In this document: piece after piece, positions 1 to 35,041 of the stretch | Layout: every line of letters begins with the position of its first letter | Position numbering within the stretch: position 1 is the stretch's first letter | Origin: an uncultured Neomegalonema sp. | Lineage (GTDB): Bacteria > Pseudomonadota > Alphaproteobacteria > Rhodobacterales > Rhodobacteraceae | Direction: 5' to 3' | Assembly (NCBI GenBank): GCA_937957975.1 | Contig: CALFFK010000063.1 | Location: forward strand, 1 to 35,041 | Length of the DNA: 35,041 nucleotides | Notes under the pieces: model-generated | Told to the model about the DNA's origin: nothing | Database searches by the model: none | The model's input: the letters and a program-made list of their open reading frames with translations, nothing else | Position numbers and translations under genes: made by a program

Positions 1-1688
1 ACATAGCAATAGATGCCCTGCCCCTTGATTTCGTGCGGATACCCCACGACCGCCGCTTCCGATACTTTCGGATGCGCCACCAGCGCGCTTTCGACTTCTG
101 CGGTCCCCATACGGTGGCCGGAGACGTTGATAACATCGTCCACCCGCCCCGTGATCCAGTAATAGCCGTCTTCATCCCGGCGACAGCCATCGCCCGTGAA
201 GTAATAGCCTTTGTACTGCTCGAAATACGTCGAGACGAAGCGCGCATGATCGCCATAGACCGTGCGCATTTGCCCCGGCCAGCTATCCTTGATGCACAGC
301 ACGCCCTCGGCGGCGGTCGTTGTCTGCTCCTCGGCGGTATTCGGCTCCAGAATAACCGGCTGCACCCCAAAGAACGGCAGCGTGGCCGACCCCGGCTTGG
401 TCGCTGTTGCACCGGGCAGCGGGGTGATGAGATGGCCCCCTGTCTCCGTCTGCCACCACGTATCCACGATGGGGCAATTCCCCTTGCCCACGACCTCGTT
501 ATACCAGTTCCAGGCTTCCGGGTTGATCGGCTCACCCACGGTTCCCAGCACCTTGAGCGATGACAGGTCCGCCACTTCCACGAACCCTTTGCCCTGCCCC
601 ATCAGCGCGCGGATGGCGGTTGGGGCCGTATAGAATTGATTGACCTTGTGCTTTTCGCACACCTGCCAGAACCGCGACGCATCGGGATAGGTCGGCACGC
701 CTTCAAACATCAGCGTCGTCGCCCCGTTGGCCAGCGGCCCATAGACGATATAGCTATGCCCCGTGACCCAGCCCACATCGGCGGTACACCAGAAAATATC
801 GCCCTCATGGTAGTCGAACACATATTCATGGGTCATCGACGCCCAGACGAGATACCCCCCGGAGGTATGCACAACCCCCTTCGGCTTGCCGGTCGATCCC
901 GATGTATAGAGGATGAATAACGGGTCTTCCGCGTTCATCGGCTCCGGCTCACAAGCATTGGAAACACTGGCCTCGGCCTCATGCAGCCAGACATCGCGCC
1001 CGTCCTGCATCGGTGTTTCATCACCCACGCGCTTGACCACGAGGCATTTCACCGATGCATCGCATTTCGCCAGAGCCTTGTCCGCATTGGTTTTCAGCGG
1101 CGTGACCCGCCCCCCGCGCGGAGCGGCATCGGCAGTAATGAGCAGTTTCGCTTCGCAATCATTGATTCGGTCAGCCAGCGCATCGGGCGAAAACCCGGCA
1201 AAGACGATGGAATGTACCGCGCCAATCCGCGCACAGGCCAGCATCGCGTAGGAGGCTTGCGGGATCATCGGCATATAGATGATAACCCGGTCGCCCTTGC
1301 CAACGCCCATATCCTTCAGGACATTCGCAAACTTACAGACATGCCCATGAAGCTGTTGATAGCTGATATGCTGTGCTTCGTCGTTCGGATCATCCGCTTC
1401 CCAGATGATCGCCGTCTGGCTCCCGCGCGTCTTGAGATGCCGATCGATACAGTTCGCTGCGACGTTCATCACGCCATCCTCGAACCATTTGATCGACACA
1501 TCGGGATAGGAAAAACTCGTATTCTGGACCTTGGTAAAGGGTTTGATCCAGTCGATGCGCTTGCCATGCTCGGCCCAGAACGCATCGGAATCAGAGACCG
1601 AAGCCGCGTACATTTCCTCGTATTTTGCAGCGTCGATATGCGCGCCAGCCGCCATTTCCGAAGATGGTGCGTATTTCGTATCGGCCAT
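1..1688 (-). CDS. acs: Acetyl-CoA synthetase, 3' part missing at window edge
   Basis: AMP-forming acetate:CoA ligase that activates acetate to acetyl-CoA through acetyl-AMP in the cytoplasm. About 562 codons are visible from the start; family members have about 650 residues, so the C-terminal lid domain runs off the window. The protein begins [13 protein letters not shown]. It carries the adenylate-forming P-loop [11 protein letters not shown], the [10 protein letters not shown] core motif and, near the edge, YYFTGDG and the [13 protein letters not shown] hinge/CoA motif. The start is the ATG at 1688, preceded by a GGGGAGG Shine-Dalgarno. It is transcribed divergently from the ATP-grasp gene, and an inverted repeat lies about 90 bases upstream. 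The identification rests on motifs and overall colinearity and is secure; acetate rather than propionate as substrate is inferred from the family. Confidence 0.95.
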
Positions 1689-1778
1689 GTCTCAGCCTCC
1701 CCCGTTTACTGAATTTGCCCCTGCGTTAGCGCATCTTCGTCAAAATGTGAACAGACCACTGAAATTGCTGATCTTTAA

Positions 1779-1793
1779 TGTGAAGATTTCACA
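1779..1793. promoter_or_regulatory. Inverted repeat TGTGAA-N3-TTCACA upstream of acs
   Basis: A perfect 6-base inverted repeat lies between the divergent acs and ATP-grasp genes, about 90 bases upstream of the acs start. A matching half-site, AATGTGAA, occurs at 1744-1751, 33 bases from the AATGTGAA at 1777-1784. The arms resemble CRP/FNR-type half-sites but the spacing is one base shorter than the classical TGTGA-N6-TCACA. Operator function is inferred from symmetry and position only. Confidence 0.35.
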
Positions 1794-1888
1794 GCCCTGG
1801 CGGTGAAGCTGTAAAAATCACCGTTACGAAATATTCAGCATGATCCGGGAGGGTGGCCACGAAAACACTCACCCGGAGACCGAATTTC

Positions 1889-3163
1889 ATGGCCGCCACC
1901 GCCCTTGCTCCCGCCAGCGACGAGACGAAACCAGAAACTATCCTCGACCATGAGATTGGCCCGGCAAAGCTCGATATTCCAGCCATGCTGCTCAAGGCCA
2001 AAACAGAATCCGGGCGCTCGACCTTCTCCATCGGCAAGGAAATGGGCCGCTTTGTGATGGGCAAGGCCAAGCTGAACGGCGACCAGTATTTCGCATGGCG
2101 CATCTATGACGATAAAACCTTCACGGCAGAGCAAAAGGCCGAATTTATTGGCGCAAAGCGCAGTCGCCAGATCAATTGGGCGATCAACACCGTCAATCAC
2201 CTGCTACGTTTCGTGGACAACAAGGTATTGTTCGGCGCGACCCTTACGGCCAGCGGTATTCGTTATCCTGAGCGGATCGCCATCGTCTCGGATGCGCGTC
2301 TACCAAAAGGAATGGGGTGGCTAAAAGGCAAGGAAGCCATTGCCGATTTCCTGCGCACGACTGACGCCTATCCCCTGTTCGGCAAGCCGATCACCGGCAA
2401 TGCAAGCCAGAGCGCCGGGGTTGCCAGCCTCACCGGCTATGACGCCGCAACCGATACCCTCACGCGCCATGACGGCACGACGCTGGATGTCGAGGCCTTT
2501 GCCGAAGAGGTAAACGAATATTTCGGCCCCGGCGGTTATCTGTTCCAAAAGCGCATTTTCCCGCACCCGGACATCGTGAAAGCCTCCGGCACGGGTCTTG
2601 GCACTGTCCGCATCGTCACCGTGAATGAAGGCGAGGGGCCACGCCCGCTCTATGCCGCATGGAAAATCACGGCGACGGATGCCGTGGCCGATAACTTCTG
2701 GCGCAAGGGCAACCTGCTCGCGGATGTAGATGTGGAGACGGGCACATTGCGCCGGGTTCGTACGGGCGGCGGCTTTCGCTTTGAGGAGGTCGAGACCCAC
2801 CCGGAAACCGACGCACAGCTTCTGGGTTGGACCCTGCCGGACTGGGCAGAGGCCATTGAAACGGTCCTTGATGCGCATTCACTGGTTCCGATGGTCGGGA
2901 TCATCGGCTGGGATCTGGCATTGGCCGATGGCGGGCCAACGATCATCGAGGCCAACACCTTCCCGAACCACACGCTGTATCAGGACGCGACCGGAAAAGG
3001 CGTTTTCTCCGATCCGGTGCTGCGCGGCGTGCATGACCGCGCAGTGGCCCGCAAGGCACAGAGGGATGCCGAGGACAGGGCCAAGGTCAAGGCTTCCAAC
3101 CGGAAATGGAAACGCAATCAGCTACAAAACATCCGGGATGGCCTCGACAGCGATAATAGCTGA
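1889..3163 (+). CDS. Sugar-transfer-associated ATP-grasp domain protein
   Basis: A 424-residue cytoplasmic protein without signal peptide or membrane segment. The C-terminal half resembles the ATP-grasp fold found in sugar-transfer-associated proteins: a GTVRIVTV strand, a KITAT strand and the late acidic/Asn metal-binding motif GWDLALADGGPTIIEANTFP. The N-terminal third is helical and precedes the grasp core. The C-terminal tail is strongly basic and charged (roughly the last 40 residues, rich in K and R). ATP-grasp enzymes join a carboxylate to an amine, thiol or similar nucleophile using ATP; the substrate here is not evident. The ATG at 1889 has GGAG ten bases upstream and is preferred over a GTG at 1853, which would add 12 residues and has its GGGAGG too close. 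No exopolysaccharide or glycosyltransferase genes flank it, so the sugar link is only by family name. Confidence 0.75.
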   Translation: MAATALAPASDETKPETILDHEIGPAKLDIPAMLLKAKTESGRSTFSIGKEMGRFVMGKAKLNGDQYFAWRIYDDKTFTAEQKAEFIGAKRSRQINWAINTVNHLLRFVDNKVLFGATLTASGIRYPERIAIVSDARLPKGMGWLKGKEAIADFLRTTDAYPLFGKPITGNASQSAGVASLTGYDAATDTLTRHDGTTLDVEAFAEEVNEYFGPGGYLFQKRIFPHPDIVKASGTGLGTVRIVTVNEGEGPRPLYAAWKITATDAVADNFWRKGNLLADVDVETGTLRRVRTGGGFRFEEVETHPETDAQLLGWTLPDWAEAIETVLDAHSLVPMVGIIGWDLALADGGPTIIEANTFPNHTLYQDATGKGVFSDPVLRGVHDRAVARKAQRDAEDRAKVKASNRKWKRNQLQNIRDGLDSDNS

Positions 3164-3232
3164 TCGCCTTTCCTTGCATCCCCGCCCCGAACCGGATCAA
3201 ATAACGCGGTACGGGATCAGCGGGAACAGAGC

Positions 3233-4102
3233 ATGGCACAGGCAATCATCGGCGTGATCGGGGGCAGCGGCCTCTACGAGATCGAAGGGTTGGAAAACCC
3301 GCAATGGGTGACGGTGGATTCTCCCTGGGGTCAGCCGTCAGACAAGATTTTGCGCGGCACGCTTGGCGGGGTCGAAATGGCGTTCCTGCCCCGGCATGGG
3401 CGCGGGCATGTGCATACGCCCACCGGCATTGATTACCGCGCCAATATCGACGCATTAAAGCGGCTGGGGGTTACGGATGTCATCTCGATTTCCGCCTGCG
3501 GTTCCTTTCGGGAGGAGATGGCCCCCGGCGATTTCGTGATCGTGGATCAATTCATTGATCGCACTTTTGCCCGTGAAAAAAGCTTTTTTGGCAATGGATG
3601 CGTCGCGCATGTTTCCGTGGCAGAGCCTGTATGCGCACGACTGGGCGACCGGATCGAGGCGGCTTGCAGAACGGCAGGTATCACCACCCATCGCGGGGGC
3701 ACATATCTGGCGATGGAGGGGCCGCAATTCTCATCAATGGCAGAATCAAAACTGTATCGCGACTGGGGTTGCAGCGTGATCGGCATGACCAACATGCCCG
3801 AAGCCAAGCTCGCCCGCGAGGCAGAGCTTTGTTATGCCACCGTGGCCATGGTCACGGATTACGATAGCTGGCACCCGGATCACGGGGCGGTGGACATCAC
3901 GTCGATCATCGAAGTGATGAAAGGCAACGGCGCCAAAGCCCGCGCCCTGCTCACCCAAATTGTGCCAACCTTTGCAGAAGATCGCACGGCCTGCCCGCAT
4001 GGCTGCGACCATGCCCTCGAATATGCGATCATCACCGCCCCCGACGCACGGAACGAAACGCTGGTAAAACGTCTGGACGCGATTGCGGGGCGGGTACTGT
4101 AA
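3233..4102 (+). CDS. mtnP: S-methyl-5'-thioadenosine phosphorylase
   Basis: Cytoplasmic purine phosphorylase of 289 residues that cleaves methylthioadenosine with phosphate to adenine and 5-methylthioribose-1-phosphate. The N-terminal phosphate-binding loop GVIGGSGLY, the FLPRHGRGH segment, YLAMEGPQFSS and the GMTNMPEAKLAREAELCY/TDYDSW substrate region are all present, and the length matches the MTAP/PNP family. The GMTNMPE context and late D-Y-D-S-W favour methylthioadenosine over inosine or guanosine. The start ATG at 3233 follows GGGAACAGAGC. The gene for adenine phosphoribosyltransferase follows on the same strand about 440 bases downstream, which suits salvage of the adenine released here. 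Confidence 0.95.
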   Translation: MAQAIIGVIGGSGLYEIEGLENPQWVTVDSPWGQPSDKILRGTLGGVEMAFLPRHGRGHVHTPTGIDYRANIDALKRLGVTDVISISACGSFREEMAPGDFVIVDQFIDRTFAREKSFFGNGCVAHVSVAEPVCARLGDRIEAACRTAGITTHRGGTYLAMEGPQFSSMAESKLYRDWGCSVIGMTNMPEAKLAREAELCYATVAMVTDYDSWHPDHGAVDITSIIEVMKGNGAKARALLTQIVPTFAEDRTACPHGCDHALEYAIITAPDARNETLVKRLDAIAGRVL

Positions 4103-4117
4103 CATATTGGCAGTTTC

Positions 4118-4168
4118 ACCCCCTGTGCGCATGAATAAATTCCTTACAGGATATTGACTTCAGGGGGT
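4118..4168 (+). other. Long-loop inverted repeat after mtnP
   Basis: ACCCCCTG at 4118-4125 is the reverse complement of CAGGGGGT at 4161-4168, separated by 35 bases that contain TTGACT. It begins 15 bases after the mtnP stop. There is no T-run after it, so it is not a standard terminator. It could be part of the 3' end of the mtnP transcript or a leader structure for what follows; I see no decisive evidence. Confidence 0.25.
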
Positions 4169-4203
4169 TCGCTTTGTGCTTGCATTAACCCTTGGTATAG
4201 CTT

Positions 4204-4215
4204 ACGTATATACGT
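4204..4215. promoter_or_regulatory. 12-base palindrome ACGTATATACGT, possible operator
   Basis: A perfect 12-base palindrome lies in the AT-rich leader between mtnP and the small ORF at 4279. It overlaps a plausible promoter region (TTGCAT near 4179, TATAGC near 4195). Operator function is inferred from its symmetry and position; no regulator can be named. Confidence 0.3.
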
Positions 4216-4278
4216 TCAGTTCGGGACGGAAACGTCATATTAAAAGTTGCAAACAAAAATAAAAAAGTGAATCCTACC

Positions 4279-4446
4279 ATGCAAGTCCAGATCGCCTCCA
4301 TGCTCCTCCCTGTTCGCCGCCGCGCCGACTGGGAACAGCCTCACCTCTCCTACATGCCCAAAACCTGCTACACTCAACCCAAGGTTGGTATGTCCGGAAT
4401 TGTGACACGGATGCTTCGCCGGATGCTGGCGAAACGCGACTTTTAA
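4279..4446 (+). CDS. Small basic protein between mtnP and apt, unknown function
   Basis: An ATG-to-TAA frame of 55 codons, not recognised as a named family. The sequence reads MQVQIASMLLPVRRRADWEQ, then a Pro/Tyr/Cys-containing middle (HLSYMPKTCYTQPKVG) and an Arg/Met-rich end finishing AKRDF. No signal peptide or membrane helix is apparent. Third codon positions are mostly G or C, as in the neighbouring real genes, and this is the main reason to believe it is translated. The upstream AAAAAAGTGA is at best a weak Shine-Dalgarno. It lies in the same orientation between two adenine-salvage genes, 94 bases before the apt start. An alternative is that the region is an untranslated leader of apt. 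Confidence 0.45.
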   Translation: MQVQIASMLLPVRRRADWEQPHLSYMPKTCYTQPKVGMSGIVTRMLRRMLAKRDF

Positions 4447-4540
4447 GCGACGCTCGCCTCTCGACATTTACGACTGAATGCTCCATCCATCGGGTATCGC
4501 CTAACAAGTGATACCCTTTTTAGTTGTATCGGAGCGCAAT

Positions 4541-5068
4541 ATGAAGATCGAGGATTATATCCGCACGATCCCCGACTTTCCCGAACCGGGCGTCCAGTTT
4601 CGTGATGTCACGACACTGTTCAACGATCCACGCGGCTTTCGCATGGCCATCGACATGCTGCTGCACCCCTTCGCAGGCGAACGCATAGACCGGGTCGCAG
4701 GCATCGAAGCGCGTGGCTTTATCCTTGGCGGAGCGGTCGCGCATCAGCTCTCCGTAGGTTTTGTCCCCGTTCGCAAAAAGGGCAAGCTGCCCTGGAAAAC
4801 CGTCGAGCAGGATTACACCCTCGAATACGGCACTGCGACGGTTGAAGTGCATCAGGATGCATTCGTAAAGGGCGAGCGGGTGCTGATCGTCGATGATCTG
4901 ATCGCCACCGGCGGCACGGCAGAAGCGGCAATCAAGATTGTCGAGCGCCTTGGCGCGAAGGTCGCCGGTTGCGCCTTTATCGTTGATCTCCCTGACCTCG
5001 GCGGTCACGAAAAATTACGCGCCCTTGGTGCGCCAGTTCATGCACTCTGCACATTTGGTGGACATTAA
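4541..5068 (+). CDS. apt: Adenine phosphoribosyltransferase
   Basis: Cytoplasmic salvage enzyme of 175 residues that converts adenine and PRPP to AMP and pyrophosphate. It opens [20 protein letters not shown], typical of bacterial Apt, followed by FRDVTTLF, the [11 protein letters not shown] loop, the RKKGKLPW flexible loop and the PRPP-binding motif [14 protein letters not shown]. The length is that of the family. The ATG at 4541 has GGAG six bases upstream; an in-frame GTG at 4508 has no such support and is rejected. It is in the same orientation as mtnP, whose product adenine is its substrate. The gene is followed by a terminator at 5232-5265. Confidence 0.96.
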
Positions 5069-5117
5069 TATTAATTAAGGAGTCGTAAAAGTTAACAAAC
5101 AACTAACGAAATTGTAC

Positions 5118-5123
5118 TATAAT
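5118..5123 (+). promoter_or_regulatory. Consensus -10 box TATAAT in apt downstream region
   Basis: A perfect TATAAT hexamer within TACTATAATG, about 50 bases after the apt stop. The best -35-like element, TTAACA at 5092-5097, is 20 bases away, longer than ideal. No protein-coding frame follows; a hairpin and a terminator do. Promoter activity is inferred. Confidence 0.4.
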
Positions 5124-5129
5124 GAAACT

Positions 5130-5265
5130 CTTTCGCCAGAATGATGACTCGGTAACGTTTTGGTGTTATAAGATACTGTCGATCCGGTGTGGCGGATCGA
5201 ATGTGTCCATGTAGTTTTGTGTGCGCAGTGGGGGCGTCTCGCATCGCGAGGCGCCCTTTCTTTTT
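5130..5265 (+). ncRNA. Candidate small non-coding RNA between apt and the FAD oxidase
   Basis: The segment runs from just below a consensus TATAAT (5118-5123) to a strong intrinsic terminator (5232-5265), about 135 bases. It holds a perfect 8-base-pair hairpin, TCGATCCG at 5179-5186 and CGGATCGA at 5193-5200, with the loop GTGTGG. The terminator hairpin then follows. No convincing reading frame is present on the plus strand. The arrangement of promoter, internal hairpin and terminator is that of a trans-acting sRNA. It could equally be the 3' untranslated region of apt, possibly one from which a small RNA is released. The ends are estimated. It resembles no named RNA family that I can recognise. 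Confidence 0.4.
5232..5265 (+). terminator. Intrinsic terminator for apt or the candidate sRNA
   Basis: Stem GGGCGTCTCGC (5232-5242) pairs with GCGAGGCGCCC (5246-5256) over 11 base pairs with one G-T wobble and a three-base loop ATC, followed by TTTCTTTTT. The T-run is on the plus strand only. Confidence 0.85.
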
Positions 5266-5286
5266 GCTTGTAATCAGCCCTTCCAC

Positions 5287-5325
5287 ACTCAATCGGAGGG
5301 GTAGTTTTTTAAAAAACTCAATCGG
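5287..5325. repeat. Direct repeat flanking a 16-base palindrome
   Basis: ACTCAATCGG occurs at 5287-5296 and again at 5316-5325. Between and overlapping the copies lies the perfect palindrome AGTTTTTTAAAAAACT (5303-5318). It sits just past the 3' end of the minus-strand FAD oxidase gene. No function is assigned. Confidence 0.5.
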
Positions 5326-5331
5326 TTAGAT

Positions 5332-6759
5332 TTATTCAGGATCATCCTTCAGGATCGCCCCCGGATTCATAATGCCATCGGGATCGAGCGCCTGTTTGAT
5401 GCGCCGCAAGAGGCCCAGCTTGACCGAATCACCATGCCTGGCCAACTCACCCTGCTTCAACCGACCGATCCCATGTTCGGCACTGATAGAGCCTCCCATC
5501 GTCTTCACGATTTCATGCACGATGCCATTAACTTCGGCCCACCGCCCAAGAAACACCGTGGCATCCCCTCCGACCGGCTGCGAAATATTATAATGCAGGT
5601 TTCCATCGCCAAGATGTCCAAAAGGGCATGGGCGCGCGTTGGGAACAGCATCAGTTACCGCTTTTTCTGCAACGGCCAAAAACTCCGGTATGCGCCCGAT
5701 AGGCAGGGAAATATCGTGTTTGATGCTCGCCCCGCCACCGACTTTCTGGGCGTCTGACATTGCTTCGCGGATCGTGCGGAACCCTGTGCGCTGCGTCTCA
5801 TTCATGGCCACGCTTGCATCGACCACAGCCCCGGATTCCAATCCTGCGGCCAGACAGCCCTGCAATGCTTCGTCCAGCGCGCCCTCATCCGATCCCCACA
5901 ATTCCACCAGGACGTACCAGTCACCAATCGTTCCTACTGGCTCACGATAATCGGGATGGGCCGCGAAAACGAAATCAAGGGATAGCCGCGCCATCAACTC
6001 AAAGGTTGCAACGGCCCCACCGCTCGCCGTCTGCACGGCATCGAGCAAGGCAACTGCATCAGCGGGCGACCGTACCACGGCAAAGGCCGTCGATTTCGCG
6101 GCCGGACGCGGGGCCAGCTTCAGGGATGCCGCACAGATAACGCCAAGCGTCCCTTCTGCACCGATATAGAGATCACGCAGATCATACCCGGTATTGTCTT
6201 TTCGCAGGGTCGAAAGCCCGTTCCAGATCTCCCCCTGTGGCGTGACGACCTCCAGCCCAAGGCACATATCCCGCGCCACCCCATAGCGAACAGCGATCAG
6301 CCCTCCCGAATTGGTCGAAAGCCCCCCACCGATACTGGCCGTGCCTTCGGACGCATAGGAGAGCGGGAACAGCTTGCCATGTGCCGCTGCCGCCTCCTGC
6401 GCCGCCTGCACAGGCAATCCAGCCTCAACAATCATCGCTGATTCCTGCGGAATAACCGCACGCACAGCACACATCCGGTCGAGGGACAACACCACCGGCA
6501 CCGGCCCTTCGGGCATTACCTGCCCGCCGACCAGTCCGGTCCCTCCCCCCCACGGTACGATAGCGACCTTCGCCTCCGCACAGAGCCGTACACAGGCGGC
6601 AACTTCCTGCGTCGAGGCAGGACGCAACACGATTGCAGCACGACCCTGATACAGACCCCGTTGTTCTGTGAGATAGGTATCAGACGGTTCCACCCACCCC
6701 GCATCACCAACGATGGTTTTCAGGGCGGCAAGCAGGGCTTCATTCGGATCATTCAGCAT
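5332..6759 (-). CDS. FAD-linked oxidase (GlcD / D-2-hydroxyacid dehydrogenase type)
   Basis: A 475-residue flavoprotein of the family that includes D-lactate dehydrogenase, D-2-hydroxyglutarate dehydrogenase and glycolate oxidase GlcD. The N-terminal FAD-binding domain has the PCMH-type pattern VAIVPWGGGTGLVGGQ, then ASIGGGLSTNSGG and DLYIGAEGTLGVI. The C-terminal cap domain has FGHLGDGNLHYN, which carries the conserved histidines, and ends with SAEHGIGRLK and DPDGIMNPGAIL. No signal peptide is seen. The ATG at 6759 is preceded by GAGG at eight bases. It is the last gene of a minus-strand run, 60 bases after the TsaC/Sua5-type gene. The oxidised substrate cannot be decided from sequence; a D-2-hydroxyacid is the family expectation. 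Confidence 0.88.
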   Translation of the reverse strand: MLNDPNEALLAALKTIVGDAGWVEPSDTYLTEQRGLYQGRAAIVLRPASTQEVAACVRLCAEAKVAIVPWGGGTGLVGGQVMPEGPVPVVLSLDRMCAVRAVIPQESAMIVEAGLPVQAAQEAAAAHGKLFPLSYASEGTASIGGGLSTNSGGLIAVRYGVARDMCLGLEVVTPQGEIWNGLSTLRKDNTGYDLRDLYIGAEGTLGVICAASLKLAPRPAAKSTAFAVVRSPADAVALLDAVQTASGGAVATFELMARLSLDFVFAAHPDYREPVGTIGDWYVLVELWGSDEGALDEALQGCLAAGLESGAVVDASVAMNETQRTGFRTIREAMSDAQKVGGGASIKHDISLPIGRIPEFLAVAEKAVTDAVPNARPCPFGHLGDGNLHYNISQPVGGDATVFLGRWAEVNGIVHEIVKTMGGSISAEHGIGRLKQGELARHGDSVKLGLLRRIKQALDPDGIMNPGAILKDDPE

Positions 6760-6819
6760 GATGCCAGCCTCGGAAAGTTTTCAGAAAAATGGGCAATCAG
6801 GGAAGCCAAGGATACCTGC

Positions 6820-7797
6820 TTAACGCGGTGCTGCCGCCCTTGCCAGCCGGTCATTGATCGCATGGCCCAGCCCGTCGGCAGGGATCGGTGCCACAGCGAT
6901 AGTCCCCTTGCCGTCCAACAGGGTATCCAGTGTGCGAAGATGGGCAAAAAGATTGGCGGCGGCCTCTTCCGGTGAACCGCGCAGCGATAAATTAAGCGAA
7001 ATCGCTGACCCCCGTGCGGGACCGGGGCCAAACCCCAGCCATGCCTCGCCCAATCGCGGCTCCATCGCATCCAGACGCAACATCGCGCCGGGAGCATAAT
7101 GCGACGTCATCTGTCCGGGGGCAGTCGGAGTCTCATCTTCCACAACGCCCACCGCCCTGACCGGACCAAGCACGGCTTGCAACGCCTCCACTGTCACCCC
7201 ACCGGGGCGCAGAAGAACAGGCTCACCCTCTTCAAAACCAAGGATCGTCGATTCCAAACCAACAGCACAGTCACCACCATCGAGAACCCCGTCGATCCGC
7301 CCGGTCAATTCCTCCATCACATGATCGGCGGAAGTCGGGCTAACCTGCCCGGACAGGTTCGCACTGGGGGCCGCCAGAGGGCCACCAAAAGCGCGAAGCA
7401 GGTCGAGGGCCAGCGGCGCAGCCGGAACACGCACTGCGAGGGTCGCTGCACCCGCACGGCAAATCGGCGCGATCCCGGCATCTTCCCGCACCGGGGCAAC
7501 AAGGGTCAGCGGCCCCGGCCAGAAGGCCTTTGCCGCCATGATACCTTTCTCTGGCAAGTCGATCAGCGCAAAAGCCGCCGCAGCATCAGCAACATGCACG
7601 ATCAGGGGATTGCGGCTTGGTCTTCCCTTGGCGCGATAAATACCGGCGACCGCCCGCTCGTCCCGCGCATCGGCCCCAAGGCCATAGACCGTCTCGGTCG
7701 GGAAAGCGATCAACCCACCCTGGCGCAACAGCGCCACCGACGCGCGAATGCCCCGGTCTGTTGGACTGAGCCGGATCGTATTGGGGCCACCACTCAT
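6820..7797 (-). CDS. tsaC: L-threonylcarbamoyladenylate synthase, Sua5 type
   Basis: A cytoplasmic enzyme of 325 residues making threonylcarbamoyl-AMP from threonine, bicarbonate and ATP, the first step of the t6A37 tRNA modification. The YrdC-like domain fills roughly residues 15-205, with FPTETVYGLGADA, the KGRPSRNPLIVHV substrate loop and PSANLSGQVSPTSADHV. The remaining ~115 residues, after a linker with SHYAPGA, form the Sua5 C-terminal domain, which makes this the long Sua5 form rather than short TsaC (about 190 residues). The ATG overlaps the stop of the upstream TAXI gene by four bases (ATGA), indicating translational coupling. The GAG/PGPL segments and the overall length fit the family well. 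Confidence 0.93.
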   Translation of the reverse strand: MSGGPNTIRLSPTDRGIRASVALLRQGGLIAFPTETVYGLGADARDERAVAGIYRAKGRPSRNPLIVHVADAAAAFALIDLPEKGIMAAKAFWPGPLTLVAPVREDAGIAPICRAGAATLAVRVPAAPLALDLLRAFGGPLAAPSANLSGQVSPTSADHVMEELTGRIDGVLDGGDCAVGLESTILGFEEGEPVLLRPGGVTVEALQAVLGPVRAVGVVEDETPTAPGQMTSHYAPGAMLRLDAMEPRLGEAWLGFGPGPARGSAISLNLSLRGSPEEAAANLFAHLRTLDTLLDGKGTIAVAPIPADGLGHAINDRLARAAAPR

Positions 7798-9053
7798 GCC
7801 GCCCTCTTATCCCCAAGACGCGAGCGGATCAGGTCAATATGCATCTGCATCATATAGGCCCGATCCCGATAGGCTTCAGGCAGACGCATCTCGATCAGGG
7901 CATCCTGCACCTCGTCAAGCCGAACAGACAGGGCGGCCAGCCCCGCCGGGTCATTCACCAATTTCGCTTCCTTCTCGATCTCGATCAGATCAGAATAATA
8001 CTTGTAGACCCGGCTTTTCATCGTCCAGCCGTAAAGACCGGGAAGCACGCGCAGCATTGGCAACAGCACGAGGACCAGCGGTACCAACAACAGCGCCATT
8101 TTCGTAATCTGCGCGGCCATCCACCACGGAATAAACCTGTCAAGCCGGGAAGGCGGGGCCGTAAGGATCGTTTGCGCCTGTTTGTTCATTTGCAGCGTGC
8201 TGGCCTCAATGGACGGGAATTGCCCCTCATCCGCCAGCAAATCACGACCCCCATGGATACGGCGCGCCGCTTTGATAAAGCGGTCAACCAGCGCCGGGTG
8301 CAGATCGTCCCGCGCCACAAGTTGAGCAACCATTGCGGCAAGGTCAATGCGCGTCGCGGGCTTCACGGCGGCATAGTTCAGGCTGGCCGGGGGCAAGTCG
8401 GCGGCCATCACAAAAGGCAGGCGACGACGGATCGCTTCCACATCGCGGATCGACGCAAGATCAATCTCCGGGGCCGCATAAAGTGGCTCAAGATACGTGG
8501 CTCCAACCGGCGCGACGAAGACGGCAACATCAATTTCCCCGGCCAATAACGCCGCCGCCGCGCCTGCACCGCCAAGCGGCAAGAGGGTATTGTCGCCCGC
8601 TACATCAAGCGTTTCCAAAATCGTCTCAACAGCGAAGCGCGTGCCGCTGCCCTCTCCCCCCGCCGCAACGCGTTGCCCGCTCCAGCGGGTAGGATCGTTC
8701 GCATCGCGCATCCCGGCGCGGTGAAAAACCAGAAGCGGTTCGAGGAAAATCGTTGCAAGAGCCGATACAGGGGCGTCTTCTGGGGCTGGAATCCCCCCTT
8801 GCAGCAACGCAACATCGGCCTCGCCCTCCGCGAGCCGCGCGATATTTTCGACCGATCCTGCCGTATCCAGCAAGTCGAGCGTGATACCATCTACCGCGAG
8901 CAGATTGCGGTAACGCAAGGCAATTTCATGATATGCACTGCCCTCACCGCCCGCCGCCATGGTCACACGGCGCTCAGGAAAGAGATCGAGCAGGATTGTC
9001 AGAGTCACGACCCCCGCGATAATCGACAGCAGGATCATACCGATGAGCCGCAT
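7794..9053 (-). CDS. TAXI-family TRAP-type solute-binding protein with C-terminal membrane helix
   Basis: A 419-residue protein with an N-terminal hydrophobic segment (IGMILLSIIAGVVTLTILL) and then a TAXI-type periplasmic binding domain. That domain shows the early Gly-rich AAGGEGSAYHEIA element, the EGEADVALLQ segment and a second RVAAGGEGSGTRF. Near residues 305-330 a second hydrophobic stretch (MALLLVPLVLVLLPML) is followed by a soluble, charged helical tail of about 80 residues. The ATG at 9053 has GAGGA eight bases upstream; the in-frame TTG at 9068 is rejected. No TRAP permease genes are nearby, so a transport role is not shown. The two membrane segments suggest an anchored protein with a cytoplasmic tail rather than a free binding protein. 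It is the first gene of an operon with tsaC and the FAD oxidase. Confidence 0.82.
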   Translation of the reverse strand: MRLIGMILLSIIAGVVTLTILLDLFPERRVTMAAGGEGSAYHEIALRYRNLLAVDGITLDLLDTAGSVENIARLAEGEADVALLQGGIPAPEDAPVSALATIFLEPLLVFHRAGMRDANDPTRWSGQRVAAGGEGSGTRFAVETILETLDVAGDNTLLPLGGAGAAAALLAGEIDVAVFVAPVGATYLEPLYAAPEIDLASIRDVEAIRRRLPFVMAADLPPASLNYAAVKPATRIDLAAMVAQLVARDDLHPALVDRFIKAARRIHGGRDLLADEGQFPSIEASTLQMNKQAQTILTAPPSRLDRFIPWWMAAQITKMALLLVPLVLVLLPMLRVLPGLYGWTMKSRVYKYYSDLIEIEKEAKLVNDPAGLAALSVRLDEVQDALIEMRLPEAYRDRAYMMQMHIDLIRSRLGDKRAA

Positions 9054-9158
9054 GGAGTTCGTCCTCAATCAGATTGTCGGGCTTACACCGCGACAGGATT
9101 GTCATAGGATGCGGATACCCCAATTATCGCCACAAGCGCAAACGTGGAAGGAAACCCC

Positions 9159-10904
9159 ATGCCGTATCGCCCGCCACTCTCCGATATCCGTTTCTGTCTC
9201 GACCATGTAGTCGGTGCCGGTCGGCTTGCAGAGACGGCGCTGTTCGCAGAGGCGACACCCGATACGACAGAAGCAATCCTCACCGAAGTGGCAAAACTGG
9301 CCGAAGAAACTCTCGCTCCATTGCAACAACCCGGCGACGCAGGGTGTCGTCTGGTCGATGGGCATGTGGTGACACCAGAGGGTTATAAGGCTGGCTATTC
9401 CGCGATTGCCGAAGGCGGCTGGCTTGGGTTGGCGGCGGAAGAAGCCCATGGCGGCATGGGTCTGCCCCTGACATTGCAAACCGCGATGAACGAAATGTTT
9501 TCAAGCGCGTGCCTGTCTCTCAGCCTCTGTCCATTGATGTCGCAGGGGTCAATCGAGGCTCTTTCGGCCCATGCTTCCCCTGAATTGCAAGAACGATACA
9601 TCCCCAAACTGGTTTCCGGTGAATGGACCGGCACGATGAACCTGACCGAAGGACAGGCCGGGTCAGATGTCGGCGCGCTCAAAACAAAAGCCACGCCAAA
9701 CGGAGACGATACGTACCGGATCGAGGGCCAGAAAATCTATATCTCCTGGGGCGATCACGATGTGGCGGAGAATATCGTCCATCTTGTGCTCGCCCGTCTG
9801 CCCGATGCCCCCGAAGGATCACGCGGCATCAGCCTGTTCCTCGTACCGAAATTCCTGCCTGACGGATCGGAAAACGCGGTCAAGACCGTCTCCATCGAGC
9901 ACAAGATGGGCCTCCACGGCTCCCCCACCTGCGTCCTTGCATACGAAGGATCGACCGGCTGGCTGGTTGGCGAGGAAAACAAGGGGCTCGCCTGCATGTT
10001 TACGATGATGAACAACGCACGTCTTGGTGTCGGTGTGGAAGGTCTTGGCACGGCAGAGGCGGCGATGCAGCACGCCATCGCCTATGCCCGCGACCGCGTT
10101 CAGGGCAAGGCGCAGGCTCCACAGGGCTATGCAGGGACTGGTTCGATCATGGACCACCCGGACGTGCGCCGGATGTTGATGGAAATGAAAGCCTATACCG
10201 AAGTCACGCGCGCCATCTGCTACGATTGCGCCCTGTCGCTCGATATGATGAAGGCTGCACCGGAAGCCGAGCGGGACGAGTGGGCAATGCGCGCGGCCTT
10301 CCTGACGCCGCTGGCCAAGGCATTTGGCACAAAAGCGGGGATGCATGTCGCTGAAACCGGGGTGCAGGTCCATGGCGGCATGGGCTTTATCGAGGAAACC
10401 GGCGCAGCGCAATTCTATCGCGATGTACGCGTGACCGCGATCTACGAGGGCACGAATGGCGTGCAGGCCGCCGATCTGGTCGGGCGCAAATTGTCGATGG
10501 ATGGTGGCATCACCGCGCGGGCCGTCCTCAACGCTGCAGGCGACGAGATCACAGCGGCACAAGCGGCGGGGCTTGATGACATCGCAACCGGCCTCGCCAT
10601 GGCACATGAAGCGGCAACAAGGGCAACGATCTGGATGCTGGAGCAAAACGACATGAGCGAGCGATTGGCCGGATCGTCACCCTATTTGACCCTCATGTCA
10701 CACCTGCATGGCGGCGCATTGCTCTCAAAGGGCGCACGCGCAGCGAAATCAGCGGATGCAGACAACCCCTTCAACACCGCCCGCATCGCCGTCGCCGAAT
10801 TCCACGCCAGCCAGATCGCCCCGATGGCCGAAGGTCTCGCCCATGCCGCCACCGCTGGCAGCGCATCACTCTACGCATTCACACCCGAACAGTTCGCACT
10901 GTAA
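9159..10904 (+). CDS. Acyl-CoA dehydrogenase, large form with C-terminal extension
   Basis: A 581-residue flavoprotein that introduces a trans-2 double bond into an acyl-CoA. The three ordinary ACAD domains are visible: helical N-terminus, the TEGQAGSDVGALKTKA/YRIEGQKIYIS middle region, and the C-terminal domain with QVHGGMGFIEETGAAQFYRD and the IYEGTNGVQAADLVGRK motif carrying the catalytic glutamate. About 100 further residues follow; this long form includes FadE12-like enzymes and the methylmercaptopropionyl-CoA dehydrogenase DmdC. No other DMSP-catabolism gene is adjacent, so DmdC is only a possibility. The ATG at 9159 follows GGAAGGA and is preferred to the GTG at 9144. It is transcribed divergently from the TAXI gene. 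Confidence 0.93.
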   Translation: MPYRPPLSDIRFCLDHVVGAGRLAETALFAEATPDTTEAILTEVAKLAEETLAPLQQPGDAGCRLVDGHVVTPEGYKAGYSAIAEGGWLGLAAEEAHGGMGLPLTLQTAMNEMFSSACLSLSLCPLMSQGSIEALSAHASPELQERYIPKLVSGEWTGTMNLTEGQAGSDVGALKTKATPNGDDTYRIEGQKIYISWGDHDVAENIVHLVLARLPDAPEGSRGISLFLVPKFLPDGSENAVKTVSIEHKMGLHGSPTCVLAYEGSTGWLVGEENKGLACMFTMMNNARLGVGVEGLGTAEAAMQHAIAYARDRVQGKAQAPQGYAGTGSIMDHPDVRRMLMEMKAYTEVTRAICYDCALSLDMMKAAPEAERDEWAMRAAFLTPLAKAFGTKAGMHVAETGVQVHGGMGFIEETGAAQFYRDVRVTAIYEGTNGVQAADLVGRKLSMDGGITARAVLNAAGDEITAAQAAGLDDIATGLAMAHEAATRATIWMLEQNDMSERLAGSSPYLTLMSHLHGGALLSKGARAAKSADADNPFNTARIAVAEFHASQIAPMAEGLAHAATAGSASLYAFTPEQFAL

Positions 10905-10976
10905 CGATCTTGCGCCATGAAATAGCAGCTCCCTTGATGCCAGTTAACGGGGCGTTGCAACTTCAACATCATGGAG

Positions 10977-11011
10977 AATGGGGTTGTTTGGGTAGCAACC
11001 CATTGTTCTTT
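10977..11011 (+). terminator. Probable terminator of the acyl-CoA dehydrogenase gene
   Basis: AATGGGGTTG at 10977-10986 pairs with CAACCCATT at 10996-11004, with one bulged G and a nine-base loop, and is followed by GTTCTTT. It lies 73 bases after the dehydrogenase stop. The T-run is short, so strength is uncertain. Confidence 0.5.
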
Positions 11012-11055
11012 GCGAAAAACGGTGTTTTTAGAACACGATAACCAAAAATTAACTG

Positions 11056-11074
11056 TATGCGTTGGACACGCATA
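11056..11074. promoter_or_regulatory. Inverted repeat TATGCGT-N5-ACGCATA upstream of lipoprotein gene
   Basis: A perfect 7-base inverted repeat with a five-base spacer (TGGAC) lies about 87 bases upstream of the lipoprotein start. It overlaps promoter-like elements (TTAACT at 11049-11054 and TAGAAT at 11073-11078). An operator or a short RNA hairpin are both possible. Confidence 0.4.
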
Positions 11075-11160
11075 GAATTAAGGAATAATGCATAACTACT
11101 GTTAATCTGTGCACCGATTAACAACAAAAAACCAATTTTCCTGATGGAAGAGGAAGACCC

Positions 11161-11643
11161 ATGAACACTCGCATTACGCTGACCGCCGTCGCACTTGTTA
11201 TAATGACACTCTCTGGCTGTAGTTCGCTGGGGGGTAGCACCGCTCCTGCAGCAAAAGCCCCGGCAGCCCCTGCTGCTGCCGCAGCACAAGCCCCTATCAT
11301 TCTTCCTCCTCCTCCTCCTCCCGCCCCCCCTCTCACCGCAGAGGCTCCAGCAGCCCCTGCTGGCGAGTATATCTCTATTGGCAATCTGGGCAGTGATGGC
11401 GCAACCGTAGCAACGACAACCGAAGCTGCCACGGTCGAAGCAACCACGGTCGAAGCAACCACGGTTGAAACAACCACAGCCGCCGCAGATGACGTGACCG
11501 CCGACGATGCCGCCATGAACAGCTGCTTCGCTGCGGGTGGTCAGGTTGTGAACTGGGTCGGTGATTCCAGCGGCACCACACTGGCATGTCGTCGGGAAGA
11601 TGGTCTTGAATACCGTCTGGCAGACGCACAATACTACCAGTAA
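11161..11643 (+). CDS. Alanine/proline/threonine-rich lipoprotein of unknown function
   Basis: A 160-residue protein with an N-terminal lipoprotein signal; the lipobox L-S-G-C places the lipidated cysteine at residue 20. The mature part begins with an Ala/Pro-rich linker including a run of six prolines. Next comes a Thr/Val/Glu-rich segment from a 15-base DNA tandem repeat (VEATT units). A C-terminal section of about 45 residues has two cysteines (NSCFAAGG and LACRRED) and ends ADAQYYQ. The cysteines could form a periplasmic disulphide. The low-complexity linker may span the periplasm or peptidoglycan. GGAAGAGGAAG just before the ATG serves as Shine-Dalgarno. I do not recognise the family of the C-terminal part. 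It faces the MBL-fold gene convergently. Confidence 0.85.
   Translation: MNTRITLTAVALVIMTLSGCSSLGGSTAPAAKAPAAPAAAAAQAPIILPPPPPPAPPLTAEAPAAPAGEYISIGNLGSDGATVATTTEAATVEATTVEATTVETTTAAADDVTADDAAMNSCFAAGGQVVNWVGDSSGTTLACRREDGLEYRLADAQYYQ
11422..11481 (+). repeat. 15-base tandem repeat, four units, within the lipoprotein gene
   Basis: Four units of GAAGCAACCACGGTC-type sequence follow one another at 11422, 11437, 11452 and 11467. The second and third differ at one base; the outer units have further substitutions. Being a multiple of three, copy changes keep the reading frame and only alter the length of the Thr-rich linker. Confidence 0.9.
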
Positions 11644-11659
11644 GATTATGAAGTAAAAC

Positions 11660-11730
11660 GCGATTAAATTAAGTCAGAAAGTGCGTTTACAGTGCGCATT
11701 TTCTGACATTTTCTATCCGGCTTTAATCGC
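11660..11730. terminator. Nested inverted repeats between convergent genes, probable bidirectional terminator
   Basis: The inner hairpin pairs GTCAGAAAGTGCG (11673-11685) with CGCATTTTCTGAC (11695-11707) over 13 base pairs with one wobble. An outer pair, GCGATTAAA (11660-11668) and TTTAATCGC (11722-11730), is perfect and encloses it. It lies between the convergent lipoprotein and MBL-fold genes. The flanks are AT-rich but lack a long T-run. Confidence 0.6.
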
Positions 11731-11753
11731 ATTTCATTACAAGCGGATGGCGC

Positions 11754-12851
11754 TCAAATCGCTTCGTAGCGATGAACGCCATCCGTTGTATTCCGTTTTG
11801 CGCGGCCGCTGTTGCGCAAGTGATTGAGGTGCGCAACAGCCTCCACGATTGCAAAACCACGCAGACCGTCGGTTATCTCCCTATCAAACAACACATCGAA
11901 ACATTCCAGAGCCGTTCGTGGTTTTGAGAGCGACGCCTGTAACGCGTCGAGCGATTGCGCATGATGCGCAATGAGTTGGCCGCACCGGATGCCCAGCCCG
12001 GTAAACGGTTCATTATGCCCCGGCAATGCAAGCACATTATCAGGCAATGCATCGCGCAAGGTCGCGCAGGAATGCAGGAATTCACCAAGCGGATCGCCCT
12101 CCGGCTCCGTCGGATAAACGCCGATATTTGACGTAATGCGCGGCAAAACCTGATCGCCCGCCAGCACAAGCCCATCCGCCTTGCACCACAGGACGGCATG
12201 TTCCGCCGCGTGGCCATGGCCCGTCAGGATTTCCCAATCCCGCCGCCCAATCCGCAGCGTATCGCCCGCCGCAATGCGCCGAAAGCCAACCGGCAAGGGC
12301 GAGCAAACCCGCGCGAATCCAAACTTGGCGCGCGCCCGCAACGCCTCAATCTCTGCCTCCCCGTACCCTGCGGCCCGATAAAAAGCGACGGCCTCGGCGG
12401 GCGGTTCATCCCACTGATCCAGTTGCAGGGCTTTTGCGGCAAAAAACGAGGTGCGCGTTGTCACCAGCGGCGCACCCGTCTTTTCCGCCAGCCACCCCGC
12501 AAGGCCGATATGGTCGGGATGATAATGGGTAACAAGAATGCGCGTAATAGGCCGACCGGCCAGCGGCCCCGAAAGTGCGACCTCCCATGCCTCGCGAGCC
12601 GGGGGCGTGTCCATGCCGGTATCAACCAGCATCCAGCCTTGGGCGTCGCCTTGGGCGTCGCCTTCGGCATCACCTTCGCCATCCTCCATTGCGTAAACAT
12701 TCACATGGTCCAGCGCCATCGGCAGTGGCAGGCGCAGCCACAGAATACCCGGCGCAACCTCCAGCGCATCGCCCCTGACCGGAGGATCAGGAAAGGGAAA
12801 GACAAGGCCCGTCGCTTTGGCATCCCTGATCTTGTCGGCTCTGGTTTTCAT
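11754..12851 (-). CDS. MBL-fold metallo-hydrolase
   Basis: A 365-residue cytoplasmic protein of the metallo-beta-lactamase superfamily. Zinc ligands are visible in order: H109-x-H111-x-D113-H114 in THYHPDHIG, the GHGHAAEH segment near residue 214, D233 in AGDQVLP and H279 in LPGHNEPF. This order fits the glyoxalase-II-like branch rather than a beta-lactamase. An acidic Gly-Asp-Ala-Glu/Gln repeat interrupts the strand that leads into MLVDTGM. The C-terminal part is helical with a winged-helix-like end (residues about 320-365). The ATG at 12851 has GGAG six bases upstream and is preferred to a GTG at 12875. The gene begins 36 bases after the Y-family polymerase stop on the same strand and is probably co-transcribed with it, so it may be SOS-induced. 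The substrate is unknown. Confidence 0.88.
   Translation of the reverse strand: MKTRADKIRDAKATGLVFPFPDPPVRGDALEVAPGILWLRLPLPMALDHVNVYAMEDGEGDAEGDAQGDAQGWMLVDTGMDTPPAREAWEVALSGPLAGRPITRILVTHYHPDHIGLAGWLAEKTGAPLVTTRTSFFAAKALQLDQWDEPPAEAVAFYRAAGYGEAEIEALRARAKFGFARVCSPLPVGFRRIAAGDTLRIGRRDWEILTGHGHAAEHAVLWCKADGLVLAGDQVLPRITSNIGVYPTEPEGDPLGEFLHSCATLRDALPDNVLALPGHNEPFTGLGIRCGQLIAHHAQSLDALQASLSKPRTALECFDVLFDREITDGLRGFAIVEAVAHLNHLRNSGRAKRNTTDGVHRYEAI
12636..12683 (-). repeat. 12-base tandem repeat inside the MBL-fold gene
   Basis: Two perfect copies of GCCTTGGGCGTC (plus-strand reading, 12636-12659) are followed by two degenerate copies to 12683. The encoded unit is Gly-Asp-Ala-Gln/Glu. It lies in a predicted surface loop and keeps frame when copies are gained or lost. 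Confidence 0.85.
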
Positions 12852-12887
12852 GGTTTTCTCCGGTATGGGTCGCACCGAGCCATAGGC

Positions 12888-14129
12888 TCAATCCCGGAAC
12901 TCCTCAACCGTTGGAATACGACCGAAGGCGATCTTGGCGCCGGTATAGGGGGCGATCTCACGCGGGCGCTCGCCAAAAACAATGGTGTCCTGCCCATACC
13001 GTTGGTTCAAGGCATCAATCCGCGCGCAAAGGGCTTCACGGGGGGAAATCATGCCAGAGGGGCGATCCTCGAACAGATCAGCAATATGCCCTGCACGGTC
13101 GGTCAGCCCCCCCAGCATCACACTGACATTGACAGGATGATGGACAGGCAGCGTCCGCCAGAGCGCGGCAAAACTCCCCAACAGGGTAAAGCTGTCCTGC
13201 GTGGCGGCAAAACCGGTCGCGCGTGAAACGCGATGGCCGTCGCGCATCTTGACCGAAATTGATAAATCAGTCGCCCAAAAACCGCCCCGGCGTATGCGCG
13301 TCGCGGCCTTGATCAGCAACCGCCGCGCCACCAGCCGCGCGCCATCAGGGTAACGGTTCGCACCAGAGAGTATCTGCGAATGGCCGAGTGAATGGGTGCG
13401 GGTTGGCGGGTCCGGGATGTCTTCACCATGCAGGGCGCGCAAAAACCGCTCACCATCCACGCCATTCCATATCCGGCGGGCATGTTTCGGAGCCATGGCC
13501 CACAAACCGCGCACATCCCTGATACCGGCGTCGATCAACCGCCGCTCCATATTGCGCCCGATCCCCGGCAGATCATGCAATCGAAACCCGGCGAGTTTTT
13601 GCGGCATCACCTCCGGTGACAACCAATCAAGACCGGCGGGTTTGTGCATCTCGCCAGCGATCTTGGCGAGCAGGCGACTCGGCCCCAGCCCGATAGAACA
13701 CCGCATCGCCACGCCCACATGGCGCGTCACACTCGCGCGCACCTCCTCCGCAAGGGCCATTGCCGCAGAAAGCGGACGGTCGCGCCCGCCAAGGCGACAG
13801 GAAAACTCATCAACCGAGTGAGTGCCATGCACCGGATGCACCCGCTCGACCGCCTCACGGATACGGTGATGATAATCGACATAAAGGTCATGCCGCGCAG
13901 GGCGAAAGACAATATCAGGGCAGATCGCCCGCGCCTCCTGCGTCCGCGTGCCAACACCGATCCCCTTGCGCTTGGCCTCAAAACTCGCGGCAATACAGGC
14001 CGCACCGGGGCGATTGATCGTCACAATCCCAACCGGACGCCCAAGCAGGGCCGCATCCTCCTGCTGTTCGATACTCGCAAAATAGCTGTTCATATCGAGA
14101 TAGAGATAACGGAACAGGGGATCGGTCAT
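12888..14129 (-). CDS. Y-family DNA polymerase (DinB/UmuC superfamily)
   Basis: A translesion DNA polymerase of 413 residues. The palm carries the metal-binding D12 (YLDMNSYFASIEQQ) and the second acidic pair D107-E108 (THSVDEFSC), so the active site looks intact, unlike ImuB-type inactive relatives. It also has the AASFEAKRKGI finger segment, SIGLGPSRLLAKIAGE, and the helix-hairpin-helix DLPGIGRNMERRL. The little-finger domain follows from about residue 240. No obvious C-terminal clamp-binding motif of the QLxLF type is seen. The ATG at 14129 has GGAG at eight bases; an in-frame TTG at 14141 is rejected. A perfect GTTC-N7-GTTC LexA box lies 25 bases upstream, so the gene should be induced by DNA damage. 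An MBL-fold gene follows closely. Confidence 0.92.
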   Translation of the reverse strand: MTDPLFRYLYLDMNSYFASIEQQEDAALLGRPVGIVTINRPGAACIAASFEAKRKGIGVGTRTQEARAICPDIVFRPARHDLYVDYHHRIREAVERVHPVHGTHSVDEFSCRLGGRDRPLSAAMALAEEVRASVTRHVGVAMRCSIGLGPSRLLAKIAGEMHKPAGLDWLSPEVMPQKLAGFRLHDLPGIGRNMERRLIDAGIRDVRGLWAMAPKHARRIWNGVDGERFLRALHGEDIPDPPTRTHSLGHSQILSGANRYPDGARLVARRLLIKAATRIRRGGFWATDLSISVKMRDGHRVSRATGFAATQDSFTLLGSFAALWRTLPVHHPVNVSVMLGGLTDRAGHIADLFEDRPSGMISPREALCARIDALNQRYGQDTIVFGERPREIAPYTGAKIAFGRIPTVEEFRD

Positions 14130-14154
14130 GGCAGGCTCCAATTAGAGGTAATTG

Positions 14155-14169
14155 GAACAAATATAGAAC
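14155..14169 (-). promoter_or_regulatory. LexA (SOS) box GTTC-N7-GTTC
   Basis: On the minus strand GTTC, seven bases (TATATTT), then GTTC; on the plus strand GAAC at 14155-14158 and 14166-14169. This matches the alphaproteobacterial LexA consensus exactly. It ends 25 bases upstream of the polymerase ATG and covers a TATATT element that may be the -10 box, so LexA binding would block the promoter. Confidence 0.88.
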
Positions 14170-14172
14170 ACA

Positions 14173-14298
14173 ATGCAAGGGAAAAGCTTATCTGATGGGC
14201 TGGATTTTGAAAAGCAAACAGCTAAAGGCAACCCGCTCGCACTCGATCAAACGGCATCATGGGCGGCCCACCTGCCCGACATCTTGAGGCAGAAGTAA
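14173..14298 (+). CDS. Possible 41-residue small protein beside the SOS box
   Basis: An ATG-to-TAA frame beginning three bases after the LexA box on the opposite strand to the polymerase. The protein starts MQGKSLSDGLDFEKQ, is soluble and slightly basic, and ends PDILRQK. It has no recognised family. No Shine-Dalgarno precedes the ATG, so it would need leaderless translation or a later start. A strong plus-strand terminator at 14364-14396 suggests that something is transcribed in this direction. The evidence for translation is weak. Confidence 0.25.
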   Translation: MQGKSLSDGLDFEKQTAKGNPLALDQTASWAAHLPDILRQK

Positions 14299-14363
14299 CA
14301 GTAAACAGGCTGGATCACTTTGAAAATTGATGCTGCGTTGCAGAGATGGAGGGCAGCTTTTCG

Positions 14364-14396
14364 CCGGAAGCGAGCTATCGCTTCCGGTTTATTTTA
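14364..14396 (+). terminator. Strong intrinsic terminator, plus strand
   Basis: A perfect 10-base-pair stem, CCGGAAGCGA (14364-14373) and TCGCTTCCGG (14378-14387), with the loop GCTA is followed by TTTATTTTA. The T-rich side is on the plus strand, where the only candidate upstream is the small ORF at 14173. It may also stop minus-strand transcription of the spondin gene as a hairpin without a T-run. Confidence 0.75.
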
Positions 14397-14417
14397 GTAC
14401 ATTCAGTATCTTGGCGT

Positions 14418-15527
14418 CTAGTCGGTTGCAGGAAGGGCTTCCGAGCCGATGAAGCCCGGATGAAGCGTCACGACGCCGCCCTCATCCACGCCTGTATCGG
14501 GCGCGGACTGGTTCAGGAACGCGGCGTCCTGCTCGGTATTCACTTCGGTGCCCGCATCAAGCACATCCGCGCCGGTTATCTTCACATCCTCGCCGACAAA
14601 TTTTCCATGATCGTCGAAGATGCGGATGCCGCGAGGATCGCCCGGCGATGAGATAAAGGCGTCATTCGATGGAATGACCATTGATGCGAAGCTAAGGAAT
14701 TGTGATTTTTGCGGATCGACCGTCAACGTAATCGTCCCTGTTTCGCCTGGATCGAGAGGACCGGCCGCTGCACCATCTGGCCCGGTAATCACGCCCGCCT
14801 CGCCCACGGCACCGCTTTCGGCAAAAGCCGTACCAATCGGCTCGACCGTGCCGTCTTCTGCAATGGCTTCGAGGAAGTCGGCAGCCTCACCCCCACGGTC
14901 ATAGATGTCGAAGGTTCCATCCTGCACGGCGACCCAAGGTGGCGTCAGGAATGTGCCGCCCTCAGGGCCGCTGTTGGTGAAACTGATCTCGATGTTGCGC
15001 GTTCCATCCGGATTGCCGCCAAGATCCCGAACGCTGACGTCCGCAATCGGTGCTGAACCGCCGTCACGCGAAAAGTCCCCAGCGACAGGATCGATCGTGG
15101 CTCCCGCCTCGGTGGTGCCGCCCAGAATCTGACCGTTAGTGGTGGGTACCGATGCTGCAGGGGCAGCAGGGGCAGCAGGGGCAGCGCCGACAACAACCGG
15201 AAGACGTGGCCCGCCATCGCCCGTGCCGCCGCCGGAGCCTCCATTGTTCGGATCGAGAATCGCTGCTTGATTCTGCGATTGGCGAAGCTCACGCAGATCA
15301 GCGCGCGCTTCACGGGCTTCGCTACGTGCCTCACGAATTTCAGCCCTTGCATCGGCTCGCTCCGCGCTCGACGCGCCGCTGGCCCTGAGATCACGGAAAT
15401 TCGAGCGCGCCTCCTGAACGTCGGCTTTAGCCTCTGCAACTTCTGCGCGTGCTGCAGTGAGTTGTTTTTCAAAAGAACTACGGGTCTCACTTTGACCCTG
15501 GCTTGAAATGTCATTACCAATTCGCAT
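14418..15527 (-). CDS. Spondin-domain protein with N-terminal coiled coil
   Basis: A 369-residue acidic protein in three parts. Residues about 15-87 are a charged Ala/Glu/Arg/Asp helix with repeating AREAR-like units, a probable coiled coil. Residues about 95-150 are a Gly/Pro/Ala-rich linker. Residues about 160-362 resemble the bacterial spondin domain: ISFTNSG, PPWVAVQDG, FDIYDRGGEA, the FLSFASMVIPSNDAFIS core, IRIFDD and a TEVNTEQDAAFLNQ stretch before HPGF. Bacterial spondin domains are usually extracellular and bind metal. Here no N-terminal signal peptide is visible, so export may use another route or the protein may stay inside. GAGGGGA precedes the ATG at nine bases. Three 9-base GCAGGGGCA repeats lie in the linker DNA. 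The gene stands alone. Confidence 0.82.
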   Translation of the reverse strand: MRIGNDISSQGQSETRSSFEKQLTAARAEVAEAKADVQEARSNFRDLRASGASSAERADARAEIREARSEAREARADLRELRQSQNQAAILDPNNGGSGGGTGDGGPRLPVVVGAAPAAPAAPAASVPTTNGQILGGTTEAGATIDPVAGDFSRDGGSAPIADVSVRDLGGNPDGTRNIEISFTNSGPEGGTFLTPPWVAVQDGTFDIYDRGGEAADFLEAIAEDGTVEPIGTAFAESGAVGEAGVITGPDGAAAGPLDPGETGTITLTVDPQKSQFLSFASMVIPSNDAFISSPGDPRGIRIFDDHGKFVGEDVKITGADVLDAGTEVNTEQDAAFLNQSAPDTGVDEGGVVTLHPGFIGSEALPATD

Positions 15528-15917
15528 CGGAAAAGTCCCCTCTATGTTTCATATCGTCACAATTCATCAATTAAAAACAATTTTTGGCCCATATCAATAC
15601 AATTATCCTACAATTTTGTGAAGTCAGAGCCAAGAAATTCGCTTACTGCGTAAGTTCTATCTTGAGGCAGGACGCGACCGGATTGAACCTTCAAGGGCCT
15701 ACGTCAAAAAGCTGCCAAGGCTTCGAGGGGTGTTTAGGGAAGCGCAAGACGGTTGATTTGCGCTCATAGCCGACCAATACAGCACAAAACCAACTTTCCG
15801 AACCGGCCTGCCACCACTAAACACCGTGCCTTGCGAATGACCCCCGGTTGTATTACCCTGAGACGGTCGATGACCGCTGGAAAATCTCCCGTGGTGCCGA
15901 CCACAAGGAGGCTGATC
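15528..15917. other. Intergenic region upstream of rsfS and the spondin gene
   Basis: About 390 bases separating two divergent genes. The first 100 bases beside the spondin gene are AT-rich and probably hold its promoter. I see no RNA gene, repeat or terminator. An in-frame extension of rsfS reaches back to 15753 but lacks ribosome-binding support. The segment ends with the strong Shine-Dalgarno AAGGAGG at 15905-15911. Confidence 0.5.
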
Positions 15918-16373
15918 CTGACTTCACATACCCAAAGCGATGCGCAGGGCGCATCGACGGACCTGACCGCCCTTGCAGGGGGTGCAACGGGTTCGACCGG
16001 CGGCAAGACACCGCTTTCACCCGATGCGATGCTGGCCCTTGTCCTCGATACGCTGGAGGATGCAAAGGCAAGCGATGTCGTTCCCATCGACCTCAACGGA
16101 AAGACCCCGATCGCGGACCACATGGTCATCGCAACGGGAACATCGACCAGACAGGTCGTTACCATGTCCGAAAAAGTTGTCGAAAAGCTCAAACGCGATG
16201 GCCATATCGTGCCGCGCCTCGAAGGCGTGACGCAAGGCGACTGGGCGCTGATCGACGCCGGAGATGTGATCGTTCATATCTTCCGCCCCGAAGTGCGCGA
16301 ATTTTACAACCTTGAGCGGATGTGGACAGGGGCCGGGGAAACGGGCATCGACGGCAGCCACCTCAACGGCTGA
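15918..16373 (+). CDS. rsfS: Ribosome silencing factor RsfS (start uncertain)
   Basis: RsfS/Iojap binds ribosomal protein uL14 on the 50S subunit and blocks subunit joining when nutrients are short. The conserved domain spans DAMLALVLDTLEDAKASDVV through DLNGKTPIADHMVIATG, STRQVVTMSEKV, GDWALIDAGDVIVHIF and RPEVREFYNLERMW. The start is unusual: AAGGAGG at 15905-15911 is followed six bases later by CTG at 15918, which would give 151 residues. Between it and the domain there is no ATG, GTG or TTG until ATG 16029, which lacks a Shine-Dalgarno and gives 114 residues. ATG 15870 and GTG 15891 are the upstream alternatives. The gene starts the plus-strand run, ten bases before rlmH. Confidence 0.9.
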   Translation: MTSHTQSDAQGASTDLTALAGGATGSTGGKTPLSPDAMLALVLDTLEDAKASDVVPIDLNGKTPIADHMVIATGTSTRQVVTMSEKVVEKLKRDGHIVPRLEGVTQGDWALIDAGDVIVHIFRPEVREFYNLERMWTGAGETGIDGSHLNG

Positions 16374-16383
16374 TGTCTGAAAG

Positions 16384-16854
16384 ATGAGGGTTTCGATCCT
16401 CGCCGTGGGCCGGTCAAAGGCTGGCCCCGAACGGTTGCTGACCGAGGAATACCGCGTCCGCTTTGATGCCCTGGGGCGCGGTATGGGCCTTGCGGCACTG
16501 GACATTGCCGAAATCGATGCAAAAGGGGCGGGGCGCGAGGTGGAAAGCGCACGGCTGCTTGATCGCCTGCCCCATAACCATACGCTTATTGCGCTCGACG
16601 AGCGCGGCAAGACGATGGACAGCGATGCCTTCTCTGCCTTGCTCACGACGGCCCGTGACGACGGTGTGCCGGGTATCGCGTTTGCCATCGGCGGGGCAGA
16701 CGGCCATTCCGATGCCGTGCGCGCCCATGCCAATCGCCTGATTTCCTTTGGAAAGATGACATGGCCGCATATGCTCGTGCGGGCGATGCTGGCTGAACAG
16801 CTCTATCGCGCGCTGGCCATTGCCGCGAACCATCCCTACCACCGGGGTGGATAA
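16384..16854 (+). CDS. rlmH: 23S rRNA pseudouridine-1915 N3-methyltransferase RlmH
   Basis: A SPOUT-class methyltransferase of 156 residues that methylates pseudouridine 1915 in helix 69 of 23S rRNA on the assembled 70S ribosome, using S-adenosylmethionine. It opens MRVSILAVGRSKAGPE. The trefoil-knot methyl-donor site shows LIALDERGKTM, FAIGGADGHSD and the late ISFGKMTWPHMLVRAMLAEQ with QLYRALAIAANHPYH at the C-terminus, all diagnostic. The length is that of the family. It follows rsfS by ten bases in the same direction, so both ribosome-related genes are probably co-transcribed. The ATG at 16384 is the only suitable start. Confidence 0.96.
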   Translation: MRVSILAVGRSKAGPERLLTEEYRVRFDALGRGMGLAALDIAEIDAKGAGREVESARLLDRLPHNHTLIALDERGKTMDSDAFSALLTTARDDGVPGIAFAIGGADGHSDAVRAHANRLISFGKMTWPHMLVRAMLAEQLYRALAIAANHPYHRGG

Positions 16855-17044
16855 TGTGAACCGTGCGTCTTCTGACGATTCAGGTGTAATCTGACCGCGT
16901 TTCACGCCCAGTGACGATTTATTAATTTCCGATCCGTTAACCCTACTCCCGTGATTACGAAATTGCGACGAAGGGTGTCGTTGCGACGGCTGGACGGGCG
17001 TGTATCCCGCCAGTACGGTGTAAAAAAGGGCTGGAGGGGCATTA

Positions 17045-18586
17045 GTGGACGGCAGAACGACAAAGGGGACAATAGCTCTCGTAATTCTCGACGGGTTGGG
17101 CCAGCGGGCCGAGCGCGAGGGGAATGCCGTGGCATTGGCCCGAACGCCGACCCTTGACCATCTGACAAACACCTGCCCAATGGCGACCCTGATAACCCAT
17201 GGCCCTGATGTGGGCTTGCCAGAAGGGCAAATGGGCAATTCTGAAGTCGGTCACATGAATATCGGCGCAGGGCGCGTTGTGCTGATGGACCTGCCAAAGA
17301 TCGACGCGGCCATCGCAGACCGCTCCTTCGATCACCGCGAAGCCGTGCGCACGCATATCACGGCCCTGAAGGCGAGCGGCGGGGTTTGCCATCTGGTCGG
17401 CCTGCTCTCCCCCGGCGGCGTTCATGCGCATCAGCGGCATCTCGCCTATATCGCGAAGTTGATCGCAGGTGAGGGAATAGCCGTTCGCCTGCACCTGATT
17501 GGCGATGGGCGCGACGTGCCCCCCCGCAGTATCGCGACTGACCTCAAGGATTTCAGGGACGACCTCGATAACACCCCCGGCATCGAAATCGCGACAGTCT
17601 CCGGTCGATTCTACGCATTGGATCGCGATAATCGCTGGGATCGGGTTGAGACGGCCTACCGCGCAATGATGCTGGGTGAAGGGCAGCGGGCGACAAGCGC
17701 GGAAAATGCCATCACCGCCGCCTATGCACGTGATGAATCCGACGAATTCATCCTGCCGACAGTCATTGGGGATTACGCGGGTATGAACCCCGGCGATGGG
17801 CTGTTCTGCACCAGTTTTCGCACAGATCGCACGCGGGAAATCATGGCCGCCTTTGCCGCGCCCGACTTCACCGAATTCGCCCGCACCGCCCCGGCCTTTG
17901 CCGCATGTACAGGCATGGTGGAATATTCAACGGCGCACCGGGCTTATATGGACGCCGTGTTTGCGGATGAGGAAATCGAGGATACGCTTGGCCATGTCAT
18001 CGCTCGCGCGGGCCTGCGCCAACTGCGCCTCGCAGAGACGGAAAAATACCCCCATGTGACATTCTTCTTCAATGGTGGCATTGAGACGCCCAACCCACAG
18101 GAAGAGCGCCATATGGCCCCCAGCCCCAAGGTCGCGACCTATGACCTGCAACCGGAAATGTCAGAAGGCGCAGTAACGGAGCGCCTTGTTTCGGCCATTC
18201 AGTCCGGCGATTACGACTTGATCGTGACAAACTATGCAAACCCGGACATGGTTGGTCATACAGGCGACATCAACGCCGCAATCGCAGCAGTCGAAGCGGT
18301 GGATGCCGGGCTTGGAAAGGCGATCGCGGCAATCGGGGAGGCAGGGGGTGCAATGCTGATATGTGCAGATCACGGGAACTGCGAAACAATGATCGACCCG
18401 GAAACGGGCGGACCGCACACGGCCCATACGCTTAACAAGGTGCCTGTCTGGCTGTTCGGAAAAGGGAATGTCGCACTTGAACATGGACGTCTTGCCGATG
18501 TTGCCCCAACGTTGCTTGCCCTGCTTGGCCTGAAGAAACCCGACGCAATGACCGGGCGCTCATTGATCGTGGGGGAACAGGCATGA
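17045..18586 (+). CDS. gpmI: 2,3-bisphosphoglycerate-independent phosphoglycerate mutase
   Basis: A manganese-dependent enzyme of 513 residues that interconverts 3- and 2-phosphoglycerate in glycolysis and gluconeogenesis. It belongs to the alkaline-phosphatase superfamily. D16 lies in LVILDGLG and the phosphate-accepting serine S66 in GQMGNSEVGHMNIG. It further has HLIGDGRDVPP, GRFYALDRDNRWDR, FRTDRTREI, ANPDMVGHTG and ICADHGNCE, which together supply the metal and substrate ligands. The start is GTG at 17045, with GGAGGGG about eight bases upstream. The 190 bases after rlmH may hold a promoter. The stop overlaps the start of the EnvC-like gene by four bases (ATGA). Confidence 0.96.
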   Translation: MDGRTTKGTIALVILDGLGQRAEREGNAVALARTPTLDHLTNTCPMATLITHGPDVGLPEGQMGNSEVGHMNIGAGRVVLMDLPKIDAAIADRSFDHREAVRTHITALKASGGVCHLVGLLSPGGVHAHQRHLAYIAKLIAGEGIAVRLHLIGDGRDVPPRSIATDLKDFRDDLDNTPGIEIATVSGRFYALDRDNRWDRVETAYRAMMLGEGQRATSAENAITAAYARDESDEFILPTVIGDYAGMNPGDGLFCTSFRTDRTREIMAAFAAPDFTEFARTAPAFAACTGMVEYSTAHRAYMDAVFADEEIEDTLGHVIARAGLRQLRLAETEKYPHVTFFFNGGIETPNPQEERHMAPSPKVATYDLQPEMSEGAVTERLVSAIQSGDYDLIVTNYANPDMVGHTGDINAAIAAVEAVDAGLGKAIAAIGEAGGAMLICADHGNCETMIDPETGGPHTAHTLNKVPVWLFGKGNVALEHGRLADVAPTLLALLGLKKPDAMTGRSLIVGEQA

Positions 18587-19833
18587 TGCGCGCCCTGCTT
18601 CTCGCCGGGTGCTGCGCGTTTGGCCTTGGTAATGCCGCGCTCGCACAGCAACAGGGCGGCGTCTACGTCGATCCGGCACAGGCCGAAATTCTCAAACGCA
18701 ATTCCCGCATCAGCGCCCAACGCGCCGCTGAAATGGAGAAACAGGCTCTCGCAACCGCCGCCGCCACATTACGCGACGAAAAGCGGATCGAAGAAATCAA
18801 GAAAGAGATCGCGGAACTTGAAACCGAGGTTTCCAAATCCCGCGCCAAACTCGTCACACTCGCCAACGAGGAAGCCGGTGCAACCGAAGCCCTGCGTGTG
18901 CGTCGCCGTCAGAACGCCGCCGCCTTCTCCGCCATGGTTGCCCTGTCGAAATCCAGCGCCCCGGAACTTGTCGCCTATGGCGGTGATCCGCTGATGGCGG
19001 CACGGGGCGCAAGTGCGCTGGCAGGGCTGCGCGACGCCCTCCAGACCGATGCACAAGCGACCCTCGCACGGGTTGCCCGCATCGAGGATCTGCGACTTCA
19101 GACCGAAGCAGCGCGCGAGGCGACGAAGGATTCCATCAAAGCCTTGCGTGATCGCGAGCGCGAATTGTGGGCTTTGGTCGGCAAGCGCAAGGAATTGCAG
19201 CAGGAAACGATGGAACAGGCCGAGGTTCTCAAAAAGGAGGCCGAAGACCTGACCGAACGCGCCCAACGCCTGCAACGCCTGACTGTGCGCTCGCCCACTC
19301 CGCCGCCGAAACCCATCCGTCAGGCGCAAATCCGCCCTGCACAGCGGATGCTGCCCCCTCCCCGCCCCTTGCATGAAGCCCGCGGAAAGTTCCTGTGGCC
19401 TGTTACCGGCGAAGTCGCACAGGAATTCGATCAGGCGGCAACTGGCAACGAAGCCCTTGGCATGGTGTTCGACGCCAAGCCCTATGCCTTCGTCTACGCC
19501 CCCTGGGACGGCACACTTTCCTATGCCGGTCCTGTCAACAGCTTCGGCCTCGTGGCCGTCGTCGATATTGGTGAGGATTACCAGATTGTCCTCGCCGGTC
19601 TATCCGATCTCATCCGCAAGAAAGGGGACGTCGTCCAGCGCGGCGAACCCATTGGGACGCTTACCGGCCCCATTTCCGAAAGCGAGGAGTTCCTCGCTGA
19701 TCAATCCGCACTCTCCGCCAATGCCGTCGCATCGCTCTATCTGCAGATGCGGTTACGCGGAAAGCCCATAGACCCCGGTGTGTGGTTCGGCCCATCCGGG
19801 AGCCAAACGATCCGAAAGGTTGAATCTCCATGA
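18583..19833 (+). CDS. EnvC-type murein hydrolase activator (degenerate M23 domain)
   Basis: A 416-residue periplasmic protein. A signal peptide ends near residue 21 (ALA-QQQ). Residues about 30-230 are two long charged helices forming a coiled coil, then a Pro-rich linker leads to a LytM/M23 domain from about 265 (FLWPVTGEVAQEFD). The catalytic histidines of M23 endopeptidases are missing: the first position reads GNEALGMVFDA and the final H-x-H is replaced by LYLQMRLRG. This is the EnvC pattern, in which the domain activates amidases instead of cutting peptidoglycan itself. Four-base overlaps with gpmI upstream and ctpA downstream show tight coupling. Amidase activation at division is inferred from E. 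coli EnvC. Confidence 0.9.
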   Translation: MMRALLLAGCCAFGLGNAALAQQQGGVYVDPAQAEILKRNSRISAQRAAEMEKQALATAAATLRDEKRIEEIKKEIAELETEVSKSRAKLVTLANEEAGATEALRVRRRQNAAAFSAMVALSKSSAPELVAYGGDPLMAARGASALAGLRDALQTDAQATLARVARIEDLRLQTEAAREATKDSIKALRDRERELWALVGKRKELQQETMEQAEVLKKEAEDLTERAQRLQRLTVRSPTPPPKPIRQAQIRPAQRMLPPPRPLHEARGKFLWPVTGEVAQEFDQAATGNEALGMVFDAKPYAFVYAPWDGTLSYAGPVNSFGLVAVVDIGEDYQIVLAGLSDLIRKKGDVVQRGEPIGTLTGPISESEEFLADQSALSANAVASLYLQMRLRGKPIDPGVWFGPSGSQTIRKVESP

Positions 19834-21161
19834 ACAAGACCCTGACCGCCGCGCTGTTTGGTGCTGCCGCCGGAATCGCGCTCACTGCGCAATTCGGTGT
19901 CCCCTCCCTCGTGAAGCCAGCCTTTGCAGCATCGACCTATGAATCTCTCGATCTGTTCGGTGACGTGTTCGAGCGTACGCGCTCGGCCTATGTCGAGGAA
20001 GTTAACGAAAAAGAGCTGATCGAGGCTGCCATCAACGGGATGCTCACTTCGCTTGATCCTCACTCCAGCTATCTGAACCCCGACAACTTCACCGATATGC
20101 AGGACGACACCAAAGGTGAGTTTGGCGGCCTTGGGATCGAAGTGACGATGGAAGACGGCTTCGTTAAGGTCGTCTCTCCCATCGACGATACCCCCGCCGC
20201 CGCCGCCGACATCAAGGCCAACGACTTCATCACGCATATCGACGGTGAATCAGTGCTCGGCATGACCATCGGCGAGGCGGTCGATTTGATGCGCGGTCTG
20301 GTCGGCACAGACATCGAATTGACCATCGCCCGCGAAGGCGAAGAAGAGCCGATGGATGTCAAATTGACCCGTGCGGTCATTGAGATCAAAGCAGTCAGGC
20401 ATCGGATCGAAGGGGATGTGGGCGTGCTGCGGGTCTCGAAATTCTCCGAGAAAACATTCCAGAACCTCGCCAAATCCATCGCTGCCATCAAGGAGGAGCT
20501 GGGCGCGAACGAGGTCAGTGGCTACATTATCGACCTGCGTAATAACCCCGGCGGCCTTCTGACACAGGCTGTTGCAGTCTCTGATGCCTTCCTTGACCAG
20601 GGAGAGATCGTCTCGACGCGCGGGCGTGACCAACGCAATGCAGACCGCTACAACGCGCAAAAAGGCGATCTGGCAGATGGCAAGCCGGTTGTTGTGCTGG
20701 TGAACGGCGGGTCGGCCTCGGCCTCCGAAATCGTGGCAGGGGCCATTCAGGATCATCGTCGCGGGATCGTCGTGGGTGAAAAAACCTTCGGCAAGGGTTC
20801 CGTGCAGACGATTATGCCGCTGGCGTCAAAAGGTGCGATCCGCCTGACCACCGCGCGCTACTACACACCGTCGGGCCGCTCGATTCAGGCGCTTGGCATC
20901 GAACCCGATATCATCGTCGAACAGGTTGAGCTGAAGGAGGATGACGGCAAAAAATCAAACCGCCGCAGCTACTCCGAGTCGCAGATACGCGGTAGCCTGA
21001 GCAATGACAGTCTGACCGACGAGGATGTGAAACAACGCGCTGATGACGAAGCGTTGCACAAACGTCGCCTGGAACTGCGTGAAGAGGATTACCAGCTCTC
21101 CTATGCGCTGGACCTGATGCAGGGTCTATCGGTCTATTCGTCCCTGGATGACGAAAACTGA
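19830..21161 (+). CDS. ctpA: C-terminal processing peptidase, S41 family
   Basis: An exported serine protease of 443 residues that trims substrates from the C-terminus. The signal peptide ends around residue 34 (AFAAS). A PDZ domain covers about 95-180 (GGLGIEV, NDFITHIDGES). The catalytic domain holds DLRNNPGG, S297 in NGGSASASEI and K322 in EKTFGKGSVQT; the 25-residue spacing of this Ser-Lys dyad agrees with tail-specific proteases. The C-terminal tail is charged. It overlaps the EnvC-like gene by four bases. Bacterial CtpA enzymes often control peptidoglycan hydrolases by proteolysis, which would suit this neighbour, but the substrate is inferred. A strong terminator follows. Confidence 0.95.
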   Translation: MNKTLTAALFGAAAGIALTAQFGVPSLVKPAFAASTYESLDLFGDVFERTRSAYVEEVNEKELIEAAINGMLTSLDPHSSYLNPDNFTDMQDDTKGEFGGLGIEVTMEDGFVKVVSPIDDTPAAAADIKANDFITHIDGESVLGMTIGEAVDLMRGLVGTDIELTIAREGEEEPMDVKLTRAVIEIKAVRHRIEGDVGVLRVSKFSEKTFQNLAKSIAAIKEELGANEVSGYIIDLRNNPGGLLTQAVAVSDAFLDQGEIVSTRGRDQRNADRYNAQKGDLADGKPVVVLVNGGSASASEIVAGAIQDHRRGIVVGEKTFGKGSVQTIMPLASKGAIRLTTARYYTPSGRSIQALGIEPDIIVEQVELKEDDGKKSNRRSYSESQIRGSLSNDSLTDEDVKQRADDEALHKRRLELREEDYQLSYALDLMQGLSVYSSLDDEN

Positions 21162-21184
21162 TCCAACCCCTTCCGAAAACCGAC

Positions 21185-21221
21185 AAAACGCCCGCCCTCC
21201 CCGGCGGGCGTTTTTTATTTT
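21185..21221 (+). terminator. Strong intrinsic terminator after ctpA
   Basis: AAAACGCCCGCC (21185-21196) pairs with GGCGGGCGTTTT (21203-21214) around a six-base loop CTCCCC, and the T-run continues as TTATTTT. It starts 23 bases after the ctpA stop and closes the gpmI-envC-ctpA transcription unit. Confidence 0.93.
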
Positions 21222-21326
21222 GGCCTCCCTCATCTTATCTGCCTGAAAGCATACAGGCTTCACCGAATGGCAATCGCGATGTGTTTGATTGGACAATGTC
21301 CGCTGTATCTACCGGGGTGATTTGGT

Positions 21327-22556
21327 ATGAAACGTCTTTCTTTTCCGCGTGAATTGTTGCCTGTTTCCGTGGTTTTCGGATTTCTCGGCTGCACGGCAAT
21401 TGCCGTACCTCTCATTTCGAATTTGGAAGAAGCTGACACAGCCGTGGAAGCGAAACGGGGTTTCGTGTCATCTGAACGGCCTATCGACCGCATCCTGAAC
21501 GGCACAGCATTGGGATCACGGCCAATAGGGGCGCAAGCCGGGACTAAGACAGTCATTCACCCAACCGTTCCTCGCTTCACACAGCCCGCCCGACTGCTGC
21601 CCGCTCAACCGGATACCGCTCCGGACCTGAAAATAGCCCTGTTGTCTGTAACGGCTGCGCAGCCGTCCATCGTTGTAGATGCCGTACAAAAGTTCATGCC
21701 CGCCCCAAAGCGAAAACCCGAACGTCCGGTGCGGGCTGCGATACCAGTACGGGCCGCAACAAATGGAATAGAGACCACCTTACTGGAACCACTACAGGAT
21801 GTGGTCGCAGCTCCCCAGCGGGAAACAACCATCAATCCCGACCCCACTTCAATAACACGCCCTGCCACCTCATCGAACAGCCCTGCCCCTCGCATTGCAC
21901 TGGTCGTTACGGCCGCCGGTATCAACGAGACAACGACACAGCAGGCAATCGACAAACTGCCCAAGGGCATAACCTTCGCTTTTGCCCCCATTGGCAAACG
22001 CACCAAAACCCTCGCCAAAGCCGCGATTGCAGACGGCCATACGATCCTCGCTGAAATTCCGATGGAGCCGGTCAATCCACTGCGCGACCCCGGAGAGCCG
22101 CTAACCCTGCGCATAAGCAATACCGGCGAAGTCAATATAACAAGGATGAACAACGCACTGTCGCGCGTACCGGGAGCTTCGGGGATCTCCAGCTATCTCG
22201 GAGCAAAATTCAGTCAATCGGAAGATGCCGCAGCACCCGTGATCGACGAGATCGCTTCGCGCGGATTATTCCTGTTCGAGAACCAGCCAAGCGGGCAAAG
22301 CCGTCTTGGGTTCATGGCAAAATCGCAAGACGTCCCCTATGCAGCGGGGATCATGTCTGTCGATAGAGAGCGAAATACGGCCATAATGCTGGACCGGCTT
22401 TCGACGCTTGAGACCGAGGCCCGCCGCGATGGAGTTGCAATTGGCATCGCCACAGCGTATCGGGACAGTATTGATATACTTGAAAATTGGGTCGCTGCTG
22501 CGGAGCAACGCGGCATCGTCTTCGTACCCGTAAACCGGCTCGAAGACGCCGGATAG
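21327..22556 (+). CDS. Divergent polysaccharide deacetylase family protein (YibQ type)
   Basis: A 409-residue protein with an N-terminal hydrophobic segment ([18 protein letters not shown]) that anchors or exports it. A long Pro/Ala-rich, low-complexity region follows to about residue 185, then the deacetylase-like barrel from about 190. The barrel reads [20 protein letters not shown], then ITFAFAPIG and [11 protein letters not shown]; at the usual metal-binding positions of NodB enzymes there is little conservation, as is normal in this divergent family. It ends [10 protein letters not shown] and FVPVNRL. In many proteobacteria this gene sits with envC and ctpA, as here, and it is thought to act on the cell wall; the activity is not established. 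rppH begins ten bases after its stop. Confidence 0.88.
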
Positions 22557-22566
22557 GAAAGCGAAG

Positions 22567-23064
22567 ATGGCAAAAAAAACCGGCAAAGAGACGAGCATAT
22601 TGCCCTACCGACCTTGTGCCGGAGTCGTTCTGTTCCGTGATGACGGGTCAGTCTTTGCCGGCAAACGGATTGATAATCCAGTCGATGCCTGGCAAATGCC
22701 ACAAGGCGGAATTGATTTCGGGGAATTGCCAGAGGAAGCAGCCTTGCGCGAATTGCGCGAAGAGACAGGCGTATCATCCGCACGGGTGACTGTAGAGGCA
22801 CAGTCGCAAGACTGGCTACGCTATGACTTACCCGACGAGTTGCTCGGCAAAATCTGGGGTGGCAAATTCCGGGGCCAGGAGCAGATGTGGTTCGCCATGC
22901 GCTTTCTCGGCACTGATGCGGATGTGAACATCGAGACTGATAATGCCGAATTTTGCGAATGGCGCTGGATGGAGCCTGCTGACCTGATCGAGAGTATCGT
23001 TCCATTCAAGCGCGATCTCTACATTGCCGTCTTCAAGGATTTTGAAGCTGTATTGCGGGCCTAA
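22567..23064 (+). CDS. rppH: RNA pyrophosphohydrolase RppH
   Basis: A Nudix hydrolase of 165 residues that removes pyrophosphate from the 5' triphosphate end of mRNA, opening it to RNase E decay. It starts [20 protein letters not shown], with [14 protein letters not shown] and [11 protein letters not shown]. The Nudix box is complete, beginning at the G of GGIDFGE and ending RELREETGV. Later come [17 protein letters not shown] and [12 protein letters not shown], which match the RppH/NudH branch rather than generic Nudix proteins. It follows the deacetylase gene closely and is probably co-transcribed with it. The atpC gene faces it convergently, with a terminator between them. Confidence 0.95.
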
Positions 23065-23083
23065 GGTATTCTGAATGCCAAAC

Positions 23084-23109
23084 AAAAAAGGGGCCGGTTT
23101 CCCGACCCC
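23084..23109 (-). terminator. Intrinsic terminator of the F1 ATP synthase operon
   Basis: On the minus strand GGGGTCGG pairs with CCGGCCCC (23109-23102 and 23097-23090) around a GAAA tetraloop, with one G-T wobble, followed by TTTTTT (23089-23084). It lies 30 bases after the atpC stop. Confidence 0.9.
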
Positions 23110-23138
23110 CTTCCGGCATATTTCGATCATTCGGTTAC

Positions 23139-23546
23139 TCAGGCAGCGCGACCCAGCGTTTCGATCATCGATTTGAGATTGCCGTAGCGACGTGTGGCCT
23201 CGGCAAGTGCCTCTTTTTCAAGCCCTTCGAGATTTTTTTCAGCGGCTTCCAGCGAAGACTGAAACATCTCAGCCGTCGCCTCATCCCGGTGAGAAGCAAA
23301 CTCCGCAAGGATTGAGATCGCTTCACCAGAGACCTCAGCGAAACCCCCGGCAATCAGATAGTGCTGTTCGTCAGCCCCATTGATGATGCGAACCGCGCCG
23401 GGGCTGAGTGATGTCGCAATAGGAACGTGCCCCGGCATCGCCGTGAAATCCCCATCAGCTCCGGGTAGCAGAACCTTCTCCGCCTCAAGCGACGCAAGGA
23501 TGCGTTCGGGTGAGACAAGTTCGACTTTCATTGTCGCGGCGGCCAT
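23139..23546 (-). CDS. atpC: ATP synthase F1 subunit epsilon
   Basis: A 135-residue subunit of the central stalk that couples the Fo rotor to catalysis and can inhibit ATP hydrolysis. The N-terminal beta domain shows VELVSPERIL, EKVLLPGADGDFTAMPGH and YLIAGGFAEV, then a short helical C-terminal region (AAEKNLEGLEKEALAEATRR). The length matches alphaproteobacterial epsilon. Only two bases separate it from the atpD stop, so translation is probably coupled. The start is ATG 23546; ATG 23531 is an alternative with no better ribosome-binding site. It is the last gene of the operon, followed by a terminator. Confidence 0.95.
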   Translation of the reverse strand: MAAATMKVELVSPERILASLEAEKVLLPGADGDFTAMPGHVPIATSLSPGAVRIINGADEQHYLIAGGFAEVSGEAISILAEFASHRDEATAEMFQSSLEAAEKNLEGLEKEALAEATRRYGNLKSMIETLGRAA

Positions 23547-23548
23547 AA

Positions 23549-25916
<2,368 letters not shown>

Positions 25917-25989
25917 GGGCCGTCACTCCGATGTCTTCACTTGGGCGGACGAAGGCGCGTCCCCTGTAGGGGGTCGCGCCAGGATCGAA

Positions 25990-27552
<1,563 letters not shown>

Positions 27553-28107
27553 TCAGTGTTCTTTCATGGCGAGTTCGAGGCGTTCGAGCTTCGACTTGAG
27601 CGAAGCATCGACCATCTTGCTGCCGACTTTAACGATAAGACCCCCCAGCAGGGAAGGATCGACACTTGCGTCGATCTTAACATCCTTGCCGAAGGAGGAT
27701 TTCAGGTTTTGTGCGAGTGCAGTGCGCTGCATCTCGCTCAGGGGTTTGGCGGAAATTACTTCCGCCGTTTCCTCGCCGCGCTCCTCGGCCAGAAGGGCAG
27801 AAAAACCCTCCATCGCTTCGGGCAACAGGGCAAGGCGTCCCCTCTGTGCCATCAAACCGACGAATTTACCCGTCAGGTCAGAAGCACCCATTTTCTTTGT
27901 TACTGCCGCTATGATCGATCCCTGCACCTCACGCGAGTAGGCAGGGCTGGAGATCACTCCGGCAAGTTCTGGATTGTCCTTCAGGACGCCACCGAGGGCG
28001 TCAAACTCCGAAGCGACGGCGTCGAGCACACCGGACGACTTCGCAAGATCGAAAATCGCGGAGGCGTAGCGACCGGAAGCACCGGAAAGCGAAGCGGCTG
28101 ACGACAA
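27553..28107 (-). CDS. atpH: ATP synthase F1 subunit delta (TTG start)
   Basis: The peripheral-stalk subunit that ties F1 to the b subunits, 184 residues from the preferred start. It shows SGRYASAIFDLAKSSGVLD near the N-terminus, typical of delta/OSCP, and at the C-terminus the conserved VISAKPLSEMQRTAL, then DASVDPSLLGGLIVKVGSKM followed by VDASLKSKLERL. No in-frame ATG or GTG exists near the N-terminus. TTG at 28107 has GAGG five bases upstream and puts GRYA 11 residues from the start, as expected for the family. Another TTG at 28122 lacks a Shine-Dalgarno. It is the first gene of the operon. Confidence 0.94.
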   Translation of the reverse strand: MSSAASLSGASGRYASAIFDLAKSSGVLDAVASEFDALGGVLKDNPELAGVISSPAYSREVQGSIIAAVTKKMGASDLTGKFVGLMAQRGRLALLPEAMEGFSALLAEERGEETAEVISAKPLSEMQRTALAQNLKSSFGKDVKIDASVDPSLLGGLIVKVGSKMVDASLKSKLERLELAMKEH

Positions 28108-28277
28108 GGCGACCTCATTCAAAGGTTTCGGGGTGATGCACGAACGAATGTCCTGCGAACGCGCGGACGAGTAGCACAGGCCTTACGGACATGACAATAC
28201 GCCGCCGTCGAAATCTTGCAGTCTTTCGGTCGCAGCCAAAAAAGTAAGACCAAAAATCCCCAATGTGCACGCTTCTT

Positions 28278-28299
28278 GCTCAGGGCATGCTCAGGGCAG
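28278..28299 (+). repeat. Tandem 11-base repeat upstream of the sorting-tail protein gene
   Basis: GCTCAGGGCAT (28278-28288) is followed directly by GCTCAGGGCAG (28289-28299). The period of about one helical turn, 42 bases before the start codon at 28341, would suit a regulator binding one DNA face. That role is inferred. Confidence 0.5.
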
Positions 28300-28340
28300 A
28301 TCACGACGATCCGGTACACAAGATCATGGAGCAAGACACT

Positions 28341-28934
28341 ATGAACATCCTTAAACTCTCTGCCGCAGCCTTTGGTGTTCTCGTCACCGTTCTCGCCACT
28401 ACCCCCGATGCCAACGCCACCGTGATCGACCCACGCGAGCGCACATCATTCAACGAGGGTCGCACGTTGCTTGACGCCTCAGGTGGAGCCGCTTCCACGA
28501 CGTTCTCCACTGGTGTTGACGCCACCCGCGTCATTGACGGGGCGGTACAGCTGGATATCAGAGACATCAGGTATTGGTGGAAAACGCGTCCGGGACAGAC
28601 AGATTACGACGCCAGAAATGAAGCGGCCAACGCGTGGACCTTCACGCTGTCCCACGCCGGAACGACTGCAAATCTCGGCGGGCTTGCCGGTGCTACGAAT
28701 GACCATTGGGTCCGAACTTCGGCATTTGATGGCGTAACCGCAGGCGGTGACTGGGTTTTGACTGCTACATCCAACTATTTCCACAACGCCAAAAAGCAGA
28801 TCGAATTCAACCTCACTGGCTTCTTCTATACCATTGCCGGAAATCCGGGTGGTGGCCAGGTTCCTGCCCCTGCAACGCTTTTCCTGATCCTTGCAGGTCT
28901 TGCGGGCATGGCCGGAGCACGTCGCAAGGTTTGA
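28341..28934 (+). CDS. Secreted protein with VPxPA/PEP-CTERM-like sorting tail
   Basis: A 197-residue exported protein. The signal peptide MNILKLSAAAFGVLVTVLAT ends near ANA-TVI (residue 26). The C-terminus is a sorting signal of the PEP-CTERM kind: VPAPA at 174-178, a hydrophobic helix, then the basic end ARRKV. Such tails are normally cut by an exosortase; none is in this window. The body has a Trp-rich domain with W80-x-T-x-P, W99, W123, W138, TSNYFH at 143-148 and IE-x2-LTG at 154-160. A hand alignment shows the same pattern in the next gene. I recognise no named family for this domain. ATG 28341 has GGAG about ten bases upstream; ATGs at 28263 and 28326 would place charged residues before the signal peptide. 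Confidence 0.82.
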   Translation: MNILKLSAAAFGVLVTVLATTPDANATVIDPRERTSFNEGRTLLDASGGAASTTFSTGVDATRVIDGAVQLDIRDIRYWWKTRPGQTDYDARNEAANAWTFTLSHAGTTANLGGLAGATNDHWVRTSAFDGVTAGGDWVLTATSNYFHNAKKQIEFNLTGFFYTIAGNPGGGQVPAPATLFLILAGLAGMAGARRKV

Positions 28935-28993
28935 TTCCCACACTCCCGACGCGACGGGATGGCCTTACCTAGCCGTCCCAACCTCCGGGATTC

Positions 28994-29030
28994 GGCGTCC
29001 TTTTCCGTCACACTCCCGGAAAGGGACGCC
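28994..29030. terminator. Hairpin between the two paralogues, possible terminator
   Basis: GGCGTCCTTTTCCG (28994-29007) pairs with CGGAAAGGGACGCC (29017-29030) over 14 base pairs with one wobble and a nine-base loop. No T-run follows on the plus strand, so it may slow or stop transcription only weakly, or stabilise the 3' end of the upstream mRNA. Confidence 0.5.
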
Positions 29031-29086
29031 GTCGCATATAACGCGCGCGCCAGTGCCGCCCACCCTACGCGTCAAAGTATAATGCC

Positions 29087-29941
29087 ATGAACCAGATCAG
29101 GAACCAATTGATCATGCCAGGGATTCTCATCCTGACCGTAGCAATGTCTATGGCCGCCAGCGCCACAGTCATCACCAAGCAAGCGGAGGCCAGAACAGAG
29201 CAGGCCGCTCCCGCCCGCACAGCCGCCCCGCGCCCCGTTACCCGCCGCAGTTTCACGAGCATAGTCGAATCAAATATTCTGGATCGTCCTGCACAACCGA
29301 GTCCCTGGGTCTCCCGCGTCAAAGAATCGCCAACCCGAAAAAAGCGTGTCGAGCGAAAACAACCAAATTCCTGGACAGCCCGTGTCAAAAAACCTTCCGC
29401 ACGGGAAAACCGTGCCGAACGCGAACAACTGACTGCGCAGAAAAAGCGTAATGAGGCGAACCACGAAACGATCATCGCTGAAATAAAAGCCAGCACCATC
29501 CTGAATCCTGATACACAGGATCTGGCCGCAGACTTTTGGATCACCGAACCACAAGGCACGGAAATCGCGGAAGACTGGACCCTCGTGGTCCCCTCAAACC
29601 CGTTTGGTAATACAGACACCGAATGGCATGATTCTGTCAGCGCACCATGGTCGGATTTTCCCGCCTTTCAGAGTCTCGCAAAAAGCAGTCAGTGGTTGTT
29701 ATTCACAACATCCAACTACTTTCACGAAGGGCAGGTCGGGATCGAGCGCATCCTCACAGGGCGTACCCTTGAACCTCTGGGATCTGGGCAATCTTCTGCA
29801 ACAAGCAGAGTCAGCAAAAAAAATACCCCACGCCCACGGGGAAACGGCAGCAGGATTCCAGCCTATATCGCCCTTTTTGTCATCTTCGCCATTATCGTGG
29901 GCCTGGCCATAAGTGGCAAAGGTATGAAACGCTCATTTTAG
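29087..29941 (+). CDS. Membrane-anchored paralogue of the preceding sorting-tail protein
   Basis: A 284-residue protein with an N-terminal signal sequence (hydrophobic about residues 8-24, then SATVI, as in the neighbour's mature start). Residues 35-125 are a very basic, charged, low-complexity region with two RVK-containing repeats (SPWVSRVKE and SWTARVKKP). Residues 150-225 repeat the neighbour's domain: W151-x-T-x-P, W164, W188, W203, TSNYFH at 208-213 and IE-x2-LTG at 219-225. The spacing from W164 onward is identical. The C-terminus is a membrane helix (257-276) and the basic tail GKGMKRSF, without the VPAPA motif. TATAAT lies three bases before the ATG and no Shine-Dalgarno is seen, so translation may be leaderless or begin at ATG 29114. 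Function unknown. Confidence 0.75.
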   Translation: MNQIRNQLIMPGILILTVAMSMAASATVITKQAEARTEQAAPARTAAPRPVTRRSFTSIVESNILDRPAQPSPWVSRVKESPTRKKRVERKQPNSWTARVKKPSARENRAEREQLTAQKKRNEANHETIIAEIKASTILNPDTQDLAADFWITEPQGTEIAEDWTLVVPSNPFGNTDTEWHDSVSAPWSDFPAFQSLAKSSQWLLFTTSNYFHEGQVGIERILTGRTLEPLGSGQSSATSRVSKKNTPRPRGNGSRIPAYIALFVIFAIIVGLAISGKGMKRSF

Positions 29942-29947
29942 GGGATG

Positions 29948-32155
29948 TCATAGGAACGAGTAGGGATCGACGTCGAAAATGACGCGAATCCCCGATGGCA
30001 CTTTTACCGTGTCACGCCATGCACGAACAACGCGCGGATGATCGATTCCCCGCGCCATACGCAGCAACATTCGCACCCGATGCTTGCCGCGCAGCATGGC
30101 ATAGGGCGCAGGCGCAGGGCCAAAGACGTCTACCCCCGCTTCGGTCAGCAGGTTTCCGGCGGCGGCCAGGGCGCGCGATACCTGCCACACCTTTTCTTCG
30201 TCTTCGCCCTGCACGATCACAGCGATCAATCGCGTGTAGGGCGGCATCCGGGCCTGTTGGCGTTCTTCTGAAAGCCGGGTGCGGAACCGATGCGCGTCAC
30301 CATCGAGGATGGCCCGCAGCACCGGATGATCGGGCATGGTCGTCTGAAGCATCGCCCGGCCCGGCTTTTCTGCCCTGCCCGCCCTGCCCGCAACCTGATT
30401 GAGTAGCTGGAACGTGCGTTCAGCCGCGCGCAGATCACCCCCCGCAAGGCCCAGATCAGCATCGACCACACCCACGAGTGTCAGAAGGGGAAAATTGTGC
30501 CCTTTCGCAACGATCTGAGTGCCAACAATAATATCCGCGCCACCCCCGGTAATGGATTTGATCTGATCCTGAAGCGCCTTTGGGTCAGGCGTCTGGTCAC
30601 TCGACAGAATTTCCACGCGGGCAAGCGGAAACCGCTCACGCGCTTCCTCGGCGATTCGCTCGACACCGGGGCCACAAGCGGCAAGGCTGTCTTCGGTGCC
30701 ACATTCGGGACAGGCGCGGGGAAACGGCTCGCGCCAACCGCATTGATGGCACAAAAGCGCCCCTCGCCCCCGATGTTCCACCAGCCAGGCCGAACATTGA
30801 TTACAGCCTGCGCGCCATCCACATTTGCGGCACAGCGTCAGCGGGGCATAGCCACGCCGGTTCAGGAAAAAGAGCGCCTGTTCCCCGCGCGCATTCACGT
30901 CGCGGGTTGCCCCGACCAGTTCAGGCGACAGCCACATACCCTTTTCGGGTGGATCGGCGCGCAGGTCGATGGCGCTGAGAAACGGCAGCACAGCCGAGCC
31001 ATGCCGTTCACGCAGGGTCAGGTGACGATATTTGCCCATCCCGGCATTGATCCAGCTTTCCAGCGAGGGCGTGGCCGATGCAAGAACCGCAGTGCAGCCC
31101 TCCTGTGCGGCCCGCAACACAGCGATGTCCCGCGCCTGATAAGGTACAATATCATCCTGCTTGTAGCTCTGGTCATGTTCCTCATCCACCACGATCAGGG
31201 CCAGATCGGCAAACGGCAGGAACAGCGCTGACCGCGCCCCCGCAACCACCTGCGCCTGCCCCCGCGCCACGGCTTTCCAGGCGCGGCGGCGGGCAGCGGA
31301 GGTCACACCCGAATGCCACTCGACCGGGGGCGCCCCGAATCGCTCACGCACCCGGCGGATAAAATCAGCGGTCAGGGCAATTTCCGGCAGCAGGATCAGG
31401 GCTTGCCGACCCGCAGCAACACTGGCCGCGACGGCCTCCAGATACGTCTCGGTCTTACCCGATCCCGTCACGCCATCAAGCAACAGCGTTTCGAATTTCT
31501 GCGCGGCGATGGATTCGGTGATCGCTTCGCTGGCTTCGGATTGCTCGGCATTGAGCTTGGCCACGCGAAAATCGGGATCAAGTTTTGGCGGTGGCCGGTC
31601 CTGTGGCGCTTGGTGTACCTCCAGCGCGCCCGCCTCGATCAATCCCTTGACGACGCCGCCAGACACCCCCGCTTCCCGCGCCAGATCAGCGGCGGCAAGG
31701 CCCGGTGAGGCCATTACGGCATCAACAACGCGGCGGCGGGCATCGGTCATCACTTGCGGCTCACCAGAGCCACGCACCAGCACAGCACGCGGTTTCTCAG
31801 GCTCCAGCAGCCCCGGCGCACGGGTTGCCTGTCGCAGCATCATCCCCGGTGGCGTCAACGTATAGCGCGCCGCCCGGTCGATCAGCCCCCGCATCGCCTC
31901 CGGCATAGGCGGTAAATCAAGACGCCGCAGCACAGGTTTGAGCTTGCTCGTTTCGCCAGTCCCCTGCCCCCAAACGACCCCTACTGTCTCACGCCCCGAA
32001 ACAGTCACGGCGACATAATCTCCCGGTGTCAACGGCTCCTCACTCAGATAATCGAGTGGACCGGGCAGCGGCAGGGGAACCATGACAGCGTAAGGCCTGG
32101 CATCCGGGTCAGTGAAAAGATCAGAGGACAAGGGGGTTTCCGCAATGGCTGACAA
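29948..32155 (-). CDS. priA: Primosomal protein N' (replication restart helicase PriA)
   Basis: A 735-residue 3'-5' DNA helicase that recognises stalled forks and reloads the replisome. The N-terminal DNA-binding domain contains PLDYLSEEPLTPGDYVAV. The helicase core follows with Walker A DGVTGSGKTETY, DEEH in IVVDEEHDQSYKQDD, ASATPS, and the late QVAGRAGRAEKPG. A zinc-binding insert carries eight cysteines in CRKCGWRAGCNQCSAW and LCHQCGWREPFPRACPECG. The C-terminus is intact. No in-frame ATG exists at the expected N-terminus: TTG 32155 is taken as the start, a TTG nine residues later is an alternative, and neither has a good Shine-Dalgarno. The stop is seven bases from the convergent paralogue's stop. 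Confidence 0.94.
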   Translation of the reverse strand: MSAIAETPLSSDLFTDPDARPYAVMVPLPLPGPLDYLSEEPLTPGDYVAVTVSGRETVGVVWGQGTGETSKLKPVLRRLDLPPMPEAMRGLIDRAARYTLTPPGMMLRQATRAPGLLEPEKPRAVLVRGSGEPQVMTDARRRVVDAVMASPGLAAADLAREAGVSGGVVKGLIEAGALEVHQAPQDRPPPKLDPDFRVAKLNAEQSEASEAITESIAAQKFETLLLDGVTGSGKTETYLEAVAASVAAGRQALILLPEIALTADFIRRVRERFGAPPVEWHSGVTSAARRRAWKAVARGQAQVVAGARSALFLPFADLALIVVDEEHDQSYKQDDIVPYQARDIAVLRAAQEGCTAVLASATPSLESWINAGMGKYRHLTLRERHGSAVLPFLSAIDLRADPPEKGMWLSPELVGATRDVNARGEQALFFLNRRGYAPLTLCRKCGWRAGCNQCSAWLVEHRGRGALLCHQCGWREPFPRACPECGTEDSLAACGPGVERIAEEARERFPLARVEILSSDQTPDPKALQDQIKSITGGGADIIVGTQIVAKGHNFPLLTLVGVVDADLGLAGGDLRAAERTFQLLNQVAGRAGRAEKPGRAMLQTTMPDHPVLRAILDGDAHRFRTRLSEERQQARMPPYTRLIAVIVQGEDEEKVWQVSRALAAAGNLLTEAGVDVFGPAPAPYAMLRGKHRVRMLLRMARGIDHPRVVRAWRDTVKVPSGIRVIFDVDPYSFL

Positions 32156-32230
32156 TAAGGGTGTTTCTGGAACAAACCATATACACCTACTGCCTTGCCC
32201 CGACTACCTATATCAGAAAACCCATGCGGC

Positions 32231-33049
32231 CTACTCCGCCAGCCCCAGCACATCAATCATCGCATATTCGCCGGTTGAGCGGCCCCGTCCCCAGAACGCG
32301 GCCTTCAGCGCGCCGCGTGCGAAAATGCGGCGGTCCGTCGCCAGATGCCGCAATACGATGCGCTCTCCATCGGCGGCGAAGATCACGTCATGCTCGCCCA
32401 CCACATCCCCACCCCGGATCGCGTGGAAGCCGATGGTCCCCCGCCTCCGCGCACCGGTGATGCCATCGCGGCCCCGGTCGGACACGTCTTCAAGCGCCAC
32501 CCCGCGCCCTTCGGCGGCGGCTTCGCCCAGCATCAATGCAGTACCGGAGGGAGCATCGACCTTGCGGTTATGATGCGACTCCACGATTTCAATATCAAAA
32601 TCAGCATCCAGCGCGCGCGCGACCTTTTCGGTCAGGATCGTCAGCAGGTTCACCCCCAGCGACATATTCCCCGCCCGCACGATCACCGCATGACGCGCGG
32701 CAGCGGACAGTTTCACCAGATGCTCCGGCGCAAACCCCGTCGTTCCAATTACATGCACCAGCTTCGCTTGTGCGGCCAATCCCGCATGGGCAACCGTGGC
32801 ATCAGGTGACGTGAAATCAATCATCGCATGGGCGTTCAGCACGGCCTCCAGCGGATCATCACCAACGACCACGCCCAGATCGCGCCCCAGCCCCATCGCC
32901 GCGCCAATATCCTTACCGATCCAGTCATGGCCTGCACGTTCCGTCACCGAATGGAGCACCGCCCCGTCCGTCTCCAGAACCTCCCGCACGAGCATTTGCC
33001 CCATACGGCCCGAACAACCGGGAATAACGATACGAAGAGGGTCGGCCAT
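32231..33049 (-). CDS. dapB: 4-hydroxy-tetrahydrodipicolinate reductase
   Basis: An NAD(P)H-dependent reductase of 272 residues in lysine and diaminopimelate synthesis. The nucleotide-binding loop is [16 protein letters not shown]. Later come [27 protein letters not shown], the catalytic and substrate-binding block [20 protein letters not shown] and [20 protein letters not shown]. The length is normal. ATG 33049 has AGGA at eight bases and is preferred to ATG 33079. The gene lies between nusG and priA on the minus strand, with short spacings, and may share transcripts with either. Confidence 0.96.
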
Positions 33050-33149
33050 GGGATATTCCTGAATTACACGGTTTCCCATTCGTTACACCGCCCGGCCCGG
33101 CGGGTCACGCCCTGCGGCAAAAGGATCATGCTGGCCGTATTATGCGGCC

Positions 33150-33683
33150 TTATCCCTGTTTGGAGACCTGCGCATATTCCAGTTCCACAGGGGTTTCGCG
33201 ACCGAAGATCGAAACGGACACTTTCAGGCGCGCGTTCTCGTGGTCCACATCCTGTACGTCGCCAAGGAAGGATTCGAATGGGCCGTCGATAACCTTGATC
33301 TTCTCGCCAACCTCGAACGTGATCGTGGGGCGCGGGCGTTCGGTGGAATCTTCTGCCGTATCCATGATCCGGTCGATTTCCATCTGGGGGACAGGCTGGG
33401 GCTTGCCACCATCACCGAGAAAGCCAACAACGCTTTTGGTGTCCTTGACGAGGTGATAGGCCGGATCGGTCATATCCATCTTGACGAGAACATAGCCGGG
33501 AAAGTTCTTGCGCGGAACCTCGACCTTCTTGCCACGCCGGACCTCGATCACCTGTTCCGTGGGAACGAGGATTTCTTCGAAAGCTTCCGTCAGACCCTTA
33601 CGCTCGGCCTCGTTACGGATGGCTTCCGCGACTTTTCCCTCGAAATTCGAGTATGCGTGAACGATATACCAGCGATGCGCCAT
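33150..33683 (-). CDS. nusG: Transcription termination/antitermination factor NusG
   Basis: A 177-residue elongation factor that binds RNA polymerase through its NGN domain and Rho or ribosomal protein S10 through its KOW domain. It begins MAHRWYIVHAYSNFEGKVA, with EVPRKNFPGYVLVKMDM, then TFEVGEKIKVIDGPFESF at the KOW start and VSIFGRETPVELEYAQV at the end. The length and both domains are standard. It follows secE on the same strand, as in most bacteria, after 119 bases. Downstream on this strand is dapB, not the usual rplK. Confidence 0.96.
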   Translation of the reverse strand: MAHRWYIVHAYSNFEGKVAEAIRNEAERKGLTEAFEEILVPTEQVIEVRRGKKVEVPRKNFPGYVLVKMDMTDPAYHLVKDTKSVVGFLGDGGKPQPVPQMEIDRIMDTAEDSTERPRPTITFEVGEKIKVIDGPFESFLGDVQDVDHENARLKVSVSIFGRETPVELEYAQVSKQG

Positions 33684-33802
33684 GTCCGACCCGTCTGAAA
33701 GGCATGGATCATCGCGCGCGCCCCTGAACCGTGGAAGCGAACGCCTGAATCATGCGTCAAATTACAGTTGATGCGAGGGTTTTACCGGGCAGGGAACAAA
33801 AA

Positions 33803-34015
33803 TCAAGTCCCCAGGGCGACGATCATCTCAACCATGAAGTTCAAAACCTGATCGACCAACAGAAAGAAGATCGCTGTCAACGTGACCATGATGAAAACCA
33901 TAATCGTCGTTGTGATGGTTTCCTGCCGGGTCGGCCAGGTTACTTTCGCGGTCTCGGCGCGCACCTGCTGAATGAACTGCGGTGCGTTTCGAATCATCTG
34001 AATTGGATTGGCCAT
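33803..34015 (-). CDS. secE: Preprotein translocase subunit SecE
   Basis: The small clamp subunit of the SecYEG channel, 70 residues with a single membrane helix, the short form usual in alphaproteobacteria. It reads MANPIQMIRNAPQFIQQVRA, then the conserved amphipathic ETAKVTWPTRQETI, and a membrane segment IMVFIMVTLTAIFFLLVDQV. AGGA precedes the ATG at nine bases. It sits between tRNA-Trp upstream and nusG downstream, a widely conserved order. Confidence 0.95.
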   Translation of the reverse strand: MANPIQMIRNAPQFIQQVRAETAKVTWPTRQETITTTIMVFIMVTLTAIFFLLVDQVLNFMVEMIVALGT

Positions 34016-34058
34016 TCGCCGGTATTCCTTTGGTTCGCCCCCGTTCGGGGCACACGCG

Positions 34059-34134
34059 TGGCAGGGGCGATAGGACTCGAACCTACGACATTCGGTTTTG
34101 GAGACCGACGCTCTACCAACTGAGCTACACCCCT
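34059..34134 (-). tRNA. tRNA-Trp (anticodon CCA)
   Basis: Read on the minus strand, the acceptor stem AGGGGTG pairs with CGCCCCT; the D-arm is GCTCAGTTGGTAGAGC. The anticodon arm TCGGT-CTCCAAA-ACCGA has anticodon CCA, and the T-arm contains GTAGGTTCGAGTCCTAT. The discriminator G and the 3' CCA are encoded in the DNA. The total is 76 bases including CCA. It lies directly upstream of secE and may share its transcript. Confidence 0.97.
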
Positions 34135-34243
34135 ACGCGCGAAAGCGTCGTTTAACGTATCGGCTCGAGACAAGCAAGATTGCGTGGAGCGATTTTTGGC
34201 ACCAGAGAGGGCAGTATCCTCATTTATTGCCGGATATTCCTCC

Positions 34244-35041
34244 ATGACGCTCTCTCCCCTCCTCCGGGCCGCGCTGCTGATGTCGGCGGGGATGTGCTTT
34301 ATTCCAGTGGGGGATACGGCGGGAAAGCTGCTCGGTGGGGCCGGGGTGGAGCCGGTTTTCATTGCCTGGAGCCGGTTTGGACTGGGGGCAATTTTTGTCT
34401 GGGCCGCGTATCGCGGACGTGCCTTCAAGTGGCGCGTCTTTCTGGACTGGCGATACTGGCTGCGGGCCATCCTGATAACACTGGCCGTGACATGCATTCT
34501 CACGGCGCTCAGGACCGAACCGATTGCCAATGTGTTCGCGGCCTTCTTTGTCGGGCCGATCCTGTCCTACTTCCTCGCCGCATGGCTGTTGCGCGAGACG
34601 ATCACAGTGCCCCGGACGATTTTGCTGTTTCTGGGGTTTTGTGGCGTGTTGCTGGTGGTCAGACCGGGGGTGGAAGCATCAGGCGGGCTTGGCTGGGCGT
34701 TGCTTGCCGGGATGCTCTACGGGTGTTTTCTGGTGGCGACAAAATGGTTGAGCGGGACGGTGAATCCACGCAGCCTGCTAATATCGCACCTGACTATCGG
34801 CGCGCTGTTGCTGACGCCATGGGGAGTGGCGGCGATCCCCGAAGTCGATGACACTGTCACGATGCTGGTCATCGTGAGCGCAGCAACCTCGGCGATGGGA
34901 AACCTGCTCCACACCATCGCCACACGCATGACCGACGCCTCCCGGCTTGCGCCATTGGTTTATATGCAGCTTGTCTCGGCCACGATCATGGGAATGGCGG
35001 TATTTGGCGATTGGCCGGACGGATGGAGCCTTGCGGGATTG
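34244..35041 (+). CDS. EamA/DMT-family transporter, 3' end missing at window edge
   Basis: A membrane protein of the drug/metabolite transporter superfamily. All 266 visible codons are open and run off the window; the family usually has about 280-300 residues, so most is present. It begins MTLSPLLRAALLMSAGMCF and shows repeated hydrophobic helices: LLMSAGMCFIP, FGLGAIFVWAA, AILITLAVTCIL, VFAAFFVGPILSYFLAAWLL, TILLFLGFCGVLLVV, LGWALLAGMLYGCFLV and later ones. This fits two EamA repeats. The P-I-L-S-Y-F motif after the ANVFAAFF helix is typical. The substrate is unknown. The upstream segment contains CGGA but no strong Shine-Dalgarno. It is transcribed divergently from tRNA-Trp. Confidence 0.88.
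   Translation, partial: MTLSPLLRAALLMSAGMCFIPVGDTAGKLLGGAGVEPVFIAWSRFGLGAIFVWAAYRGRAFKWRVFLDWRYWLRAILITLAVTCILTALRTEPIANVFAAFFVGPILSYFLAAWLLRETITVPRTILLFLGFCGVLLVVRPGVEASGGLGWALLAGMLYGCFLVATKWLSGTVNPRSLLISHLTIGALLLTPWGVAAIPEVDDTVTMLVIVSAATSAMGNLLHTIATRMTDASRLAPLVYMQLVSATIMGMAVFGDWPDGWSLAGL

What the first reader, a model, noticed from the sequence alone, without database searches (positions are those of the whole stretch)
28341..29941. Tandem exported paralogues share an unnamed Trp/TSNYFH domain but carry different C-terminal anchors
Hand alignment of the two products gives a gapless block of 62 residues: W99/W164, W123/W188, AF at 128-129/193-194, W138/W203, TSNYFH at 143-148/208-213, IE at 154-155/219-220 and LTG at 158-160/223-225 all fall at identical spacing. 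A W-x-T-x-P motif precedes it in both, and both mature proteins start near ATVI. The first ends in a VPAPA-type sorting tail; the second has a membrane helix and basic tail without VPAPA, plus a 90-residue basic insertion. This looks like duplication followed by divergence of the anchoring mode. I recognise no family for the domain.
Basis: partly seen in the sequence, partly recalled or inferred. Interest (0 to 1): 0.72.

Follow-up and report, generated by a model that had tools for sequence, protein, structure and literature searches.

The report
Surface protein and its decaying copy
Two neighbouring genes appear to be a bacterial surface protein of the PEP-CTERM (exosortase-sorted) kind and a fast-diverging duplicate that has lost its sorting signal and probably half of its fold; this is a new small family of a known kind rather than a new system.

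Summary
In detail: the two products are related (gapless 62-residue block, 18/62 identical, 0 of 5000 shuffles as good; group profiles match at E 6e-7), and only the first has a PEP-CTERM tail. The interpretation changes. (1) The block is not a domain but the C-terminal part of a ~135-residue predicted beta sandwich in the first protein; structure search and weak profile matches place it nearest proprotein-convertase P-domains (Kex2, furin). (2) The first protein is a cargo candidate of XrtA, the one exosortase found, whose polysaccharide locus is present; relatives were found only in the genus. (3) In relatives the gene sits in the same priA-atpH slot, usually alone; the second gene occurs otherwise only in the sister genome. 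(4) The second protein changes about 12 times faster than PriA, gives no confident fold, and its tail looks like a PEP-CTERM with an eroded motif. The 7 members aligning along the whole domain have VPxPA/G tails; the 3 with partial domains lack them. Decay is likelier than a switch of anchoring. Matrix function is inferred; W-x-T-x-P is not conserved.

The parts
28341..28934 (+). P0001, 197 aa, exported PEP-CTERM protein with a P-domain-like predicted beta sandwich
28341..28421 (+). signal peptide of P0001 (ends ANA, then TVI; read by eye)
   Evidence: sequence; region conserved in orthologues
28437..28838 (+). predicted beta sandwich of P0001, residues 33-166
   Evidence: AlphaFold2 model pTM 0.60; Foldseek Kex2/furin first
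28635..28820 (+).
28857..28928 (+). PEP-CTERM tail (VPAPA, helix, RRK)
   Evidence: PF07589 over cut-off
28994..29030 (+). strong hairpin between the genes, one site in the genome; possible terminator of P0001, though without a T run
   Evidence: fold z -4.85 for 28935-29086; single site; unrelated hairpins after the gene in 2 of 4 relatives folded
29087..29941 (+). P0002, 284 aa, diverged paralogue without sorting motif
29294..29425 (+). two tandem 22-aa units (residues 70-91 and 92-113) in the basic half of P0002
   Evidence: 0 of 2000 shuffles; 44 of 66 bases identical; the sister copy lacks much of this stretch
29576..29761 (+). P0002 residues 164-225, the only part of its body clearly homologous to P0001's domain
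29861..29914 (+). C-terminal helix of P0002, an eroded PEP-CTERM-like tail (IPAYI where P0001 has VPAPA)
   Evidence: aligned with P0001's tail; helix 259-276 in the low-confidence model
27553..28122 (-). atpH, divergent neighbour (name from position and sequence, recalled)
   Evidence: found in 14 of 14 genus genomes
29948..32155 (-). priA, convergent neighbour (name recalled)

Best explanation
P0001 is exported by its signal peptide, its VPAPA tail is cut by the genome's exosortase XrtA, and the released beta-sandwich protein joins the extracellular polysaccharide matrix. P0002 arose by tandem duplication in the common ancestor of this genome and its sister; it lost the sorting motif and the N-terminal half of the sandwich, gained a basic repeat-bearing stretch, and is now probably a bitopic inner-membrane protein under weak constraint, on its way out or of minor use. 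Shown by computation: homology, sorting tail, XrtA and its polysaccharide locus, place, distribution in the genomes searched, rates. Inferred: cleavage, location, matrix role, decay.
For: One exosortase was found in the 93.6%-complete assembly, XrtA at 312.8 bits (cut-off 208), near XrtA-system polysaccharide deacetylase, FemAB protein and glycosyltransferase, each over its cut-off, and an amidotransferase at 734 bits, under its 816.9 cut-off; XrtA in 14 of 14 genus genomes. P0001-type gene in the priA-atpH slot of G150, G152, G153 too. P0001 G000-G150 dN/dS 0.13. P0002-type gene only in G000 and its sister G160; 40% identical, dN 0.546, dS 1.21, ratio 0.45; priA dN 0.046 for the same pair. 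AlphaFold2 of P0002 mean pLDDT 40, pTM 0.24. The 7 members that align along the whole domain keep a VPxPA/G tail; P0002, G160's copy and G159's slot gene align only in part and have no such tail. G160's P0001-type gene is itself cut short to 82 codons.
Against: The P0002 frame has stayed open in two genomes with dN/dS under 1, so it is probably still translated and not neutral. dS is near saturation, so ratios are rough. The low P0002 model confidence may reflect a five-row alignment. The whole-domain/partial-domain sorting rests on sequence alignment; only P0001 was modelled with some confidence. No experiment shows that XrtA cuts P0001 or that P0002 stays in the membrane.
Confidence: 0.6

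Rival explanations
1. Functional split of anchoring: P0001 is released to the matrix, P0002 is a purposely retained inner-membrane partner that binds or guides P0001 or polysaccharide through its basic stretch.
For: P0002 frame kept open in two genomes; signal-peptide region, helix and tail region retained.
Against: P0002-type genes were found in 2 of 14 genomes, in one of them beside a broken P0001-type gene; fast evolution; partial domain; loss of the tail motif is also seen in G159 without a pair.
Confidence: 0.2
2. The domain is not P-domain-like but another sandwich, such as DM13 or a generic jelly roll.
For: A DM13 lipoprotein of the same genome gave the best single match to the family profile (score 38.2, E 1.1e-5; E 0.0019); Foldseek also lists Cry11Aa (rank 7, 6.2e-5), FlhE (7.4e-5), GOLD domains and viral coat proteins. 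Profile matches to P-domains of the genus are weak: E 3.1e-4, 0.0013, 0.0033, 0.0099, 0.11 when two more divergent P-domains are included.
Against: The DM13 match shrinks to 29.6 without its leader, and a four-sequence DM13 profile scores much like its shuffles (9, 24 and 52 of 200 as good), while a nine-sequence P-domain profile beats 200 of 200 shuffles for three family sets, narrowly for subfamily B (27.0 against 26.6). The first six Foldseek hits are Kex2 and furin; Pfam P_proprotein touches two of seven trimmed members at the same place, E 0.059 and 0.32, below its cut-off.
Confidence: 0.2
3. The two genes are unrelated and the block is convergence or chance.
For: Only 42 columns align in profile comparison; the basic half has no counterpart.
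Against: 0 of 5000 shuffles; similar signal-peptide and tail regions, same orientation and slot; TSNY at 143-146 is shared by P0001, P0002 and G160's copy against TSDY or TADY in the three other intact P0001-type genes.
Confidence: 0.03

Closest known systems
PEP-CTERM / exosortase (XrtA) cargo proteins (TIGR02595, PF07589; Haft et al. 2006, PMC1569441, passages read)
   Same: Signal peptide, C-terminal motif-helix-basic tail over cut-off, XrtA and its polysaccharide locus in the genome.
   Different: Body matches no named PEP-CTERM family over its cut-off; the paralogue has lost the motif.
Proprotein convertase P-domain (PF01483; Kex2, furin, Aeromonas sobria protease)
   Same: Best structural matches and an in-register T-x-AF-x-G...G-x-W motif.
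   Different: Stands alone without a protease; sequence scores are below Pfam's cut-off; only 21-35 columns align in the nine-sequence profile test.
XDP1 exosortase-dependent surface protein (NF041927)
   Same: Weak NCBIfam match, E 1.4e-5.
   Different: 25.2 bits against a 125-bit cut-off; no match at E 10 when the tail is removed.
PepA PEP-CTERM protein of floc-forming Aquincola (PMC9850573, passages read)
   Same: PEP-CTERM cargo; its overexpression restored flocs of an rpoN1 mutant with less soluble and more bound polysaccharide.
   Different: Not compared directly; the NCBIfam model named floc_PepA (NF033554) gives 8.8 bits against 80 with P0001.

Membership tests
PEP-CTERM cargo (P0001) | C-terminal PEP-CTERM domain over the curated cut-off | tested here: met
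   22.8 bits vs 20.7 and vs 16
PEP-CTERM cargo (P0001) | Exosortase in the same genome | tested here: met
   one XrtA
PEP-CTERM cargo (P0001) | Cleavage by the exosortase | not testable with these tools
   needs protein chemistry
PEP-CTERM cargo (P0002) | C-terminal PEP-CTERM domain | tested here: not met
   no PEP-CTERM match at the E 10 setting
Proprotein convertase P-domain | PF01483 score over the gathering cut-off | tested here: not met
   no hit for P0001; best relative 13.9 bits vs 21; none in subfamily B
Proprotein convertase P-domain | P-domain jelly-roll fold | tested here: inconclusive
   top Foldseek hits Kex2 and furin, E about 1e-5, TM 0.41-0.48 of query; model mean pLDDT 68; target range not reported
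XDP1 (NF041927) | score over 125 bits | tested here: not met
   25.2 bits, from the tail
DM13 (PF10517) | similarity to DM13 profile | tested here: not met
   no Pfam DM13 hit in the family members scanned; shuffles do nearly as well

The most novel reading that the evidence does not exclude
P0002 is a working inner-membrane-retained partner made from an exosortase substrate by losing its sorting motif, for instance a periplasmic guide or competitor for P0001: an exosortase cargo turned into a dedicated accessory factor.
Probability: 0.1. Interest if true: 0.55.

Novelty: new member of a known kind. Interest (0 to 1): 0.3.

Why it matters
It gives a small case in which an exosortase substrate in a fixed chromosomal slot can be followed through duplication, erosion and loss among close relatives, and it suggests a link between a stand-alone P-domain-like sandwich and XrtA sorting. 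No paper in the held library contains both 'P-domain' and 'exosortase', though absence from one open-licence library proves little.

Tried and rejected
Named families: only the tail of P0001 matches over a cut-off; PHROGs nothing. XDP1: tail only. DM13: first looked better than the P-domain, set aside after profile and shuffle controls. W-x-T-x-P: not conserved. Wider relatives: in 149 genomes of the family (own included) only the own match and a tail match in G054; in 390 genomes of the order only the own match is convincing, three E 0.003-0.007 matches were not followed; none in plasmids. First scan of genome contigs found none; the second gave 6 loci, of which one (L103, Blautia) is a chance motif in what looks by eye like a phosphoesterase and was dropped. 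PDB by sequence: four hits, E 0.73 or worse, taken as chance. Sigma-54 pattern with 3 mismatches: 361 against 339 expected, 200 rows seen, so no claim. DNA-level repeats of 14 bases or more in 28100-29990: none; the P0002 repeat is seen at protein level. In one search three loci were first read on the wrong strand; corrected. In the nine-sequence P-domain profile the two more divergent P-domains of the genus (L106, L107), which score poorly, and 6 of 13 plasmid hits were not used.

Full report
The observation. The two genes lie between atpH (27553-28122, minus) and priA (29948-32155, minus), both on the plus strand. The gapless block has 18 of 62 identities; mature P0002 shuffled 5000 times never gives an ungapped 62-mer as good (69 against a best of 48). 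BLASTP gives E 2e-8. With profiles of four P0001-type and two P0002-type sequences the match is E 6.4e-7, but only over 42 columns, 120-161 of P0001. The W-x-T-x-P motif is not kept in P0001's own orthologues.

The first protein. P0001 passes Pfam's and NCBIfam's PEP-CTERM cut-offs. One exosortase was found in the genome (93.6% complete), XrtA, near XrtA-system polysaccharide deacetylase, FemAB protein, glycosyltransferase and, below its cut-off, amidotransferase. Four of six PEP-CTERM matches in the genome, P0001's included, are over the cut-off. XrtA is present in 14 of 14 genomes of the genus.

The domain. A seven-row AlphaFold2 model of P0001 has mean pLDDT 68, pTM 0.60, with a beta sandwich at residues 33-166 (means of ten-residue blocks 62-92). 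Foldseek against PDB reports 57 matches at E 1e-3 or better (50 rows printed); the first six are Kex2 (E 9.5e-6) and furin, with more furin entries below, Aeromonas sobria protease at rank 34, and, in between, other sandwiches such as Cry11Aa (rank 7), FlhE (rank 9) and GOLD domains. That the match is to the P-domain of these enzymes is inferred, since their catalytic domain is alpha/beta (recalled) and the target range is not printed. Pfam's P_proprotein touches two of seven trimmed members at the same place, below the cut-off. Profile comparison with P-domains of the genus is weak, E 3.1e-4 to 0.0099 with two of them and 0.11 with four. Against a profile of nine P-domains, the whole family and its two subfamilies score 25.3, 23.5 and 27.0, with 0 of 200 column shuffles as good in each case (best shuffles 19.9, 19.8 and 26.6), over 21-35 columns. 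Against that, in a pool of 454 ORFs five scored 26 or more with the family profile, one being a DM13 lipoprotein and two matching by signal peptide, so single P-domain sequences (24.7 and less with the same profile) are not decisive. The DM13 lead did not survive a profile test. The P-domain reading is therefore likely, not proven.

Relatives. Genus-wide searches (14 genomes) find two subfamilies. Subfamily A is the P0001 type: intact in G000, G150, G152 and G153, in these four between priA and atpH; in G160 the gene in that slot is cut short to 82 codons beside a P0002-type gene, and in G159 the slot holds a 284-residue relative without VPxPA. Subfamily B lies elsewhere in G150, G153 and G159 and matches A over 153 columns, E 5.3e-11 (two of its three members). 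The slot could be read in 10 of 14 genomes (priA and atpH on one stretch, and the window); 4 of these 10 (G149, G154, G155, G156) show no family member there; in 3 priA is not on the fetched stretch and in 1 the contig ends at atpH. Neomegalonema (Meganema) perideroedes is a filamentous bacterium of activated sludge (PMC4511698, passages read). Outside the genus no convincing relative was found.

History. A PriA plus AtpH tree (midpoint root; some genomes with AtpH only) joins G000 and G160, then G150 (support 0.975 and 0.983). P0002-type genes were found only in G000 and G160, and P0001, P0002 and G160's copy share TSNY where the three other intact P0001-type genes have TSDY or TADY. The simplest history is a duplication after the split from G150. 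P0001 is constrained (dN/dS 0.13 with G150); P0002 is less so (0.45 with G160; dN 0.546 against 0.046 for priA). Its basic half holds a 22-residue tandem repeat that the sister copy lacks in large part. Its tail reads IPAYI where P0001 has VPAPA, and YLAYI in the sister.

Pattern. The 7 family members that align along the whole domain have a VPxPA/G tail (one, of subfamily B in G150, reads VPAPG and ends at a contig edge); the 3 with a partial domain (P0002, G160's copy, G159's slot gene) have none. Loss of the fold and loss of the sorting motif seem to go together, which speaks for decay rather than for a chosen new anchor. Ten sequences that share ancestry are few, so this is a pattern, not a test.

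How it most likely works. From Haft et al. 2006 (PMC1569441, passages read): the motif sits at the periplasm-membrane interface and EpsH/exosortase is proposed to cleave it, releasing the protein towards the extracellular polysaccharide. From PMC9850573 (passages read): overexpressing a PEP-CTERM protein restored flocs, with less soluble and more bound polysaccharide. From PMC3158780 (passages read): P-domains and similar jelly rolls are proposed to serve stability and binding. By analogy P0001 would be a matrix or binding protein. P0002, if made, would stay in the inner membrane. None of this was tested.

Transcription. A 15-pair hairpin (28994-29030) stands between the genes, at one site in the genome; unrelated hairpins follow the gene in G150 and G153, the latter with a T run, but not clearly in the other two relatives folded. 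P0002 may be a separate unit; the simple scan shows no promoter-like or terminator-like site on the plus strand of 28100-30000.

Noticed in passing
L054 5343-6083 and 6166-7089 (own genome, contig C118): A second tandem pair of PEP-CTERM proteins, both with VPAPG tails and alike at both ends (by eye). An adjacent, nearly identical pair also occurs in G054 (L061), and two alike copies about 7 kb apart in G154 (L062).
   Followed up: partly
L053 3136-3678 (own genome, contig C67): A DM13-domain lipoprotein (35.5 bits vs 25) whose stretch WFISLASDFFHDG resembles the P0001 block; single-sequence match only.
   Followed up: yes
L086 3826-4638 (G155): In a more distant genome the atpH side of the slot holds a different VPLPA-CTERM protein (27.0 bits vs 25.35) with a long SSGGT repeat.
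   Followed up: partly
L084, between 3830 and 5556 (G149): The priA-atpH slot carries part of a long reading frame resembling a pilus-assembly (Tad-type) protein, by eye; my family scan of it failed on frame.
   Followed up: no
window 28994-29030: Strong hairpin without T run between the two genes, one site in the genome.
   Followed up: partly
window 11161-11643: A short lipoprotein-like reading frame (by eye) with ATVEATTVEATT-like repeats.
   Followed up: no
L104, L105 (G157, G160): Large proteins with P-domains over the cut-off, subtilase-like at the start and RTX-like at the end by eye; P-domains over the cut-off in 4 of 14 genus genomes, not in the own one.
   Followed up: partly
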